64,000 nt of DNA, taken from Acidobacteriota bacterium (GTDB taxonomy: Bacteria > Acidobacteriota > Terriglobia > Terriglobales > Acidobacteriaceae). The stretch spans positions 21,069 to 85,068 of the forward strand of contig JABCZH010000016.1 of the NCBI GenBank assembly GCA_013289795.1, written 5' to 3'. Under the pieces are notes generated by a model. The model saw nothing but the letters and a program-made list of their open reading frames with translations, searched no databases and was not told the origin of the DNA. A program made the translations under genes and the position numbers. This document shows positions 1-64,000 of the stretch, in pieces (positions within the stretch are counted from its first letter, which is position 1; each line of letters opens with the position of its first letter).

Positions 1-515
1 TTATAGCCACCGCTCTGACAGGTGAAGCTGTAGAGGACAGTTTCAGTCCACACACCTTGGGAGTTTGGCGCTAGCTTAAAGACGTTTCCCTGTCCGCAAT
101 CATTGGGGTTTCCCTCGGTCGTGCCGTAGAGATTCCCTGCACTGTCGAAGATCAGGCCAGCTCCGGGCAGGGCGCCGCCGTTGCCATTGACATTGAACCT
201 GTTCAGAATTTGCTCCTGCCAGCCAACCGCGGTACGCTTCAGTTCAAAAACTGTCCCGCAGCCCGGCCAGGTTAAGCCCAGGTACACGCAGTTGGCCTCG
301 CCGCCAAACAAGGTCGTCCCGTAGAGGTTGCCTTCTGAATCGAGAATTAAGTCCGAAGACGGATTCTCTCCATCAGTGCCGCCAGTGAATGAGTGGATGA
401 TCTTCTCATTGCTCGGCGGCGATGCGCCGGAGGAGCGGGCACGGAGCTGAAAAGGGAGCAGGCCAGCCACTGCCAGAATGCAACTGCTGGCGATCCAGAA
501 GAGTTTCCTTCCCAT
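1..515 (-). CDS. GloVer-type tandem-repeat exported protein, N-terminal part (partial)
   Basis: The frame is open from an ATG at 515 to the window edge, so only about 171 N-terminal residues are visible. There is a signal peptide (hydrophobic ILAVAGLLPF around residues 14-23), then repeats built on GNLYGTT, preceded by DLILDSE or GLIFDSA and followed by GTVFELKR or GNVFKLAP. These motifs are typical of the 'choice-of-anchor tandem repeat GloVer-containing' family, exported and predicted to be propeller-like, and common in Acidobacteriota; the ligand is unknown. GAGG lies seven bases before the ATG and supports this start. The C-terminal repeats and any anchor are outside the window. Confidence 0.75.
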   Translation of the reverse strand, partial: MGRKLFWIASSCILAVAGLLPFQLRARSSGASPPSNEKIIHSFTGGTDGENPSSDLILDSEGNLYGTTLFGGEANCVYLGLTWPGCGTVFELKRTAVGWQEQILNRFNVNGNGGALPGAGLIFDSAGNLYGTTEGNPNDCGQGNVFKLAPNSQGVWTETVLYSFTCQSGGY

Positions 516-675
516 GGAGTCACCTCGATTCTGAGAATCTGACTACCATCCGGACGGTCACGGGGACACTGCAACCTGCAGTGGGGGCAATTGTGGTCCG
601 GAACCAGACTGAATGTCAATGTGCAATGACCGTGGCAAAACTGGAGCAGATGCAAGAAGGTCTGTGATCGCGAGT

Positions 676-1482
676 TCAACTTCTGGCGTGGGCGGAATTG
701 ACTCGTCGTTTGGCACTTGGGGGCGAAAGTCTGGCGCTTCCCGCCGGCCGGGCACATACCGCGCAGTCGCAGCTTTCATTTGGAGTCGAACGCCAGACCG
801 GGACCACATCCAAACGATAGCCCACACCGCGGATGGTCTTGAGGTAGGTTGGCCGGGAGCGGTCGAGCTCAATCTTTTCACGCACCCGGCGGATGCATGC
901 GTCCACACTGCGCGGAGTCACGAATTGCATGTCGCCCCAGACCGCATCCAGCAACAGGTCGCGCGTGAACACCTGTCCGCGATGCTGGGCCAGATATTCG
1001 ATCAGGCGAAACTCCAGACTGGTGGTTGGCACTTCCGCGCCGCGGACGGACAGTCTCATTGCCGAGCTGTCAATCACAAAGTCCGATGTCGCGGTCCCAG
1101 GGAACGAAATCTCTGGCGAGAAGCGCCGCAGCACGGCTTGCACCCGCGCCACCAGTTCCCGCGGACTGAATGGCTTCACGACGCAATCGTCGCCTCCCGA
1201 CTCGAGCGCGAGAATGCGGTGCTCCTCGGTGGCGTCGTCGAGCAGAAAAAGCAGGGGTGTGCGCGCCAGGAATGGATTTTCGCGAATGCGGCGGCAAAGA
1301 CTGATTCCACTTCCGTCGGGCAGAAGCAGTGAAATCAGCATCAGCGCGGGCCGGTCGATTTCCGCCTCGGCAATCATTTCACTGGTCGAAAAGGTGCGTA
1401 CTTCGTATCCAGCGGTCTCTAAGCAGTCCCTTGCCGTCTCGCAACCCTCGACTTCGTCAACCACAAAGATGAGTTGTCTCAT
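676..1482 (-). CDS. OmpR/PhoB-family response regulator with degenerate receiver domain
   Basis: 268 residues: a receiver-like domain (about 1-118) and an OmpR-type winged-helix DNA-binding domain (about 130-232, with FTRDLLLDAVW and the C-terminal wing TIRGVGYRLD). The acidic pair D9-E10 and the lysine K103 (VVKPF) are present, but the phosphoacceptor aspartate is replaced by Ser51 (LISLLLPDGSG) and the usual Thr/Ser after beta-4 is Leu81. It is therefore expected to act without aspartyl phosphorylation. No histidine kinase is adjacent. The 35-residue tail after the wing carries three cysteines and is not part of the family fold. It probably binds DNA as a transcription regulator; its targets are unknown. 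Confidence 0.85.
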   Translation of the reverse strand: MRQLIFVVDEVEGCETARDCLETAGYEVRTFSTSEMIAEAEIDRPALMLISLLLPDGSGISLCRRIRENPFLARTPLLFLLDDATEEHRILALESGGDDCVVKPFSPRELVARVQAVLRRFSPEISFPGTATSDFVIDSSAMRLSVRGAEVPTTSLEFRLIEYLAQHRGQVFTRDLLLDAVWGDMQFVTPRSVDACIRRVREKIELDRSRPTYLKTIRGVGYRLDVVPVWRSTPNESCDCAVCARPAGSARLSPPSAKRRVNSAHARS

Positions 1483-1728
1483 ACCGTCCGCAAGCCGCTC
1501 TGCTCCCAGCGATCGAAGACACCAAGACCCCCGGCGTCCCCTGAAGTTAGTCGGTGCGGCAGTCTAGCCCGGCACGTGTTACGGCGGTGTGACGGCAGGA
1601 TGAATCCTGTGTAAATTTCAAGAAGAAGCCACTGAAAAAGACCGGGTTGCGGTGATTAAGGGCTGGGTGATGAAGAAACAGATTCCTCGCCGCTAAGCGA
1701 TTCGGAATGAGCAGGAAGTTGGGAAGTC

Positions 1729-2136
1729 CTAGTTCTTCTTTTCCGCAACTTCCAGCCGGGTTTCGGCGCGCTGCAAGTCTGCTGTTACGCGCTCGAAGTC
1801 TTCTTCCGTGGCTGAACTCGCAAGATTCGCCTCGGCGCGCTGCTTGGACGCCTGCGCACGCGTGATGTCAATTTCGGCAGCCCGCTCGGCGGTTTCGGCC
1901 AGGATCGTGACTCTGTCAGGCAATACCTCGGCGAATCCCCAAGCCACCGCGAGGCGGGTCGTAGTATTTCCGTTGCGATACGTGATTTCTCCCACGGCCA
2001 GTTCCGAGATCAACGGGGCATGACCGGGAAGAATTCCCAGGTACCCGTTCTTGCCAGGAATCTGGATCTCTTCCGCGACGTCGCGCACCACCAGCTTTTC
2101 TGGGGTCACGATCTCGAGTTGGAATGTGTCGGGCAT
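1729..2136 (-). CDS. atpC: ATP synthase F1 epsilon subunit
   Basis: 135 residues with the epsilon N-terminal beta-sandwich (FQLEIVTPEK at the start, GYLGILPGHAPLISEL around 31-46) and a C-terminal helical hairpin rich in Arg, Ala and Glu. Epsilon is part of the central stalk of F1, couples gamma to the c-ring and can inhibit ATP hydrolysis. It is the last gene of the atp operon, 93 bp after atpD; that gap is filled by an inverted array of 7-bp repeats. Length and start are normal for the family. Confidence 0.95.
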   Translation of the reverse strand: MPDTFQLEIVTPEKLVVRDVAEEIQIPGKNGYLGILPGHAPLISELAVGEITYRNGNTTTRLAVAWGFAEVLPDRVTILAETAERAAEIDITRAQASKQRAEANLASSATEEDFERVTADLQRAETRLEVAEKKN

Positions 2137-2139
2137 AAA

Positions 2140-2229
2140 TTCAGCTTTCAGCTCTCAGCCTTCAGCTTTCAGACTTGTCATGAACCGTCGGTTTCAGCGG
2201 GTTGGCTGACAGCTGATGGCTGAAAGCTC

Positions 2230-2231
<2 letters not shown>
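2140..2231. repeat. Inverted heptamer array atpD-atpC
   Basis: Left side, five units 2140-2174: TTCAGCT, TTCAGCT, CTCAGCC, TTCAGCT, TTCAGAC. Right side, 2204-2231: GGCTGAC, AGCTGAT, GGCTGAA, AGCTCTT, the complement of the same unit (NTCAGCY). The two sides can fold back as a hairpin; the last unit overlaps the atpD stop codon. Confidence 0.9.
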
Positions 2232-3791
<1,560 letters not shown>

Positions 3792-3794
<3 letters not shown>

Positions 3795-4838
3795 CTGTGC
3801 TGCTGCTGCTCCACTCACAATTTCAATAATCTCTTTCGTAATCTTGGCCTGGCGCGCGCGGTTCATGACCAGAGTCAGCGAGTCGATCATGTCGGTCGCA
3901 TTGCTGGTGGCGGCGTCCATGGCGGTCATGCGGGCGGCATGCTCGGCGGCCACCGATTCCAGGAGACCGCGGAAAATCTGTATGCCCACATATTTCGGCA
4001 GCAGCGAGCGAAACAATTCTTCGGCCGGTTGCTCATAGATGTAATCCACCGGACCAGTCGCGAACTTGGCTGCCGCGGCGTCCGCCTCATGCGTGTCGGG
4101 AGGACGAATTCCTACGCCAGCTCCTTTGGCTGCTTCCAGCGCACGTTTCCGTTCTTCTTCGCTCATGCCCTCGGCCAGAGCGACGCTGACCTCGCCGACA
4201 TGCTCAATAGGCAGCACCTTCTCGACAATGAGCCGCTGGGTGATCACCGACTTGAATTCGTTATAGACCAAATACACGGCGTCGATATCGTTGTCCGCAT
4301 AGCGCTTGATGACCCGCTCCGCCATCTCGGAAGCGAGGGAGTAATCAATCCTGTTGAACACACCAATTTGCTCACCGACGAGAGCGATGCCAACAGGGGT
4401 CTGCGACTCCGCCGTCCGTGGCGCGGCGGTTGGGTACCGGCGGCGGAGAAAATCGCGTCCCTTGCGCCCAATTGTTTCGATCTCAATGTTCTCTCCAGCC
4501 TGGGATTGCAGGAATCGGACCGCCGCTTTCAGGATATTGGTATTGAAAGCGCCAGCCAGGCCTTTGTCTCCGGTGACCACGATCAGAAGAATGTTGTGCT
4601 CCGGGCGCTGCGCCAATAGAGGATGCTTGGGCTCGCCAGTTTCGGAATCGTAGATCTCGGCCCGCGAGACCAGCGACTTGAGCACGTTGGTCAACATTTG
4701 CGCATAAGGCCGGGCGGCCAGGGCGCGTTCCTGCGCACGGCGCAGCTTGGCCGCCGAAACCATTTTCATGGCTTTGGTGATCTGCCGCGTGTTGGTCACG
4801 CTGCGAATACGGCGGCGAATGTCGAGAATGTTGGCCAT
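3792..4838 (-). CDS. atpG: ATP synthase F1 gamma subunit
   Basis: 348 residues, longer than the usual 285-300. The N-terminal helix (DIRRRIRSVTNTRQITKAMKMV) and the C-terminal helix (ATDMIDSLTLVMNRARQAKIT) that form the rotor coiled coil are conserved, as is GDKGLAGAFN in the Rossmann-like domain. Extra length lies in the middle domain, around residues 130-150 and 210-250 (an Ala/Glu-rich insert ending in DTHEADAAAAKF). Gamma forms the rotating central stalk. The stop codon lies inside the downstream 7-bp repeat array. Function is certain from sequence and operon position; the meaning of the inserts is not known. Confidence 0.96.
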
Positions 4839-4841
4839 ACT

Positions 4842-4908
4842 TTAGCTCTTGGCTCTTAGCTTCTTTTGTTGGCACCAAGCCAAAAGCCAACAGCTAAGAG
4901 CCAAGGGC

Positions 4909-4911
<3 letters not shown>
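4842..4911. repeat. Continuous ten-unit heptamer array atpA-atpG
   Basis: Ten units in one unbroken register over 70 bp: TTAGCTC, TTGGCTC, TTAGCTT, CTTTTGT, TGGCACC, then AAGCCAA, AAGCCAA, CAGCTAA, GAGCCAA, GGGCTTA. The second half mirrors the first. The last unit contains the atpA stop codon. Confidence 0.92.
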
Positions 4912-6550
<1,639 letters not shown>

Positions 6551-6568
<18 letters not shown>

Positions 6569-7087
6569 TCTGATTTTTTCCAGCTGCCCTTCCACGGAAC
6601 CGTCATAAATGGTGCTGCCGACTCTGACGACGGCACCTCCCAGCAGCGAGGCGTCCCGCGAATAGCGCGCGCGGACTCTCTTCCCCATCATGATCTGCAC
6701 CTGACTTTCGAGCGCGGCGCGTTCGGTCTCGCCGAGTTCGTGGGCGCTGGTGATTTGTGCTTCGGCGAATCCCATGCGGGCGTCCAGTTCCAGTTCGAAC
6801 TGTTTGACGAGCGCCGCCAGGAAACCGATACGGCGATGGTCCATCAGGACGGCGACAAAGTTTCGTACTGTACGCGAGATCCCTTCACGTTGCACGATCG
6901 CGTCCAGCACCGCACGCTTTTGCTCGGCCGGAATCGATGGCGTTGCCCAGACGTCCCGCAGTTGCTTGTTTGCAGCCACCAGTTCGGCTAGATCCTGCGC
7001 TTCTTTCAGGGTCTTGGCTGGGTCGAGGTGGCTGGCGAAAACCACATCGGCAAAGGCGCGAGCGTAGGTGTTGATGACGGTGGCCAT
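6551..7087 (-). CDS. atpH: ATP synthase delta subunit
   Basis: 178 residues of the OSCP/delta family: an N-terminal helical bundle (NTYARAFADVVFAS; NKQLRDVWATPSIPAEQK) and the C-terminal LLGGAVVRVGSTIYDGSVEGQLEKIREAI strand-helix region, the usual family signature. Delta joins the peripheral b/b' stalk to F1. Its ATG overlaps the atpF stop codon by one base (TAATG). The final codons (A-I-S-S-stop) are spelled by units of the downstream 7-bp repeat array, which suggests that the array has entered the 3' end of the gene. Confidence 0.95.
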
Positions 7088-7857
7088 TACTGTTTGCCCT
7101 TCGGCACATCGCCACTCGCGGCGGCAATGTGTTGCGCGAAGTTGCGTACTAAAGCCTGATCAGTGGCAGCGTCCACCTGGATTTGCTTTCTTGCCAAGGC
7201 GACCGCGAGATCGGCGGCATAGGCAGTGAGTTCCCGGCGCACAGACTTTGCGGCTGCCGCAATTTCTGCTTCCGCGGAGGCAATAATCTTACGGGCATCT
7301 TCCGCCGCCGCAGCTTTAATTCGTTCTTCCTCCGCAGCCGCCTCCCTTTCAACGGAAGCACGCATCTCCCCGATTTCAGCATCCAGCCGGGAAAGCCGCG
7401 ATTCGATATCGCCAATACGCCTGCGGGCGTCTTCGCTGGCCTGGCGCGCGTCCTCCATCGCCTGGCGTATCCGCACCGACCGTTGGCGCATATACGGCCC
7501 CGGAGCCGGGATCAGCGTTGGTATCCCCCACCTGTAAAAAGCATGCACTAAGAGGCCTATACCAACGAAATTCAGGAGTAAGCTTAGCAAGTAAGTCTGC
7601 TCAATGCTCAGGCCCGTGTGCTTGGCTAACCACAGCACCGCACCCGAGTGTTTGAGCTTAGCAGTGTCGTCCTCGCCCGCAGCTTCACGGGTTTCTCTCA
7701 CCAGTTGCTGTCCGACACCGGGCTGGTGATTGGGCTGCGGCTGAGGGTTTGACGGCTCCTGGGCATGGCAGAGAGTCGTCAGGCTCAGTGCCGCGGTGGC
7801 GAGAAGCGACAATAAGATCCGGCGCATCGTTGCCCATGTCATCGTGGTCAATGTCAT
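7087..7857 (-). CDS. atpF: ATP synthase F0 subunit b with signal-peptide-like N-terminal extension
   Basis: 256 residues, far longer than a normal b subunit (about 160). The first 33 residues resemble a cleavable signal peptide (MRRILLSLLATAALSLTTLCHA). After a hydrophilic stretch rich in Gln and Pro there is one membrane helix (YLLSLLLNFVGIGLLVHAFY, about 90-110) and a long charged coiled coil rich in Ala, Glu and Arg, as in b subunits. The start at 7857 overlaps the b' stop (ATGA) and has GGAGG six bases upstream. It forms the peripheral stalk together with b'. The b identity is inferred from topology and position; sequence conservation in this family is low. Confidence 0.88.
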   Translation of the reverse strand: MTLTTMTWATMRRILLSLLATAALSLTTLCHAQEPSNPQPQPNHQPGVGQQLVRETREAAGEDDTAKLKHSGAVLWLAKHTGLSIEQTYLLSLLLNFVGIGLLVHAFYRWGIPTLIPAPGPYMRQRSVRIRQAMEDARQASEDARRRIGDIESRLSRLDAEIGEMRASVEREAAAEEERIKAAAAEDARKIIASAEAEIAAAAKSVRRELTAYAADLAVALARKQIQVDAATDQALVRNFAQHIAAASGDVPKGKQ

Positions 7858-8324
7858 CGTGCGCCTCCCGCCGCGGGAGCGCTTCCCTGCTGGAGCACAG
7901 TGCGAATGATTTCGGCTGCGATTCTGCCGCTCTCAGCTTGCAGCCTTTCCTGGGCGGCGATCTTGTCCTTTTCTATGGCGGCGTGCGCCTGCTCCACTTG
8001 AGCTTGGGCTTTGCTGCGGGCTTCGGCGGCAACCGCATTCCGGGCCTGCAACACCTGCTGCCGCCGCGCTTCCTGGCTCTTGAATACTGCCAAGCGGGCT
8101 TCCCGTAGGCGCTGTTCGTATTCCGCGGTTCGAGCTTCGGCGGCGGCAATGTCGGCGCGCGCCTTTTCGACGGCTCCCTCGGTCTTGCTGCGGCGCTCGT
8201 CGAGCACGCGGGTCAGAGGCTTATGCACCAGCAGGTTGTAGAGTCCGTAGAGCAGCACCATCAAGATGATGGTGGGTACGGATCCGAGCAGTAATTCCCC
8301 TACTTGTCGAAGCGTCTGGTCCAT
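7854..8324 (-). CDS. ATP synthase F0 subunit b' (second b-type subunit)
   Basis: 156 residues: one N-terminal membrane helix (TIILMVLLYGLYNLLV, about 18-33) and a long helical domain with many Ala, Glu, Arg and Gln residues, including KPLTRVLDERR, typical of b/b' stalk subunits. It is the first gene of the operon; its stop overlaps the atpF start by four bases, indicating translational coupling. Two different b-type genes in tandem imply a heterodimeric stalk, as in cyanobacteria and many other bacteria. No Shine-Dalgarno sequence is obvious; a promoter is proposed at 8373-8402. Confidence 0.9.
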   Translation of the reverse strand: MDQTLRQVGELLLGSVPTIILMVLLYGLYNLLVHKPLTRVLDERRSKTEGAVEKARADIAAAEARTAEYEQRLREARLAVFKSQEARRQQVLQARNAVAAEARSKAQAQVEQAHAAIEKDKIAAQERLQAESGRIAAEIIRTVLQQGSAPAAGGAR

Positions 8325-8802
8325 GTTGGGTCTTGAAATATCTTGAGCGAATGAGGGCCTAAGAAACCAATAAACCTAACATCCTGTGAGGCTTAGTGTC
8401 AACGCAGGTGAGGGCGGGGAGGAGCGGCGCGTTCCGCATCGAGACTGTACTTTCGGCCAATTGTCAAGCGGCCAAATTTCCGTGGAAAGAATGCTTGACT
8501 TCTGAGGTGAGGGGACTAGCATAAAAGCATCACCTCCGATCCAATTCAGGATCGAATGGGCCGGCAGCCAAGGAATGTCACCGCTTCTTGGTAGCTGGCC
8601 CATTTAAATGCCAGTCGATAGTCGTTGGCCTGGGAGCGTAAGTCGAAGTCAGAGATTCGTGACGAAAGCACCGGACGGCCGAACCACTGGATCTGTTGGT
8701 GAGAACCAGGCTTCACCGACGAGAGAAGCGGGATTTGGTATTTCACCCGATCAAGGGCGAACCCCTCTCCGAGACTATCATTCGAATGCGGCGAGAGCGG
8801 CC
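8325..8802. other. Gene-free stretch between atp operon and hflX; possible structured RNA
   Basis: 478 bp without a convincing gene. Apart from the atp promoter it holds a near-perfect inverted repeat, 8555-8572 against 8587-8604 (AATGGGCC-GC--CCAAG against its complement), with a 14-base loop. On the plus strand TTGACT (8495-8500) is followed after 16 bases by TAGCAT (8517-8522), a plausible promoter pointing towards the hairpin. Two open frames of 95-100 codons here have no family features and overlap hflX, so I do not call them. A small RNA of unknown type starting near 8530 is possible. Confidence 0.3.
8373..8402 (-). promoter_or_regulatory. Putative sigma-70 promoter of the atp operon
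   Basis: Read on the minus strand there is TTGACA (8402-8397), an 18-bp spacer and TAGGTT (8378-8373), about 50 bp before the b' start. The -35 box is a perfect consensus and the -10 box matches at four of six positions. It is the best promoter-like sequence in front of the operon; not experimentally supported. Confidence 0.45.
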
Positions 8803-10242
8803 TTATTGAGATTTCTGGGTATCCCGAATCCACTCCTTTACCCTTCTCACCACCGACTCCGGCGCCTCAACTTCCAGCTCCACCGAGCCGTCTTTGTAGG
8901 CGCGTGAGTAGATCCGCGCACGGGCTTCCAACATGGCCAGCGTCTTTCCTTCTTTTTGCGGGATGCGCAAGCGAATCCGGCTGATGGCATCTTCGGAAAG
9001 CGCCTCGTCGATCCGATCCATCAACGTGCTCATACCGACGCCTTTGGCTGCCGAAACATGGACCGACGTCGCGTCGTCTCGCAGGCTGTCGCGTTGCCGG
9101 GGAGGCAGCAAGTCGATCTTGTTCATCACGCGCAGGCGTGGCTTGGTGTCCGCCTCCAACTCCTTCAGTACGCGGTCCACCTGGGCGTCTTGTTCGGCAG
9201 ACATGGGGCTGCTGGCGTCCGAGACTTGCAAGATCAAAGCTGCGCGCTGTACTTCTTCGAGCGTCGCGCGGAATGCCGTAACCAGGGTGTGCGGCAGGTT
9301 GCGGATAAATCCCACGGTATCGGAGAGCAACGCCTTGCGTTTCGATGGTAGCGTTACGCCGCGGATGGTGGGGTCCAAAGTGGCAAACATCTTGGGCGAC
9401 GCCAGCACGGTGGCCTGGGTCAGGGCGTTAAACAGCGTGGACTTCCCGGCGTTGGTGTAGCCCACCAACGCAACCGTCGCCACCGGAACTGACTCGCGGC
9501 GCTGGCGTTGCTGGGCTCGAGTGCGCCGCACATTTTCTATTTGTTCCTTAACGTGGCGAATGCGGCGATAGATTTTGCGGCGGTCGGTTTCCAGTTGAGT
9601 TTCACCGGGGCCGCGGGTTCCGATGCCGCCGCCGAGTTGCGACATCTCGATGCCCTTTCCGCCGAGTCGCGGCAACATATATTCCAGTTGAGCCAGTTCC
9701 ACCTGTAACTGGCCTTCACGGGTTCGGGCGTGGCGGGCAAAAATGTCGAGAATGAGCTGAGTTCGGTCAATCACCCGAATGTTGACTACTTTTTCGATAT
9801 TGCGCTGTTGGGAGGCGGTCAGGTCGTGATCGAAGAGGAGGAGGTCAGCCGACACTGAAGCCGCAGCACCGGCAATTTCCTCGAGTTTTCCCTTGCCGAT
9901 TAGCGTGGCTGGATCTGGGCGGTCGCGATGCTGGAGGAATTCGCCAGTGACTTCCGCCCCGGCACTCAGTGCGAGAGTCCGCAATTCTTCCAGCGATTCT
10001 TCGGCACTGAACTGCGGAATGGTCGGCGCTTTCGATTTTGACGCCGCGCCGCTGGCATTGTCGCGGGCCGCCTGGGCTTCGCTGGTGAGGGATTTCTTTC
10101 CAGCCTTGCCTTGCGGCGTGCGGACCCGGTATTCGATCCCAACCAGAAAGGCACGCTCGGTCGAGGACCGCTGAACGGTCTTCATCTTCGAGGGATCACC
10201 CCGGGAAACCTCGCGAAAAGTCTTGCCTTCTGACCTGCGCAA
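8803..10242 (-). CDS. hflX: GTPase HflX
   Basis: 479 residues. The HflX-specific N-terminal domain has GEFLQHRDRPDPATLIGKGK and the glycine-rich segment GGGIGTRGPGETQLE. The GTPase domain has G1 GYTNAGKST (near 262), the G2 threonine in FATLDPTIRG, G3 DTVGF and G4 NKID. HflX binds the large ribosomal subunit and splits stalled or stressed 70S ribosomes. It follows hfq, the same neighbour as in enterobacteria. An internal ATG at residue 20 (MKTVQRSSTERAFLVG) would give a more usual start, since the first 19 residues are not typical of the family. Confidence 0.95.
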   Translation of the reverse strand: MRRSEGKTFREVSRGDPSKMKTVQRSSTERAFLVGIEYRVRTPQGKAGKKSLTSEAQAARDNASGAASKSKAPTIPQFSAEESLEELRTLALSAGAEVTGEFLQHRDRPDPATLIGKGKLEEIAGAAASVSADLLLFDHDLTASQQRNIEKVVNIRVIDRTQLILDIFARHARTREGQLQVELAQLEYMLPRLGGKGIEMSQLGGGIGTRGPGETQLETDRRKIYRRIRHVKEQIENVRRTRAQQRQRRESVPVATVALVGYTNAGKSTLFNALTQATVLASPKMFATLDPTIRGVTLPSKRKALLSDTVGFIRNLPHTLVTAFRATLEEVQRAALILQVSDASSPMSAEQDAQVDRVLKELEADTKPRLRVMNKIDLLPPRQRDSLRDDATSVHVSAAKGVGMSTLMDRIDEALSEDAISRIRLRIPQKEGKTLAMLEARARIYSRAYKDGSVELEVEAPESVVRRVKEWIRDTQKSQ

Positions 10243-10254
10243 AAAAAGACTGCC

Positions 10255-10572
10255 CTATCCTTCCGTGCCCGAAGCGGCCGCTGCAGCCGAGCCCGCGTCA
10301 ACCGCCGGAGCCGTGGACGATGATGACGGCATTACTGTTGGCTTGTCGGTGTGGCCATGGATGGCTCGGCCCATGGCTATGGTTGAAATAGCGTGCTTGA
10401 AGATTAGCTGCTCCTGATTATTGGTCTCAAGCACGACGGAGTATTTGTCGAAGGAACGAATGCGCCCGGTCAACTTGACGCCGCTTAACAGATAGATGGT
10501 TATATTCAACCGCTCTTTACGCGCAGTGTTAAGAAACGAGTCCTGAATGTTCTGTGCCGGCTTGCTGTCCAT
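10255..10572 (-). CDS. hfq: RNA chaperone Hfq
   Basis: 105 residues from ATG 10572; GAGGAG lies just upstream at good spacing (a longer in-frame start at 10746 has no support). The Sm fold is complete: [19 protein letters not shown], the variable loop with [14 protein letters not shown], and the Sm2 motif FKHAISTI. The tail after residue 75 is a low-complexity stretch rich in Ser, Ala and Gly, probably disordered. Hfq hexamers bind U-rich ends of small RNAs and ARN repeats of mRNAs. Its presence shows that small-RNA regulation is likely in this organism. hflX follows 12 bp downstream, so the two are probably co-transcribed. Confidence 0.96.
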
Positions 10573-10985
10573 GCCAATCTCCTCGGCTCCCTGACTACAA
10601 GAGCATTCTGAAGCGCCACGGTACATCAATCCCACATGCCAATTGGGCATGAGGAACGGGGGGGGAATTCGAGATCCGCCAGTACCGGTCTTCCGGGCGT
10701 GCAGGCTCTCGAAGCAATGTCCGTACAATACGGCCTTGCTGGCCACTTTTCAAGCTAATCAAGCTGCCACCTCATTGGTAACGCGTTACTCCTCGCAGCC
10801 GCCGGTTGACATAAGTACCTTAAAGTGCAAATATTCCAGCGCCGCACTTGCAACTAGAACAAAATGCAGGTACCTGTGGCTCGCAGTGCAGGTCCAGCGA
10901 ACGGCCTTACTTTGCGGATACGCTGCGGTGCTCCTCCGGCCCAGAACCGGGGAGAGCGACTTAACAGATTTGCCGGAGGAACAAA
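10573..10985. other. Divergent intergenic region hfq / urate-oxidase-N gene
   Basis: 413 bp containing the leaders of two divergent genes. A palindrome CATGCC-aattg-GGCATG lies at 10635-10651, about 65 bp before hfq. On the plus strand TTGACA (10805-10810) is followed at 17 bp by the weak box AAATAT (10828-10833). A strong GGAGGA precedes the ATG at 10986. I see no gene here. Confidence 0.35.
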
Positions 10986-11714
10986 ATGCACGATCTGATT
11001 GCGGTCACCACGTCATTGGTGATGCCCACGCACACTGGCACCGAGGCTCTGACTTTCCTTCTACGATGGGTACACTTCCTGGCCGGTATCACCTGGATCG
11101 GATTGCTCTACTTCTTCAACCTGGTTAACGTCCCCTTCATGAAGCAGGTGGATGCGGGGATGAAGCCGAAAGTTTTCCAATACATGACTCTGCCCACGCT
11201 GCAATTGTTTCGCTGGAGCGCTCTGATCACGGTTTTCGTGGGATTCTGGTATTGGGCACAGGTTTTCGTGGCTGGCGATGCCCAGCGCATGGGAGTCAGC
11301 CCCCTGAGCACCATAGGGTTCTTTCTGCTGGTTTGGATCGTCTCCTGGGGAATCCTCTTCTTTGTGATCTCCAAAGCGCCCAGTGGATACGTGCTGGGTC
11401 TGATTACGACCGTCGTCGTGATCGCGGCAGGTTACCTGTTCTTGAACTACACGCCGGTGGGCCGGGACGACAACCATGTGCTTTCGATTGGCGTCGGTGG
11501 CGGCATGGGCATCATCATGTTATTTAACGTCTGGGGGATCATCTGGCCGAATCAGAAGAAGATAATTCTGGGAACACTGGCCGGGAACCCGCCCGCCAAC
11601 GCGGCAGTGCTTGCCCGTCAGGCCTTTCTGGCATCGCGGACAAACTTTTTTCTTTCGGTCCCTTTGCTGTTCTTCATGGCCTCGAGTTCCCACTACGGGA
11701 TTTTCGGCAGCTAG
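10986..11714 (+). CDS. Urate oxidase N-terminal (PuuD-type) domain membrane protein
   Basis: 242 residues with about seven hydrophobic segments. The N-terminal sequence FLLRWVHFLAGITWIGLLYF with histidine in the first helix matches the urate_ox_N / PuuD membrane domain, which in Agrobacterium urate hydroxylase is fused to a cytochrome c. Here the cytochrome part is absent, as in many acidobacterial homologues, so the enzymatic role is uncertain; it may bind heme through the conserved histidines. GGAGGA lies six bases before the ATG. An intrinsic terminator follows at once, so this is a single-gene transcript. Confidence 0.75.
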   Translation: MHDLIAVTTSLVMPTHTGTEALTFLLRWVHFLAGITWIGLLYFFNLVNVPFMKQVDAGMKPKVFQYMTLPTLQLFRWSALITVFVGFWYWAQVFVAGDAQRMGVSPLSTIGFFLLVWIVSWGILFFVISKAPSGYVLGLITTVVVIAAGYLFLNYTPVGRDDNHVLSIGVGGGMGIIMLFNVWGIIWPNQKKIILGTLAGNPPANAAVLARQAFLASRTNFFLSVPLLFFMASSSHYGIFGS

Positions 11715-11732
11715 GTGCTGGGCTGGTTTTAG

Positions 11733-11763
11733 AACCTCGCGCTGCGGCGCGAGGTTTTGTTTT
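11733..11763 (+). terminator. Rho-independent terminator
   Basis: Perfect 9-bp stem AACCTCGCG (11733-11741) with CGCGAGGTT (11748-11756), a six-base loop, and a T-rich tail (TTTTGTTTT overlapping the stem end). It ends the transcript of the upstream membrane-protein gene. Confidence 0.92.
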
Positions 11764-11778
11764 CTGGGGGCACTCGCG

Positions 11779-12138
11779 GTGACGGCCAACGAACATGAAT
11801 ATCTCCACGGGATCGCGTTGTTCAACCGGGGCAAGTTCTTCGCCGCACACGAGGTGCTCGAAGACGTGTGGCGGGCTGCGCCCCAGGAAGAGAAGAAAAT
11901 TTGGCAGGGACTCGTCCAGGTAGCCGTCGCCCTTCATCACTACTCCACGGGAAACCGCGTGGGCATGCGGTCGGTGCTGCTGCGAGCGATGAAGAACCTT
12001 GCCGGGCATCCGCGGGACTTCCACGGCGTTCAAGTGCCGCGATTGCTGAAATCGCTCGCCCAGTGGCTGGATGCATTCGATAAGGGCCAGCCGCTTCCGT
12101 CTTTGCCGCGGATCGAAGTGGCCGAACGGGAGCCCTAG
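11779..12138 (+). CDS. DUF309 domain protein
   Basis: 119 residues from GTG 11779; an upstream in-frame extension would run back into the preceding gene and the terminator and is rejected. The family signature is clear: HGIALFNRGKFFAAHEVLEDVW near the N-terminus and WQGLVQVAVALHHYSTGN in the second helix pair. DUF309 proteins are small all-helical proteins with a conserved His-Glu-Trp core (here HEVLEDVW), possibly metal-binding; no function is established. It lies between a terminator and the convergent lipoprotein gene, so it has no operon context to help. Confidence 0.82.
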   Translation: MTANEHEYLHGIALFNRGKFFAAHEVLEDVWRAAPQEEKKIWQGLVQVAVALHHYSTGNRVGMRSVLLRAMKNLAGHPRDFHGVQVPRLLKSLAQWLDAFDKGQPLPSLPRIEVAEREP

Positions 12139-12148
12139 AAGCGCGGAA

Positions 12149-13171
12149 TCACTGCTGCCCATGGCGCTTCTTCCCTGCCGGTTTCGCAGCCGTCTCTCCC
12201 GGCGCGAGCACGCGCTTCACGATCGGCGTGTTCAGCTTGTATTTCCGTTCGGAGGTATTGCCGCCATCGTCTTTCACTCGCAGCACAAACACCGGCAGCG
12301 CGCCTTCTTTGTCAAAGTCCTCCTGGGTAACGGCCGCGGGCAAGACTCCGTTCAGGTTGTGTTCGCGATAGGCGGTTTCGTAACGATGGCGTTTCACGTT
12401 CCAGGTGTAGACCCGCGCCTGGTTGAAGTCGAAATCCAAGCCATCGCGGGGCTCGGTCAGCAGAACCAGATACTGCGGGACTTTCTTGTCCCCATCCGCG
12501 ACCTGGTTGAGCACAAAGAATGCGACGATGCGCTGGCCTTCGGCGTACTGTGCAATTTCGAGCGGTGCGTCAATATCCACCAACCGCGCCAGCACCCAGC
12601 CGACGTGCTGCTCGGGATCACGAATCAGCCACCAATCTTCGACAATCGCGGTGGGAGAGTTCGGCGACTTCCCATCGGCTTTCGCAGTGGGAGCGACTCC
12701 GGGAATAACTTTCTCGGCGGTGGCGCGTTTCAGGACTGATACTTTTGCACCCTGGCTGAGCAGGAACAGGTGTTCGGCCTCACGCCCCGGCTCCAGATGG
12801 ATGTTCGTATCGTTGCGCGTGGTCCCGATGGCCTGGACAGGATGGTTCTGCTCCTGCTGCAACAGCTTTTGGAACCCGTCGAACACCTGCTGACTCACCA
12901 GGTAGCGTTGTTCCATCCAGCCTTCAAGGCCACCCTGGGTGTGCACACGGGCAAAGCGTTTCTCTCGCTCCAGGATCTGGACCTGTTCGCCGTTTTTCAC
13001 CGTTCCATTCTTATTGAAGACTGCGGCCACGCGATCACGCAGAACCACCTGTGGAGCGGAAACATAAGCCATTTCCTGGATTTTGCTGTGGCGGTTGCAA
13101 GCTGTGAGTGATAGCACAGCCAGCGCCAGCGGCACCAAGCTGGAAGCCGACCTGATTTTCAGGGAGGTCAC
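12149..13171 (-). CDS. SH3-domain lipoprotein
   Basis: 340 residues. A lipoprotein signal ends in the lipobox LTAC (Cys25). Residues about 35-95 form a bacterial SH3-like domain (VVLRDRVAAVFNKNG, EQVQILEREKRFARVHTQGGLEGWM) and a second, more divergent copy follows around 115-200 (TNIHLEPGREAEHLFLLSQG, with EDWWLIRD--QHVGWVLARLV). The C-terminal half has no domain I recognise and ends in a basic tail. SH3b domains usually bind peptidoglycan or peptides, so an envelope role is likely. It converges on the DUF309 gene with a gap of only 10 bp. Confidence 0.78.
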   Translation of the reverse strand: MTSLKIRSASSLVPLALAVLSLTACNRHSKIQEMAYVSAPQVVLRDRVAAVFNKNGTVKNGEQVQILEREKRFARVHTQGGLEGWMEQRYLVSQQVFDGFQKLLQQEQNHPVQAIGTTRNDTNIHLEPGREAEHLFLLSQGAKVSVLKRATAEKVIPGVAPTAKADGKSPNSPTAIVEDWWLIRDPEQHVGWVLARLVDIDAPLEIAQYAEGQRIVAFFVLNQVADGDKKVPQYLVLLTEPRDGLDFDFNQARVYTWNVKRHRYETAYREHNLNGVLPAAVTQEDFDKEGALPVFVLRVKDDGGNTSERKYKLNTPIVKRVLAPGETAAKPAGKKRHGQQ

Positions 13172-13232
13172 AAACTCAATATAGCGCAGGTAGTGGACGA
13201 GGAATGTTTAGCGAATTGGTGAGTGGCGCGGA

Positions 13233-14297
13233 TCAATCCCCAAAACACATGCCGATCGCGCGGGCGGCGCAGACCAACTCTCCCTGAGGATCGACGGTTT
13301 TCAACTGGCCGACGGCATCCCCTATGTCCACGGAACCAATGCGTTCATTGCGCAGGCAGACCATTTTTCCGAACGCGCCTTTGGCGATCAGATCCACGGC
13401 AGCCACACCGAAGCGCGTAGCCAGGATGCGGTCAAACGGGGTAGGGGAGCCGCCGCGCTGGATGTGTCCCAGAATACTGACTCGCACTTCCTTGCCGGTA
13501 CCTGCGGCCACGGCGTCGCCGATGCGGGGGCCGACGGAGCCGGTGCGACGCTTTTCCTTCCACTCCTGCGGCAGCTTGATTCCCTCGGCCACCACAATAA
13601 TGGTAAAGCGCTTGCCGAAGCTCTCTCGCAAGGCAACATGCTCACAGATCTTTTGCACGGAAAAGGGAATCTCGGGGATCAGAATGACATGCGCGCCGCC
13701 TGCAATGCCAGCTTCAATGGCGATCCAACCGGCGTCGCGGCCCATGACTTCCACCACCATAATGCGGTGGTGGGATTCGGCGGTGGTGTGAATCTTATCG
13801 ACGGCATCGGTCGCAGTGTGCAGCGCGGTGTCGAAGCCGAATGTCACTTCGGTGGCGCACAGATCGTTGTCGATGGTCTTGGGGACGCCCACAATCTTCA
13901 TGCCTTTTTCGAAGAGTTCCTGGGCAATCTTTTGTGAACCGTCACCGCCGATGCTGATGACCGCGTCGATCCCCAACTTCCGGGAGTTGGCAATCACTGA
14001 GTCGGAGATGTCCCGAATCACCTCGACCCCGTTCTCCATAATTTTGTAGTGGAAGGGATTGCCCCGGTTGGTGGTGCCCAGAATAGTGCCGCCGCGCGGC
14101 AGGATGCCGCTGACATCGGTGAGCGTAAGTTCGCGCGATTTCTCCGGCCAGATCAGGCCATCGAAGCCATCAGGAATGCCGATGACCTTCCACTTGTATT
14201 TCAGGATTGCGGCTTTGACCGCGGCGCGAATCACCGCATTGAGGCCGGGAGCATCGCCCCCTCCGGTGCAGATGCCGATGCAGCGAATCTCAGACAT
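13233..14297 (-). CDS. pfkA: 6-phosphofructokinase (PfkA family, mixed ATP/PPi motif)
   Basis: 354 residues. Family landmarks are GGGDAPGLNAVIR at the N-terminus, GGDGS (117-121), PKTIDND (139-145, with catalytic Asp143), MGRDAGW and the substrate-binding GHIQRGGSPTPFD. The enzyme phosphorylates fructose 6-phosphate in glycolysis. Gly at the second-last position of GGDGS is typical of ATP-dependent enzymes, while Lys in PKTIDND is typical of PPi-dependent and 'group III' ATP enzymes. This combination is known from ATP-dependent group III enzymes, so ATP use is the better guess. It is about 30 residues longer than the E. coli protein and likely has altered allostery. Confidence 0.93.
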   Translation of the reverse strand: MSEIRCIGICTGGGDAPGLNAVIRAAVKAAILKYKWKVIGIPDGFDGLIWPEKSRELTLTDVSGILPRGGTILGTTNRGNPFHYKIMENGVEVIRDISDSVIANSRKLGIDAVISIGGDGSQKIAQELFEKGMKIVGVPKTIDNDLCATEVTFGFDTALHTATDAVDKIHTTAESHHRIMVVEVMGRDAGWIAIEAGIAGGAHVILIPEIPFSVQKICEHVALRESFGKRFTIIVVAEGIKLPQEWKEKRRTGSVGPRIGDAVAAGTGKEVRVSILGHIQRGGSPTPFDRILATRFGVAAVDLIAKGAFGKMVCLRNERIGSVDIGDAVGQLKTVDPQGELVCAARAIGMCFGD

Positions 14298-14313
14298 AGT
14301 GACGGGGCAATTG

Positions 14314-14970
14314 CTAGGTTCCCGTAACCGAGAAATTGAGCACCCCTGTAATGTTGGTTGTCGGGTCGGTGGCGATCACCTGGAAAGTCTGTGCTGTACC
14401 TCCGGCTCCGGATGTCGTGGTTAGGAATCCCGAATTCGGATCGATACTCACACCCGTGATGGTGGCTGGATTAGTGGTCCAGGTGACCGATGTGGTTACG
14501 TCAACCTGTTTTCCATCTGCGGTGGCGGTCGCTACAAATTGTTCAGTGGTGCCAAATGGGATGCTCGTCTTACCGTCGGCGGTCGTGACCTTGATCGACG
14601 TGATTCCGCCAATGGTGACTGTAATAGTTGCCGTGCCGGTTTGAGTACCGGAAGCGGCCGTAATTATTGAACTCCCTTGTCCGACGCCGGTAACCAGCCC
14701 AGATTTGCTGACTGATGCCGCGCTGGGAGTGCCGGTGCTCCAACTCACGCCGCTGGTCAACGACGAAGTGCTGCCATCGTTGAAGGTGCCCGTTGCGCTC
14801 ATTTGGACGGTTTCTGTGGTCTGAATGGTTGCAGTCGGACCGACTGTGATCCCAGTCAGCACGGGGTCAACAAAGAAGCCGTTGCAGGCCACTCCTACAG
14901 CGAACAAAAGTAGGGTCGCAAACGCAGCCAGAATCTCGAGTTTCTTCTTGCCAGTTAACATGTTAAACAA
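14314..14970 (-). CDS. BIG2 (bacterial Ig-like) domain lipoprotein
   Basis: 218 residues with a basic N-terminus, hydrophobic segment and lipobox-like VGVAC, so probably a lipoprotein. Two Ig-like repeats follow: one with VQMSATGTFNDGSTSSLTSG, VSWSTGTPSAASVSKSG and LVTGVGQGSSIITA, the second diverged with VTTSVTWTT and ITGVSIDPNSGFLTTTS. Such proteins are surface or periplasmic and usually adhesive or structural; no ligand can be named. The gene is 16 bp upstream of pfkA on the same strand, but a functional link is unlikely. A start at residue 4 is equally possible. Confidence 0.8.
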   Translation of the reverse strand: MFNMLTGKKKLEILAAFATLLLFAVGVACNGFFVDPVLTGITVGPTATIQTTETVQMSATGTFNDGSTSSLTSGVSWSTGTPSAASVSKSGLVTGVGQGSSIITAASGTQTGTATITVTIGGITSIKVTTADGKTSIPFGTTEQFVATATADGKQVDVTTSVTWTTNPATITGVSIDPNSGFLTTTSGAGGTAQTFQVIATDPTTNITGVLNFSVTGT

Positions 14971-15160
14971 TCCTCAACCAAGTATCTTTCTTGCTCGCCG
15001 CGCCCCTATGAAAATTGTAGCAGAGAAAAACACGGGCTAGCGCGGTTACGGGTACTTCGGTTACCAAATCGGGAACGATGCGCTCTTTGATAGAACGTAG
15101 CCGAGGAGCAGAACTTGCACGGAAGATTTGGACGCTTGAGGAAGCGGCGTTTCGGAGAAG

Positions 15161-15595
15161 CTAGTTGGCTCTCTTCGCCTTGGCGATGCGCTCGTCAATC
15201 GGCTTGCGGCCGGCAAACCCCTCGCTCACGCTGTGCCAGTGAGTGATTCCAGTTTCTCCCAGCTTCCAGCACAGCAGCACGATGCGGCCATCCACTTCGC
15301 AGGGGAAATCGAGCAGGCCGGTGTCGAGGTCTTTCACCTGCACGCCGGTGGAGTCGATCTCCGCCAGGGCATCTTTGACCCGCTGAATCGCCTTCTCGCG
15401 CTCCGCTTTGCGGCGCGCCATGTGAACCACACTCACTTGCAGCCCGCCCTGCAGGAACACCCGATGCGCCAGTTCTTGCAGCTCAGTGTCCACGCATTCG
15501 ATGAGCTTCTTCCCCTCAATCGAAGCACGCAGGAGTGACTCGAGGGTGGATAGCAACATCTGGGCTTCTTCGAGGGTGAAAGTGCGGTCGGCCAT
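15161..15595 (-). CDS. DUF2203 domain protein
   Basis: 144 residues from ATG 15595 (MADRTFTLEEAQ); a longer frame to 15679 would be translated through a 7-bp repeat array and is rejected. The family pattern is FTLEEAQ at the start, KDLDTGLLDFPCEVDGRIVLLCWKLGE near 90-117 and HWHSVSEGFAGRKPI near the end. The DLDTGLLDFP and LCWKLGE-W-H motifs define DUF2203, a small conserved protein without known function, in which the conserved His and Glu could bind metal. Monocistronic or co-transcribed with nothing obvious. Confidence 0.88.
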   Translation of the reverse strand: MADRTFTLEEAQMLLSTLESLLRASIEGKKLIECVDTELQELAHRVFLQGGLQVSVVHMARRKAEREKAIQRVKDALAEIDSTGVQVKDLDTGLLDFPCEVDGRIVLLCWKLGETGITHWHSVSEGFAGRKPIDERIAKAKRAN

Positions 15596-15634
15596 GGGGT
15601 ATAGATCTATCTTAGCACCGGGCTTGGGTGGCGC

Positions 15635-15724
15635 GTCGTCGGTCGTTGGCCGTTGGCAGGAACTGTTCGTGATCTGCACATATTAAAGCTTTGGGCCTAC
15701 GACCGACGACCCACGACCAACGAC
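15635..15724. repeat. Inverted heptamer array upstream of the DUF2203 gene
   Basis: Left, 15635-15655: GTCGTCG, GTCGTTG, GCCGTTG. Right, 15697-15724: CTACGAC, CGACGAC, CCACGAC, CAACGAC, the exact complement pattern. It ends three bases before the nadA stop codon. Confidence 0.88.
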
Positions 15725-15727
15725 GGT

Positions 15728-16840
15728 TTATTGGATTTCCAGCATCCGATCCAGCGCCACCTTTGCCCAGTGCTTTACATCGTCTTTCACTTTGATCTGG
15801 TTGACGATGTTGCCTTCGGCGAGGTTCTCCAGCGCCCAGCACAGGTGCTGTGGCGAGATGCGGAACATGGTCGTGCACAGGCAGCCAGAGTCGTCGAGAG
15901 TGATGACTTTTTTCCCTTCGTCTGCGAATTCCTTGCCCATGCGATTGACCAGGTGAATCTCGGTCCCGACCGCAAACATGGTGTGCGACGGCGCCTCACG
16001 GATGATCTTGAGCAGGCCTTCGGTGGAACCGATGCCATCGGCCTTCTGGCAGACTTCCCAACGGCATTCGGGATGCACAATCACGCGAATGCCAGGATAC
16101 TTGGCGCGAACGTTGTCCACGTGCTCGGGCAGGAAACGCTGGTGGACGGAGCAATGACCTTTCCACAAGATCACCTTGGCCTGGCGCAAACGATCTGGAG
16201 TCAGACCACCGTTGAGCATATAGGGATCCCAGACCACCATTTCATTGAGCGGAATGCCGAGGTTGTAACCAGTGTTGCGGCCAAGATGCTGGTCGGGAAG
16301 AAAGAGAAGTTTGGGAGTTTTCGCGAAGCCCCACTGAAATGCACCATCCGCGTTCGATGATGTGCAAACGACGCCGCCCCGCTCGCCACAGAAAGCTTTT
16401 ATAGCAGCGGTAGAATTCATATAGGTGATGGGCGTCACGCCCGCACCGGAATCGTCGGTCAAACCGGCGGCCACCAGATGCTCCCAGCAATTCTCCACTT
16501 GCGTGATTTCTGCCATATCAGCCATGGAGCAGCCGGCGTTGAGATCGGGAAGGACCGTGACCTGGCCGGGACGGCTGAGAACATCGGCGCTCTCGGCCAT
16601 GAAGTGGACGCCGCAAAAGACGATGTATTTGCCTCCGGCGCGCGCCGCCTGCTGGGCTAGCTTGTAGGAGTCGCCACGATAGTCGGCGAAGCGGATGACT
16701 TCATCGCGTTGATAGTGGTGCCCGAGAACAACGCATTCGCGGCCCAGAGCTCCGCGGGCAGCGGCGATGCGCTCGTCCATGGTGCTATCGGGCAGAAGGA
16801 GATAATTTTCCAGACTGCAAACTGCGGTCGCTGTAGCCAT
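15728..16840 (-). CDS. nadA: Quinolinate synthase
   Basis: 370 residues. NadA condenses iminoaspartate with dihydroxyacetone phosphate to quinolinate in NAD synthesis and carries an oxygen-sensitive [4Fe-4S] cluster. The three cluster cysteines are visible in NAGCSMAD (near 104), HPECRWEVC and DDSGCLCTTM; GHHYQRDEV near 40 and GVHFMAESA bind substrate. Length and motifs are those of the long NadA type. nadB and nadC are not in the window. A heptamer repeat array ends three bases after the stop codon. Confidence 0.97.
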   Translation of the reverse strand: MATATAVCSLENYLLLPDSTMDERIAAARGALGRECVVLGHHYQRDEVIRFADYRGDSYKLAQQAARAGGKYIVFCGVHFMAESADVLSRPGQVTVLPDLNAGCSMADMAEITQVENCWEHLVAAGLTDDSGAGVTPITYMNSTAAIKAFCGERGGVVCTSSNADGAFQWGFAKTPKLLFLPDQHLGRNTGYNLGIPLNEMVVWDPYMLNGGLTPDRLRQAKVILWKGHCSVHQRFLPEHVDNVRAKYPGIRVIVHPECRWEVCQKADGIGSTEGLLKIIREAPSHTMFAVGTEIHLVNRMGKEFADEGKKVITLDDSGCLCTTMFRISPQHLCWALENLAEGNIVNQIKVKDDVKHWAKVALDRMLEIQ

Positions 16841-17175
16841 CGTTATGTCTCGCCTTCAGCTCCAAATAAGCAGTAGCGCGCTTGGCGCGCACTCCGCTCG
16901 ATCTGGAACGGGGATGTTGAAAGCAACTCAGCGGCTACAGCCGGTTCACTACGTCTTTCGACGCCCAACCGGCGGGGATGTTGATAGCCGTTTAGTGATT
17001 CTTCACTAATAGTAGGATGCCTAGCCGCGGGAGAAGGTTCGCCTTTTTGTGCTAACCGAAGTCACACCCGCAAATGACTGGGTAACCTGCGTACATTGTG
17101 CACTTCCGACAGTGCAAAACGCAAATTGCATTGCCTTTTCCCCGTGGCCCTCTGTGTTCTCTGTGGTTGCGGTTG
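16841..17175. other. Intergenic region upstream of nadA
   Basis: 335 bp without a gene. It contains a 7-bp inverted repeat TTAGTGA-ttct-TCACTAA (16992-17009), a possible operator, two direct copies of GGGGATGTTGA (near 16910 and 16976), and the short repeat CTCTGTGTTCTCTGTGGTT near 17150. No clear promoter or terminator can be assigned. Confidence 0.4.
17149..17168. repeat. CTCTGTG-type short intergenic repeat, copy 1
   Basis: CCTCTGTGTTCTCTGTGGTT: two copies of CTCTGTG with a 9-base step, ending in the core CTCTGTGGTT that recurs at 31567-31576 and, inverted, at 38084-38093. It lies just after the 3' end of the DUF1906 gene. Confidence 0.6.
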
Positions 17176-18024
17176 TCAGCGACTTCTGCCTTGCGACGGA
17201 TCCGGCGACGTGGCCGTCTCGACGTCAATGTGCAGCTTTTGTCGGACATCCACCTGCGGCGGATAGCAATTGCCGTCGGCGTTGTGGGTGGCCGGGCATC
17301 CAGCCGAAACGTCTCTTCGCGGTGATTGAGCAAACTGCCAGACATCGGCAAAGCCAATTCCGCTGTCTGCGGGGCTCGGTGGCTTTCTCGGAAAAGCACA
17401 TCCTGGAGCGGGCGGACAGGCGTCATCCGTGACGAAGTAAACGATCTTGCGGCCGCCGGCATTCTGGCGAATGTCGTTGGCCGTGACAATCGTTGTGCCC
17501 CGATCTTCTTCAGCCGGAATGCCGGAGCAATAAATGCCGGCGCGAAAGCCGGAAGCGTTCACGCCATCGACCCAGGCATAGATGTAGGCTTTCTGCTCAG
17601 GCAGCATGCGTCCACCCTGTTCCTGGTCGAGAAAGATGATGGTGTCGCCGGGAAATCCCTCGCGATGAGCCGCCGCAACCGCGGCTTTCGCATCGGATTT
17701 GCCAAGAGCCGTCGCGCGGGAAACGGTTTTCAGGTCGGCGTAGAGCCTGCCGTTAAACAGCACCAGAAATCCAAATCCCGCGGCTTGCAGTTTGGGACGC
17801 TTCCCTATCCAGGTGTTGACGCGCGCACTCGGAGGCCGGCTTAGCCAGTACCCTGCGAATGAAAACGCCTTGCGCAGAGCTTGTAGATTCTGGTCGCCGG
17901 GATAGTTGTTGCGGTCGAAACCGAGATAGGCCTGTTGGCTCGCTGTGGGATTGGATTGGGCTCTAGCGTAGTGGCTTGAACCCAGTACGGCCATCGCGAC
18001 GACACCTAGCGCGATTCGTTTCAC
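17176..18024 (-). CDS. Secreted DUF1906 (glycoside-hydrolase-like) protein
   Basis: 282 residues with a signal peptide (MKRIALGVVAMAVLGSSHYARA). The mature part fits the DUF1906 TIM-barrel family related to GH25-like domains: YLGFDRNNYPGDQNLQALRKAFSFAGYWL, GFGFLVLFNGR, DTIIFLDQEQGG (acidic residues at the end of a barrel strand), GIYCSG and VWQFAQ. DUF1906 proteins are thought to act on cell-wall or other glycans, but activity is not proven. Its start overlaps the preceding gene's stop by four bases, so the two are translationally coupled. Confidence 0.8.
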   Translation of the reverse strand: MKRIALGVVAMAVLGSSHYARAQSNPTASQQAYLGFDRNNYPGDQNLQALRKAFSFAGYWLSRPPSARVNTWIGKRPKLQAAGFGFLVLFNGRLYADLKTVSRATALGKSDAKAAVAAAHREGFPGDTIIFLDQEQGGRMLPEQKAYIYAWVDGVNASGFRAGIYCSGIPAEEDRGTTIVTANDIRQNAGGRKIVYFVTDDACPPAPGCAFPRKPPSPADSGIGFADVWQFAQSPRRDVSAGCPATHNADGNCYPPQVDVRQKLHIDVETATSPDPSQGRSR

Positions 18025-18638
18025 GCAGACGATCTTACCGCAACGACACTTGGATCACCGCTCAGGGCTGCAATACATTCCTCGCGAATTCGCCAAATCT
18101 CATCGAGGTCATACCCAGAAGCCCCGCTGGATTCGGCTATCCAGCGCCGCAGGAATTGCCGATGAAGAGTGGCCTTGTAATCGGTGATCTGTTCGGCGCC
18201 GATGTCTTCCTCGTATAAGAATTGCGCAATAGCCTTCGGGGGATGAGAACCGATCTCGCGCGTAACATCGATTCGTTTTTCGCTGTACCGAAGATAACAA
18301 TGTGCTTCCGGAAGGACCACTAGTCCATGCTTCTTGAGGATGAGCCCAACGCCGGGCGTGTTGCGCTCGTGCATTTCGTAAATTCCGAGGACGAGCGCCA
18401 CGTTCAATCCTTGCTCGGTGGCCAGCCTGCGAAGAAGCGCGTGCTTAGTGCTGCAGGTTCCGCGGTTTTCGCGCATGACGATCAGGGGATCGCTGATATT
18501 GGGGTTCCGACCGTATGGCAAGCGACTGACCAGCCTGGCGGCTGCGCGATAATCGAGCGATCCGGCCCGGATGAAGGCTGCGGAGACGTCGCCGGCTGGT
18601 TTCAGCGCTACAGGCTCAAGAAGGTTCCAGGAATGCAT
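18021..18638 (-). CDS. Transglutaminase-like cysteine protein
   Basis: 205 residues, no signal peptide. The segment MRENRGTCSTKHALLRRLA (around 55-73) has a Cys at the start of a helix, followed later by EAHCYLRY and RIDVTRE, giving a possible Cys-His-Asp triad in the order found in transglutaminase-like folds. I infer this from the motif order; overall similarity cannot be tested here. The conserved CSxKHALL motif is known from uncharacterised bacterial proteins. It lies 20 bp after moaA and overlaps the DUF1906 gene (ATGA), so the three may be one transcript. Confidence 0.6.
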   Translation of the reverse strand: MHSWNLLEPVALKPAGDVSAAFIRAGSLDYRAAARLVSRLPYGRNPNISDPLIVMRENRGTCSTKHALLRRLATEQGLNVALVLGIYEMHERNTPGVGLILKKHGLVVLPEAHCYLRYSEKRIDVTREIGSHPPKAIAQFLYEEDIGAEQITDYKATLHRQFLRRWIAESSGASGYDLDEIWRIREECIAALSGDPSVVAVRSSA

Positions 18639-18658
18639 TGCTGCGCCCCTTGCTTTAA

Positions 18659-19648
18659 CTAGCCCCCAATGTGCACCATCGTCCGCGACGCCGGCACGAA
18701 ATCCGGTTCGCCGATGTGGTGCCGCTCTTCTTTCTTCTGGATTACGCCACGGATGAATTCGGCCAACTCTTCATCCGACGCTCCACGTTGCATCTGCGTG
18801 TGCAGATCGTGGTCCCAGACCGAGAACAGGCAGGTACGAATTTTGCCGTCGGAAGTGATGCGAATTCGGCTGCAGTGGCCGCAGAAGGGATGAGAAACCG
18901 GCGCGATAATTCCAATCTCGCCGACGCCGTCATCGAAACGATAGCGCCGCGCGGTTTCACTGCGAGCGTGGGGAATCTCGACCAGCGGACGGTACTCGGC
19001 CATGCGTTGCACGATTTCATCCAGCGTGACTACGGTCTTGGGTGACCAGCTGCGATCTTCTTCCAGCGGCATGAATTCGATGAAGCGCACGACTACGCCC
19101 TCCTCGCGAGCAAACATGCCGAAAGGGATGATCTGGTCTTCGTTGAAGCCACGCATCAGCACGCAGTTCACTTTGACTGGCCACAGACCGGTTCGCCGGG
19201 CAGTTCGAATTCCCGCCAGGACGTTGTCGTATCCATCCGGCACCCTGGTGATGCGGGCGAAACGGTCGGGATCGACCGCGTCCATGCTGACGGTCACGCG
19301 TTGCAGCCCGGCTTCTCTCAGCGGCTGCGCCATGTCCGCAAGCAGATGTCCGTTGGTGGTGAGAGCGAGATCGAGCGGGTCACCGTCAACATCGCGCAGT
19401 TTGGCAAGCTCACGGACAAAGTCGATGACGCCTCCGCGCAACAGCGGTTCACCACCTGTCAGGCGAACTTTCTTGATCCCCATTCCCGCAAGTACGCGGG
19501 CCATGCGAAAGTAATCCGAAAACGGCAAATCGCCATAGAGTGCGCCTTCGTTGCCGGTGCGGCAGTAAACACACTTGTAGTTACAGCGGTCGGTGATGGA
19601 GATCCGCAGGTCGGTGATGGCGCGTCCGAATTTGTCGGAGAGGAACAG
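18659..19648 (-). CDS. moaA: GTP 3',8-cyclase MoaA (molybdenum cofactor synthesis), apparent CTG start
   Basis: Radical SAM enzyme for the first step of molybdopterin synthesis. From 19648 the product has 329 residues, the normal MoaA length: FGRAITDLRISITDRC with the CxxxCxxC cluster (Cys22, 26, 29), TGGEPLLR, the second cluster CGHC...CLF and the C-terminal Gly-Gly. There is no ATG, GTG or TTG between an in-frame TAA at 19675-19673 and the cluster; the first usable codon is CTG 19648, with AGGAG seven bases before it. That AGGAG belongs to a 7-bp repeat array abutting the gene. The first downstream conventional start (TTG 19528) would remove the essential cluster. A sequencing error remains possible. 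Confidence 0.88.
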   Translation of the reverse strand: MFLSDKFGRAITDLRISITDRCNYKCVYCRTGNEGALYGDLPFSDYFRMARVLAGMGIKKVRLTGGEPLLRGGVIDFVRELAKLRDVDGDPLDLALTTNGHLLADMAQPLREAGLQRVTVSMDAVDPDRFARITRVPDGYDNVLAGIRTARRTGLWPVKVNCVLMRGFNEDQIIPFGMFAREEGVVVRFIEFMPLEEDRSWSPKTVVTLDEIVQRMAEYRPLVEIPHARSETARRYRFDDGVGEIGIIAPVSHPFCGHCSRIRITSDGKIRTCLFSVWDHDLHTQMQRGASDEELAEFIRGVIQKKEERHHIGEPDFVPASRTMVHIGG

Positions 19649-19676
19649 CTTTTGGCTCCTGGCCTCTGGCTCTTAG
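19649..19676. repeat. Heptamer array at the moaA start
   Basis: Four 7-bp units CTTTTGG, CTCCTGG, CCTCTGG, CTCTTAG (plus strand) directly abut the first codon of moaA. On the coding strand the array supplies AGGAG seven bases before CTG 19648 and an in-frame stop further up. Confidence 0.75.
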
Positions 19677-19945
19677 CTAACACACTTCGTGAACGGAAAA
19701 GATACGCAGGCGGGATAAATCCCGGGGGCATTTCCTTTCCAATGGTCCTCGTAAGGACGGGGAGGCGCGGGCGTTTCCACCCGCACCCTCGGAATGTAGC
19801 GCCGCCGTGCTGGCGGATGTCCTGCGGGCGTGACGCCCCGCAGACCACATCCCTCGCCGCCGCAGCCGGGTATGCCCGAGGCTGCGGTGGTCGGAAACTC
19901 ATGTTTATTATAAGCCGCCACTGGGGACGGCGCATCGCAATGCGC
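19677..19945. other. Intergenic region with GC-rich palindromes before vapBC
   Basis: About 270 bp with no gene. Two strong hairpins are close together: 19822-19843 (CTGCGGGCGT with ACGCCCCGCAG, one bulge) and 19860-19887 (CCGCAGCC with GGCTGCGG, inner GGG/CCC). They look like mobile palindromic units rather than terminators, since no T-run follows. Confidence 0.5.
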
Positions 19946-19987
19946 TTGTCAAGCCGAAATCGTTTCGTATATACTCTACATATATAC
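19946..19987 (+). promoter_or_regulatory. vapBC promoter with overlapping operator palindrome
   Basis: TTGTCA (19946-19951), an 18-bp spacer and TATACT (19970-19975) form a good promoter. An inverted repeat GTATATA (19967-19973) / TATATAC (19981-19987) with a 7-bp spacer overlaps the -10 box and lies just before the Shine-Dalgarno sequence. VapB-type antitoxins usually bind such palindromes with VapC to repress their own operon. Confidence 0.6.
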
Positions 19988-20003
19988 ATTCAAGGAGGTG
20001 CGC

Positions 20004-20234
20004 ATGGGCACTGCCCGGGTATTCCGGTCGGGGAACAGCCAGGCGGTCCGGTTGCCGAAGCAGTTTCGGGTGAAGAGCAAGGATGTTGAGATCTTTCGCC
20101 GGGGGGACGAGATCGTCCTGCGAGAGGTTAAGGGAAACATGGTCCGGGCGTTCGACCTGCTGGCGGGCCTGCCCGAGGATTTCGAAATCCCTGGCCGAGG
20201 CAAGGATCGCCCGCAAAAGCGGAAGGGCCTCTAG
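20004..20234 (+). CDS. vapB: VapB-type antitoxin (AbrB/MazE fold)
   Basis: 76 residues from ATG 20004, with GGAGG five bases upstream; a GTG at 19998 lies inside the Shine-Dalgarno sequence and is rejected. The N-terminal SpoVT/AbrB-like swapped-hairpin domain shows ARVFRSGNSQAVRLPKQFR, KDVEIFRRGDEIVLRE. The C-terminal half (GLPEDFEIPGRG, then a basic tail) should wrap around and inhibit the toxin. The gene ends immediately before the toxin start codon (TAG then GTG), so the two are translationally coupled. The promoter palindrome suggests autoregulation. Confidence 0.93.
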   Translation: MGTARVFRSGNSQAVRLPKQFRVKSKDVEIFRRGDEIVLREVKGNMVRAFDLLAGLPEDFEIPGRGKDRPQKRKGL

Positions 20235-20642
20235 GTGGAGACCCGGTTTCTGCTCGATACCAATATTTGCATATACATCCGGCAGAAACGACCGGAAGAA
20301 GTCTTGCGCCGCTTCCGGAATCTTCGCACCGGAGAGGCCGCTATTTCGGTCATCACCTACGGAGAGCTGATCTTTGGCGCGACCAAGAGCCAACAACGAA
20401 CACAAGCGCTTGAGCGTCTGGCCGAACTGCTCAACTGGCTGCCCGCGTTGCCTCTTCCTGAGAACGCCGCACAAGCTTATGGCATGATGCGCGCCGACCT
20501 GGCAGCGCGGGGTCAGATGATTGGCAACAACGACCTCTGGATCGCCTCTCATGCTCTGGCAGCAGAACTGACGCTGGTTACCAACAACGAGAAGGAATTC
20601 CGGCGCGTGCGGGGGCTGAAGGTGCAGAACTGGGCGGAATAG
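20235..20642 (+). CDS. vapC: VapC toxin, PIN-domain ribonuclease
   Basis: 135 residues, GTG start directly after the antitoxin stop. PIN-domain acidic residues are Asp8 (LLDTN), Glu44 (YGEL) and Asp100 (NDLWIA), with TNNEKEF near 116-122 where many homologues have TND. VapC toxins cleave tRNA or rRNA when released from VapB. The pattern LLDTNICIYI and TYGELIFGA puts it in the VapC4/5-like group with MazE-type antitoxins. Complete and apparently functional. It is a small selfish or stress module inserted between moaA and the YcxB gene. Confidence 0.94.
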   Translation: METRFLLDTNICIYIRQKRPEEVLRRFRNLRTGEAAISVITYGELIFGATKSQQRTQALERLAELLNWLPALPLPENAAQAYGMMRADLAARGQMIGNNDLWIASHALAAELTLVTNNEKEFRRVRGLKVQNWAE

Positions 20643-20657
20643 GCAGCTGTGTCGATG

Positions 20658-21149
20658 CTATTTACGGCGTATATTCTGGGTCAGAATAAGCCGAAACTCC
20701 TCCAACTGCGCTCCGGCGAAAGCACGTTTCGGGATGACTTGGAACTGTCGAGGCTTCAAGTAGAGTACAAAGAGATTTGGGGTTTCGCGAAATCTCGTGA
20801 AACCACTCCATTTTGTCTCGCCTTGTCCCAGATCGTTCTGATCAATCACTCCGCTTTCCTCAACACGTAACACCCGTGGCTTGACAAAGTCTGGATGCTT
20901 GCGAAACCACCTTCGGATCAATACGGGTCGTGTAAACCAGAATGCAAGCACAACAGCCATCCACAAGACGAAAATAATCACGGCAGCCGCCGCTTGCTTA
21001 AGACCCAAGGTCGTCAGAAAGAAAATTGCGAATAGAATAAACACACCGGCCAGAACCGAGGTTAGCATCTTCCGCCCCAAGGGCTTCGCCTCAGGCGTAC
21101 CGAGGGCTTCCGTGTAGTCGCTTAAGTCGCACTGGTATCGGACCTCCAT
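20658..21149 (-). CDS. YcxB-like membrane protein
   Basis: 163 residues with two membrane helices (about 31-50 and 54-73), a basic cytoplasmic turn (RPVLIRRWFRKHP) and a C-terminal soluble domain: GVIDQNDLGQGETKWSGFTRFRETPNLFVLYLKPRQFQVIPKRAF. That last pattern (W--F--F-ET---F-LY-----F-VIPKRAF) is the YcxB-like C-terminal domain. No function is known for this family. It converges on vapC and lies 52 bp after the ETF-quinone oxidoreductase on the opposite side. Confidence 0.8.
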   Translation of the reverse strand: MEVRYQCDLSDYTEALGTPEAKPLGRKMLTSVLAGVFILFAIFFLTTLGLKQAAAAVIIFVLWMAVVLAFWFTRPVLIRRWFRKHPDFVKPRVLRVEESGVIDQNDLGQGETKWSGFTRFRETPNLFVLYLKPRQFQVIPKRAFAGAQLEEFRLILTQNIRRK

Positions 21150-21201
21150 GGGTCGACTTGTTCAACGCGTCGCGGGAGATTTTCGAAAACGCAACAATGC
21201 T

Positions 21202-22917
21202 TCACATCCCATCATAATTCGGCCCACCGCCGCCTTCAGGCGGGACCCACGTAATGATCTGATACGGATCGGCGATATCGCAGGTCTTGCAGTGTACGCA
21301 GTTCGACGGGTTCAGGCTGATGCGTTTGCCGTTGGGCTGCTCGGCGTCGTCCACCATTTCATATACGTTGGCGGGACAGAAACTCTGACAGGGACTGCCG
21401 AATTCTTTCACACAACGGGCATTGCAGATGTTGGTATCGTGGATGATCAGGTGCGACGGTTGGTCTTCTTCGTGTTTCGTTCCTGAGTGATAAAGGTCAG
21501 TGAGCTTGTCGAAAGTCAGTTTGCCATCGCCCTTGGCGGGGCCCAGCAGGTGCGCTTCAGCGCCGCCATCGGCGGGCAACTCAGCCAGTCTTTTCATGTG
21601 CTCGGGTCCGCTGCGGTTGGTGTAACGGGCGCGCAGGCCGCGTCCGCCGGTGAACTGCTGAATGCCGGCGTTGAACATGCCCGCCCAGAAGCCGTGCTCG
21701 AACCCCTGATGGAAATTGCGCACCTTCCATAGCTCGTCTTTGATCCAGCTGGATTCCACTTTCTTCTGAAAGCCGCTCAGCGTCTTCGCCGACGAATCAC
21801 CTTTCGTTACCGCTTCGAAAGCGGTCTCGGCCGCCAGCATTCCGCTCTTGATCGCGAGATGGATTCCCTTCAATCGTTGAGAATTCAGGAATCCTGCCGC
21901 GTCTCCCAGAATCATCCAGCCATTGCCTGCGACTGGCGGAATCGCCCACCAGCCGCTATAGGGAAACGACTTCGCCCCATAGCGAATCATCTTCCCGCCC
22001 GCGAGCAGCTTAGCAACCATGGGATGCTGCTTGAAATCTTGCAATACGCGCTGGGGATCGAGCCGTGGATCGGGATAGTCGAGCGCCGTCACAAAACCGA
22101 GCGAGACTACGTTGTCCTTGCCGCCGTAAATCCAGGCGCCGCCGTAATCCTTGGTGGTCAGCGGCCAGCCCATGGTGTAAATGACTTCGCCAGGCGCGAC
22201 GCGGCCCCCCGGAACTTCCCACAGCTCTTTTACTCCCTGACCGTAGACCTGCGGATTGCAGCCTTTCGCGAGATCGAACTTGGCAATAAGCTGTTTGGTC
22301 AGTGATCCGCGCGTGCCTTCGGCGAGAATTACGACTTTGGCATTCAGGTCATAGCCCGGTTCGAAGTTGGATTTCTGATGGCCTTCCTTGTCGATTCCCT
22401 TGTCGTCGGTGCGGACGCCGGTAACACGGTCACCGTCAAACAACAGTTCCGAACCGGCAAACCCAGTAAACACGGTGATCCCAGTGGCTTCAACTTTGCT
22501 GCCCAGCCACTTCACGAAGCGGTTGAGCGAAATGACGTAGTTGCCGTGATCACGGAGCGGCGGTGGGGTGATGGGAAACTTAAGCTTGCCTTTCTCGGTG
22601 AGGAAGTAAACGGATTCTTTCGTGACCTCAGCATCGAGCGGCGCTTCTTTCTCGAAGCCAGGCAGCAGCTCACGCATCGATCGCGGATCGAGCAGCGCGC
22701 CGGAAAGACAGTGCTGACCGATCTCCCGCGCTTTCTCGAGGACGTAGATGTTTTCTTTGCTGAGCTGAGAATCAGGGTTTTTGGCGTTGTGTTCGTCGAT
22801 CAACTGGGAGAGGCGCAGCGCGCACGCCATGCCCGCGGGCCCGCCGCCGACGATGACCACGTCAGCCGGCATCTGTGGGCGGTCGATGCCTTCGAGAGGT
22901 TTGCGAAAGATCAGCAC
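21202..22917 (-). CDS. Electron transfer flavoprotein-ubiquinone oxidoreductase
   Basis: 571 residues from GTG 22917. The FAD-binding motif VVIVGGGPAGMACAL (near 20-34), the middle ubiquinone-binding region (GWPLTTKDYGGAWIY) and FAD motif GDAAGFLNSQRLKGIHLA are present. The C-terminus carries the [4Fe-4S] ligands C-x-x-F-CPANVYE and CVHCKTCDI. It takes electrons from reduced ETF and passes them to quinone, linking acyl-CoA and other dehydrogenases to respiration. It is followed in the transcript order etfB-etfA-ETF-QO, all on the minus strand. An ATG at residue 16 is an alternative start; no good ribosome-binding site is seen for the GTG. Confidence 0.95.
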   Translation of the reverse strand: MLIFRKPLEGIDRPQMPADVVIVGGGPAGMACALRLSQLIDEHNAKNPDSQLSKENIYVLEKAREIGQHCLSGALLDPRSMRELLPGFEKEAPLDAEVTKESVYFLTEKGKLKFPITPPPLRDHGNYVISLNRFVKWLGSKVEATGITVFTGFAGSELLFDGDRVTGVRTDDKGIDKEGHQKSNFEPGYDLNAKVVILAEGTRGSLTKQLIAKFDLAKGCNPQVYGQGVKELWEVPGGRVAPGEVIYTMGWPLTTKDYGGAWIYGGKDNVVSLGFVTALDYPDPRLDPQRVLQDFKQHPMVAKLLAGGKMIRYGAKSFPYSGWWAIPPVAGNGWMILGDAAGFLNSQRLKGIHLAIKSGMLAAETAFEAVTKGDSSAKTLSGFQKKVESSWIKDELWKVRNFHQGFEHGFWAGMFNAGIQQFTGGRGLRARYTNRSGPEHMKRLAELPADGGAEAHLLGPAKGDGKLTFDKLTDLYHSGTKHEEDQPSHLIIHDTNICNARCVKEFGSPCQSFCPANVYEMVDDAEQPNGKRISLNPSNCVHCKTCDIADPYQIITWVPPEGGGGPNYDGM

Positions 22918-22933
22918 AAAGACAAACCCGGCC

Positions 22934-23003
22934 GCGGATTTACACAGATCTTCACGGATTGTTTGATTAGGAGATCAGCGTTCATCAGCGTTAATCAGCG
23001 GCG
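22934..23003. repeat. Short repeats with 10-bp period between etfA and ETF-QO genes
   Basis: Three tandem units ATCAGCGTTC, ATCAGCGTTA, ATCAGCGGCG (22974-23003), preceded by the imperfect pair CGGATTTACACAGAT / CTTCACGGATT (22934-22960). Sequences of this style occur as dispersed intergenic repeats in many environmental genomes; the period here is 10, not 7 as in the other arrays. Confidence 0.7.
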
Positions 23004-23008
23004 AAAAA

Positions 23009-24004
23009 CTAGCTTCCAGCCTTCGCCTTCTTTACTTCTTCGATCAGCGGCGGAACGATGTCGAACAAATTTCCTACAACGGCGAAATCGGCGATCTCGA
23101 AAATCGGCGCTTCTGAATCCTTGTTGATCGCAATGATCGTCCGCGCTCCTTTCATTCCAACAATGTGCTGAATGGCGCCGCTGATGCCGAGAGCGAGATA
23201 CAGCTTGGGCGCAACCGTCTGGCCGGACGATCCAATCTGCCGGTCCATGGGCAACCATCCGGAGTCGCAGATAGGACGCGAGGCCGCAAGCTCGCCGCCC
23301 AAGGCTTCGGCTAATTGTTTGGCCAGTTCGATGTTCTTCTGCTCTTTGATTCCGCGGCCGACGGAAACAATGATCTCGGCCTGCGTCAGGTCAACCGCCT
23401 GCTTGGCTTCTTTGAAAACATCCTGCGGTTTGTTGCGTATGACACCGTCAGCAATATTTACGTTGACGGTCTCAACCGGGGCTGCGCTTGCCCCAGCTTC
23501 GGCCTTGTCACCGCGGAAAGCGCCGTTCTGGAAGGTCACAAACCACGGAGCATCGCACGCGAAGCTAACATCGGCGGTTAGCTTGCCCTGAAACATCTGG
23601 CGGGTAAACAGCAGGTTGGAGCCGTCTTTCTTATAACCGATGCAGTCGCTGATGGCGGTGCGTCCCATGGCGGTCGCCAGCTTGGGGACGAAGTCGCGTA
23701 CCTGGTAGGTATGCGGCATGAGCACCAGCTTGGGCTGCTTCGATTCGATGAACTGCTTTAGCGCGGCGGAGAATGCTTCAGGAGTGTAAGGCTCGAGCTT
23801 GGGCGACTCGACCGCATAAACCTTGGACGCTTTCTTGGCAGCTATTTCGCCAGCGAAACCCGCCACGCCGCGGCCGACGACAGCAGCTTCGAGCGTCCAG
23901 CCCGTGTCGACGGCGATAGCCTGGCCGGCAGCGACCGTCTCCCAGGAAACGCGGTTGAGCTTGCCTTCACGTTGTTCGACGACTACGAGGATGCTATCTG
24001 CCAT
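23009..24004 (-). CDS. etfA: Electron transfer flavoprotein alpha subunit
   Basis: 331 residues. The C-terminal FAD-binding domain shows VSVGRGIK, LGGELAASRPICDSGWLP, GSSGQTVAPKLYLALGISGAIQHIVGMK and AINKDSEAPIFEIADFAVVGN, all standard for EtfA. The N-terminal domain contacts EtfB. The heterodimer carries FAD and AMP and shuttles electrons from dehydrogenases to the ETF-quinone oxidoreductase encoded downstream. It is separated from etfB by 57 bp that contain a 7-bp repeat array. Confidence 0.97.
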   Translation of the reverse strand: MADSILVVVEQREGKLNRVSWETVAAGQAIAVDTGWTLEAAVVGRGVAGFAGEIAAKKASKVYAVESPKLEPYTPEAFSAALKQFIESKQPKLVLMPHTYQVRDFVPKLATAMGRTAISDCIGYKKDGSNLLFTRQMFQGKLTADVSFACDAPWFVTFQNGAFRGDKAEAGASAAPVETVNVNIADGVIRNKPQDVFKEAKQAVDLTQAEIIVSVGRGIKEQKNIELAKQLAEALGGELAASRPICDSGWLPMDRQIGSSGQTVAPKLYLALGISGAIQHIVGMKGARTIIAINKDSEAPIFEIADFAVVGNLFDIVPPLIEEVKKAKAGS

Positions 24005-24025
24005 GAATGCCTTTTCTTCAAAAAC

Positions 24026-24060
24026 CAGTTATTAGTTGCCAGATCTCAGTTCTCAGTTGC
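24026..24060. repeat. Heptamer array between etfB and etfA
   Basis: Five 7-bp units in exact register: CAGTTAT, TAGTTGC, CAGATCT, CAGTTCT, CAGTTGC (consensus CAGTTNY). It ends two bases before the etfB stop codon. Confidence 0.8.
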
Positions 24061-24061
24061 G

Positions 24062-24832
24062 CTAGAGTACGCGCACTTCGTTTCGTAGTTTGTCCACCAG
24101 CTTCTTGGCAATTTCGGCGGCCGGGCCTTCCAGAAACTGTGTCTGTTTAGTCTTCTGGGGAACGTAGAGCCGCTCGATCTTTTGCAGGTTGGTGCTTAAC
24201 GCCGATTGCACATCCGCCATCGCAACCTTGCGCAGGGGCTTATTCTTGGCCTGCTTGATGCCGATCAAGGTCGCGTAGCGCAATTTGTTGATACCGGATT
24301 GAATCGTCAGAACCGCTGGCAGCGGCATGTCCACGAACTGGAAGAATCCGGCTTCGAGTTCGCGTTTGACGCGAATTCCGGCGTCGTTCTTTTCGATGTG
24401 CATGATGATGGTGGCGTGCGGCCAGCCCAGCAGTTCGGCGAGAACCACACCGGTTTGTGCGTAACCGTAGTCATCGGATTGCAGACCGGTAAAGATCAGG
24501 TCGAACTGCTCCTCTTTGACGGCCGCCGCGAAGGCGCGGGCGGTGTTGAGAGCATCAAGGCCAACGAAAGCGTTGTCTTCGAGGTGGATGGCGCGGTCAG
24601 CACCTTTGGCCAAGGCTTCGCGCAAAACCTGCTGGGAGCGAGCGGGGCCGGAGGTGATGACGACAACTTCTCCGCCATGTTTCTCTTTTTGGCGGAGCGC
24701 TTCTTCCAGCGCATAGGCGTCTGGTTCGTTGACTTCGTAAGAAACGTCTTCCCGGATCCAGGTGCCCGACTCGTTCAACTTGAGCGGCGCGTCTTTCTGC
24801 GGCACCTGCTTCATGCAGACCAGAATCTTCAA
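24062..24832 (-). CDS. etfB: Electron transfer flavoprotein beta subunit
   Basis: 256 residues. Family landmarks: KILVCMKQVP at the start, VNEPDAYALEEALRQKEKHGGEVVVITSGP, LIFTGLQSDDYGYAQTGVVLAELLGWPHATI (AMP-binding region) and REL--GFFQFVDMPLPAVLTIQSGINKLRY. EtfB binds AMP and docks to EtfA; together they carry electrons from acyl-CoA-type dehydrogenases. First gene of the etfB-etfA-ETF-QO cluster; no dehydrogenase gene is adjacent. Confidence 0.97.
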   Translation of the reverse strand: MKILVCMKQVPQKDAPLKLNESGTWIREDVSYEVNEPDAYALEEALRQKEKHGGEVVVITSGPARSQQVLREALAKGADRAIHLEDNAFVGLDALNTARAFAAAVKEEQFDLIFTGLQSDDYGYAQTGVVLAELLGWPHATIIMHIEKNDAGIRVKRELEAGFFQFVDMPLPAVLTIQSGINKLRYATLIGIKQAKNKPLRKVAMADVQSALSTNLQKIERLYVPQKTKQTQFLEGPAAEIAKKLVDKLRNEVRVL

Positions 24833-24933
24833 GGAACACTCCTGAGACGTCGCAAAGAACGGTCTCTACAGATACACAGTCATTGGCAGACCAGTCAGTA
24901 TAAATGAGCGGAACGGAACTGAGGAAACGCCGG

Positions 24934-25167
24934 TTACTCGGTGAACACAACCGACTGCACGCCGGAAATCTCGAAGCGCTTGCGGCAGCGGAGGTTCTTG
25001 CAGGCCATCATGTCATCTTTGCGGAGCATGTAGGAGCGGGCTTTGGCGAACTTGGCGCGATCGCGGTCGTCCCCGCGGCCCGGGAGTTGCCTTTTCTTGG
25101 TGCGCACAAACCAGGTGATTTCGTATTCCCCGGACTGCTGGCAGTGGGGACAGTTCAGGTTCGCCAT
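24934..25167 (-). CDS. Small zinc-ribbon-like protein
   Basis: 77 residues from ATG 25167 (MANLNCPHCQQ), which has AGGA seven bases upstream. A longer start at 25209 lies directly after a 7-bp repeat array and lacks a ribosome-binding site. CPHC near the N-terminus and CKNLRC near the C-terminus are likely to bind one zinc. Between them is a charged segment (WFVRTKKRQLPGRGDDRDRAKF). No function is known; the single-domain zinc ribbon could bind nucleic acid or protein. It is 101 bp upstream of etfB on the same strand. Confidence 0.7.
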   Translation of the reverse strand: MANLNCPHCQQSGEYEITWFVRTKKRQLPGRGDDRDRAKFAKARSYMLRKDDMMACKNLRCRKRFEISGVQSVVFTE

Positions 25168-25212
25168 CTTCTTTTCCTGGCGCTCGTCGAAAAAGTCGCG
25201 TTCGTCCATAGC

Positions 25213-25247
25213 GGTCGTTGGTCGTTCGTCGTTGGTCGTCGGTCGGG
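25213..25247. repeat. Heptamer array upstream of the zinc-ribbon gene
   Basis: Five in-register units GGTCGTT, GGTCGTT, CGTCGTT, GGTCGTC, GGTCGGG. The same unit family (GTCGTNG or its complement) appears at 15635-15724 and 35800-35813. Confidence 0.85.
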
Positions 25248-25311
25248 CCCCAACGGCTTACCCTTGATTATTGCACGTCAGCCGCAGGTCAGGTGTGGCA
25301 AGATGTGAATT

Positions 25312-25476
25312 ATGCGCAGGAAGAAGAAGCCAAAAACATTTCGGGCGGTCGAGGCGGTGAAGGCGATGGCACGGGAGCGAATAGGCGCGCCTAAGGCGTC
25401 GCAAGTGGTCGTAGGCCGGAAGAAGAAGGACGAAAAGCACAAGCCGACGCTGGAGCGGCTTTTGGGTGAGGAATGA
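25312..25476 (+). CDS. Small highly basic protein, 54 residues
   Basis: ATG 25312 to TGA 25474-25476. The product starts MRRKKKPKTFRAVEAVKAMA and ends TLERLLGEE; 17 of 54 residues are Lys or Arg. The pattern (basic start, VEAVKAMARERIG amphipathic helix, a GRKKKDEKHKPTLE tail) looks like a structured nucleic-acid-binding peptide rather than chance. No strong Shine-Dalgarno sequence is seen. No family name can be given. It is divergent from the zinc-ribbon gene across a repeat array. Confidence 0.55.
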   Translation: MRRKKKPKTFRAVEAVKAMARERIGAPKASQVVVGRKKKDEKHKPTLERLLGEE

Positions 25477-25506
25477 ACAGACCACCGTAAGAGTCCCGCG
25501 CCGGAA

Positions 25507-25908
25507 CTACGGCGTCGTCGTGGGGCAATTGTTTATGCTAGGCCCGTCCACCGTCACGCTCGTCGTGCCCGTGATCACGTTCCCCGTAGGGTCATTCGTC
25601 GTCAGGCTCGCCGTAACCGTGGAAACCCCACAGTTAGTATTCGGAGTAACCTTGCCAGCGCTCGTGACCTGTGCCACCAACGTGACCGACGACGCCCAGG
25701 TAACCTGGCTGGTGAGGTCTTTGGTGGCCGGAGGATGCTCGTAGACACCCGTAGCCGTGAGTTGGGCAAAGAGCGCGGGATCCGCCGCGCCAAAGACAAC
25801 GGCGGCAGGGGTGACATTGATTGACAGGAGATGTTGGTTACTCCCACAACTGGGGAGCAGCGTTGCCGCTGCCCAAATCGCGACCAATCCAGACCACTTG
25901 TGCCTCAT
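25507..25908 (-). CDS. BIG-type Ig-like domain lipoprotein
   Basis: 133 residues: signal peptide with lipobox LLPSC (Cys21), then a single Ig-like domain with LLSINVTPAAVVFGAA, LFAQLTATGVYEHPPATKDLTSQVTWAS, and a strand-rich C-terminus with two cysteines (TNCGVST, INNCPTTTP) that may form a disulfide. The N-terminal half resembles BIG2 domains. Probably exported to the outer membrane or periplasm; no partner is visible. Stop codon lies 30 bp after the small basic gene on the opposite strand. Confidence 0.72.
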   Translation of the reverse strand: MRHKWSGLVAIWAAATLLPSCGSNQHLLSINVTPAAVVFGAADPALFAQLTATGVYEHPPATKDLTSQVTWASSVTLVAQVTSAGKVTPNTNCGVSTVTASLTTNDPTGNVITGTTSVTVDGPSINNCPTTTP

Positions 25909-26004
25909 GGCTGCTCCTGGACAACCGTTCTGCCGGCCTCAGGGAAATCTATTGAAAGTCGTGGCCGAAATCAATAGCGCCTTTGTTACCCGCCGATCTT
26001 GGAC

Positions 26005-27039
26005 CTAGCCCTTAACCGTTTCCGCCACAAACCCAGCGAACCGCCTGACATCCGCTTCCGTGGTATCGAATGAGCACATCCAGCGCACCACCGACTCCTC
26101 TTCGCTCCACACGTAAAAGAAGTAACGTTTCTGCAGTTTGGCGATCGCCCGTCGCGGGATCTGCGCGAATACTCCATTCGCTTCCACCGAGTAAACGACC
26201 TTTACTCCAGAAATCCTGCCAACTTCTTTCTTCAGTAGAGCCGCCATGCGATTGGCATGTTGAGCGTTTTTCTTCCACAAGCCGTCCGACAACAGCGCTT
26301 CCAATTGTGCCGAGATAAAGCGCATTTTGGAAGCAAGCTGCATGCCCTGCTTGCGCATGTACAGGAAGTCGGTCGCCAGTGTCTTGTCGAAGAAGACGAC
26401 TGCCTCCGCGCCCATGGCGCCGTTCTTGGTCCCGCCGAAAGATAAAACATCGACACCCAAGTCCCGTGTGGCTTGGCGCAGGTTCAATCCCAAGCTGACC
26501 GCCGCGTTGGCGATGCGGGCCCCGTCCATGTGCAGAAACATGTCTCGGTCGTGGGCAAAACGGGCCAGGTCGCGAATCTCCTTCGGCTCGTAGACCGTCC
26601 CCAATTCGGTGGCTTGAGTGATGGAAATGACCTTCGGCTGAACGTGGTGCTGGTCGCCGATGCCATGGTAAGCGTGGCTGACCGACTCGACTGTCAGCTT
26701 GCCGTCCGGCGCATCGATGAGAACCAGTTTGCAGCCGGTAAACTTTTCCGGAGCGCCGCATTCGTCGGTATGAATGTGTGCCGCATCGGTGCAAATTACC
26801 GCGTGGAAGGACTCGGTCAGCGCCTTCAGGCTCAGGCAATTGGCCGCCGTGCCGTTGAACACAATGAAGACTTCCGCGTCCGCCCCGAAGTGCTGCTTGA
26901 ACTTAGCGACCGCCCTTCGGGTATGGGGATCGTCGCCATAACCCACCGCGTGCCCGGTGTTCGCCCGGGCAACTGCTTGCAACACATCGGGATGGATACC
27001 GGCGTTATTGTCGCTGGCGAAGCTGCGGGCGGGTTTCAT
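26005..27039 (-). CDS. Threonine aldolase (beta-eliminating lyase family)
   Basis: 344 residues of the fold-type I PLP enzyme family. The N-terminal FASDNNAGIHPDVLQAV and GYGDDPHT match low-specificity L-threonine aldolases; FNGTAANCLSL binds the cofactor phosphate, FLHMDGARIANA holds the PLP-contacting Asp and Arg, and the Schiff-base lysine lies in SFGGTKNGAMGAEAV. It cleaves threonine or allo-threonine to glycine and acetaldehyde. L- versus D-specificity cannot be read from the sequence. A tryptophanase-like activity is unlikely given the motifs. Monocistronic, divergent from the RND pump. Confidence 0.92.
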   Translation of the reverse strand: MKPARSFASDNNAGIHPDVLQAVARANTGHAVGYGDDPHTRRAVAKFKQHFGADAEVFIVFNGTAANCLSLKALTESFHAVICTDAAHIHTDECGAPEKFTGCKLVLIDAPDGKLTVESVSHAYHGIGDQHHVQPKVISITQATELGTVYEPKEIRDLARFAHDRDMFLHMDGARIANAAVSLGLNLRQATRDLGVDVLSFGGTKNGAMGAEAVVFFDKTLATDFLYMRKQGMQLASKMRFISAQLEALLSDGLWKKNAQHANRMAALLKKEVGRISGVKVVYSVEANGVFAQIPRRAIAKLQKRYFFYVWSEEESVVRWMCSFDTTEADVRRFAGFVAETVKG

Positions 27040-27206
27040 GGCACCAATAATGTAGCAGAGGTATTCAGCCCGGAATGATAACTTTCTCTTTCTTTTCCAG
27101 TCTAACCGGGCCTGATTGAAATGATTTTGGCAGCCGGGGAAGGCCTGCTAAAGGTTTCGGCTTCAAGCCTCGAAGAATTCAGGGTTACGTGGTAGGGTAC
27201 TGGGGA

Positions 27207-28331
27207 ATGCCGCAAGACTGGTCCACTTCCGCCGAAGAGAACAAGCTTGTTCGGGCACTGGGTCTGGGCTGTCTGCTGGTCGCCGCCATGGTGTCAGCAG
27301 CGTGCAGCAACGCGTCGGTCAAGGGCGCATCCCCACAGGACGTTCCCAGCATCCCGGTCAAGATCGAAGTCGCCCGCTCCGTTCCCCTCAGCGATACGAC
27401 CGAATACGTCGCCACGCTGAAATCCCGCGACTCCGCCATCCTGATGCCGCAGGTCGAGGGACAGATCACCGAGATACGGGTGCGCTCCGGTGATCATATT
27501 TCTGCGGGCGCGATCATGATGCAGATCGATCCCGCCAAACAGCAAGCCACCGTGACCAGCCAGGAGAATGCCAAGGCGGCACAGTTGGCCAACTTGAAAC
27601 TGTCGCAACAACAATATGAGCGTACCAGCGGACTCTATGCCGCGGGCGTGGTCAGCAAGCAGGACCTCGATCAGGCTAAAGCCGCGCTGGACGCGGCTCA
27701 GGCGCAGTTGCAGTCTATGGACGCACAAGTCCGCGAGCAGCAAGTGCAGCTTCATTACTACAACGTGGTTGCGCTCTGGGCCGGAATCGTGGGCGACATT
27801 CCGGTCCGCGTGGGCGATCGCGTGACCACCACGACCATGCTCACCACGGTGGACAAGCCCGGCAGTCTCGAGGCCTACATTTACGTTCCGGTCGAGAAGT
27901 CTTCTCAACTCAAGGCAGACATGCCGGTACAAATTGTCGACGGTACAGGCAATGTGATGGCCGACAGCCGAGTCAGTTTTCTTTCGCCGCAAGTGGACAA
28001 CACCACCCAGACGGTGCTGGTGAAGGCGCGCATTGCCAACAACGAAGACAAGCTGCGCAATCTGCAGTTCATTCGCGCCCGCATGATCTGGGGAACGCGT
28101 CAGGGCCCGGTGGTTCCAGTGCTGGCGGTTACGCGAATCGGAGGGCAGTATTTCGCGTTTGTAGCGGAAGACCAGAATGGAAAGCTGGTGGCGCACCAGA
28201 AGCCACTGCGGGTCGGCGAGATGGTCGGTAATGACTATGTGGTGCTGGAAGGCATCAAGCCGGGCGACAAAGTGATTGTTTCCGGAACCCAGTTTCTGGT
28301 GGATGGAGCGCAGGTGGCCCCGCAAGGTTAG
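27207..28331 (+). CDS. RND efflux pump periplasmic adaptor (membrane fusion protein)
   Basis: 374 residues from ATG 27207 (GTG 27189 is an alternative). A lipoprotein signal with SAAC is followed by the lipoyl half-motifs (AILMPQVEGQITEIRVRSGDHISAGAIMMQID), a helical hairpin rich in Gln and Ala (about 110-170) and the second lipoyl half plus beta-barrel (AGIVGDIPVRVGDRVT; PGSLEAYIYVPVEKSSQL). It links the inner-membrane pump encoded 58 bp downstream to an outer-membrane channel, which is not in the window. The usual VTAP before AGIVG is VVALW here. Substrates unknown. Confidence 0.93.
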   Translation: MPQDWSTSAEENKLVRALGLGCLLVAAMVSAACSNASVKGASPQDVPSIPVKIEVARSVPLSDTTEYVATLKSRDSAILMPQVEGQITEIRVRSGDHISAGAIMMQIDPAKQQATVTSQENAKAAQLANLKLSQQQYERTSGLYAAGVVSKQDLDQAKAALDAAQAQLQSMDAQVREQQVQLHYYNVVALWAGIVGDIPVRVGDRVTTTTMLTTVDKPGSLEAYIYVPVEKSSQLKADMPVQIVDGTGNVMADSRVSFLSPQVDNTTQTVLVKARIANNEDKLRNLQFIRARMIWGTRQGPVVPVLAVTRIGGQYFAFVAEDQNGKLVAHQKPLRVGEMVGNDYVVLEGIKPGDKVIVSGTQFLVDGAQVAPQG

Positions 28332-28386
28332 TTTCTGGTTTCTAGAATGTGAAGGACCAGAAGCTGGAAACTAGAAGCTAGAAGCT
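28330..28386. repeat. Heptamer array between the two RND genes
   Basis: Units AGTTTCT, GGTTTCT, AGAATGT, then the complement family AGAAGCT, GGAAACT, AGAAGCT, AGAAGCT in one 7-bp register (28330-28350 and 28359-28386). The array starts on the adaptor stop codon and ends three bases before the pump ATG. Confidence 0.85.
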
Positions 28387-28389
28387 CGC

Positions 28390-31300
28390 ATGTTTGTTGA
28401 TTTCTTCATTCGTCGTCCGGTTTTCGCGACTGTCTGCGCTCTGCTGATCATCCTGGCGGGCGCGGCAGTGATCCCCACTCTGCCGGTCTCGCAATTCCCC
28501 GACCTCGCACCGCCGCAGGTTTCGGTGTCCAGCGGATATACCGGCGCTAGCGCGCAGACCGTCGAGTCTGCGGTCACCATCCCGCTCGAACAGCAGATTA
28601 ACGGCGCGCAGGGGATGAAATATCTGACTTCAACCAGCGGGAACGACGGCTCCAGTTCCATCACCGCAACCTTCGAACTGGATCGCGACCCCGACCTTGC
28701 CGCCGTCGATATTCAAAATCGCGTGAACACAGCCCTCGGACGGCTGCCGGCCGCGGTCAAGACGACTGGCGTCACGGTGGCCAAGTCGTCGCAGAACTTT
28801 GTGCTGGGGGCGGCGGTGTATTCCCCGGACGGCCGTTACACACCGCTCTTTATGAGCAACTACCTGGACGTCTACGTGAGAGACACGCTCAAGCGCGTGC
28901 CCGGAGTTGCCGACGTCTTTGTCTTCGGCGAGCGCAAGTATTCCATGCGGTTGTGGCTCGATCCCGTGCGCATGGCGAGCCGCGCACTGACCGCGACCGA
29001 CGTGGTCAACGCTCTTCAAGAGCAGAACGTGGAAGTGGCCGCCGGGCAGGTGGGACAGCCGCCGATCAAGACGGGGCAACAGTTCCAGATCAGTGTCCGC
29101 GCTGTGGGCCGGCTTAGCGAACCGGTGCAGTTCGAGGACATCATTCTAAAAACCAACGCTGACGGCACGCTGGTGCGGCTGAAAGACGTTGGCCGAGCCG
29201 AACTCGGGGCCGAGGATTACAGCTCGGACCTGGTTTATAACGGGCACGATTCCGTGGGCATCGGTGTCACACAGCTCTCCACCGCCAACGCCATCGATGT
29301 GGACCACAAGATTCTCGCCGAACTGGACCGGCTCTCCAAGCGCTTCCCGCCGGGGATGGTCTATGAGAACGCTTTTGACACTACCGAAGCGGTCACGGAA
29401 TCAATCCAGGACGTGCTCACGACGCTGGTCGAAGCCATCGTGCTGGTGATTTTGGTGATCTTCATCTTTCTCGAAGATTGGCGCAGCACCATCATTCCAG
29501 CGGTTACGATTCCAGTCTCGTTGATTGGGACATTCGCCTTCGTCAAGTTGCTGAATTTCTCGGTCAATACACTAACTCTCTTCGGCATAACGCTAGCGAC
29601 GGGGCTGGTGGTGGACGATGCCATCGTAGTGATCGAGAACATCGAACGCCATATCCAGGAGGGTGAAGCCGACCCCCACAAGGCGGCATCCGTCGCCATG
29701 AAAGAAGTCGCGGGTGCGGTGATTGCGACTTCCCTGGTTCTGGTCGCCGTGTTTGTTCCGGTAGCATTTTTCCCGGGCACCACCGGGATACTGTTCCGCC
29801 AGTTCGCGCTCACCATCGCGTTCTCGATTTCCATTTCGGCGTTCAACGCTCTGACCCTGACACCGGCTCTTTCGGCAATTCTGCTGGGCCGCACCCATGG
29901 CGGGAAGATCTGGCTTTTCCGTGGAGTGGACAGGGTCGTCGGCGCAGTTACGAATGGATACCAAGCTTCTCTGCGCGCTTTCCTAAGGTTCCGTATGGCG
30001 GCGGTAGTGCTGTTTTTTGTCGGGCTAGGCCTGACCTATTTCATTTTCCAGCGCGTGCCCAAAGGCTTCGTGCCTGAGGAAGACCAGGGTTGGTTTCTGA
30101 TTGCGGTGCAGTCGCCACCCGGGGCTTCCACAGAGTACACGCGCGCCATCGAAGATCAGATTACCGCGATCATGCGGAAAGACAACGACATTGAGAATAT
30201 GTTCGCGATCACCGGATCGGGCGTCGCTGGAAATGCTCCCAACCAGGGAGTGATTTATGTGGGGCTGCAGGGTTATTCCAAGCGCAAGGGCCCAGAGCAT
30301 TCGGCAGATGCAGTAGTGAACCGTTTGCGCGATCGGGTGTCGTCTATTTCGGGGGCGGTCGTACTGCCCTTCCTGCCCCCAGCCGTCAACGGACTCGGTC
30401 AGTTGGGTGGCTTCCAGTTCGAAGTGCAAGACCAGAGTGGGCACACCCTGGAAGAACTGGCTAAGGTCACTCAAGAGATGGTGCAAAAGGGTGGCGCTCG
30501 CAAGGACCTCGCTGGCTTGTTTGCCAGTTTCACCGCGGGAGATCCTCAGTTTCTGGTCACCATCGACCGTGAGAAGGCCAAGAGCTTGCATGTGCCGCTA
30601 CAGCAGATCACTGACACTTTGGGCGTGTACATGGGATCGGCGTACGTGAATGATTTCGACTTCAACAACCGGTCTTATCGGGTCTATGTGCAGGCCGACC
30701 AACAGTTCCGCGCCCAAGCCAGGGACATGAAGCAGTACTACGTGCGCTCCGACAACGGCGCGATGATTCCGTTGGACAATCTTGTCGCCATCTCCCAAAC
30801 CGCGTCGCCGACTGTCATCAGCCATTACAATCTGTTTCGTTCCACTGAAATCGACGGATCGGCCGCGCCGGGTTTCAGCTCAGGGCAATCGATTGCGGCG
30901 ATGGAAGACCTCAGCAAGAAAATTCTGCCCCAGGGATTTAACTACGAGTGGTCGGGGATTTCGCTCGAAGAGCTGGCTTCTGGCCGCACCACGTTCCTCC
31001 TTTTCGGCCTGGGAGTCCTGGTGGTTTACCTGACGCTATCGGCGCAGTACGAGAGTTTCGTGCTGCCGTTCATCGTGTTGCTGGCGGTTCCTATGGCGAT
31101 GCTGGGCGCTTTGCTGGCCCAGTCTTTACGCGGCTTACAAAATGACGTCTATTGCCAGATCGGACTGGTAATGCTGGTGGGGCTGGCCAGCAAGAACGCC
31201 ATTCTGATCGTGGAATTCGCCGAGCAGTTGCGGCAACGCGGCATGCCGCTGGTAGAAGCGGCCATCGAAACCGCCAGAATTCGGCTACGACCCATTCTTA

Positions 31301-31533
31301 TGACGTCGTTCGCATTCATCCTGGGCGTGGTGCCGCTGATGGTGGCGCATGGCGCTGGCCAGGAAGGCCGCCACTCCGTGGGAACGACAGTTTTCGGTGG
31401 CATGATTATGTCCACGGTGCTGAATCTGTTCTTCATCCCTGTGCTCTATCTGATCATTGAAGGCTGGCGCGAGGCACGCGGAGTCAAAGTCGGACACATG
31501 GTGCCGCAAGCTTCCGAGAGTCCGGGGGATTAA
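28390..31533 (+). CDS. HAE1-family RND multidrug efflux transporter (AcrB-like)
   Basis: 1047 residues, full length. N-terminus FVDFFIRRPVFATVCALLIILAG is typical of HAE1 pumps. The proton-relay residues are present: two Asp in TM4 (GLVVDDAIVVIENIERH) and Lys in TM10 (GLASKNAILIVEFAEQLR). Twelve membrane helices with two large periplasmic loops are expected. It exports hydrophobic or amphiphilic compounds with the adaptor encoded upstream. No regulator gene (TetR or MarR) is adjacent, and no outer-membrane factor is present, so a TolC-like protein from elsewhere must be used. Confidence 0.97.
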   Translation: MFVDFFIRRPVFATVCALLIILAGAAVIPTLPVSQFPDLAPPQVSVSSGYTGASAQTVESAVTIPLEQQINGAQGMKYLTSTSGNDGSSSITATFELDRDPDLAAVDIQNRVNTALGRLPAAVKTTGVTVAKSSQNFVLGAAVYSPDGRYTPLFMSNYLDVYVRDTLKRVPGVADVFVFGERKYSMRLWLDPVRMASRALTATDVVNALQEQNVEVAAGQVGQPPIKTGQQFQISVRAVGRLSEPVQFEDIILKTNADGTLVRLKDVGRAELGAEDYSSDLVYNGHDSVGIGVTQLSTANAIDVDHKILAELDRLSKRFPPGMVYENAFDTTEAVTESIQDVLTTLVEAIVLVILVIFIFLEDWRSTIIPAVTIPVSLIGTFAFVKLLNFSVNTLTLFGITLATGLVVDDAIVVIENIERHIQEGEADPHKAASVAMKEVAGAVIATSLVLVAVFVPVAFFPGTTGILFRQFALTIAFSISISAFNALTLTPALSAILLGRTHGGKIWLFRGVDRVVGAVTNGYQASLRAFLRFRMAAVVLFFVGLGLTYFIFQRVPKGFVPEEDQGWFLIAVQSPPGASTEYTRAIEDQITAIMRKDNDIENMFAITGSGVAGNAPNQGVIYVGLQGYSKRKGPEHSADAVVNRLRDRVSSISGAVVLPFLPPAVNGLGQLGGFQFEVQDQSGHTLEELAKVTQEMVQKGGARKDLAGLFASFTAGDPQFLVTIDREKAKSLHVPLQQITDTLGVYMGSAYVNDFDFNNRSYRVYVQADQQFRAQARDMKQYYVRSDNGAMIPLDNLVAISQTASPTVISHYNLFRSTEIDGSAAPGFSSGQSIAAMEDLSKKILPQGFNYEWSGISLEELASGRTTFLLFGLGVLVVYLTLSAQYESFVLPFIVLLAVPMAMLGALLAQSLRGLQNDVYCQIGLVMLVGLASKNAILIVEFAEQLRQRGMPLVEAAIETARIRLRPILMTSFAFILGVVPLMVAHGAGQEGRHSVGTTVFGGMIMSTVLNLFFIPVLYLIIEGWREARGVKVGHMVPQASESPGD

Positions 31534-31546
31534 CAATTTCAGCTGT

Positions 31547-31576
31547 CCTCTGTGTCACTCTGTGTCCTCTGTGGTT
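31547..31576. repeat. CTCTGTG-type short intergenic repeat, copy 2
   Basis: Three copies of CTCTGTG with steps of 10 and 9 bases, ending in CTCTGTGGTT exactly as at 17159-17168. It lies between the RND pump and the CRTAC1 gene. Confidence 0.7.
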
Positions 31577-31620
31577 GACTTCTTTGCCGCAAGTCAGACG
31601 GACTATAATTCTCACTCCCC

Positions 31621-33324
31621 ATGCGCACACTCCCCCACTTGGTTCTAGTCCTCGCGTTTCCATACATTGTGTTGAGCCAGGCTGCTCCGCCCGCTCCCCC
31701 GCTCCCCAAGTTTGTCGACGTCGGCCAACAAGCCGGCTTGACTGTCTCCCACATCTCGTCGCCGGAAAAGCACTACATTGTCGAATCCATGAGCGGCGGC
31801 GCAGGACTGATCGACTGCGACAACGACGGCAAACTCGACATCATCACCGTGAACGGCTCTACGGTCGAGCGTTTCAAGGCGGGTGGCGATCCCATGATCA
31901 CGCTCTATCACCAGGAGGATGGTTTCAAATTCACCGATATCACCAAATCTGCTGGCCTTACTCGCAAAGGCTGGGGGATGGGAGTTGCCGTTGCCGATTA
32001 CGACAATGACGGCCTGCCTGATATCTACGTCACCGGATACGGCGGCAACGCCCTCTATCACAATCTCGGCAATTGTAAGTTTGAGGATGTTACCGAAAAG
32101 GCCGGAGTAGCCGGAGGAGGGTTCAGCACTGGCGCGGCCTGGGGCGACTATGATCGCGACGGACATGTGGACTTGTTTGTGTCGCGCTACGTTCATTTTG
32201 ACGTTGACCACCTGCCCGATTTCGGCAGGAACGAGAAGAATTGCAGCTTCAAGGGAATCCCAGTGCAGTGCGGGCCGTGGGGGATGCTGGGCGAGTCCGA
32301 CTTGCTTTATCACAATCGCGGCGATGGAACATTCGAGGAAGTCTCCAAGAAAGCAGGCGTGGATGATCCCAATAAGTATTACGGCCTGGGTGTGATCTGG
32401 GGGGACTACGACAATGACGGCTGGCCGGATCTGTACGTCGCCAACGATTCCGGGCCGAACTACCTCTATCACAATAAGCATGACGGCACTTTCGAGGATG
32501 TCGGCATGCTGTCGGGAGCAGCGGTTAGCCCTGATGGTCTTGAACAGGGATCGATGGGGGTGGATTGGGGCGACTATTTGCACGAAGGCCGCCTCTCGAT
32601 GTTCGTGACCAACTTCACCGAGCAGCCTGATGCGCTGTATCGCAACCTTGGAGCGCGGGGATTCTCGGATGTGAGCTACGCCGCGAAACTGGCGCGGCCC
32701 ACTTACGCCATGGTCGGCTGGGGAACCGGATTCATCGACGTAGACAACGACGGCTGGCTAGACCTGTTCATCGCCAACGGGCACGTGTATCCACAGATGG
32801 ATCAGGTCCACGGAACCGCGCCTTATCGCGAACCCATGCAGCTATTCCGCAATTTGCGCGACGGTACTTTTGAAGATATCTCAAGCGTACTGGCATCGAT
32901 TCCGGAGGCATCGCGTCGAGGGGCCGCGTTCGGCGACCTCAACAACGACGGCAGGGGTGACGTGGTCCTGGTGAACACCGATGGACCTCCTACTTTGTTG
33001 CTGAATGAAACTGAGAACAAGAACCACCGCGTGCTGTTCAAGTTGGCCGGCAGCAAGAGCAACAAAGCTGCAATCGGTGCGCGGGTAACCGTAAGAGCTG
33101 GAAAGCTGGTTCAGATGAGCGAAGTCCGCGGCGGTGGCAGTTATCTGTCGCAGAACGACCTGCGACTGCATTTCGGCCTGGGCGCCGCATCCGCAATGGA
33201 CGAAGTCGAAATCAAATGGCCGAGCGGGAAGGTCGAGATCTTGCATGACGTTCGCCCAGATTTCATCTACACCGTGGTCGAGGGTTCGGGGATTCAGGGA
33301 AAGCTGGCACTCCCGCCGTTGTGA
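31621..33324 (+). CDS. CRTAC1 / ASPIC-UnbV beta-propeller exported protein
   Basis: 567 residues with a signal peptide (LVLVLAFPYIVLSQAA). At least six FG-GAP/VCBS repeats with calcium-loop-like cores: DCDNDGKLDIITV, DYDNDGLPDIYVT, DYDRDGHVDLFVS, DYDNDGWPDLYVAN, DVDNDGWLDLFIAN and DLNNDGRGDVVLVN. The C-terminus is an ASPIC/UnbV domain (GARVTVRAGKLVQMSEVRGG, LHFGLG, VEIKWPSGKVE). These proteins are exported and probably bind surfaces or glycans; they are very abundant in Acidobacteriota and Planctomycetota. The stop overlaps the deacetylase GTG start (GTGA), which suggests coupling without an obvious functional link. Confidence 0.92.
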   Translation: MRTLPHLVLVLAFPYIVLSQAAPPAPPLPKFVDVGQQAGLTVSHISSPEKHYIVESMSGGAGLIDCDNDGKLDIITVNGSTVERFKAGGDPMITLYHQEDGFKFTDITKSAGLTRKGWGMGVAVADYDNDGLPDIYVTGYGGNALYHNLGNCKFEDVTEKAGVAGGGFSTGAAWGDYDRDGHVDLFVSRYVHFDVDHLPDFGRNEKNCSFKGIPVQCGPWGMLGESDLLYHNRGDGTFEEVSKKAGVDDPNKYYGLGVIWGDYDNDGWPDLYVANDSGPNYLYHNKHDGTFEDVGMLSGAAVSPDGLEQGSMGVDWGDYLHEGRLSMFVTNFTEQPDALYRNLGARGFSDVSYAAKLARPTYAMVGWGTGFIDVDNDGWLDLFIANGHVYPQMDQVHGTAPYREPMQLFRNLRDGTFEDISSVLASIPEASRRGAAFGDLNNDGRGDVVLVNTDGPPTLLLNETENKNHRVLFKLAGSKSNKAAIGARVTVRAGKLVQMSEVRGGGSYLSQNDLRLHFGLGAASAMDEVEIKWPSGKVEILHDVRPDFIYTVVEGSGIQGKLALPPL

Positions 33325-34316
33325 CGCCTATGCTCCCGTTCAAGCTTGTTTATAGCGAGCACTACTATCTTCCCATCAGGGCACACGTCTTTCCGGCCGA
33401 GAAGTACCAGCGCGTCCACAAACGGCTTATGGAGATGGGAGTCGCCGAAGCAGCGGATTTCCTCACTCCTCAGCCTGCCTCCGATCAAGACATACTGCTG
33501 GTGCATACGCCGCAGTACGTGCAGAAACTGAAAACCGGAACTCTTTCCCCTCGCGAAGAACTGGAGATGGAGATTCCCTTTTCCCCCGAGTTGGTGCGTG
33601 CATTCTGGCTAGCCGCCGGCGGTTCGATCCTGGCTGCCGAGCATGCTCTGCAAGACCGGGTCGCCTTCAACATCGGCGGAGGGTTTCATCATGCCTTTCC
33701 CGATCATGGTGAGGGCTTCTGCATGATTCACGACGTGGCGGTAGCGATACGCCGCATGCAGCGCGATGGCAAGGTTGTGCGGGCCATGACTGTCGACTGC
33801 GATGTTCACCAGGGGAACGGGACGGCCGCTATTTTCGCTGGCACACGCGTCCCTGGTGGCCCGTTGCCTTCGACATCGGCCTCGGTCCTCAATCCGGCGG
33901 CAACAGTGCGTAGCGGTCATGCGGGCGATGTGTTCACCATCTCGCTGCATCAGGAAAACAATTATCCCGCCTCAAAGCCGCCCTCTTCGATCGATGTGAA
34001 CCTGCCGGACGGAATCGGCGATGACGACTATCTCGTGTGGCTGGACAATGCCCTGAGTTCCGGGCTTCGGCAGTTCGAGCCGGAGTTGATTTGCTATATT
34101 GCCGGGGCTGATCCTTATCGCGAAGATCAGCTGGGCGGCCTGGCGTTGTCCATCGAAGGTTTGAAGCGACGTGATGAGCTGGTATTTCGCGTGGCCCTCG
34201 CCCGCGATATTCCGGTGATGGTGACCTACGCCGGCGGTTACGCCCGACGGGTTGAAGACACGGTGACGATTCACTGCAATACGGTGATCTCGGCGAAGGA
34301 AGTGTTCGGCAGGTAG
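33321..34316 (+). CDS. Histone-deacetylase-family (AcuC-like) amidohydrolase
   Basis: 331 residues from GTG 33321 (ATG 33330 is possible). Class I/II deacetylase motifs are intact: the tandem His pair in GGGFHHAFPDHGEGFC (His123-124), zinc ligands Asp161 and His163 in DCDVHQGNGT, and the third ligand Asp in GADPYREDQLGGLALS. Likely substrates are acetylated small molecules, polyamines or lysines. An unusual insert of nearly 30 residues (about 174-202, rich in Pro, Ser, Thr, Ala) separates AAIFAG from DVFTISLHQENNYP, which are adjacent in relatives. It is coupled to the upstream CRTAC1 gene by a four-base overlap. Confidence 0.92.
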   Translation: MTPMLPFKLVYSEHYYLPIRAHVFPAEKYQRVHKRLMEMGVAEAADFLTPQPASDQDILLVHTPQYVQKLKTGTLSPREELEMEIPFSPELVRAFWLAAGGSILAAEHALQDRVAFNIGGGFHHAFPDHGEGFCMIHDVAVAIRRMQRDGKVVRAMTVDCDVHQGNGTAAIFAGTRVPGGPLPSTSASVLNPAATVRSGHAGDVFTISLHQENNYPASKPPSSIDVNLPDGIGDDDYLVWLDNALSSGLRQFEPELICYIAGADPYREDQLGGLALSIEGLKRRDELVFRVALARDIPVMVTYAGGYARRVEDTVTIHCNTVISAKEVFGR

Positions 34317-34343
34317 AGATGGATCCCACGCTTCTGTCCTCGA

Positions 34344-34385
34344 CTAAATGCTCGTGGCTGAGTGCTGACTGCTCGTCCCGGCTGC
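34344..34385. repeat. Heptamer array upstream of ffh
   Basis: Six in-register units: CTAAATG, CTCGTGG, CTGAGTG, CTGACTG, CTCGTCC, CGGCTGC (consensus CTNANTG). It lies 19 bp before the ffh ATG. Confidence 0.7.
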
Positions 34386-34404
34386 TAAAATAGCCACCTA
34401 AGCC

Positions 34405-35763
34405 ATGTTTGAGAATCTCCAGGAAAAACTACAGCGCGCCTTCAAGACCTTACGTGGTCAGGCCGTCCTCAATGAGGAAAACATTCAGGAGGTGCTGCGC
34501 GAGATTCGTCTTGCGCTGCTTGAAGCGGACGTCAATTTCAAGGTTGTAAAACAGTTGATCGATCACATTCAGGTCAAGGCTGTCGGCCAGGAAGTTGCGA
34601 CTTCCTTTTCGCCCGGCGAGCAGGTCATCAAGATCCTGCGCGATGAGCTGATCGAGACCCTCGGCCGCGATACTGCCCGCTTGAAATTTGCCTCCCAGCC
34701 GCCGACAGTCGTGCTGATGGCGGGATTGCAAGGTTCCGGCAAAACCACAACCTCAGGCAAGCTGGCTAACTGGCTGAAGAATGGCGGGCATCGACCGTTG
34801 CTGGTGTCGGTTGACGTTTACCGCCCCGCGGCCCGCGAGCAGCTCAAAGTCGTTGCCCAGGCGATCAAGGCCAACATCTACGAAGGCGAAGTCGGCGAAG
34901 CAAATACGGCCACGGTCGAGCGGTTGGCCAAGGAAGCCCGCCGCGAGGCCATCAACACCGGCTCGGACGTGCTAATTATCGATACTGCCGGCCGCCTGCA
35001 CATCGACGAACAACTGATGGAGGAGATGCAGTCGCTGAAGCGGCTGCTGAACCCAAGTGAAATTCTGTTTGTGGCTGATGCCATGACCGGCCAGGATGCA
35101 GTGAACTCCGCTGAGGAGTTCCACAAGAAGCTCGCGCTCACCGGCGTGGTGCTCACCAAAATGGATGGCGACGCCCGCGGGGGGGCGGCGCTCTCCATTC
35201 GCCAGGTCACCGGCCAGCCCATCAAATTCATCGGCGTGGGCGAAAAGTACGATGCGCTGGAGCCGTTTCATCCCGACCGCATCGTGTCGCGCATTCTGGG
35301 CATGGGCGACATTCTCTCGCTTATTGAAAAAGCCGAGCAGAACGTCGACAAGAAGAAAGCTCAGGAGATGGCCAGCCGTGTCCTGGCGGGCGATGGTTTT
35401 TCACTCGAGGACTTCCGCGATCAGTTGCGCAGCGTAAAGAAGATGGGTTCGATCCAGAACATCATGGGCATGCTGCCCAACGTGGGCCCGTTTGCCGGAT
35501 TGCAGAAACACGCCGACAAGGTGGACGCCAAGCAACTCGACCGCGTGGAAGCCATCATCAATTCCATGACCGGCCACGAACGGCTGCATCATGAAGTGAT
35601 CAACGGCAGCCGCCGTAAGCGCATCGCACGCGGCTCCGGAACCAGCGTGCAGGAAGTGAACAATCTCTTGCGGCAGTACGCTCAGATGCGGAAGATGTTC
35701 AAGCAGATGGGCAAGGCTAGCTTTGGACGAAAGCTGGCGGGCATGAAGTTCTCGGGAATGTGA
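34405..35763 (+). CDS. ffh: Signal recognition particle protein Ffh
   Basis: 452 residues. N domain (ALLEADVNFKVVKQLIDHI), G domain with P-loop GLQGSGKTTTSGKLA near 108, DVYRPAAREQLK, DTAGRL and TKMDGDARGGAALS, and a C-terminal M domain rich in Met (GSIQNIMGMLP, MRKMFKQMGKASFGRKLAGMKFSGM). The conserved RRKRIARGSGTSVQEVNNLL binds 4.5S RNA. It delivers nascent membrane proteins to FtsY. Full length and normal. The rpsP-khpA-rimM-trmD-rplS genes follow 1.2 kb downstream, a common neighbourhood for ffh, here interrupted by a peroxiredoxin and a small secreted protein. Confidence 0.98.
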   Translation: MFENLQEKLQRAFKTLRGQAVLNEENIQEVLREIRLALLEADVNFKVVKQLIDHIQVKAVGQEVATSFSPGEQVIKILRDELIETLGRDTARLKFASQPPTVVLMAGLQGSGKTTTSGKLANWLKNGGHRPLLVSVDVYRPAAREQLKVVAQAIKANIYEGEVGEANTATVERLAKEARREAINTGSDVLIIDTAGRLHIDEQLMEEMQSLKRLLNPSEILFVADAMTGQDAVNSAEEFHKKLALTGVVLTKMDGDARGGAALSIRQVTGQPIKFIGVGEKYDALEPFHPDRIVSRILGMGDILSLIEKAEQNVDKKKAQEMASRVLAGDGFSLEDFRDQLRSVKKMGSIQNIMGMLPNVGPFAGLQKHADKVDAKQLDRVEAIINSMTGHERLHHEVINGSRRKRIARGSGTSVQEVNNLLRQYAQMRKMFKQMGKASFGRKLAGMKFSGM

Positions 35764-35771
35764 TGGAACCG

Positions 35772-35813
35772 CTTCTGGCTGCTAACTTCTAGTTTTAGCC
35801 AACGACCAACGAC
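35772..35813. repeat. Chimeric heptamer array downstream of ffh
   Basis: Six units in one 7-bp register: CTTCTGG, CTGCTAA, CTTCTAG, TTTTAGC, then CAACGAC, CAACGAC. The first part belongs to the TAG/GCT-style family, the second to the CNACGAC family seen at 15697-15724 and 25213-25247. Confidence 0.75.
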
Positions 35814-35820
35814 GGGTTCT

Positions 35821-36510
35821 ATGAAATGGCGATCCCTCGAAGAATCGACGCTTGGCACGGATAGCCGCCCTCTCCGCGAAATCTTTGCTGAGCGCAAGGC
35901 ACTGATCGCCCAATACGTCCCGCGGGAAACCCAAGCAATTCATGAGAAGGTGATTGCCGAACTTCGCGAGCAAGGAATTTCCGGGAGTGCCCTAGCAGTC
36001 GGCACGAAGGTTCCATCGTTCGAGCTGAAAGATCACAACGGCAAGGCGGTTTCTTCGCCCGAACTCTTGAAAAGAGGCCGCCTTGTTCTCTGCTTCTTTC
36101 GCGGACGCTGGTGCCCTTTCTGTGTCGGGCAATTGGAAGCGATGAACCGGATCCTCCCACAGATACGAGACGCTGGCGGCAAACTCCTGGTCATTTCGCC
36201 GCAAACCGTGCAGCAGTCGTTCTTCATGGCAGATCAGCATCGGCTGGGTTTTCCGTTGCTGAGTGATGCTGGCAATCAGGTCGCCCGCCAGTTTGGCCTG
36301 GTGTACCGCATTCCCGACTATCAGGAGACGATCTACCGCCGCGTGCTCATCAACCTTCCCTTCACCAATGGCGATGAAAGCTGGGAACTACCGGTTCCGG
36401 CGGTGTATGTGGTCGACCGCGACGGCACCGTTCTTTTCGCCGCGGTCAACCCCGATTACAAAGAACGCCCCGAACCCGAAGAGATTCTTGAGCAGTTAGT
36501 ACGGCCTTAG
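35821..36510 (+). CDS. Peroxiredoxin-like protein (AhpC/TSA family)
   Basis: 229 residues. An N-terminal helical extension (about 1-55) precedes a thioredoxin-fold domain: GTKVPSFELKDHNGKAVSSPELLKRGRLVLCFFRGRWCPFC. The active-site region is WCPFC rather than the PxxxTxxC of classical 2-Cys peroxiredoxins, which is typical of the 'peroxiredoxin-like' subgroup related to redoxin domains. It probably reduces peroxides or acts as a thiol oxidoreductase. The stop codon overlaps that of the convergent small gene by three bases. No Shine-Dalgarno sequence is clear; the region before the ATG is a repeat array. Confidence 0.85.
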   Translation: MKWRSLEESTLGTDSRPLREIFAERKALIAQYVPRETQAIHEKVIAELREQGISGSALAVGTKVPSFELKDHNGKAVSSPELLKRGRLVLCFFRGRWCPFCVGQLEAMNRILPQIRDAGGKLLVISPQTVQQSFFMADQHRLGFPLLSDAGNQVARQFGLVYRIPDYQETIYRRVLINLPFTNGDESWELPVPAVYVVDRDGTVLFAAVNPDYKERPEPEEILEQLVRP

Positions 36511-36737
36511 TACTGCAAGCAGATCCGCAACTGGTTTTCTGCTTCATCAATCGCGCGGATGGCGTCAACTCGATGCCCACCGAAATCGTGAGCTGCCTCC
36601 TGCAGATGACCCTTCGCCCTCTCCAACGCCTCGATCGCGGCGTGAATCTGGGGATGGCGACCCGCCGCCGGCGAAGGCGAGGAAAGCATCAACAACATGG
36701 CAAGAACAGCGAACGAACTCATGATTCTATGCTTCAT
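36507..36737 (-). CDS. Small secreted helical-hairpin protein
   Basis: 76 residues: a signal peptide (SSFAVLAMLLMLSSPSPAAG) and a mature part of about 50 residues predicted as two amphipathic helices (HPQIHAAIEALERAKGHLQEAAHDFGGHR, then a second helix ending NQLRICLQY). Conserved-looking His, Asp and Cys residues (HP, AAHDFGGHR, C near the end) resemble small exported proteins seen in other Acidobacteriota; function unknown. It converges on the peroxiredoxin gene and the two stop codons overlap. Confidence 0.72.
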   Translation of the reverse strand: MKHRIMSSFAVLAMLLMLSSPSPAAGRHPQIHAAIEALERAKGHLQEAAHDFGGHRVDAIRAIDEAENQLRICLQY

Positions 36738-36955
36738 GGATCCTCCTTACACTTCGTCCGACTTGAGGCGCGGACCGGCCGCTTGAGTGTGGATAGCCTA
36801 TCCAACCCCAATTCCGGGGGCAAGTTGCAGGGAGGTTACGTGGTAGTAGGGCCAGGTGACCTGGTCACGCCGTCCTTGCCATTCCGGCTAAATTCTGCAA
36901 AAATAATGGTTTGTCTTAGACCTGCCAGAGAGATCAGGAAAGGAAACTAAGTTCT

Positions 36956-37210
36956 GTGTTGATGATTCGTCTATCGCGCATGGGTGCGCGCAAACAACCG
37001 CATTATCGCGTGGTGGTAATTGAAAAGGAACGCGCGCGCAATGGCCGGCCGGTGGAGGTGGTGGGCACATACAATCCCCGCACCACGCCTGCCAGCATCG
37101 AACTGAAGCGCGAGCGTATTGACTACTGGGTATCGAAGGGCGCCAAGATGTCGGACCGGGTCAAAAAGATCGTCTCCCGCCCGGCCCCGGCCGTCGCCTC
37201 GGTCGCCTGA
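36956..37210 (+). CDS. rpsP: 30S ribosomal protein S16
   Basis: 84 residues; GTG 36956, TTG 36959 and ATG 36962 are adjacent possible starts, giving (ML)MIRLSRMGARKQPHYRVVV. The S16 signature MIRLxRxGxxxxPxYRVVV and VVGTYNPRT are clear, and RIDYWVSKGAKMSDRVKKIV completes the fold. First gene of rpsP-khpA-rimM-trmD-rplS. The short basic C-terminal tail after IVSRPAP is normal for the phylum. Binds 16S rRNA during 30S assembly. Confidence 0.97.
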   Translation: MLMIRLSRMGARKQPHYRVVVIEKERARNGRPVEVVGTYNPRTTPASIELKRERIDYWVSKGAKMSDRVKKIVSRPAPAVASVA

Positions 37211-37261
37211 TTCGGGCGAACCCTAGCAGCAAATTCATTCCCACCCAATTGGAAACGTTCT

Positions 37262-37510
37262 ATGGGCGAGCAAAGCGTGGATGTGCGGGCATTGATCGAG
37301 CAGATTGCGAAAGCGCTGGTCGATGCTCCCGAGGAAGTCTCGGTGGAACAGATCGAAGGCGAGACCACGGTGTTTGAACTTACAGTGGCGCCGGACGACC
37401 TGGGCAAAGTGATTGGCAGGCAGGGACGCGTGGCGCGGGCGCTGCGGGCCTTGGTCGGCGCCGCGGGAATCCGCGCTCACAAGCGCTTCGGGCTTGAAAT
37501 TATTGAATAG
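37262..37510 (+). CDS. khpA: KH-domain RNA-binding protein KhpA
   Basis: 82 residues. The single type II KH domain has the GxxG loop in DDLGKVIGRQGRVARALRALV and VFELTVAP before it. KhpA binds many RNAs and in Firmicutes works with KhpB in cell division and translation. It lies 51 bp after rpsP and 14 bp before the proposed rimM start, the standard place of this gene. Start at ATG 37262 fits the family length. Confidence 0.95.
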   Translation: MGEQSVDVRALIEQIAKALVDAPEEVSVEQIEGETTVFELTVAPDDLGKVIGRQGRVARALRALVGAAGIRAHKRFGLEIIE

Positions 37511-37524
37511 CAGGAGGGCCGGCA

Positions 37525-38085
37525 ATCGCTGATGAGTTCATCACCCTGGCCCGCGTTCTTAAGGTGCAGGGCCGCCGCGGCGAAGTCTTAGTCGAGCCGC
37601 ACAGTGACATCCCCGATAGGTTTCGGGTGGGCTTGAAGCTATTGGCGCTGGGAAAGAATGAAGCCCGGCGGGAGTTGCGGGTCGAAGAGTTGTGGCCGCA
37701 CAAGAATCGCCTGGCTTTGAAGTTCGCGGGAGTTGATTCTATCTCCGACGCTGAAGCCCTGGTGGGCAGCGAACTGCAGGTGCCGCGGGGAGAGAGAGCG
37801 CAGCTTGCACCGGGCTGGACCTATGTCAGCGATTTGGTTGGCTGTCTAGTTTTTGATGATGATCGCGAAGTCGGACAAGTTGAAGATGTACGCTTCGGCG
37901 CTGGCGAAGCCCCGCTGCTGATCGTGAAGGCGGGGGGTAAAGAGCATCAGATCCCTTTCGCCGAAGTGTATTTGCAAAGCGTGGATCTTGAGAAGCGACA
38001 GATCAAGATGCTGTTGCCGGAAGGCATGTTGGAGCTAGATGCACCGCTGACAGCGGAAGAGAAGCAGCAGCAACAGAAGCGTTAA
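37525..38085 (+). CDS. rimM: Ribosome maturation factor RimM, apparent ATC start
   Basis: RimM binds S19 and the 30S head and helps 16S maturation. The conserved N-terminus EFITLARVLKVQGRRGEVLVEP is encoded from about 37534, upstream of the first conventional start (GTG 37564). No ATG, GTG or TTG lies between the in-frame TGA near 37504 and that GTG. ATC 37525-37527 has a perfect AGGAGG (37512-37517) seven bases before it and gives the family-like start (M)ADEF, 186 residues. The PRC-barrel half shows GWTYVSDLVGCLVFDDD and HQIPFAEVYLQSVDLEKRQI. ATC is a rare start codon; a base error for ATG is the alternative. Confidence 0.9.
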   Translation: MADEFITLARVLKVQGRRGEVLVEPHSDIPDRFRVGLKLLALGKNEARRELRVEELWPHKNRLALKFAGVDSISDAEALVGSELQVPRGERAQLAPGWTYVSDLVGCLVFDDDREVGQVEDVRFGAGEAPLLIVKAGGKEHQIPFAEVYLQSVDLEKRQIKMLLPEGMLELDAPLTAEEKQQQQKR

Positions 38086-38113
38086 CCACAGAGAGCACAG
38101 GGTTGCACAGGGG
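38084..38113. repeat. CTCTGTG-type short intergenic repeat, copy 3 (inverted)
   Basis: AACCACAGAG, AGCACAGGG, TTGCACAGGGG: the complement of the CTCTGTGGTT core found at 17159 and 31567. It starts on the rimM stop codon and fills part of the rimM-trmD spacer. Confidence 0.65.
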
Positions 38114-38149
38114 AAAACCTGAGCCCTGTGATTGATTTGCGGCGTGGCG

Positions 38150-38950
38150 ATGCAGATTGACATCGTAACCATCTTTCCGGATTTCTTTCGCGGGCCACTG
38201 GATTACGGTATCATTCGCCGGGCGCAGGAAGCGGGCCTGGTAACGATTGTGGTGCACGATCTGCGGGCGTTTGCGCATGATCGTCACCGCACTGTAGATG
38301 ACCGCCCTTTCGGCGGCGGCGAAGGCATGGTGCTGAAGCCGGAACCGATCTTTGAATGTATTGAAGCGATGGGCATCGTCCCTCGCGACGAGCGAGCGGC
38401 GGCGAAGCAGAGTGTGGTATTGCTCTCCGCTCAGGGCAAGAAGTTCGATCAGAGCCTGGCAAGAGAGCTTGTCGGCCTGGAACGGCTGGTCCTGATCTGT
38501 GGCCGCTACGAAGGCGTGGACGAGCGAGTGGGCCGGTTTCTGGCGGACCGCGAGTTGTCCGTTGGAGACTATGTTTTGAGCGGTGGCGAGCTGGGCGCGG
38601 CCGTGATTGTGGATTGCGTCACCCGGTTGATTCCCGGGGCCGTGGGCAATGAAGCCTCGACCCAGCAGGAGTCGTTCACGAGTTCGGAGTTAGGCACGGT
38701 CGAGGGGGCGAATTCGACGTGCGCATCGGGCGGATTGCTGGATTATCCGCACTACACACGTCCGGCGGACTTTCGTGGCATGGAAGTTCCGGAAGTGCTG
38801 GCGTCGGGGAATCACGAGGAAATACGCCGCTGGCGGCGCAGTTCGGCGTTGGAAAAGACGCTGCGCAACCGGCCTGATCTTTTGGAAGACATCGCGCTCA
38901 GCGCGGAAGACGAAGAATTCATGGCCCGAAGCAGGGGCAAACAGACTTAG
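38150..38950 (+). CDS. trmD: tRNA (guanine-37-N1)-methyltransferase
   Basis: 266 residues from ATG 38150 (MQIDIVTIFPDFF). The SPOUT trefoil-knot residues are present: LICGRYEGVDERV, VGDYVLSGGELGAAVIVDCVTRLIPG and the tRNA-binding linker LLDYPHYTRP, with DDRPFGGGEGMVLKPEP earlier. TrmD makes m1G37 in tRNAs reading CNN and CGG codons and prevents +1 frameshifts. A loop of about 15 extra residues lies between EASTQQESF and GGLLDYPHYTRP, in the flexible lid region; length differences there are common. Confidence 0.97.
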   Translation: MQIDIVTIFPDFFRGPLDYGIIRRAQEAGLVTIVVHDLRAFAHDRHRTVDDRPFGGGEGMVLKPEPIFECIEAMGIVPRDERAAAKQSVVLLSAQGKKFDQSLARELVGLERLVLICGRYEGVDERVGRFLADRELSVGDYVLSGGELGAAVIVDCVTRLIPGAVGNEASTQQESFTSSELGTVEGANSTCASGGLLDYPHYTRPADFRGMEVPEVLASGNHEEIRRWRRSSALEKTLRNRPDLLEDIALSAEDEEFMARSRGKQT

Positions 38951-38968
38951 AACGAAGGGGAAAAGATC

Positions 38969-39343
38969 ATGTCGAACCTTATCATTGAAAAACTTCTGGC
39001 CAAGACCAAGCGCACCGATCTGCCGACCTTTGCACCCGGCGATTCCATCCGCGTGCATGTCAAAATCAAGGAAGGCGACAAAGAGCGCCTGCAGGCGTTC
39101 GAGGGCGTGGTGATTGCGCGCTCCCGCGGACCGCAGGCCAGTTTCACCGTCCGCAAGATCAGCTTCGGCCATGGCGTGGAACGCATCTTCCCGGTGAACT
39201 CGCGAGTCATCGACAGAGTGGAATTGGTGCGCTCGTCGAAAGTCCGGCGCGCCAAGCTCTATTATCTGCGTTCCCTGCGTGGCAAGGCGGCGCGTCTGCG
39301 CGATGTAGAGCGCGAGCACGTCGAGGCAGGAGCGAAACAGTAA
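38969..39343 (+). CDS. rplS: 50S ribosomal protein L19
   Basis: 124 residues. L19 signature: [81 protein letters not shown] is read across residues 15-100. It binds at the 30S-50S interface. Last gene of the rpsP operon, 18 bp after trmD, and followed by a strong terminator. Confidence 0.98.
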
Positions 39344-39370
39344 TCTCTGCTTTCAGGAACCTTCTCTTTG

Positions 39371-39399
39371 GCGGGCCGGCGACAACGGCCCGCTTTTTT
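39371..39399 (+). terminator. Rho-independent terminator of the rpsP-rplS operon
   Basis: Perfect 8-bp GC stem GCGGGCCG (39371-39378) with CGGCCCGC (39386-39393), seven-base loop, six T residues directly after. Lies 27 bp after the rplS stop. Confidence 0.95.
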
Positions 39400-39503
39400 C
39401 TGCGACCTGCCACCATTCGCTCAGAGGTACATGTCCTTATTCTTCAATCGGTTAGTCCCTAAATGGGGCTGTCTTACCGTCGTTTTTCGACGACGATGAT
39501 CGG

Positions 39504-40805
39504 ATGGGATCTCATCCGAATTGCGTGTTTGCCGCTAGTCTGTTAAGCCTGAGCCTCGCCCTTTGCAGCTGCGGGGGCGTGAGTTCACCCGGCACTACGG
39601 GTGGCGGCACTACTGGAGGCTCAGGCGGGGGCACAGGCGGAGGAACTGGAGGCGGTCAAACCACGGCCTGTAGCGCGATGAGCACCGGCGTGGGAGCGAG
39701 CCTGAATGGGTTCCACTCGTTCACCTCGGCCAACCTCTGGAACACCGACATCTCCAGTTCACCCGTGGACGTCAACTCCGGCGCGATCATCAACTTCATT
39801 GGTTCGAGCATCGGGCTGCATCCCGACTTCGGGTCGGGTGAATACAACGGCTCCGACATCGGGATCCCATACACAATCGTGGGCGGATCACAGGGGATGG
39901 TGGGCATCAATTTCACCGCCTATGGAAATGAAAGCGACCCGGGGCCGATGCCCTTTCCCGCGAACGCGCCGATTGAGGGTGATCCGAATCCGGGCAACGG
40001 CGACCGTCACTCGCTGGTTCTGGACAGTGGCAATTGTTTTCTCTATGAACTTTACAGCGCTTCTCCCAATAACGACGGAACCTGGAACGCTGGCTCGGCA
40101 GCGGTTTGGGATTTGACCACCGATGAGCAGCGCCCCTACACATGGACTTCGGCTGACGCCGCTGGGCTGCCGATTTTCCCCGGGCTGGTTCGCTACGACG
40201 AGGTAGCAGCGGGCAAGATTCAGCACGCTCTGCGCTTTACTCTGCCGCAGAGTCAGCCGGCGTTTACGCCGCCTGCTTCGCACTGGGCCGCTAACTCGAG
40301 CAACCCTCTGGCCGCGCCTATGGGGATGCGCCTGCGGTTGAAGTCGAGTTATGACATTTCTTCCTTCTCAACCAGTGTCCAGGTCATCCTGACTGCCATG
40401 AAGAAGTACGGCTTGATCATGGCCGACAACGGCAGCGCCATGTACATCAGCGGCGCGCCCGACAGCCGCTGGGACAACAACGACTTGCACAATCTCTCGC
40501 AGGTGCCGGCGTCGGCGTTTGAAGTGGTGGAGATGAATCCGATTTATACCCAAGCCAACGTGCCGCAGGGTGCGGCTCCGGCCATTTCCAGCTTCACGGC
40601 GAGCGCAGCATCGGTTTCCGCGGGTACCAGCGTGGCTCTTTCCTGGAGCGTGAGCGGCGCTTCGTATTTGATCATCTCCCCGCAAGTGGGAGCGGTTCGC
40701 GGAACCAATGTCACCTTCACTCCCAGCCAGACCGCAACCTACACTCTGTACGCCACCAATCAATATGGCCGCACCACCGCGGCGGTCATGGTCAGCGTGC
40801 AGTAG
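39504..40805 (+). CDS. Exported lipoprotein with Gly/Thr linker and C-terminal Ig-like domain
   Basis: 433 residues. A signal peptide ends near LALCSCGG (possible lipobox cysteine about 22-24), followed by a Gly/Thr/Ser-rich linker (about 30-50). Residues 60-350 form one large domain with conserved-looking blocks FTSANLWNTDISSSPVD, RHSLVLDSGNCFLYELYSA, AAGLPIFPGLVRYDEV and ALRFTLPQSQPAF. I do not assign a function to it. The last 80 residues are an Ig-like strand-rich domain (SSFTASAASVSAGTSVALSWSVSGA). Probably an outer-membrane-anchored, surface-exposed protein. Single transcription unit after the rplS terminator. Confidence 0.7.
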   Translation: MGSHPNCVFAASLLSLSLALCSCGGVSSPGTTGGGTTGGSGGGTGGGTGGGQTTACSAMSTGVGASLNGFHSFTSANLWNTDISSSPVDVNSGAIINFIGSSIGLHPDFGSGEYNGSDIGIPYTIVGGSQGMVGINFTAYGNESDPGPMPFPANAPIEGDPNPGNGDRHSLVLDSGNCFLYELYSASPNNDGTWNAGSAAVWDLTTDEQRPYTWTSADAAGLPIFPGLVRYDEVAAGKIQHALRFTLPQSQPAFTPPASHWAANSSNPLAAPMGMRLRLKSSYDISSFSTSVQVILTAMKKYGLIMADNGSAMYISGAPDSRWDNNDLHNLSQVPASAFEVVEMNPIYTQANVPQGAAPAISSFTASAASVSAGTSVALSWSVSGASYLIISPQVGAVRGTNVTFTPSQTATYTLYATNQYGRTTAAVMVSVQ

Positions 40806-40849
40806 GCGCGTGATGGCTTATACTGCCGCCTTGCTTTAGCTCGGCGCAG

Positions 40850-41953
40850 ATGCCATCTGTTCCTCCATCCCGGCTTTCTTACATCGACTGGATGCGCGGC
40901 TTGGCTTGCGTTCTGATGTTCCAGACGCATTGCTACGATGCCTGGCTGGGTGGCGACGCCCGCAAATCGACGCTCTTCATGTGGTCGCAGTTGGGAGGCA
41001 CTCTGCCCGCGCCTCTATTTCTCTTCCTTGCGGGAATCTCGTTTGCGCTAGTCGTAGACAAGCTGCGGCAGAAGAACCTTTCTGCCAGCCAGATTGCGCG
41101 CACCACCATTCGACGCGGCGCTGAAATCCTCGCTCTGGGCCTGCTTTTCCGAGGGCAAGAATTCGCTCTCGCCTGGGGGTGGGCGCCGTGGACTGACCTG
41201 TTCCGCGTGGACATCCTCAACACGATTGGGGTTTCGATGATGCTGATGGGGGTGTTTTGCTGGATCGTGCTTAGCTCTGCCCGGGGAAGCCTGGCCCAGG
41301 GACCACGCGTCCGACTTGTGCTGGGCGGCAGCGCGGTTGGGGTTGGTCTGGCGATCTCTCTACTGACGCCGCTGGTGTGGACGAGTTGGCGCCCGCACTG
41401 GCTGACCTGGCCGCTGGAATCTTACATCGACGGGGTTCACAACCTCGGCCAGCCACAGGCCTGGCTCTTTCCCATCTTTCCCTGGACAGCTTTCGCCTTT
41501 GTGGGTCTCGCCGTCGGGTTGTTCCTGGCCAGCGATTGGGCGAAGAAAAACAGTGCAACGGCGGTTGCGTTGGGAGTGCTCGGCGGGTTGCTGATCTATC
41601 TGGCGAAGTGGTTGGATGTGCGTCCGGGGCAACTCTACGCTGTCTACGATTTTTGGCATACGAGCCCCGACTTCTTCTTGATCCGCGTAGGTCTTTTATT
41701 GCTGATCCTGGCGGCGGCCTACATGTGGTGCCGGTGGGGCGCGGGCCAATGGGGCTTCAGCCCTCTCATTCAAATGGGACAAACGTCACTGCTGGTTTAC
41801 TGGGTGCACATCGAGTTTGTGTATGGAAAGTTCTCCATCCTGCCGAAAAGAGCGCAAGACATTCGCACCGCTTCGCTGGGACTGCTGGCTATTTTCCTTT
41901 CCATGCTATTGCTGTCGGTGTTGCGCACCCGATGGAAAGACCGCCGCGTATAG
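40850..41953 (+). CDS. DUF1624 (heparan-alpha-glucosaminide N-acetyltransferase-like) membrane protein
   Basis: 367 residues with about ten membrane helices. The N-terminal YIDWMRGLACVLMFQTHCYDAW with a His in the first helix, the LFLFLAGISFALVV segment and FRVDILNTIGVSMML are typical of the DUF1624 / acyltransferase-3-like family that includes lysosomal HGSNAT. Such enzymes transfer acetyl groups across the membrane to glycans. The acceptor is unknown. The stop codon is only 5 bp from the convergent gene end. Confidence 0.8.
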   Translation: MPSVPPSRLSYIDWMRGLACVLMFQTHCYDAWLGGDARKSTLFMWSQLGGTLPAPLFLFLAGISFALVVDKLRQKNLSASQIARTTIRRGAEILALGLLFRGQEFALAWGWAPWTDLFRVDILNTIGVSMMLMGVFCWIVLSSARGSLAQGPRVRLVLGGSAVGVGLAISLLTPLVWTSWRPHWLTWPLESYIDGVHNLGQPQAWLFPIFPWTAFAFVGLAVGLFLASDWAKKNSATAVALGVLGGLLIYLAKWLDVRPGQLYAVYDFWHTSPDFFLIRVGLLLLILAAAYMWCRWGAGQWGFSPLIQMGQTSLLVYWVHIEFVYGKFSILPKRAQDIRTASLGLLAIFLSMLLLSVLRTRWKDRRV

Positions 41954-41958
41954 TGGCT

Positions 41959-42519
41959 CTACCGCGACACTTGCAGGATGGCGTTCTCCACCAGTTTCAG
42001 GCCGACCGCCCAACGCTGGCGCGACTGAGGCTCGTCTTCCCCGTAACCGAACATGTACAAGGTGATGTAGAAGCCCTCACGCATGCCGTCCGCACCGTGG
42101 TAGTAGCAGCGCCGAATAAGAAATTCAGCGGCGGCAGGAATCTCGGGAGCCTTCTTCAGCAGGTCGTTCAGCCGTTTCGCCCACTGTTCGTGATCCGCAA
42201 ATGAGAACCGGGGGAGGTCATCGGAGAACAAGATATCGACGTAGGAACCGAACTTGTGCGCTGCGGCGAAAATCTCCTCTTCCGGATTGATTTCCGTACT
42301 TGACCAGACATCGCACTTGGCGGTTTCCAGGACACCCGCATTCGAGTTTACCGCCGTTAGGAATTCACCCAGTTCCCGAAATCGCTGTGCTTCCTCGACC
42401 TCGCGCAGCAATTCGGGATGACGCTTCAGATCGTAGTAGCGAGGGCCATTTTCGGAGGCCCAAGGGATCTCTAGAGTCTCGTCATCTCGTCCGAGTTCGA
42501 CCGCAAAATCAGCTTGCAC
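41959..42519 (-). CDS. Conserved hypothetical protein downstream of lemA
   Basis: 186 residues from GTG 42519, one base after the lemA stop codon; an in-frame open stretch further upstream lies inside lemA and is not coding. No signal peptide or membrane helix. Features: acidic N-terminus (FAVELGRDDETLEIPWASENGPRYYDLK), a central HKFGSYVDILFSDD and a C-terminal helix with RRCYYHGADGMREGFYITLYMFGYGED. I cannot name a family. Its tight position after lemA suggests a common transcript. Confidence 0.7.
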   Translation of the reverse strand: MQADFAVELGRDDETLEIPWASENGPRYYDLKRHPELLREVEEAQRFRELGEFLTAVNSNAGVLETAKCDVWSSTEINPEEEIFAAAHKFGSYVDILFSDDLPRFSFADHEQWAKRLNDLLKKAPEIPAAAEFLIRRCYYHGADGMREGFYITLYMFGYGEDEPQSRQRWAVGLKLVENAILQVSR

Positions 42520-42520
42520 G

Positions 42521-43129
42521 CTATTTTGCTGGAGCAGGTTGAGGGGCTGGCGCAGGCGGCGTGGCGAAATTGACCTTGGGTACCTGCCGCGATTGGTCAG
42601 TCGCAGCAAAATAGGCCTCGTTCGGCTTGAATCCTGCCCACCCGGCATAAATGTTGTTGGGGAACTTCTGAATGTAGGTGTCGTAGTCTTGCAGGGTGTC
42701 GTTGTATCGTTTGCGCTCGACTGCGATACGGTTCTCGGTCCCAGCCAACTCATCCTGCAGACGCAGGAAGTTCTCATTCGATTTTAATTGCGGGTAGTTC
42801 TCGACGATCAACAGCAAGCGTCCCAGAGCGCCGTCGAGTTGCTGGTTGGCGGCAATCTTATCTTGAGGAGTGCCAGCCGAAAGCAGTGCGGAGCGAGCCT
42901 TGGCAATGTCGCCGAACACTGTTTGCTCCTGCTGTGCGAACCCCTTCACCGTTTCCACAAGATTCGGGATCAAGTCCGCGCGGCGTTGCAGAACGATGTC
43001 TACCTGCGACCACGAAGCCTTGACCGCTTCGTTCTTGGTCACCAGGGTATTGCGCACACCGACATATTGTCCAAAAGCCAGCAGCGCGATCAGCACCACA
43101 ACGATAATTGCAATCAAGCCCTTGTTCAT
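42521..43129 (-). CDS. LemA family protein
   Basis: 202 residues with an N-terminal membrane helix (LIAIIVVVLIALLAFGQYVGV) and a long helical domain outside: NEAVKASWSQVDIVLQRRADLIPNLVETVKGFAQQE, LIVENYPQLKSNENFLRLQDELAGTENRIAVERKRYND. These blocks define LemA. Function is unclear; LemA genes are usually next to TPM-domain (YgcG-like) genes, as here with one gene between. The C-terminus is Pro/Ala-rich. Operon order is TPM, nucleotidyltransferase-like, lemA, hypothetical. Confidence 0.95.
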   Translation of the reverse strand: MNKGLIAIIVVVLIALLAFGQYVGVRNTLVTKNEAVKASWSQVDIVLQRRADLIPNLVETVKGFAQQEQTVFGDIAKARSALLSAGTPQDKIAANQQLDGALGRLLLIVENYPQLKSNENFLRLQDELAGTENRIAVERKRYNDTLQDYDTYIQKFPNNIYAGWAGFKPNEAYFAATDQSRQVPKVNFATPPAPAPQPAPAK

Positions 43130-43160
43130 ATTCTCCTCCCCAAACGAGGTCTACGAGTCT

Positions 43161-43895
43161 TTATGAGCCGCGCAATTCCTCGGAATCTAGCATTCTATCC
43201 ACTGCCGCGGTAACTTGCTGGATTGCAGCCAGGTAACGGGCGAATACGTCAGCGGCGTCGAATTGTTTCTCGTCTGCTTTCTGCTCACGGATATCGAGCA
43301 ATTGTACGAAAGCCGACGGATCAAACTGGATTCTTTGTGCAAGCACCTGGATGGTCTCGCGCTTCGATTCGGGCGGGGTCTGTCCCAACGCAATCAGCGA
43401 GTGACGAAACAACGTAACAAACGTCGACAAAGAACCCCGCAGCAGTTCCCACATCTGCTTTTTGTTCGGTCCTGCCAGCAACCGCTCACGCAGCAGAATC
43501 GTCTTCTCACGCAGTTCATACTCTACCTGGGCACGATGAAAGTGCATGGGAATCGTCAAAGTGGCAAGGACATCCGCCCCGAAAAGCACGCGGTGGCGCC
43601 GTTGCATGTCAAGTAATTCGATGGAGAAGACGTCCGCAGAGCGTAGCAGTTCTTCGCCAGTGAGCAGGAGTGGCACATGGCGTTTCTGGCGCGTCCACCA
43701 GTCGACGGCCGGCGCGAGCGCGTTCAGCGTCGCGTATGAGGCCTCACGCAGCACACACAGCAGGTTGACGTTGGAAAACTCCGCATGGAACTCGCCGGAG
43801 GCAGCCGAGCCATAGAGAATCACGCTTTGCAGATTCTCTCCCGCTGCCAGACGCATCCGGCCAACAAAATCGTCGATCTGTTTTTCAGGGACCAT
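43161..43895 (-). CDS. Degenerate nucleotidyltransferase-like protein
   Basis: 244 residues. The N-terminal segment SVILYGSAASGEFHAEFSNVNLLCVL has the GS-x-A-x-G turn of the minimal nucleotidyltransferase fold (Gly29-Ser30), but the usual catalytic pair DxD is Asn42-x-Asn44, so metal-dependent transfer is not expected. The rest (about 60-240) is helical and contains a basic-acidic stretch resembling HEPN-like substrate-binding bundles. Possibly a regulatory or binding protein. It lies 22 bp after the TPM gene and 31 bp before lemA, so it belongs to that operon. Confidence 0.68.
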   Translation of the reverse strand: MVPEKQIDDFVGRMRLAAGENLQSVILYGSAASGEFHAEFSNVNLLCVLREASYATLNALAPAVDWWTRQKRHVPLLLTGEELLRSADVFSIELLDMQRRHRVLFGADVLATLTIPMHFHRAQVEYELREKTILLRERLLAGPNKKQMWELLRGSLSTFVTLFRHSLIALGQTPPESKRETIQVLAQRIQFDPSAFVQLLDIREQKADEKQFDAADVFARYLAAIQQVTAAVDRMLDSEELRGS

Positions 43896-43917
43896 AGTGC
43901 CTCTTTAGTTTGTGCCT

Positions 43918-44697
43918 CTACCAACTCCCGCTGGCGCCGCCACCGCCGGAGCTTCCGCCTCCAAATCCGCCAAAGCCGCCACCACCGCCCCAGCTGCCGC
44001 CGGAACTCCCACCCCCTCCCCCCCCACCGCCTCCCCAACCTCCGCCCCCCAGGAAGAACCCAAGTAACAGACCGCGTCCGAAACGCGTGGCGAGAAGGAG
44101 TACGAAGACCAAGATGAGAACTACAAGCCCGCCGGCCGAAAGGCCTTGACCGTGTGCTTGCGGAGTGATCGCGGGCGCATTTGGACGCAGGCCCGTGAGT
44201 TGAACACCTGCATCCTGCGCAATGACCTCGGCCACTCGCGATGCCATGAGCGAAACCGCGCCGCTGTAGTCGTTCTGGCGCAGAAGTGGAACAGCCTCCC
44301 GGCTAAAGCCCCCTACTTTGCCATCCGGCAGTATCGGTTCGAGCCCGTAGCCAACTTCGGTTCGGTAACGGTGGTCCCGTGTGGCCAGTAAGATCAGCAC
44401 TCCGCGATTTGTAGACTTGCTGCCGATTCCCCATTTCTTGTACAAATCGGCGGCATAGCTCTCAACATCAGAACCATCCAAGGATTGAATTGTGACTACA
44501 GCAATCTGCGCGTGCGCCTTTTGGTCGATCTGCCCGCAGATGTCGTCGAGCTGGGCAATTGTGGCCTGGTCGAGAACGTGAGCGAAATCGTTGACGTAGT
44601 CCGTGGGCTTTAGTTGCGAGACCGGTTCCGATCGCAGCGCGATGGCGAGTGCCAGAAGGATGACGATACACGTCGCGGTCTTCACACCTGATCGCAT
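43918..44697 (-). CDS. TPM-domain (YgcG-like) membrane protein with Gly-rich tail
   Basis: 259 residues: signal peptide, TPM domain (DYVNDFAHVLDQATIAQLDDICGQI, IAVVTIQSLDGSDVESYAADLYKKWGIG, NRGVLILLATRDHRYRTEVGYGLEP), one membrane helix (LVVLILVFVLLLATRF) and a Gly/Ser/Trp-rich C-terminal tail of about 45 residues. The TPM domain binds metal and has been reported as a phosphatase fold in plants (thylakoid); in bacteria its role is unsettled, with repeated linkage to LemA and membrane repair. First gene of the TPM-NT-lemA set. Confidence 0.93.
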   Translation of the reverse strand: MRSGVKTATCIVILLALAIALRSEPVSQLKPTDYVNDFAHVLDQATIAQLDDICGQIDQKAHAQIAVVTIQSLDGSDVESYAADLYKKWGIGSKSTNRGVLILLATRDHRYRTEVGYGLEPILPDGKVGGFSREAVPLLRQNDYSGAVSLMASRVAEVIAQDAGVQLTGLRPNAPAITPQAHGQGLSAGGLVVLILVFVLLLATRFGRGLLLGFFLGGGGWGGGGGGGGGSSGGSWGGGGGFGGFGGGSSGGGGASGSW

Positions 44698-44762
44698 TTG
44701 AGAGCGATTGTATAGGAGAGGAGCCGAGGCCGCGTTCGACCCGACGGTGTTTCCGAGCCCCG

Positions 44763-45743
44763 TCAGAACGAACGCAGGAATTGCAAGATCTGCCGCTCGG
44801 CCCAGTGGCCGTCATCGCCTTCAGCGTTGGCAAGAAACGAGCAGTGACCGCCGTCATCTGTCTCCACAAAGATGATGTTGGGATTCGCCAGAATCTTCCG
44901 GCGAGTCTCGGGCAGAATGCGAATGAAAGGATCATTCGCGGCATGCAGGATCAGCGCAGGCACAGCGATGCGATCCAGCACCGGAGCAGCTGCCGCGCGA
45001 GAGTAATAGTCATCGGCGCCGGTGAAGCCACAGTAGTACGCCGTGATCTTGTCATCGAAGTCGCGGAGCGTTGACACGTGGCGTAAGCGGGAAAGATCGA
45101 ATTGGCCAGGAAACAGCCGAGCTTTTTTCCGAAGCCGCCGCCGCAACTGAATGACGAAGTAGTACTCGTAAAGGCGGTTGCTCAGGAGATGAAGCGCATC
45201 GGCGGAAGGCCCCAGATCGACTGCGGGACAGACGGCTGCAACCGCGCAGAACTGCGGCGGCCCTTCTTTTCCCCATTCTCCTGCCAGCTTCAACACCAGG
45301 TTGCCGCCCATCGAGAAACCGGCCAGCGCCAAGCGTGAGAGGCCATCGTGATCGATCAAGTGCTTAGCGACCGCGGCCAGATCCTGGGAACGTCCCGAAT
45401 GGTACAGCGTTGGAGACAACGCGTCGGTGCCACCGCAGTTGCGCTGGTTCATGCGCACCACGTTCATGCCGGCAGCCATACCCTTGGCGGCGATCCCCAA
45501 CATGTATTGTGAATCGCTCGAGCCCTCAAGCCCGTGAATGATCAGAATCGTCAGCGCGTTCTTGCGGTCAGGCTGCCAATGACAGTGGCACAGAACTTTG
45601 ACTCCGGGCTCCACTTCAATCAGGCGCTCTTCCGCCGGCGGCAATGGAATGCGGCGGGAAAGGAAGAAGCTGGCCAGGGTTTGCAGATGTCCGCCGCGCA
45701 GACCGCGTCGCGGGACGAAAGCCTCAGTTTGCCAAGTCCCCAC
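44763..45743 (-). CDS. YheT-family alpha/beta hydrolase
   Basis: 326 residues. Alpha/beta-hydrolase motifs: oxyanion region LIIHGLEGSSDSQYM, nucleophile elbow GFSMGGN (Ser near 143), Asp in HAANDPFI and His in GGHCSF. The N-terminal FVPRRGLRGGHLQTL and MNQRNCGGTD are characteristic of the YheT group of short-chain esterases. Substrate unknown. It lies 65 bp upstream of the TPM gene on the same strand. Confidence 0.93.
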   Translation of the reverse strand: MGTWQTEAFVPRRGLRGGHLQTLASFFLSRRIPLPPAEERLIEVEPGVKVLCHCHWQPDRKNALTILIIHGLEGSSDSQYMLGIAAKGMAAGMNVVRMNQRNCGGTDALSPTLYHSGRSQDLAAVAKHLIDHDGLSRLALAGFSMGGNLVLKLAGEWGKEGPPQFCAVAAVCPAVDLGPSADALHLLSNRLYEYYFVIQLRRRLRKKARLFPGQFDLSRLRHVSTLRDFDDKITAYYCGFTGADDYYSRAAAAPVLDRIAVPALILHAANDPFIRILPETRRKILANPNIIFVETDDGGHCSFLANAEGDDGHWAERQILQFLRSF

Positions 45744-45794
45744 TACTTGATCTTAAATGGAATGTGGCTAGAAGACGCATCGTGGAGAAGTGTT

Positions 45795-46025
45795 ATGCCG
45801 ATTTTCGAATACCTTTGCAAGTCGTGCAATCACCCGTTCGAGGCCCTGGTTTATGGCGACCAGAAGGTGGAATGCCCGAAGTGTCACGGCGCCAAGTTGA
45901 CGCAGCAATTGTCCGTGTTTGCGGTGGCCGCAAAGGGTTCGTCGGCCACACCTGGGCCTGCGGGATGCGGCTCTTGCGGCGATCCCCGCGGTCCCGGCGC
46001 CTGCTCGCTGCCTGACTTGGACTAG
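45795..46025 (+). CDS. FmdB-family zinc-ribbon protein
   Basis: 76 residues from ATG 45795 with GGAG nearby; an upstream in-frame extension has no support. The FmdB ribbon is MPIFEYLCKSCNHPFE then VECPKCHGAKLTQQLS, four Cys binding one zinc. The tail has more cysteines (GCGSCGDPRGPGACS). FmdB proteins are putative regulators of unknown mechanism. A short independent gene, divergent from the YheT hydrolase. Confidence 0.92.
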   Translation: MPIFEYLCKSCNHPFEALVYGDQKVECPKCHGAKLTQQLSVFAVAAKGSSATPGPAGCGSCGDPRGPGACSLPDLD

Positions 46026-46168
46026 CTTCCCACGCTAGCCCGGCAACATCCTGTGCTGCAATCCTTTAGCGGTGGTTACGAAGGTACACGCGAGTGATGA
46101 CGGGGGTAAATTTCTTTATTTCACCGCTCCCGATACCATCGACTCAACCTACTTCGAGGCTGCCACCC

Positions 46169-46498
46169 ATGGATCGTCGTCAAAAGGCGCGAGTCGCAAC
46201 GCAGTTGCCGGTGCGGGTTTGGGGCATGGACGCAAAGGCACAGCCCTTCACGCAGTTGGTAATGGTGCGCAACATCAGCCGCAACGGCGCATTGGTTGAG
46301 GGCATGCTGCGCATGGTTAAGCCCGGCGAGGTCATCCAAATACAGTTCGGCGAAGAACAAGCGCCGTTCCGTGTGGTGTGGGCCGGGAAGCCGGGCGGCC
46401 AAAGGGAAGGCGAAGTCGGCGTCCAGGGCCTGTCTTCCGAACCTAAACTTTGGGATTTGGACTTGGTTCAGTGCGGCGCAGTCGCAGGTAAGGCATAA
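46169..46498 (+). CDS. PilZ-domain protein
   Basis: 109 residues from ATG 46169 (MDRRQKARVATQLPVRV). The c-di-GMP signature pair is present: RRQKAR (RxxxR-like) and NISRNGALVE (D/NxSxxG). A single PilZ domain, so probably a c-di-GMP-dependent adaptor for motility, secretion or exopolysaccharide. An upstream ATG at 46094 would add 25 residues with no domain character and is rejected. The next gene is convergent, its end inside a repeat array. Confidence 0.88.
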   Translation: MDRRQKARVATQLPVRVWGMDAKAQPFTQLVMVRNISRNGALVEGMLRMVKPGEVIQIQFGEEQAPFRVVWAGKPGGQREGEVGVQGLSSEPKLWDLDLVQCGAVAGKA

Positions 46499-46513
46499 AC
46501 CAGCCTCTTGTAA

Positions 46514-46548
46514 TTCGGTTCTCGGATCTCAGTTCCCAGTTCTCAGCA
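46514..46548. repeat. Heptamer array spelling the oxidoreductase C-terminus
   Basis: Five in-register units TTCGGTT, CTCGGAT, CTCAGTT, CCCAGTT, CTCAGCA (consensus CTCAGTT). The minus-strand oxidoreductase ends inside it: its last codons V-L-R-T-G-N-stop are read from these units. Confidence 0.8.
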
Positions 46549-48457
46549 CTTCTTCCACGGCGCGGTAAGCCTGATCTATTGCCACATTGGTGTAGGCGCT
46601 GGCGCCGGCATCGGAGTTGGCGATGGTGATCCGCCCATACGGCTGCCTCCCGACCACCCACGGCTCCTCACCCTTGCGCCAGTGTGGATCGAACAATGGG
46701 TTGGGGCTGTAGGCATAGCCGTGCGCCCAGCGATTCACCGTGATGCCTTCGATGTCCCGAGCGGGATCAAAGCCGGCCGCGCCCAGCATCCGTGCCAGTT
46801 GATCGCGGATGTTGCGCTCGAAGGTGGCAAACGGAGTCTGCATGAGTTCGGAGCGCCCGGCGCGGTTCTGGTCGCGTGGCGGCAGTCCCGGACTGCATGG
46901 GGTGCGCAGCATGAACAACACCATCGGATCTTCCGGCTTGGTGGGAAACTGGTATTCGCCCAGGCTGACGGGGAAATCCAGTGCTGCGTAAGTGTGGTAG
47001 CTGCCCGGGGCGATAATCTGCTGAATTCCAAGCTGGTGAAACGTGCTCCAATTGCGGATCGCAACGTGCGTGTACACCAACGGCGCTTTCACCAACTGGT
47101 GCAGGGCTTCCTTCTGTTTCTCCGGAAGCTCCGGGCAGAGAAACGGAATCATCATGTTGTAGCAAGCGAGAACACATGATTTACCGCGGACCGTTTGCAG
47201 CTTGCCGCCTCGCATGTAAGCGACAGTAACGCCCTTCGCCGATTTTGCCGGGCCGTCGTTATCGACCGTCACCACTGTACTGTTCAAGCGAATACGGATT
47301 GCCGACTTTGCATCGTCAAGCTGCGCGTAGTCGGCGCGGGCGGTCACGATGTCGTCCATGCTATGGCCCGGGATCGCAGCCGGAATCAGGGAGCGAACCA
47401 GCAGCCGTGCGACTGAAGCGTTGCCGTCGGGAAAATGGAAAATGTAAGGCTCTTCATTGCCCGATGCGCCCAGGCCAAGACCGTCGAATCCAGGATAGGT
47501 GAACGATCCGTAGTCGTCCCCCGTCTCATAGCACGTCAGCGCCGAGACGGCGTCAATCCCGACGCAGAATTCGTCGTGAGTATAGGTCTGGAAAAAGGGC
47601 AAGGCATCGGGATCTAGTTTGCAGGTCTTGGTGAGATAGTCCGCATAACTGATCTCCATCAGCTGTGCGCGTTTTTGGTCGCGGGACAACGCTGGCAGAT
47701 AGTCAACTTTCTCCGTATAGACGCGCTCGATATCACGCCGGGCTTTCATCGAGAGTGGAGTGCTCTTGAGAAACTCTGCCCAGGGCCGCGATCCCATGCC
47801 AGGCACGAGGCGGTCTTCGCCAAATGTTTCTTTATCGAAGAAGCAGGCGGTTCCGAGTTTCTCGTAAAGTTTCTGGTCGTAAGCTTTGTAGAAGCGCTGA
47901 GTGTCGATGCCGAGTTCGGCGATCAATCCCTTCGCTTCTTTGCTGTAACGCGACGGGGTATCGATCGATTGTGTGCCTCCATAGCTGAGCAGGAGCCGGC
48001 CGCCAGCGTGAAACTCATTCCGTTTGGCGTGGCCGCCAAAATCGTCGTGGTTGTCGAGGATGAGGATTCGCGCGTTCGCGCCCGCGTATTTGCGGAAAAA
48101 GTAAGCGGCCGCCAGACCGCTGATGCCACCGCCAACGACGATCAGGTCGTAGGTCTCGCCGGTGCTTTCAGGCTTGCTGGCGGAATCCCAAAAGCTGTGG
48201 TCTCGCAGACTATGCGCAACCGGATAGCTGCCTTCGTGATTGCCCCGCAGCCCGGTCAATGCTGGAGGGTAGTACGCCGGATTCTTCTCGGGAGCTGAAT
48301 CCAAGCCAGAGAGGCCAAACATGGGGGGAACCGCAGACGCGACCACTGCTCCCCCGACGGCAAGCGCGATCCCATCCAGAAAATCGCGGCGGGTGATCTT
48401 CCGGTCCATTCCCAGTTCGCGCTCTTGGGATTTCCCGCTCATGAATTCATGCGACAT
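46529..48457 (-). CDS. Tat-exported FAD-dependent oxidoreductase (spermidine dehydrogenase-like)
   Basis: 642 residues. A Tat signal ([22 protein letters not shown]) is followed by a GxGxxG flavin motif in [22 protein letters not shown], the GGHAKRNEF second FAD strand and a C-terminal [23 protein letters not shown] that closes the FAD site. The RRDFLxG start and overall layout resemble Pseudomonas spermidine dehydrogenase and related amine oxidases. Substrate is not certain. Three Met residues within the first 17 allow alternative starts. Its 3' end lies in a heptamer array. Confidence 0.82.
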
Positions 48458-48502
48458 ATGGCGCGCAAAAACGGAGACTTGAACGGCGGTGCAAGTGTCA
48501 GG

Positions 48503-49213
48503 CTATTTCAGCCAAATGGAAGTTCCGATCAGAACCAGCACCTCGATTACAGCCAGCGATATCCACAAACGCTGGCGGAAAACCGAACGTCGCAGGTCCC
48601 GCTTCAAATCTGCCTCGAGCACGTGGACGGTCTCTACCTCCACGGGATCCGGTTTTGGTCTCGCTGGAGCAGCCAATGGTTGGGACATCCTGGATTCAGT
48701 CTTGGGCTTGTCGGGCAGAAAAACCTTGGGTGTGCTGATGACCGAGGACCAGCGCGCAAGCAACATGGAGCGAGCCCCCAACCCAAGGTCCATCGGCTTG
48801 GACGTCAGTTCCAGTGGAGGCATCCGTTCCGGAGCAACTCGGTCCGCCAGATTGCGCAGCAGAGATGTCCACCATCCGTGACCCATCGTGTCCGAAATCA
48901 GCTCACCCACTTCCACGGGCCTCGACTCCAACTCAAGCGGCGGTAAGTCTTCCGGCGAGATGACATCGCCCAAATTGCGGAACACGGTGCGAAACCAGGG
49001 CACACTGACGCGGTCGCTCTGCAACATGCCCACGTCGACCGGTCGTGAAGTGAGTTGCAACGGTGGCAACTTCTCCGGCGCAAACTTGTCCCGCAACTCG
49101 CCCAGCAGGTGTTTCCAAAGCGGCTGGTTCCAGGTATCGGCCAGCAGGAGCTCGATTTGAGGCGCTGGCGGATTCTCTTGCAGAGGCTCGGAATGAGTGG
49201 AATCAGTAAACAT
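48503..49213 (-). CDS. Membrane-anchored protein with three tandem 41-residue repeats
   Basis: 236 residues. Three copies of a module starting with an aromatic pair and ending in a Pro-rich motif: LPPLQLTSRPVDVG (49-62), LPPLELESRPVEVG (90-103) and MPPLELTSKPMDLG (131-144), each preceded by a W/F-rich helix and P-E. The period is 41 residues. A linker rich in Pro and Lys follows, then a C-terminal membrane helix (LWISLAVIEVLVLIGTSIW, 217-235), so the repeats are cytoplasmic or periplasmic with a C-terminal anchor. I know no named family. Its start lies 125 bp from the divergent ABC exporter gene. Confidence 0.65.
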   Translation of the reverse strand: MFTDSTHSEPLQENPPAPQIELLLADTWNQPLWKHLLGELRDKFAPEKLPPLQLTSRPVDVGMLQSDRVSVPWFRTVFRNLGDVISPEDLPPLELESRPVEVGELISDTMGHGWWTSLLRNLADRVAPERMPPLELTSKPMDLGLGARSMLLARWSSVISTPKVFLPDKPKTESRMSQPLAAPARPKPDPVEVETVHVLEADLKRDLRRSVFRQRLWISLAVIEVLVLIGTSIWLK

Positions 49214-49338
49214 TGAGTTAGGGCTGAAAACCCGATTCTAGTGTAACCCAAGCCGGCAGACGATTGCCTTGCGAGTGGCCTTAAACCCCGATTCCACAAA
49301 ATGAAGCGTCCTTGCCGCGGCCAGAGTCTAATTACAAC

Positions 49339-51240
49339 GTGACGCCACCCAGCAAGCCGCCCCGAGACGCACGCCCCGCCAGCCAAAGATTGCGCACCGT
49401 TTTGCCCATCCTTGGAGAACTTATTCGGCCTCGCCGAGGCCTGTTAGCACTGGGCTTTCTACTGATGCTGATCAACCGGGTTTCCGGCCTGGTGCTTCCC
49501 TACTCCACCAAGTACTTGATCGACACGGTCATGGTCAAACACCACCTGCAATTGCTCAAGCCGCTGGTTGGGGCAGTGTTGCTGGCGACCTTGATTCAGG
49601 GAGTGACTTCGTTCTCGCTGACACAACTGCTGTCTAAAGCGGCGCAGCGACTCATCGCCGAGCTGCGTTCCAAGGTACAGACGCACATTGGGCGCCTTTC
49701 TGTAACTTTCCACGATTCCAACAAGAGCGGAGCGCTGGTTGCCCGCATCATGAGCGACGTTGAAGGTGTACGCAATCTGGTCGGCACTGGACTCGTGGAC
49801 CTGGTCGGGGGCTTGATCACTGCGCTGATTGCACTGGTTGTGCTGTTCCGCATCAGCGCGCTGATGACCGCGCTGGCGTTCGGGTTCCTCTCGGTATTCG
49901 CTCTTGCCCTAAAGAAGGCGTTCGGCACCATCCGTCCCATCTTCCGCGATCGCGGCAAGATCAATGCTGAAGTCACTGGACGGCTGGCGGAATCGCTCGG
50001 AGGCATTCGCGTGGTAAAGGGCTACCACGCTGAAGAACGAGAGGACAATGTATTCTCCCGCGGGGTGCAGCGGCTGCTGGACAATGTGCTGCGCACACTG
50101 ACCGCCACCTCTGTGATGACGCTTTCGGCCAGTGTGCTGCTGGGAGTGGTGGGGGCAGTCATCATGTATGTAGGCGCGCACCAGGTGGCCGCGGGATCAT
50201 TGACCATTGGCGGCTTTTTCACCTACACGCTGTTCATGGGCTTTCTGATTGCTCCGATTATGCAGATCGTTCAAGTGGGCACGCAACTGACTGAAGCCCT
50301 GGCGGGGCTGGAACGCACTCAGGAGATTCTCGATGAGCGCCGGGAGGATCGTGACCCCAAGCGAACCCAGACCCTCGGCATTATTCGCGGTGACATCGAT
50401 TTCGAGAAAGTGGGCTTCAGCTACGACGGCAGCAAGTTGGTTCTTCGAGACGTATCTTTTCACGCTGCGCCCGGAACGGTAACTGCGCTCGTGGGATCGT
50501 CCGGGTCCGGAAAGTCAACCACCATCGGCCTGATCGCCGCGTTTCACACTCCTTCCGAGGGGAAGATTCTGGTCGATGGCGTCGACTTGAGCACAGTACG
50601 GCTGGATTCCTATCGCACCCAGTTAGGTGTCGTTCTGCAAGAGTCGTTCTTGTTTGATGGAACGATTCGAGACAATGTCGTGTTTTCTCGGCCCGATGCC
50701 ACTGAAGAACAAGTTATGTCAGCTTGCCGGATTGCACGGGTGGACGAGTTTGCCGAGAGTTTTCCGGAGAAGTACAACACCGTGGTCGGTGAACGCGGGG
50801 TCAAACTATCCGGAGGCCAACGGCAGCGCATCTCGATCGCACGCGCCATTCTGGCCGAGCCGCGCATTCTGATTCTCGACGAAGCCACTTCCAGCCTCGA
50901 TTCCGAATCCGAAGCTCTGATCCAGCAGGGCCTGTCCTACCTGATGCAGGGGCGGACGACATTCGTTATTGCACACCGGCTTTCGACGATCCGCCGCGCA
51001 GATCAAATCCTGGTGATGGAACAGGGGCAAATCCTGGAGCGCGGGCGCCACGAGGAACTCTACGCGTTGCATGGACGTTACTACGACCTCTACACCCGCC
51101 AGCACGGAGTGGAAAGCAATCTATTCCTCGCGCCGGGAGAAGGCGACGCCGCCAAGGTTCCCGGCGACGACAAATCCAAGCCGGGGGCGAACGGCGACGT
51201 CAACCTAGCCAGCGCACTGCGTCTGGTGCGCGGTCAATAA
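49339..51240 (+). CDS. ABC exporter, permease fused to ATPase
   Basis: 633 residues from GTG 49339 (TTG 49312 is possible). An N-terminal six-helix type I exporter domain (about 25-330) is followed by an ATPase with Walker A GSSGSGKST, Q-loop VVLQESFLFDGTIRDNV, signature LSGGQRQRIS, Walker B ILILDEATSSLD and H-loop AHRLSTI. It works as a dimer, typically exporting lipids, peptides or drugs (MsbA/BmrA group). A C-terminal hydrophilic tail of about 40 residues rich in Gly, Asp and Lys is unusual. The protein with three 41-residue repeats is divergent. Confidence 0.95.
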   Translation: MTPPSKPPRDARPASQRLRTVLPILGELIRPRRGLLALGFLLMLINRVSGLVLPYSTKYLIDTVMVKHHLQLLKPLVGAVLLATLIQGVTSFSLTQLLSKAAQRLIAELRSKVQTHIGRLSVTFHDSNKSGALVARIMSDVEGVRNLVGTGLVDLVGGLITALIALVVLFRISALMTALAFGFLSVFALALKKAFGTIRPIFRDRGKINAEVTGRLAESLGGIRVVKGYHAEEREDNVFSRGVQRLLDNVLRTLTATSVMTLSASVLLGVVGAVIMYVGAHQVAAGSLTIGGFFTYTLFMGFLIAPIMQIVQVGTQLTEALAGLERTQEILDERREDRDPKRTQTLGIIRGDIDFEKVGFSYDGSKLVLRDVSFHAAPGTVTALVGSSGSGKSTTIGLIAAFHTPSEGKILVDGVDLSTVRLDSYRTQLGVVLQESFLFDGTIRDNVVFSRPDATEEQVMSACRIARVDEFAESFPEKYNTVVGERGVKLSGGQRQRISIARAILAEPRILILDEATSSLDSESEALIQQGLSYLMQGRTTFVIAHRLSTIRRADQILVMEQGQILERGRHEELYALHGRYYDLYTRQHGVESNLFLAPGEGDAAKVPGDDKSKPGANGDVNLASALRLVRGQ

Positions 51241-51252
51241 GCTAGACTTCAA

Positions 51253-53040
51253 CTATTTCTTTTCTGCCGGCTTTTCATCCTTTTCGGCGTCTTCCATTGT
51301 ACCCGGCATCAGGTGCATGAGAGGCTTCGACCGCTGCTCATCCAGTTCGGGATGGGGCAACGGCTTCCGGGGCAGCATCTGGTCACGCATCGCGGTATTG
51401 TAGACAAAGATGGCTTCCACGGTGGCCGCCTGCGCCAGATCTCCACTCTGCAACCGCTCGAAAGTGTCCTGGTTCGAGTGGTGCGTGCGGGAGCTGTAAT
51501 CCAGGGGATCCTGAATGAACTGGAAGCCGGGAATGCCAACCGCGTCGAAAGACTCATGGTCGGTGCCGCCGGTGTGACGTAAAGTGATGGTGGCAACGCC
51601 GAGGTCCTTCAGAGGTTCTATCCATTGCGCAAAGATAGGACTAACAGCGGCGTTTTCCTCCAGGTAGATTCCGCGGATCTTGCCGCTGCCGTTGTCCACA
51701 TTGAAGTAGCCGGAAATCTTCGGTTGATCAGGTTTCAGCTCAACTGGACCAGCAGGCTTCCGCAACCATTCCGGCTTCTTCATTTCGTCAGGTGCGGTGG
51801 AAAGCGGGACGAACCCGAAGTGCTGCTTTACATAGAGTTGGGAACCGAATAAACCCTGTTCTTCCCCAGTCCACAGCCCCACGCGGATGGTGCGCCGCGG
51901 CTTCACATGCAATGCATTCAGGATGCGCATGACCTCCATGGCAACCACTGTTCCGGCCCCATTGTCGGTCGCGCCGGTGCCAGCGGCCCAGGAGTCCAGG
52001 TGGCCGCCAACCATTACCACTTCATCTTTCAGCTTGGGATCGGTGCCAGAAATCTCGGCAATGGTGTCGAAGCCGTGTTCGTGATCGCCGGAGAACTTGG
52101 TGTCCACGTTCATCTCGATGTCCACCGGAACGTGCGCCTTCAGCAAACGATATACGCGACCGTAGCTCTCGATGGCCATCACCACCACTGGAAACGGAAT
52201 GGCATGGTCGCGCTGGTAAGTGAACCCGCCCAGACTGCCATCATCGAAAATCGTGCCACCGGAACCGCCGCCGTCTCGACCATCACGGCTGGGAAGAATC
52301 ATCGCCAGGGCGTGTTCGGAAACCAGGAACGCCTTGGTCTTCTCGCGCAACTCCATTCTTTCCGCGTATGTTTTCATGTACTCTGCATAATCCCGTTCGG
52401 GAGCCATCGGGTAATCGACCAGTTTGGCCAGGTCTTTGTCGTCATAGCGCTCAAACAGCGCTTTCTCGACCGGTTTGACCTCGCGCATTTCTCCGTAAAG
52501 AACAATCTTCCCGGTTATTTTGCCCTTATATTTGTCGAGGTCTTCTACTTTCTTCACTTCCATCGAGACCGCAGGGGCATTGATCGCGCCGTTGCTCGAC
52601 GGCGACCACGGCGCCGCCTGGGCGATGAACACGGCGGTGTCAGGTGAGCTCATGCGCACCCAAGTATTGAGTTGCTGCCATCCCATGCCGAACTCACCCC
52701 AATCCTCCAAGTGGGCATTGGCGCAGCCCATCGCCGTGAACTGATCGCGCGTCCACGCGTTGGCTCGCTTCAGGTTGGGCGATCCGGTGAGGCGCGGGCC
52801 AATCCCGTCCATGAGCGCCGACGCATACTCCATGACGTGCGAATGCTTGAGCCCCTCCTCGCGAATCTCCTGATACATGGAGTAATCAAGATCTTCTTTC
52901 GCCGGTTGCGGCAGTTCGTAGGAGGGCCGGCTCGCGACAGCGGAGCTGGCGTTGTTCTTTTTCTTGTCGGCTGCAATCAGTGGCAGGGCACAGACAATCA
53001 GTGCGGCGATGATAACGCTAACAACTTTCTTGCTGAACAT
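51253..53040 (-). CDS. Exported M28-family metallopeptidase
   Basis: 595 residues with a signal peptide (VVSVIIAALIVCALPLIAA). The C-terminal half is an M28 zinc peptidase: GGHLDSWAAGTGATDNGAGTVVAMEVMRIL (zinc His and bridging Asp), GEEQGLFGS (catalytic Glu) and the last zinc ligands around HTGGTDHESF. A PA-like inserted domain with the segment HAIPFPVVVMAIESYGRV lies near 270-310. It trims N-terminal residues from peptides outside the cytoplasm. The C-terminus is very charged (EKDEKPAEKK). It ends 12 bp from the convergent ABC exporter gene. Confidence 0.92.
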   Translation of the reverse strand: MFSKKVVSVIIAALIVCALPLIAADKKKNNASSAVASRPSYELPQPAKEDLDYSMYQEIREEGLKHSHVMEYASALMDGIGPRLTGSPNLKRANAWTRDQFTAMGCANAHLEDWGEFGMGWQQLNTWVRMSSPDTAVFIAQAAPWSPSSNGAINAPAVSMEVKKVEDLDKYKGKITGKIVLYGEMREVKPVEKALFERYDDKDLAKLVDYPMAPERDYAEYMKTYAERMELREKTKAFLVSEHALAMILPSRDGRDGGGSGGTIFDDGSLGGFTYQRDHAIPFPVVVMAIESYGRVYRLLKAHVPVDIEMNVDTKFSGDHEHGFDTIAEISGTDPKLKDEVVMVGGHLDSWAAGTGATDNGAGTVVAMEVMRILNALHVKPRRTIRVGLWTGEEQGLFGSQLYVKQHFGFVPLSTAPDEMKKPEWLRKPAGPVELKPDQPKISGYFNVDNGSGKIRGIYLEENAAVSPIFAQWIEPLKDLGVATITLRHTGGTDHESFDAVGIPGFQFIQDPLDYSSRTHHSNQDTFERLQSGDLAQAATVEAIFVYNTAMRDQMLPRKPLPHPELDEQRSKPLMHLMPGTMEDAEKDEKPAEKK

Positions 53041-53137
53041 GGTGGCATCGTCCTCGGCTTAGGAAACAAAGCAGAGTATCAGATACCGACCGCGCTTTCC
53101 AAGGGGAACGCTAGAGCAGGCTGGCTCTAGACCAGAC

Positions 53138-53851
53138 TCATGCATCCGCAGGTTCCGCCGGAAGCGGAGCGATGGTGTGGAGTCCGCACTCCGTTTTTGC
53201 GAACCCTGACCAGCGTCCCGCCCGCGCATCTTCACCCGGTCTGATCGCCCGGGTGCAATGGGTGCAACCGATGCTGGGGTAGTTCCGATCATGCAGAGGA
53301 TTGTAGGGAACACCGCTTTCGCGAATGTACTTCCAGACGTCCTGCGAACTCCAATCCACGATCGGGTTGATCTTCACTAAACCAAATTTTGCGTCCCACT
53401 CGATCTTCCCCGCGGTCGCACGGAAAGCAGTCTGGTCGCGGCGAATGCTGGTGATCCAGGCCCGCAATTCTGACAGCTTTCTGCGCAGCGGTTCGATTTT
53501 GCGCAGATTGCAGCACTCGTCGGGGCTGCGGGTCCACAGGCTGGCGCCGTGGACCCGCGCCTGCTCTTCTGGCGAGAGCAGCGAGTACACCTTCTCGATT
53601 TTGATGCCGTAGCGTTCTTCGATCTGATCCATCAAGCTGTAGGTTTCCGGGAAAAGAAATTCGGTGTCGAGCGTAAACACAGAAAAATCACGGCGTACCC
53701 GCGACGCCAGGTCGATGACCACCATGCCTTCAGCGCCGAAAGCAGAGGAAATCGCCACATCGGGGCCAAAGTTATCGAAGGCCCAGCGCAGCACCTCTTC
53801 TGGGGTCCAATGTTCGGCGGCGAGTTGCAGTTTGAGGATGTCGTCTTTCAT
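53138..53851 (-). CDS. cysH: Adenylyl-sulfate (APS) reductase, assimilatory
   Basis: 237 residues of the CysH family. The [4Fe-4S] motif that marks APS rather than PAPS reductases is intact: Cys113-Cys114 (DECCNLRK) and Cys196/Cys199 (GCTHC). The mobile C-terminal ECGLH (221-225) carries the catalytic Cys222. The N-terminal AFGAEGMVVIDL is the P-loop-like region. It reduces APS to sulfite with thioredoxin. Last gene of the four-gene sulfate-assimilation operon; its start overlaps the cobA stop by four bases. Confidence 0.97.
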   Translation of the reverse strand: MKDDILKLQLAAEHWTPEEVLRWAFDNFGPDVAISSAFGAEGMVVIDLASRVRRDFSVFTLDTEFLFPETYSLMDQIEERYGIKIEKVYSLLSPEEQARVHGASLWTRSPDECCNLRKIEPLRRKLSELRAWITSIRRDQTAFRATAGKIEWDAKFGLVKINPIVDWSSQDVWKYIRESGVPYNPLHDRNYPSIGCTHCTRAIRPGEDARAGRWSGFAKTECGLHTIAPLPAEPADA

Positions 53852-54675
53852 CTTGCTACTCGTTCTTCCGCTGCCTCAGGCTTCATGAAAGCGCTCTGTG
53901 CCAGGAGCATCTGCATTTCAGCCAAAGGAACCACATTCGCGGAATGACTCCAGGCCGGAAGCACACCGGGCTTTGCGAAGCGAACAACATCTCCGACGAT
54001 CAGCAAAGAAGGAGCGGAGAACCTGGGCGTATGCGGGATCTCGGCCAGAGTGGTCAGATGAACCTGCTGATCTGCCGTAGTTGCCCGCGAAACAATAGCG
54101 CAGGGCATTTCATCTTCAAGGCCCGCTCGTTTGAGTTTCGACGCAATCGCTCCAGGATCGTGGGGCATGTAGATCACCAGCGTGGCTCCGCTGCTGACGA
54201 ACTTCTGCCAATCGGTTTCTTGAATGCCTGCCGCATGCTGCCCGGCAAGAAACACCACCGCGTGCGAGAGTTGGCGATGCGTCAGAGGAATCCCTGCCGC
54301 AGCCGCGGCCCCGAAAGCTGCCGTGACGCCCGGCACGATTTCGTAATCGATATTTGCTCTCCGTAGCGCTTCGATCTCTTCGCCTGCGCGCCCAAAGATC
54401 AACGGGTCGCCGCTTTTTAGACGCACCACGATCAGTCCCAAACCCGCGAGCGACGTCATCAGGAAATTGATGTCTTCCTGTGTGATCTTTTTCACTCCGC
54501 TGCGCTTGCCTACGTTGTGAACTTGGGCCGCCGGTGATACCAGCTTGAGAATCACCGGCCCCACCAGATCGTCATGAAGAACCGCATCTGCGGATCGCAA
54601 CAGCCGCAGAGCTTTCAGCGTCAGCAGATCGGGATCTCCCGGCCCCGCGCCCACCAGATAGACTTTGCCATTCAT
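53848..54675 (-). CDS. cobA: Uroporphyrinogen-III C-methyltransferase
   Basis: 275 residues of the SUMT family: YLVGAGPGDPDLLTLKALRLL at the N-terminus, VRLKSGDPLIFGRAGEEIEAL, IVPGVTAAFGAAAAAGIPLTHR and the SAM-binding GATLVIYMPH region. It makes precorrin-2, the first step to siroheme, the cofactor of the reductase in this operon. Overlaps of four bases on both sides indicate translational coupling. The C-terminal 30 residues (WSHSANVVPLAEMQM) are an extension beyond the core. Confidence 0.95.
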   Translation of the reverse strand: MNGKVYLVGAGPGDPDLLTLKALRLLRSADAVLHDDLVGPVILKLVSPAAQVHNVGKRSGVKKITQEDINFLMTSLAGLGLIVVRLKSGDPLIFGRAGEEIEALRRANIDYEIVPGVTAAFGAAAAAGIPLTHRQLSHAVVFLAGQHAAGIQETDWQKFVSSGATLVIYMPHDPGAIASKLKRAGLEDEMPCAIVSRATTADQQVHLTTLAEIPHTPRFSAPSLLIVGDVVRFAKPGVLPAWSHSANVVPLAEMQMLLAQSAFMKPEAAEERVAR

Positions 54676-55280
54676 GATGCTTTCTCCTTTGTGGCAAGTA
54701 GCAACTCCGCTTCGAAGGCTTCGCGGCTTGCGAGTGACAGCAGCAACCAGCGTTTGCGTTCTGGATCGAGGCTGCTAGCGAGGACTTCGCGCCGGGTCCC
54801 ACCCAGCCGCGCGACCCACTCCTCATAACCGGGGCCGAATTGCCGCTCCAGTTGCTGCCTTAGTTTCTGTGCAAGCGAGGGACTTTGGCCGGCAGTGGAC
54901 ACCGCGATCTGGAGATCGCCACGCTGCACCACTGCTGGATAGAAGAAGTCGCATTGTTCGGGGACATCCACGACGTTGCAAAGCACACCGCGCCGCTGAG
55001 CCTCGCGGAACACGCTTTCGTTGACCGCGCGTGATGCAGTTGCGACCACCACCAGAAACATTCCTTCGAGATCTGTGACCGAGAATGCCCGCTCTTCCAG
55101 CCTGATTTGGCCGGCCTCAGCCCATTCGCGTACGGCTGGGCTGACTCGCACAGCAACCACTCGCATGCGAGCACCGGTAGCGAGGAAACCGCGAATCTTC
55201 TGCTCGCCAATCTTTCCGGCACCCACGACCAGCACTGGGCGGTTGTCCAACTTCACAAACATTGGAAACAAGCGAGCCAT
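54672..55280 (-). CDS. Precorrin-2 dehydrogenase / sirohydrochlorin ferrochelatase
   Basis: 202 residues from ATG 55280 with AGGAG upstream; a longer frame is not needed. The N-terminal LFPMFVKLDNRPVLVVGAGKIGEQKIRGF is the Met8p/CysG-N NAD-binding domain, followed by LEGMFLVVVATASRAVNESVFREA, CDFFYPAVVQRGDLQIAVSTAGQSPSLAQKLR. It oxidises precorrin-2 to sirohydrochlorin and may also insert iron. Together with cobA it completes siroheme synthesis for the reductase upstream, seven bases away. Confidence 0.94.
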   Translation of the reverse strand: MARLFPMFVKLDNRPVLVVGAGKIGEQKIRGFLATGARMRVVAVRVSPAVREWAEAGQIRLEERAFSVTDLEGMFLVVVATASRAVNESVFREAQRRGVLCNVVDVPEQCDFFYPAVVQRGDLQIAVSTAGQSPSLAQKLRQQLERQFGPGYEEWVARLGGTRREVLASSLDPERKRWLLLSLASREAFEAELLLATKEKAS

Positions 55281-55287
55281 TTCTCTC

Positions 55288-56991
55288 CTAACCCTCCAGC
55301 CCGTGAGGCACCGGCCCCGGCGGCGCATCGCGCAATACCGCCGTCACCGATTCACCAGCGAGAAATCCGCGTAGCTCAGTCTCGCTATGGCGTGCGAAGA
55401 ACCGCCGCAGGTTTTCCCCCGGCAGCCGATCGGCCAAATACGCACGCAACAGACGCTCAATCGCGTCCGGCACTTCGTCGGCGGTGCAACGGTACCCGGT
55501 GAGCCTGGCAATCGCCTGATTCAATCCGACCGCGCCGCCCAGACAGAAGTAGTAGGCATCGACCATGCGGCCATCGACTTTCAGCTTCTTGCCTTCAATT
55601 CCGATGTCGGCGATCCAGTGCTGCCCGCAACTGTTGGGGCAGCCGGTAACGTGCAACTTCAAGTCCTGATCAAAGCCGGGCATCCGATCTTCGAGTTCCT
55701 GCACCAGCCAGCGAGAGAAACTCTTGGTTTCGGTGAGCGCCAGCTTGCAGAACTCGCTGCCGCTACATGCAATCGCGCCACGCCAGAAAGGTGACGCTCC
55801 GACGGGCAGCCCAACACCTTCCAGTTCCCGCGCCAGCGGCTCGCAATTTCCCTTCGGCACGTTCACGATCAGCAGGTTCTGCATGTTGGTGGTGCGAAGC
55901 TCGCCATTCGCAAAACGATCTGCCAAATCCGCGGCTGCGCGCATTTGCTCAGGATGGATCCGTCCCCGCAGCACCGCTGCTCCGACGTACCAATAATCAG
56001 GCTGCTTCTGCGGATGGATGCCGACGTGGTCGCGGTAAACGTCGGCTGGAGCAACCTCCTCCACTGCCGGATCGAGACGGAACCCGATGCGCTGTTCCAG
56101 CTCCCGCTGAAAGTGATCGACGGTCCAGCCGTGACGCAGGAAAAGAAACTTCAGCCGGGCCCGCTCGCGGTGTTCCCGCAGTACATCGGACTCGCGAAAG
56201 ATCTCGGCAATACCTTTGATCACGGGCAGCACCTGCTCCCAACCAGCAAAGGCGTTGAGCCGTGCAGCCAAATGCGGCTCAGCCGAGAGTCCCCCACCAA
56301 CTCGCAGGGAAAACCCAGTCTCCACTTTCCCGCGCAGTGTGCGAGTGACGGCGGTGACGCCAACATCGTTGATCTCCGGATAGGCGCACCAGACGCGGCA
56401 ACCTGTGATAGCGATCTTGAACTTGCGCGGCAGATTGTAGAAATCCGCGTTGCCGGCCAGCAGTCGAGTGACCTGCAACGCCAGAGGTGACGCGTCAACG
56501 ATTTCGTCCGCATCCACCCCGGCAAGCGGGCACCCGGTAACGTTTCGCGTCACATCGCCGCACGCTCCCATGGTGTTCAGGCCTGACTGCCACAGTGTTT
56601 CAAGCACTTCAGGAAGAGCTTCGATGGCGACCCAATGCAGCTGAATGTTTTGCCGCACGGTGATGTCGGCAACACCACGCGCGTGCTCCTGTGTCAGATC
56701 GGCAATGGTTCGCAGTTGGTGCGATTGCAACAGCCCGTTGGGCACGCGAATGCGTACCATGAAATAGGGCAGAGCTCTTCCCTCTCCACCTTGACCGGCG
56801 ACCACTCCAGCGCCGTCGCCCTGCGTGTACACACCCCACCAGCGGAAGTAGGTGCCAAGCCACTCCGGAGGAATCGAACCAAAACCTTCGCGGGCAAAGC
56901 GCCGGATCTCGTCGAGTCCCGTCCACGGGTTCTTCTCCCGCTTCAGGCGTTCTACGCGCTGTGTCTTCGTCTCTTTGATTGCATCTGCCAT
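55288..56991 (-). CDS. Ferredoxin-type siroheme sulfite (nitrite) reductase
   Basis: 567 residues from ATG 56991; a GTG further up lies inside the terminator and is rejected. Two ferredoxin-like half-domain repeats and the siroheme-[4Fe-4S] ligands CSGSEFC and CPNSC near 425-480. Sulfite and nitrite reductases of this type are hard to separate by sequence, but the operon (APS reductase, siroheme genes) and the cysteine-rich leader support assimilatory sulfite reduction to sulfide. First structural gene of the operon; its start is five bases after the attenuator T-run. Confidence 0.9.
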   Translation of the reverse strand: MADAIKETKTQRVERLKREKNPWTGLDEIRRFAREGFGSIPPEWLGTYFRWWGVYTQGDGAGVVAGQGGEGRALPYFMVRIRVPNGLLQSHQLRTIADLTQEHARGVADITVRQNIQLHWVAIEALPEVLETLWQSGLNTMGACGDVTRNVTGCPLAGVDADEIVDASPLALQVTRLLAGNADFYNLPRKFKIAITGCRVWCAYPEINDVGVTAVTRTLRGKVETGFSLRVGGGLSAEPHLAARLNAFAGWEQVLPVIKGIAEIFRESDVLREHRERARLKFLFLRHGWTVDHFQRELEQRIGFRLDPAVEEVAPADVYRDHVGIHPQKQPDYWYVGAAVLRGRIHPEQMRAAADLADRFANGELRTTNMQNLLIVNVPKGNCEPLARELEGVGLPVGASPFWRGAIACSGSEFCKLALTETKSFSRWLVQELEDRMPGFDQDLKLHVTGCPNSCGQHWIADIGIEGKKLKVDGRMVDAYYFCLGGAVGLNQAIARLTGYRCTADEVPDAIERLLRAYLADRLPGENLRRFFARHSETELRGFLAGESVTAVLRDAPPGPVPHGLEG

Positions 56992-56996
56992 AAATG

Positions 56997-57029
56997 AAAA
57001 AACCACCGCCAGCTTCTCTCTGGCGGTGG
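56997..57029 (-). terminator. Attenuator terminator before the sulfite reductase gene
   Basis: Perfect 10-bp stem CCACCGCCAG (57029-57020) with CTGGCGGTGG (57012-57003), loop AGAGAAG, and six T residues (57002-56997) on the minus strand. The start codon of the reductase follows five bases later, so this must be a leader terminator and not the end of another gene. Confidence 0.93.
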
Positions 57030-57059
57030 GTAATAACTCCTGAAACTAGGAAATAATGA

Positions 57060-57149
57060 CTAGATCAGCGGCCTCCCCGCACCAGAGCACACCTTCGCGC
57101 AACAACAACAAACGCAGGTGCTCTGGCGGTTTTGACCGTACAAAATCAT
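57060..57149 (-). CDS. Cysteine-rich leader peptide of the sulfate-assimilation operon
   Basis: 29 codons, ATG 57149-57147 to TAG 57062-57060. The peptide begins MILYGQNRQST and continues CVCCCCAKVC; six of 29 residues are Cys (12, 14-17, 21), five of them within six codons (TGC GTT TGT TGT TGT TGC). AAGG seven bases before the ATG is a suitable ribosome-binding site. The stop codon lies just after segment 2 of the leader hairpin, as in classical amino-acid attenuators. The peptide itself probably has no function beyond being translated. Too short for routine gene callers. Confidence 0.85.
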   Translation of the reverse strand: MILYGQNRQSTCVCCCCAKVCSGAGRPLI

Positions 57150-57272
57150 TGCTTGACCTTCGCTCGACCGGTAAAAGATCCGGCGATGTACAATTGGATG
57201 AAGAGTGAGGACCACGGGTGCAGGATAATTTTGGTTCTCTCAGCAGAAACAATTGTGTAGGGTTGTGTGTTG

Positions 57273-58967
57273 TCAGGAACCGAGCTTGAGAAAAGCTGCG
57301 CGCAGCCTGGAATGCATCTGCGTCAAACGCAGGTACCGCATTTCATTGGCCGCCGGCTTGGCACGGATCACCTGCAGCAGAGCCTGTTTCTCCTGTCGGC
57401 TCCACGACGCCAAGCCCGGCGCGAGTGATAGAACCATCGCGAAGGTCTCAAAGGTGGCTTTTCCCAGTGCTTCTTGGGCAGTAGCCTTCACAGCGAGAGC
57501 GCGTGCCAGCCATTTCGACGAAGCCTGGCGCATGCGTTGGCTGTTTCCGCCGAAGTCCCTGGCCATGTGGCGGTTCACCTTCAGTCCGATCTTGCGAGTG
57601 GAAAAGTTGTCCCAGGCGCCCACTTCGCTTCCCGGCAATTCGTAAAAGACGTGACCAGCCGCCAGGCGGCGCAGTGTTCTCGGGGAAGTTCTGTACTGGG
57701 GATCACTCGCGATTCTCCGCTCCTCGCGCTCCACCAGCTTCAGCAGATTTTTGCGGCCGGGGCGGAAGCCAAGCTTGCGGTAAAACCAGAAGGCGCCGGA
57801 CTCAATGGCTTCGTCGTTGCCATCCCCCAGTTGGTAGGGATACATCGAAATGCACTTCGCCCCGGTTAACGCGATCAGGCAGCGTAGTGCCTGCGCATAG
57901 ATCCATGCGACTTCGCCGCCGCGAAAGGTGTAGAAGGCGTTAAAGCCCACCTCCATCCACTCGAACAGCCCCGTAGCCTCGAAGTAGCTGATAGCGACTC
58001 CGTTTTTGAGCGTGAACCCGGCCACGTAGGCCCGCAAAGGCAAACGCCGCGCTGGATAGAGGTTCCACAGGTAAATGGAAACACCGCGCCCTACGTCGGC
58101 GCGCACCACCGACCGGGGATCTCCGAACGTCATGCCGTAGAGTTCCCGATAGCGCACCAACATGACCTCGCGAGCCCTCTCCACCACCGTCTTACCCTGT
58201 TTGGCTGACAAGCGGTGAAGTACCGGCGCTTGTGCGAGTTCTCGCGCCAGCGAGACTTCTCCCCGCGTAATCATCGGTTCCCGATGAAAAAATATTGGCC
58301 GCATCGGCTGCCAGTTCCGCGTGCGGGAGATGCGTTCGTTGCCCAGCTTCCAGCGCACCGGAAGACGAAGGGAATCGTAAAGCAATGCCTTCTCGACGTC
58401 GGACACCGGCAGCCGCGCGAATTGCCGGACCAGCCATTGCAGATTCCTATTCTTGTTTCCCGCCGCGGTTTGCAGCCACTGCTGCCAGGGGACGTTGGGC
58501 TCGATGTCGCCGTCTTCCTCCAGCAGGGGCATCAACCGCGGCCAGACAGCGGCCATCGCCCGCTCCTCGGCGTAATCGTCCCAAACGATCTCAACATCGA
58601 GGATGCGCTCTACCAACCATCGCATCACATCAAAACTGAGAGTGTCCTGCATGACGGTGCCAGCGATGCCCGAGACTTCGAGCGGATCAAAGTCGTCCAT
58701 ATCCGCTCCCGCCTTTTCGAGTTGCTCTACCCTTCGCGAAAAATCTCGCAGCAGACGTTCGCTCTGGCGGACAACCTCCGGGCCGTGGGGAAATGCCCGA
58801 AGGAATAAAAGGGCTTCATGGAAGCGAATCAGGGAGGCAGTGTCGGGGAATTTCCGCTTGCCCAGAGTCGACAACAATTCGACTACACGGGTGGATTCCC
58901 CGCGTCCAAAGTGGCTGCGGGACTCTTCGAGTTGTTGCAGCAGGCGATCCAGAGAGCTAGAGACCAT
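57273..58967 (-). CDS. Uncharacterised protein with GNAT-like segment
   Basis: 564 residues, no signal peptide or membrane helix. The N-terminal 200 residues are helical with many charged residues. A region around 300-420 contains GVAISYFEATGLFEWMEVGFNAFYTFRGGEVAWIYAQALR and ESGAFWFYRKLGFRPGRKN; the latter is reminiscent of the last helix-strand of GNAT acetyltransferases (FYRKLGF). I cannot prove that fold. The C-terminal third is basic. It lies 61 bp after a DUF5996 gene and the two probably form an operon. Confidence 0.65.
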   Translation of the reverse strand: MVSSSLDRLLQQLEESRSHFGRGESTRVVELLSTLGKRKFPDTASLIRFHEALLFLRAFPHGPEVVRQSERLLRDFSRRVEQLEKAGADMDDFDPLEVSGIAGTVMQDTLSFDVMRWLVERILDVEIVWDDYAEERAMAAVWPRLMPLLEEDGDIEPNVPWQQWLQTAAGNKNRNLQWLVRQFARLPVSDVEKALLYDSLRLPVRWKLGNERISRTRNWQPMRPIFFHREPMITRGEVSLARELAQAPVLHRLSAKQGKTVVERAREVMLVRYRELYGMTFGDPRSVVRADVGRGVSIYLWNLYPARRLPLRAYVAGFTLKNGVAISYFEATGLFEWMEVGFNAFYTFRGGEVAWIYAQALRCLIALTGAKCISMYPYQLGDGNDEAIESGAFWFYRKLGFRPGRKNLLKLVEREERRIASDPQYRTSPRTLRRLAAGHVFYELPGSEVGAWDNFSTRKIGLKVNRHMARDFGGNSQRMRQASSKWLARALAVKATAQEALGKATFETFAMVLSLAPGLASWSRQEKQALLQVIRAKPAANEMRYLRLTQMHSRLRAAFLKLGS

Positions 58968-59028
58968 GCGGGTTCCGGAATTAGGCTACCTTATCTCTCG
59001 CCTGACCGAAACTCGTTACCATTCAAAT

Positions 59029-59946
59029 CTAGCTGCGAGACACCTCAAGCTCCTTGCGATCCCAATTGCCCAGGCTTGCCGCAGCATCGTATGTGGATTG
59101 GCAAAACTCGAGTAGTGCGGTGGTTGGCGATTCCGCCTTGCGCAAGTCCTCATACATCAAGATGAACTCATTCAGCTGCTTGTCATTAATGGCCGCATCC
59201 GGGCGGACACGTGCCTCCTTGAATCCCTGCGGCTCGGGGGCTGCGTAGGAATAAAAGGCTGCGTCCTTGACGCCGACACTCCCGGGCCAAAAACCTACGC
59301 TGCTCACTTCGTGGGAATACGCCTCGCGGGTAATCGCGTCGGCACCGGGTCGTTCCGGCGCCCGGCGGCCGGAAAATCTGGTCACCGCCAGGTCAAAGCT
59401 TCCCCAGAAGAAATGTACCGGACTGCTCTTGCCGATGAATCCCGCTCTGAACTGGTTGAGTACGGCGTCCACCGATAACAGAATGCGCCATAATTTCTCC
59501 ACTGCAACGGGATCGTACGACGCATGCACGCGATCCTGGTCGAAGGGAATCGGGTTGGGGATTTCGACTGGCATCTTCCATATTTTGACCTCGATCTCTG
59601 CGGATCGAAGCATCCTCATAAATTCCTGGTAGAACTCGGCCACCGAGCGCGGCCCGAGCGGGATTGTCTTGACTATTCCGTCATTGGTCTCAAGCACAAG
59701 CCGGTGGCGGATGAAGTCGAACCAGAGTTCGAATGCCCGTTTGCCGTATGGGATGCGTGATGTGGTCAGGCCACGGGCAGTTACGTACAGCGGGACATTC
59801 CACCAATGGTTCAGGAGCGGCGTCAGACGCAGACGGACCTTGCCAACCATCTGGGTCCACATGTGGAGAGTGGCATAGGTGTCTTTCCATGAATCCAGTG
59901 CCAGAGCGGGCCAACATTCGGGCTGGTCGGCGAGGCCGTGCGGCAT
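59029..59946 (-). CDS. DUF5996 family protein
   Basis: 305 residues from ATG 59946 (a TTG at 60012 would add 22). The family pattern is WPALALDSWKDTYATLHMWTQMVGKVRLRLTPLLNHWWNVPLYVTARGLTTSRIPYG at residues 10-66, followed by FDFIRHRLVLETNDG and the C-terminal FYSYAAPEPQGF. DUF5996 proteins are widespread in soil bacteria and have no known activity; conserved Trp, His and Asn residues could form an active site. Pairs with the GNAT-like gene downstream. Confidence 0.85.
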   Translation of the reverse strand: MPHGLADQPECWPALALDSWKDTYATLHMWTQMVGKVRLRLTPLLNHWWNVPLYVTARGLTTSRIPYGKRAFELWFDFIRHRLVLETNDGIVKTIPLGPRSVAEFYQEFMRMLRSAEIEVKIWKMPVEIPNPIPFDQDRVHASYDPVAVEKLWRILLSVDAVLNQFRAGFIGKSSPVHFFWGSFDLAVTRFSGRRAPERPGADAITREAYSHEVSSVGFWPGSVGVKDAAFYSYAAPEPQGFKEARVRPDAAINDKQLNEFILMYEDLRKAESPTTALLEFCQSTYDAAASLGNWDRKELEVSRS

Positions 59947-60318
59947 AAGTACGGGTCGGTAACGGAAAGACTGGGGTGGGAGACGGGAATCGAAACCACC
60001 CCGAAACAGCAACGAAAGAACATTCTAGCGCACGGATGACGATCCTACGCATTGTAAGTGCCTGAAAAACCAAGCGGCAGGTTTCAGCGGGTTTCAAATC
60101 TTTGATCTCAAACACAATTCGGGCCAAATTGGTCTGCATGGTAGTTTTGGCACAGCCAAGCCCAATCCACTCCGCCGCTTAGCGTCTCCCAAAGAGACTG
60201 CGCCGAAAGGGAACCATTTCGGCACGCTGTTTGTCGATTTTCCCGAATGACGGACTCGCCCATAACGGTAAACTACCTTAGGTACTTGTGACACAGGATT
60301 TAGCTCGCTTGCTGAGCT
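59947..60318. other. Gene-free region between MFS gene end and DUF5996 start
   Basis: 372 bp. A short palindrome CCGAAA-gggaacca-TTTCGG lies near 60202-60221 and CGTCTC...GAGACTG near 60183-60200. No open frame with family features. It should contain the promoter of the DUF5996 gene, which I cannot place, and the 3' end of the MFS transcript. Confidence 0.35.
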
Positions 60319-61581
60319 TCAGGCCATGTTCCTTGCGGAACCGACCAACGCTGCGTGAGATTCCGCCCGCCAGGGGACTTGTTCGAGGCGACCAACGAGT
60401 CGGGTCCACGAGATTCCGCCGACGAATGTGACGGCGGCACAGACGACGAACGCCCATCCGAAATGTCCCGTGCGGTCGACGATGAGGCCAGTAAGCGGCC
60501 CGACGACAACACCTGAGATGTTGCCCAATGAGTTCTGCATGCCGATCCACTTGCCAGCCGCCGCGGGTCCCGCAAAAGCTTGTGCGAAGGCAAAGATGTT
60601 CGGCCCAGTGAAGCCCAAACCACCGCCCATAACCAACATTCCGGTGAAAGACAGCCTTGCATCCGGGGCAGCACACGCCAAAACCCCGAGCACGACCAGA
60701 CTATGTCCAATCGCCATAAAGGTTTTCCGGATGGTTGTGACGTCAGCGCCGGCCCGAATGCAGGCGTCGGCGATGCATCCGGTAATCGGTGCCACCAAGG
60801 CGTAAATCACGAAAAATAACGCGGCATGCAGAGCCATATCCTGCATAGACTGATGGCGATCGCGAACTAGATATAACGGCAGCCAAAGTAGAATGAAATA
60901 CCACGGGTAAGCGATACAAAAATGCCCGACCGATGCGCCCCAGAAGGACCGCTGGCGAAAGATCTCTACGGCTGATATGGTAGCCTTCGCACGCTGTTCA
61001 TTGATCGTGGTCTTCGGCATCCAGCGTAACCAAGGTGCAACCCAAATGAGACTGACCAGTCCGAGTACAATGAACACGGGTCGCCATCCGTAGCGCGCCA
61101 TCGCCATGCCACAACCGTATGTGCCGACTGCCGGCCCAGCGCTCATGCCCGCCATGATGACGGCGTTCGCCATGCCGCGATGTTGCTCTGGCACGTGTAG
61201 ACAGATGATTTTGCTATAGGACGGGAAAGCCACCGATTCGGCGGCGCCGAGCACCATGCGCACCCCAATCAGCATCGCGAAGCCGTGAACGAGTCCGGTC
61301 GCAGTCGTGGCCATCGACCATAGGACGAACCCTGCCGCCAGCACACAGTTCACGTCATAGCGATCTATAATCCAGCCGCTGACGATTTGCACGGCACTGT
61401 AAGTCCAAAAGAATGCGGAGAAGAGAACCCCTAGCTGTGAGGCGGAAATACGCAGTTCGTCTTTCAACAAGGGTGCTGCAATAGAGAGATTACCGCGATC
61501 GATGTAGTTGATCAGAATCGAGAGAAAGAGCAGGAAGAAAACGCTCAGCAAGGCGCTGCCAGGACGGTGATTGGGCGCCAC
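60319..61581 (-). CDS. MFS transporter, ACS (anion:cation symporter) group
   Basis: 420 residues from GTG 61581, which has GGAGG upstream; a start at 61785 would add 68 residues without membrane character. Twelve helices. The N-terminal LINYIDRGNLSIAAPLLKDELRIS, FFWTYSAVQIVSGWIIDRYDVN and the loop MVLGAAESVAFPSYSKII fit the ACS family that takes up sugar acids and related organic anions. The substrate cannot be chosen from the sequence. Alone on its transcript. Confidence 0.85.
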   Translation of the reverse strand: MAPNHRPGSALLSVFFLLFLSILINYIDRGNLSIAAPLLKDELRISASQLGVLFSAFFWTYSAVQIVSGWIIDRYDVNCVLAAGFVLWSMATTATGLVHGFAMLIGVRMVLGAAESVAFPSYSKIICLHVPEQHRGMANAVIMAGMSAGPAVGTYGCGMAMARYGWRPVFIVLGLVSLIWVAPWLRWMPKTTINEQRAKATISAVEIFRQRSFWGASVGHFCIAYPWYFILLWLPLYLVRDRHQSMQDMALHAALFFVIYALVAPITGCIADACIRAGADVTTIRKTFMAIGHSLVVLGVLACAAPDARLSFTGMLVMGGGLGFTGPNIFAFAQAFAGPAAAGKWIGMQNSLGNISGVVVGPLTGLIVDRTGHFGWAFVVCAAVTFVGGISWTRLVGRLEQVPWRAESHAALVGSARNMA

Positions 61582-61913
61582 AGCCAGAATCCACCTCCAC
61601 CATAAGCGCGAGCAAGCATACGCCTTATTTGCGAGGAAGACTAATCCCCGAAAGTGTGGACGAACATACAGAAGACGGGGCTTTAAGACGCCACGAATTC
61701 TTCTTGGTCCAGAGGCTCCTACTGCTTGCCGTAGCATGGGAGACCTTGTTCGCGTTGAACCGCAGCAAAGCAGCGCCCAAGTCACTGTCCTACTGTGATT
61801 TCCTTTGGGTTGCCTGCGCGGGGTTCATCTGGATACTTGGGGATTCACTTGGTTTGGCTAAACGATTTCAAAAGTAGCCCACTACTCGGTACGTGAGAGC
61901 AAGCCGACATTAG
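61582..61913. other. Intergenic region between MFS gene and methyltransferase fragment
   Basis: 332 bp. Near the MFS start it carries GGAGGTGG on the minus strand. A small inverted repeat AGTAG-ccca-CTACT is at 61873-61886. No gene features are visible; both flanking genes read away from it. Confidence 0.35.
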
Positions 61914-62228
61914 ATGAATGTAGTGGTACTATCCACTGCTGATGTGACAGAGATCGATCCCACGTCTCAGTATGCTCTAGGAAGCGCCGACGCAGAACAG
62001 GAGCGTCTTATTCGGCAGGCTGTGTGGCTTGCTCCTTACACCGAGAAATTCTTCCGTGAAGTAGGTATTGGCCCTGGACAACGCGTCCTCGATCTGGGTT
62101 CCGGTGTCGGAGATGTAGCTCTCTTACTGGGCCGCCTGGTCGGTGCTGCGGGCGAGGTGGTAGGAATCTCACCTGGTCCCGAAAGCCGATTAACTAGGCA
62201 TCTCCAGCGGTTCGCTCCGAACTGGTAG
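61914..62228 (+). pseudogene. Truncated SAM-dependent methyltransferase
   Basis: 104 codons. The reading begins like a full class I methyltransferase: YALGSADAEQERLIRQAVWLAPYTEKFFREVGIGPGQRVLDLGSGVGDVALLLGRLVG, with motif I LDLGSGVGDVA. It then loses the family sequence after GEVVGISPGPESR and ends at residue 104, where homologues continue for over 150 residues. I therefore read it as a decayed remnant. A deletion reaching the short spacer before the permease gene is likely. Confidence 0.7.
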
Positions 62229-62245
62229 ATTGTGGCCGAACGACG

Positions 62246-62282
62246 GGCAACCCTTCCCAAATCCGGCAAGGGGAGGGTTGCC
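62246..62282. other. Stem-loop between methyltransferase remnant and permease
   Basis: GGCAACCC (62246-62253) pairs with GGGTTGCC (62275-62282); the stem extends inward with TTCCC against GGGGA. No T-run follows, so it is not a classical terminator. It lies where the missing part of the methyltransferase would be. Confidence 0.5.
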
Positions 62283-62363
62283 GACCACCTCTTCCAGCGT
62301 GTGGCGTATTGTTGACGCATTAGACTGGTCGGGGTACGCTCCCCTGTCATCGAGCAGGGCTAA

Positions 62364-63797
62364 ATGCAGACAGCCAGCAATCGCAAGCCATCGGACCTCG
62401 TGCGCGGTCTCGGGCTCTGGGCTTCTACAGCCGTAATCATCGGAGGGATGGTTGGACAAAGCATTTTTCTAGTGTCGAGCCAGGTAGCTCGTGACCTTGG
62501 CTCCGTCGGCGGAGTTCTCGCAGCGTGGCTAATCGGCGGCGTGACAGTGTTATTCGCCTCGTTCTGTTATGCGGAGTTGGGTGCTGCCCTTCCTTATGCG
62601 GGCGGAGAATACATTTATCTCGGGCGCGGCCTCGGACCGAAATGGGGGTTTTTGTTCGGCTGGACCAGCGCTTGGATTCAAGGCCCTGGAATGGGAGCCA
62701 CAATTGCAGCTGGGCTGCTGCGCATCACTTCCTTTCTGCTGCCCTCTCTAAATGCGGCGCTATTCACGTGGAGCATTCCGGTCCCGTTTCAGACTCAAAC
62801 CTACCACTTCACATTCACCGCCTCGCAGCTTTGGGCTGCCCTCGCCCTGGCAGTTATGGCCGCCATCAACTACTTCGGCGTCCGCACTGCTGGACAATTT
62901 CAGATACTAATCACTGGGCTGAAAGTCGCCGCGATCGTGCTAATAATTGGCCTTGGGTTCACAATGAAGCGAATCGGCGCGATGCCGCCCAACGCAACTT
63001 TTTACCTGCAGGAACACCGAGGCGCAGCTGCAATGCTGTCGGCCCTCGTGCCAATCATGCTGGCCTATAACGGATTCCAAGGTTTGGGCCAGATCGGTGG
63101 AGAAATCAAAGACCCGCGGAAAACCATTCCGCGTGCCGCGATCCTCGGTGTGCTGGCCGTGGTCATTCTCTATTTCCTGATCAATGTCGTCTATTTTCGA
63201 GTGCTCGGCCTTGCTTTGGTGGCAAATTCACGCAACGTTGCATCCGATGCCGCTGTCCAGCTTGCGGGGGGAATCGCCGCCCGCTGGCTGACGCTCTTCA
63301 TGATGCTTTCTGCTCTCGGATCACTTCACGGAAGCTTTTTGACGCGTCCCCGAGTTGTATACGCCATGGCCCGGGATGGCCAGTTCTTCCGTGCTCTCCA
63401 GCGGATACACCCAAAGTTTCACACACCCAGTGTGGCGATCCTTTTTCATGGCTCCTTGGCCGTATTCCTGGTCCTAACAGGCACTTTTGAACAGATCTAC
63501 TCCTTGGAGATTTTTGCTCTTTGGATTTTTATCGCCCTCACCGCAGTTGCACTGATTCGATTACGAAAGAAGGAACCGGCGCTTCCTCGTCCTTACCGGG
63601 CGTGGGGCTACCCGTGGACAGCTTTGATCGTGGCTGCCGTGGCTTTCGCGATGTCCCTAAATCTGTGGCTCCTGAGGCCCGTTCGTTCATCAATCGGGCT
63701 TGTGGTAATTCTGCTTGGTCTGCTCTTCTTCGGCCATTGGCGTGAGCGGAGGGCCGATTATCAGCTTGACGAAACTGCACCCTCAGCGAGGGGGTAA
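62364..63797 (+). CDS. APC-superfamily amino acid permease
   Basis: 477 residues with about twelve membrane helices. The N-terminal LGLWASTAVIIGGMVGQSIFLVSSQVA is the APC helix-1 motif with a glycine-rich unwound segment; PYAGGEYIYLGRGLGPKWGFLFGW follows in helix 3, and GFQGLGQIGGEIKDPRKTIPRA lies after helix 6. The closest fit is the LAT/amino-acid transporter branch. Substrate is unknown. Single gene, with only a noncoding tail behind it up to the window end. Confidence 0.9.
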   Translation: MQTASNRKPSDLVRGLGLWASTAVIIGGMVGQSIFLVSSQVARDLGSVGGVLAAWLIGGVTVLFASFCYAELGAALPYAGGEYIYLGRGLGPKWGFLFGWTSAWIQGPGMGATIAAGLLRITSFLLPSLNAALFTWSIPVPFQTQTYHFTFTASQLWAALALAVMAAINYFGVRTAGQFQILITGLKVAAIVLIIGLGFTMKRIGAMPPNATFYLQEHRGAAAMLSALVPIMLAYNGFQGLGQIGGEIKDPRKTIPRAAILGVLAVVILYFLINVVYFRVLGLALVANSRNVASDAAVQLAGGIAARWLTLFMMLSALGSLHGSFLTRPRVVYAMARDGQFFRALQRIHPKFHTPSVAILFHGSLAVFLVLTGTFEQIYSLEIFALWIFIALTAVALIRLRKKEPALPRPYRAWGYPWTALIVAAVAFAMSLNLWLLRPVRSSIGLVVILLGLLFFGHWRERRADYQLDETAPSARG

Positions 63798-64000
63798 CTC
63801 CAAGGGGCCCTCTCGGATTGTGCCTGGATTTACTGGCAACTCGGAAGTAATTACTCGTCGCGTGTGGAAACCATGTGGTTTTGAACCGCGCCGAAAACCG
63901 CTGAATCGTGGCAATCAAATTAACGGCTTGGCGTCTGGATTCAGGGCCTATTTTCGGCACAACCCTGCGCACCTTGCAGCACTCTGGATTCCTAAGACCA

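Follow-up and report, generated by a model that had tools for sequence, protein, structure and literature searches.

Genomic context and anatomy of the leader

The window, by which we mean the whole stretch of 64,000 nucleotides analyzed here, carries on its minus strand a group of genes that begins with a ferredoxin-type nitrite/sulfite reductase (NIR_SIR, 55288..56991, with NCBIfam matches below cut-off). It continues with a siroheme synthase of the N-terminal type (precorrin-2 dehydrogenase, 54672..55328), a uroporphyrinogen-III C-methyltransferase (53848..54675) and the phosphoadenylyl-sulfate reductase CysH (53138..53851), and the ends of these four genes overlap. The reductase falls under the NCBIfam cut-offs for nitrite reductase and sulfite reductase alike; because cysH shares the operon, we infer that it is probably a sulfite reductase. 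Approximately 100 bases 3' of cysH lies a gene for an M28 peptidase (51253-53040, minus strand), which may or may not belong to the operon, while a 564-aa ORF without a Pfam or NCBIfam match is found upstream of the leader (57273-58967, minus strand).

Between that ORF and the reductase gene, the first-pass annotation of the locus described a cysteine-rich leader ORF, a hairpin with the Cys codons in its loop, an alternative pairing of the hairpin's 3' arm and a perfect 10-bp terminator, and all four were found in the sequence of the minus strand. The leader ORF (MILYGQNRQSTCVCCCCAKVCSGAGRPLI) runs from ATG at 57149 to TAG at 57060 and has 29 codons, six of them for Cys. The regulatory codon run TGC GTT TGT TGT TGT TGC (Cys-Val-Cys4, 57099..57116) is preceded by segment 1 (CCAGAGCACC, 57117..57126) and followed by segment 2 (GGTGTGCTCTGG, 57082..57093), which pairs with segment 1, and the Cys codons form the loop of the hairpin CCAGAGCA(CC)...TGCTCTGG. 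The 3' part of segment 2, together with the next bases to 57075, pairs with segment 3 (CCCACCGCCAGAG, 57018..57030), which is common to the antiterminator and to the intrinsic terminator hairpin (57003..57029, CCACCGCCAG/CTGGCGGTGG, 10 pairs, loop of 7). The terminator is followed by a U-tract of six T (56997..57002), whose end is separated by five bases from the reductase ATG at 56991. The 10-mer ACCGCCAGAG is present twice, before the Cys run in segment 1 and as the 5' arm of the terminator in segment 3, and hence segment 2 is able to pair with either. An upper helix of the antiterminator is predicted between CTGA (57065..57068) and TCAG (57043-57040); it would span the stop codon, and in relatives it reaches up to six pairs. 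The leader folds with a z-score of -3.93, none of 200 shuffled sequences being equally stable, and the pause hairpin 1:2 is clear.

Two details of the first-pass annotation stand only in part. The "good" ribosome-binding site corresponds to GAAGG (57157..57161), a possible site judging from the sequence. The start itself is uncertain, given an in-frame GTG at 57215. The stop codon does follow segment 2, but this placing is not trp-like, as in the E. coli trp leader the stop codon lies between segments 1 and 2.

Conservation of the Cys codons upstream of reductase genes

Reductase loci were collected as the best 30 of 48 matching genomes (61 searched) and the best 80 of at least 589 matches on genome contigs; three of these 110 loci represent the same contig twice, which leaves 107 distinct ones. 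As a leader we counted an ORF that has 3 or more Cys within 7 codons and lies no more than 400 nt upstream. The first-pass annotation had staked its reading on homologous leaders keeping both the Cys codons and the terminator, and most of them do: among these best matches a Cys-clustered leader is present in 80 of the 107 distinct loci (83/110 with duplicates), and 65 of the 80 have a strong terminator. The 27 loci without a leader comprise 15 titled Rokubacteria or Methylomirabilota, five that are masked or truncated at the end of a contig (L029, L053, L069, L072, L094), six in which the reductase lies behind another gene (L093, L108, L110 and L111, with open frames reaching the start, and L023 and L087, by reading), and L026, which shows just two adjacent Cys codons.

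Under a stricter rule (4 or more Cys in 7 codons, no further than 300 nt upstream) 67 of 106 loci qualify (three duplicate contigs included), compared to 0 for the opposite strand, a mean of 0.6 for shuffled sequences and 1/932 for other stretches. Lowering the threshold to 3 Cys in 7 codons, at the same distance, gives 81/106, against 3 for the opposite strand, a shuffle mean of 8.4 and 25/911 other stretches. The leaders use 322 TGT and 169 TGC codons, with a median of 6 Cys codons per leader. A chance combination of hairpin and ORF is thus ruled out by the shuffles, the opposite strand and the relatives.

A structured leader before sulfur genes might also represent a riboswitch that binds a ligand or a tRNA (T-box, SAM or other), its ORF being there by chance, and T-boxes do read a specifier codon. 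Comparison of window positions 56700-57600 with Rfam yielded nothing at gathering score, only seven weaker matches, and the same comparison for 20 loci yielded nothing at gathering score except a tRNA, and no T-box match; besides, a T-box can do without a reading frame that repeats cognate codons between a start and a stop. We have rejected the riboswitch or T-box on the lack of an Rfam match at gathering score in the window and in these 20 loci, and consider it extremely improbable.

Conservation of the terminator and of the competing pairing

At the set score a terminator was detected in four of the 23 loci that lack a leader (L026, L069, which is masked, L097 and L107) and in 2 of 515 shuffled sequences; 15 of the 80 leader loci lack one at the score used. 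The U-tracts are conserved across loci. Alignment A1 includes 60 of the 65 loci with both leader and terminator (L019, L028, L030 and L109 could not be aligned and L092 has a misplaced leader), and alignment A2, from which seven more distant rows of A1 were left out, has 53 rows. The first-pass annotation expected compensatory changes in both hairpins of the relatives. For the terminator stem this is borne out: in A1, 91.9% of cells are paired, six pairs are changed on both sides, and there are 19 double-change cells, where shuffling gives 5.0 on average and sliding the stem along the alignment no more than 10. For the antiterminator the case is weaker: 85.7% (A2) and 82.6% (A1) of cells are paired, versus 31-47% for slid versions, and double-change cells number 17 (A2) and 22 (A1) versus shuffled means of 7.4 and 10.2, but these double changes show no excess over the slid versions.

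The upper helix of the antiterminator, TGCTGA/TCGGCA in the alignment, would close across the stop codon, and its fourth pair is U-G in 24, U-A in 18 and C-G in 6 of 60 rows. Swapping the partners of segments 2 and 3 between loci weakens the pairing for 47 of the 65 loci (Wilcoxon p = 7e-6, uncorrected for relatedness). Both the segment 1:2 hairpin and the segment 2:3 pairing are better than in shuffled sequences at p <= 0.05 in 40 of 65 loci each. The leader thus possesses a predicted antiterminator whose formation would exclude the terminator.

Leader starts and promoter-like sites

The alternative in-frame GTG start of the window leader (57213..57215, minus strand) lies 6 nt after a -10-like TATCCT (57222-57227), which is weak, as is the corresponding -35 element GTTTCT. 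The window leader may start either at ATG 57149 after GAAGG or at GTG 57215 after TATCCT, and the latter would make it leaderless, as is probable for its relatives. In 55 of 79 reductase loci we found a promoter-like site (at least 9 of 12 consensus bases) whose -10 box ends 5-12 nt before an in-frame leader start, compared to 13/79 at a control distance of 25-32 nt and 14/1580 in shuffled sequences; often these sites consist of TTGACA or TTGACG, 17 nt and TAGAAT. With a -10 box so close to the start, the leaders of these 55 loci are probably leaderless or near-leaderless. The window leader has no promoter-like site of this score 5-12 nt before its start.

A scaffold with different regulatory codons

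A profile built from the Cys leaders of reductases only (R1) gave 36 matches in 23 of 61 relatives and 14 matches in 14 of 396 genomes of the phylum. Thirty-six of these matches were read: Cys leaders precede genes for siroheme synthase, a second reductase, CysD, CysH, CysK, a rhodanese and an ABC transporter, and aspartokinase genes are preceded by Thr-rich leaders that lack a Cys run. Cys attenuators are also predicted in further families of the phylum, at L165, L166 and L167 (CysK-type) and at L168, L170 and L171 (CysH, in L171 identified by tblastn), and the leaders there include ACCCCCCCRPTRP; the element is therefore not confined to the window's family.

A second model (R2), which omits the codon region, was built from 50 of 86 prepared rows, seven of them from aspartokinase/homoserine dehydrogenase elements. 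It gave 27 matches in 19 of 40 relatives and, in 200 genomes of the window's family, 128 elements in 82 genomes (E <= 0.001), with no match in the remaining 118. The elements were typed by script, the gene classes being obtained by clustering and reading, with a Pfam check on nineteen examples. Reductases (48) and aspartokinase (31) dominate, followed by siroheme genes (10) and rhodanese (7). CysK-type, IlvB, homoserine dehydrogenase and tRNA-Cys have four each, CysD-type three, and IlvC, a solute-binding protein (probably for sulfate) and a FadL-like protein two each, whereas PIG-L, IlvD, carbonic anhydrase, peroxiredoxin, ThiS/CysO-like, SseA-like and one element without class occur once each. 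Among 54 loci, R2 found no match (E <= 0.01) in the 15 labelled Rokubacteria/Methylomirabilota with upstream DNA. A weak R2 match (E = 1.2e-4) at L093:644-737, 1.7 kb upstream of a reductase gene that itself follows another gene, is perhaps the attenuator of the longer operon. No second attenuator was found in the window's own genome by R1 (E <= 0.01) or by R2, where the next match has E = 0.56; three of the eight weaker R2 matches there were read and showed no convincing leader. A search of the same genome for runs of TGY was uninformative (66 matches vs 30 for the reversed pattern). One R1 match (L172) and three R2 matches (L197, L198, L305) were taken as false, as neither a leader nor a gene fitted.

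The Cys rule (3 or more in 7 codons) is passed by 83 of 85 sulfur or tRNA-Cys loci, but by none of the 42 aspartate or branched-chain ones (Fisher p = 1e-31). As 28 of the 128 elements (6 of them non-sulfur) were themselves rows of R2, the comparison was repeated without them, giving 61/63 versus 0/36. The two exceptions show a Cys run on reading: in L244 the leader is cut by the start of the contig, and in L296 the stop codon lies just before the match, outside the rule. The assignment of PIG-L, peroxiredoxin, FadL-like and carbonic anhydrase genes to the sulfur-related class followed their Cys leaders and is partly circular, which concerns 5 of the 85 loci. At least 5 Thr+Ile in 13 codons are found in 28 of 35 aspartokinase/homoserine dehydrogenase loci versus 1 of 85 sulfur loci; examples among the 31 aspartokinase loci of Thr/Ile-rich leaders without a Cys run are L158, L173, L176, L199, L200 and L201, and similar recoded leaders precede homoserine dehydrogenase and ilv genes. 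At random positions of the same loci the Cys rule was passed by 19/1280 and the Thr+Ile rule by 12/1280, 455 of these positions having an ORF by the rule. Met codons recur in some aspartate-type leaders and a few, such as L188, L270 and L295, hold two Cys codons, which makes the Thr/Ile code less clear-cut than that for Cys. Branched-chain enrichment is seen in 6 of 7 ilv loci, but with any frame counted also in 45 of 85 sulfur loci; the test therefore has no discriminating power, and the branched-chain code is based on inspection of the seven leaders, of which L269 showed no branched-chain richness. With this reservation, the predicted regulatory codons are cognate to the downstream pathway.

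The variation of codons also bears on whether the short ORF could encode a functional Cys-rich peptide, for instance a metal-binding one, with the terminator being an ordinary one. Poly-Cys peptides can bind metals, and a Cys-clustered ORF in 80 of 107 distinct loci among the best matches would fit such a role. The length and the residues before the Cys run, however, vary widely, the recurrent C-terminal SGAGRLLT is encoded by segment 2 and its flank, which are under RNA-pairing constraint, and the same scaffold occurs with Thr-rich or branched-chain-rich codons before other pathways. We give this explanation hardly any credence, and prefer to regard the ORF as a leader that is read for its codons. 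As to the origin of the versions, recent copying inside one genome is not supported, as the likeness of Cys and Thr elements is 0.653 within a genome and 0.652 across genomes (19 genomes); pairs of elements with the same code have a likeness of 0.71.

Elements preceding tRNA-Cys genes and unexpected targets

In four genomes a Cys element (L179, L250, L285, L294) is followed after 4-18 nt by a tRNA-Cys(GCA) gene identified by ARAGORN; in L179 the element lies at L179:466-542, with the tRNA-Cys just downstream of the R2 match. Since a tRNA is not translated, the element can act there on RNA only, most simply by termination. These four cases provide our best evidence against pure translation attenuation, according to which the hairpins would mask the ribosome-binding site of the first gene until a stalled ribosome exposes it, termination being minor. 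In favor of that view, cysteine genes of M. smegmatis are described under translation attenuation in PMC13236596, and 12 of 65 loci, among them that of the window, have a terminator stem that ends no more than 12 nt before the gene start, where its 3' arm may cover the ribosome-binding site. On the other hand, the U-tracts are conserved, the median distance from stem to start is 24 nt, and a tRNA gene has no start codon to hide. We find translation attenuation improbable as the main mode of action, and possible as a minor added role; the position of the elements before tRNA-Cys genes argues for control of transcription.

Cys leaders were also observed before genes that are not obviously related to sulfur, encoding a FadL-like porin (L164, L189), a PIG-L deacetylase (L271), a peroxiredoxin (L302) and a carbonic anhydrase (L283). 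The codons in front may point to thiol or sulfur roles of these proteins.

Predicted mechanism

Based on the conservation of the leader and terminator, the paired changes and the match between codons and pathways, we predict with considerable confidence that the leader at 57149-56997 is a cysteine-responsive, ribosome-mediated transcription attenuator of the sulfite reductase-siroheme-cysH operon, in agreement with the Cys-tRNA attenuator put forward by the first-pass annotation. With Cys-tRNA plentiful, the ribosome would reach the stop codon and cover the 3' flank of segment 2, the 2:3 antiterminator and its upper helix would come too late, the 3:4 terminator would form, and transcription would end five bases before the reductase ATG. 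With Cys-tRNA scarce, the ribosome would stall over segment 1 and the Cys codons and leave segment 2 free, the 2:3 antiterminator would fold before segment 4 is made, and RNA polymerase would read into the operon.

Counted from the first base of the last Cys codon in the cluster, segment 2 lies at a median distance of 19 nt (65 loci). With segment 4 unmade, the last seven bases of segment 3 are computed to be paired upstream with a median probability of 0.85 when the ribosome is on a Cys codon, 0.44 when it is at the stop codon and 0.67 when there is no ribosome (60 loci), and the window transcript before segment 4 has -27.7 kcal/mol with the ribosome stalled on Cys versus -1.8 at the stop. 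At full length the computed equilibrium favors the terminator wherever the ribosome is placed (median probability 0.96-0.97), and even with the ribosome stalled this probability exceeds 0.5 in 56 of 60 loci. This rules out a pure thermodynamic switch; the switch, if real, is kinetic.

In this family of acidobacterial elements, then, one scaffold would carry Cys codons where a sulfur gene or tRNA-Cys follows, Thr/Ile-rich codons where the next gene encodes aspartokinase or homoserine dehydrogenase, and Ile/Val/Leu-rich codons in front of ilv genes. We lean towards the view that a single re-codable scaffold was duplicated and respecified by exchange of leader codons, and that its Cys version, often leaderless, constitutes a sulfur regulon that includes a tRNA-Cys gene, so that the level of Cys-tRNA would set its own tRNA supply. 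If so, this cis-acting sulfur regulon can be read from DNA alone, and it probably includes a tRNA gene under leader-peptide attenuation. The natural series of codon swaps makes it possible to test cleanly how the choice of leader codons determines specificity while the RNA stays the same, and the codons in front may suggest functions for genes such as the FadL-like porin, the PIG-L deacetylase and the rhodanese. According to PMC2965389, hardly any of the attenuators predicted in Acidobacteria had a function associated with it; a likely function can now be assigned to an attenuator family that R2 detected in 82 of the 200 genomes searched from a single acidobacterial family.

Comparison with known attenuators

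The acidobacterial element resembles the trp, his, thr and ilv attenuators of Proteobacteria and Actinobacteria in having regulatory codons and a mutually exclusive antiterminator and terminator, as far as these can be predicted, and the Thr/Ile codons of the aspartokinase elements recall those of the E. coli thr leader. It differs in that the stop codon follows segment 2, that one scaffold serves the Cys, Thr/Ile and branched-chain versions, and that 55 of 79 reductase loci have a promoter-like site too near the start for a Shine-Dalgarno leader.

The Cys-rich leader ORFs of mycobacteria are reportedly leaderless, going by the title of a 2020 study by Canestrari. They resemble the acidobacterial leaders as short ORFs with a Cys run before cys genes, and the leaders of the window's relatives are probably near-leaderless as well. 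The first-pass annotation rightly pointed to such ORFs: PMC1262725 describes Cys-rich leader ORFs in the cys operons of Mycobacterium and P. acnes and before cbs of B. longum. It also states that the Mycobacterium leaders have no conserved terminator hairpin, whereas a terminator is present in the window and its relatives. Where the mycobacterial leaders are assigned to translation attenuation (PMC13236596, for M. smegmatis), the window element combines an intrinsic terminator with a predicted competing antiterminator.

Among the matches listed in the open-licence literature searched, there is no report of a leader-peptide or Cys attenuator from Acidobacteriota, in line with the first-pass annotation, which knew of none with this architecture. 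The closest counterpart is the uORFC-8-2 motif, a predicted Cys attenuator of cysS in Rhodobacterales (PMC8632094). By its description, the motif shares the short uORF, tandem Cys codons in the first stem, a terminator-like U-run and the proposed stalling for Cys-tRNA, but it has two Cys codons, a single target (cysS) and occurs in Alphaproteobacteria. The acidobacterial element has a median of 6 Cys codons, many sulfur targets as well as tRNA-Cys, and versions with other codons. Thus, the prediction of a Cys attenuator as such is already known from cysS of Rhodobacterales, whereas the re-coded scaffold, the wide set of sulfur genes, the association with tRNA-Cys and the phylum appear to be new.
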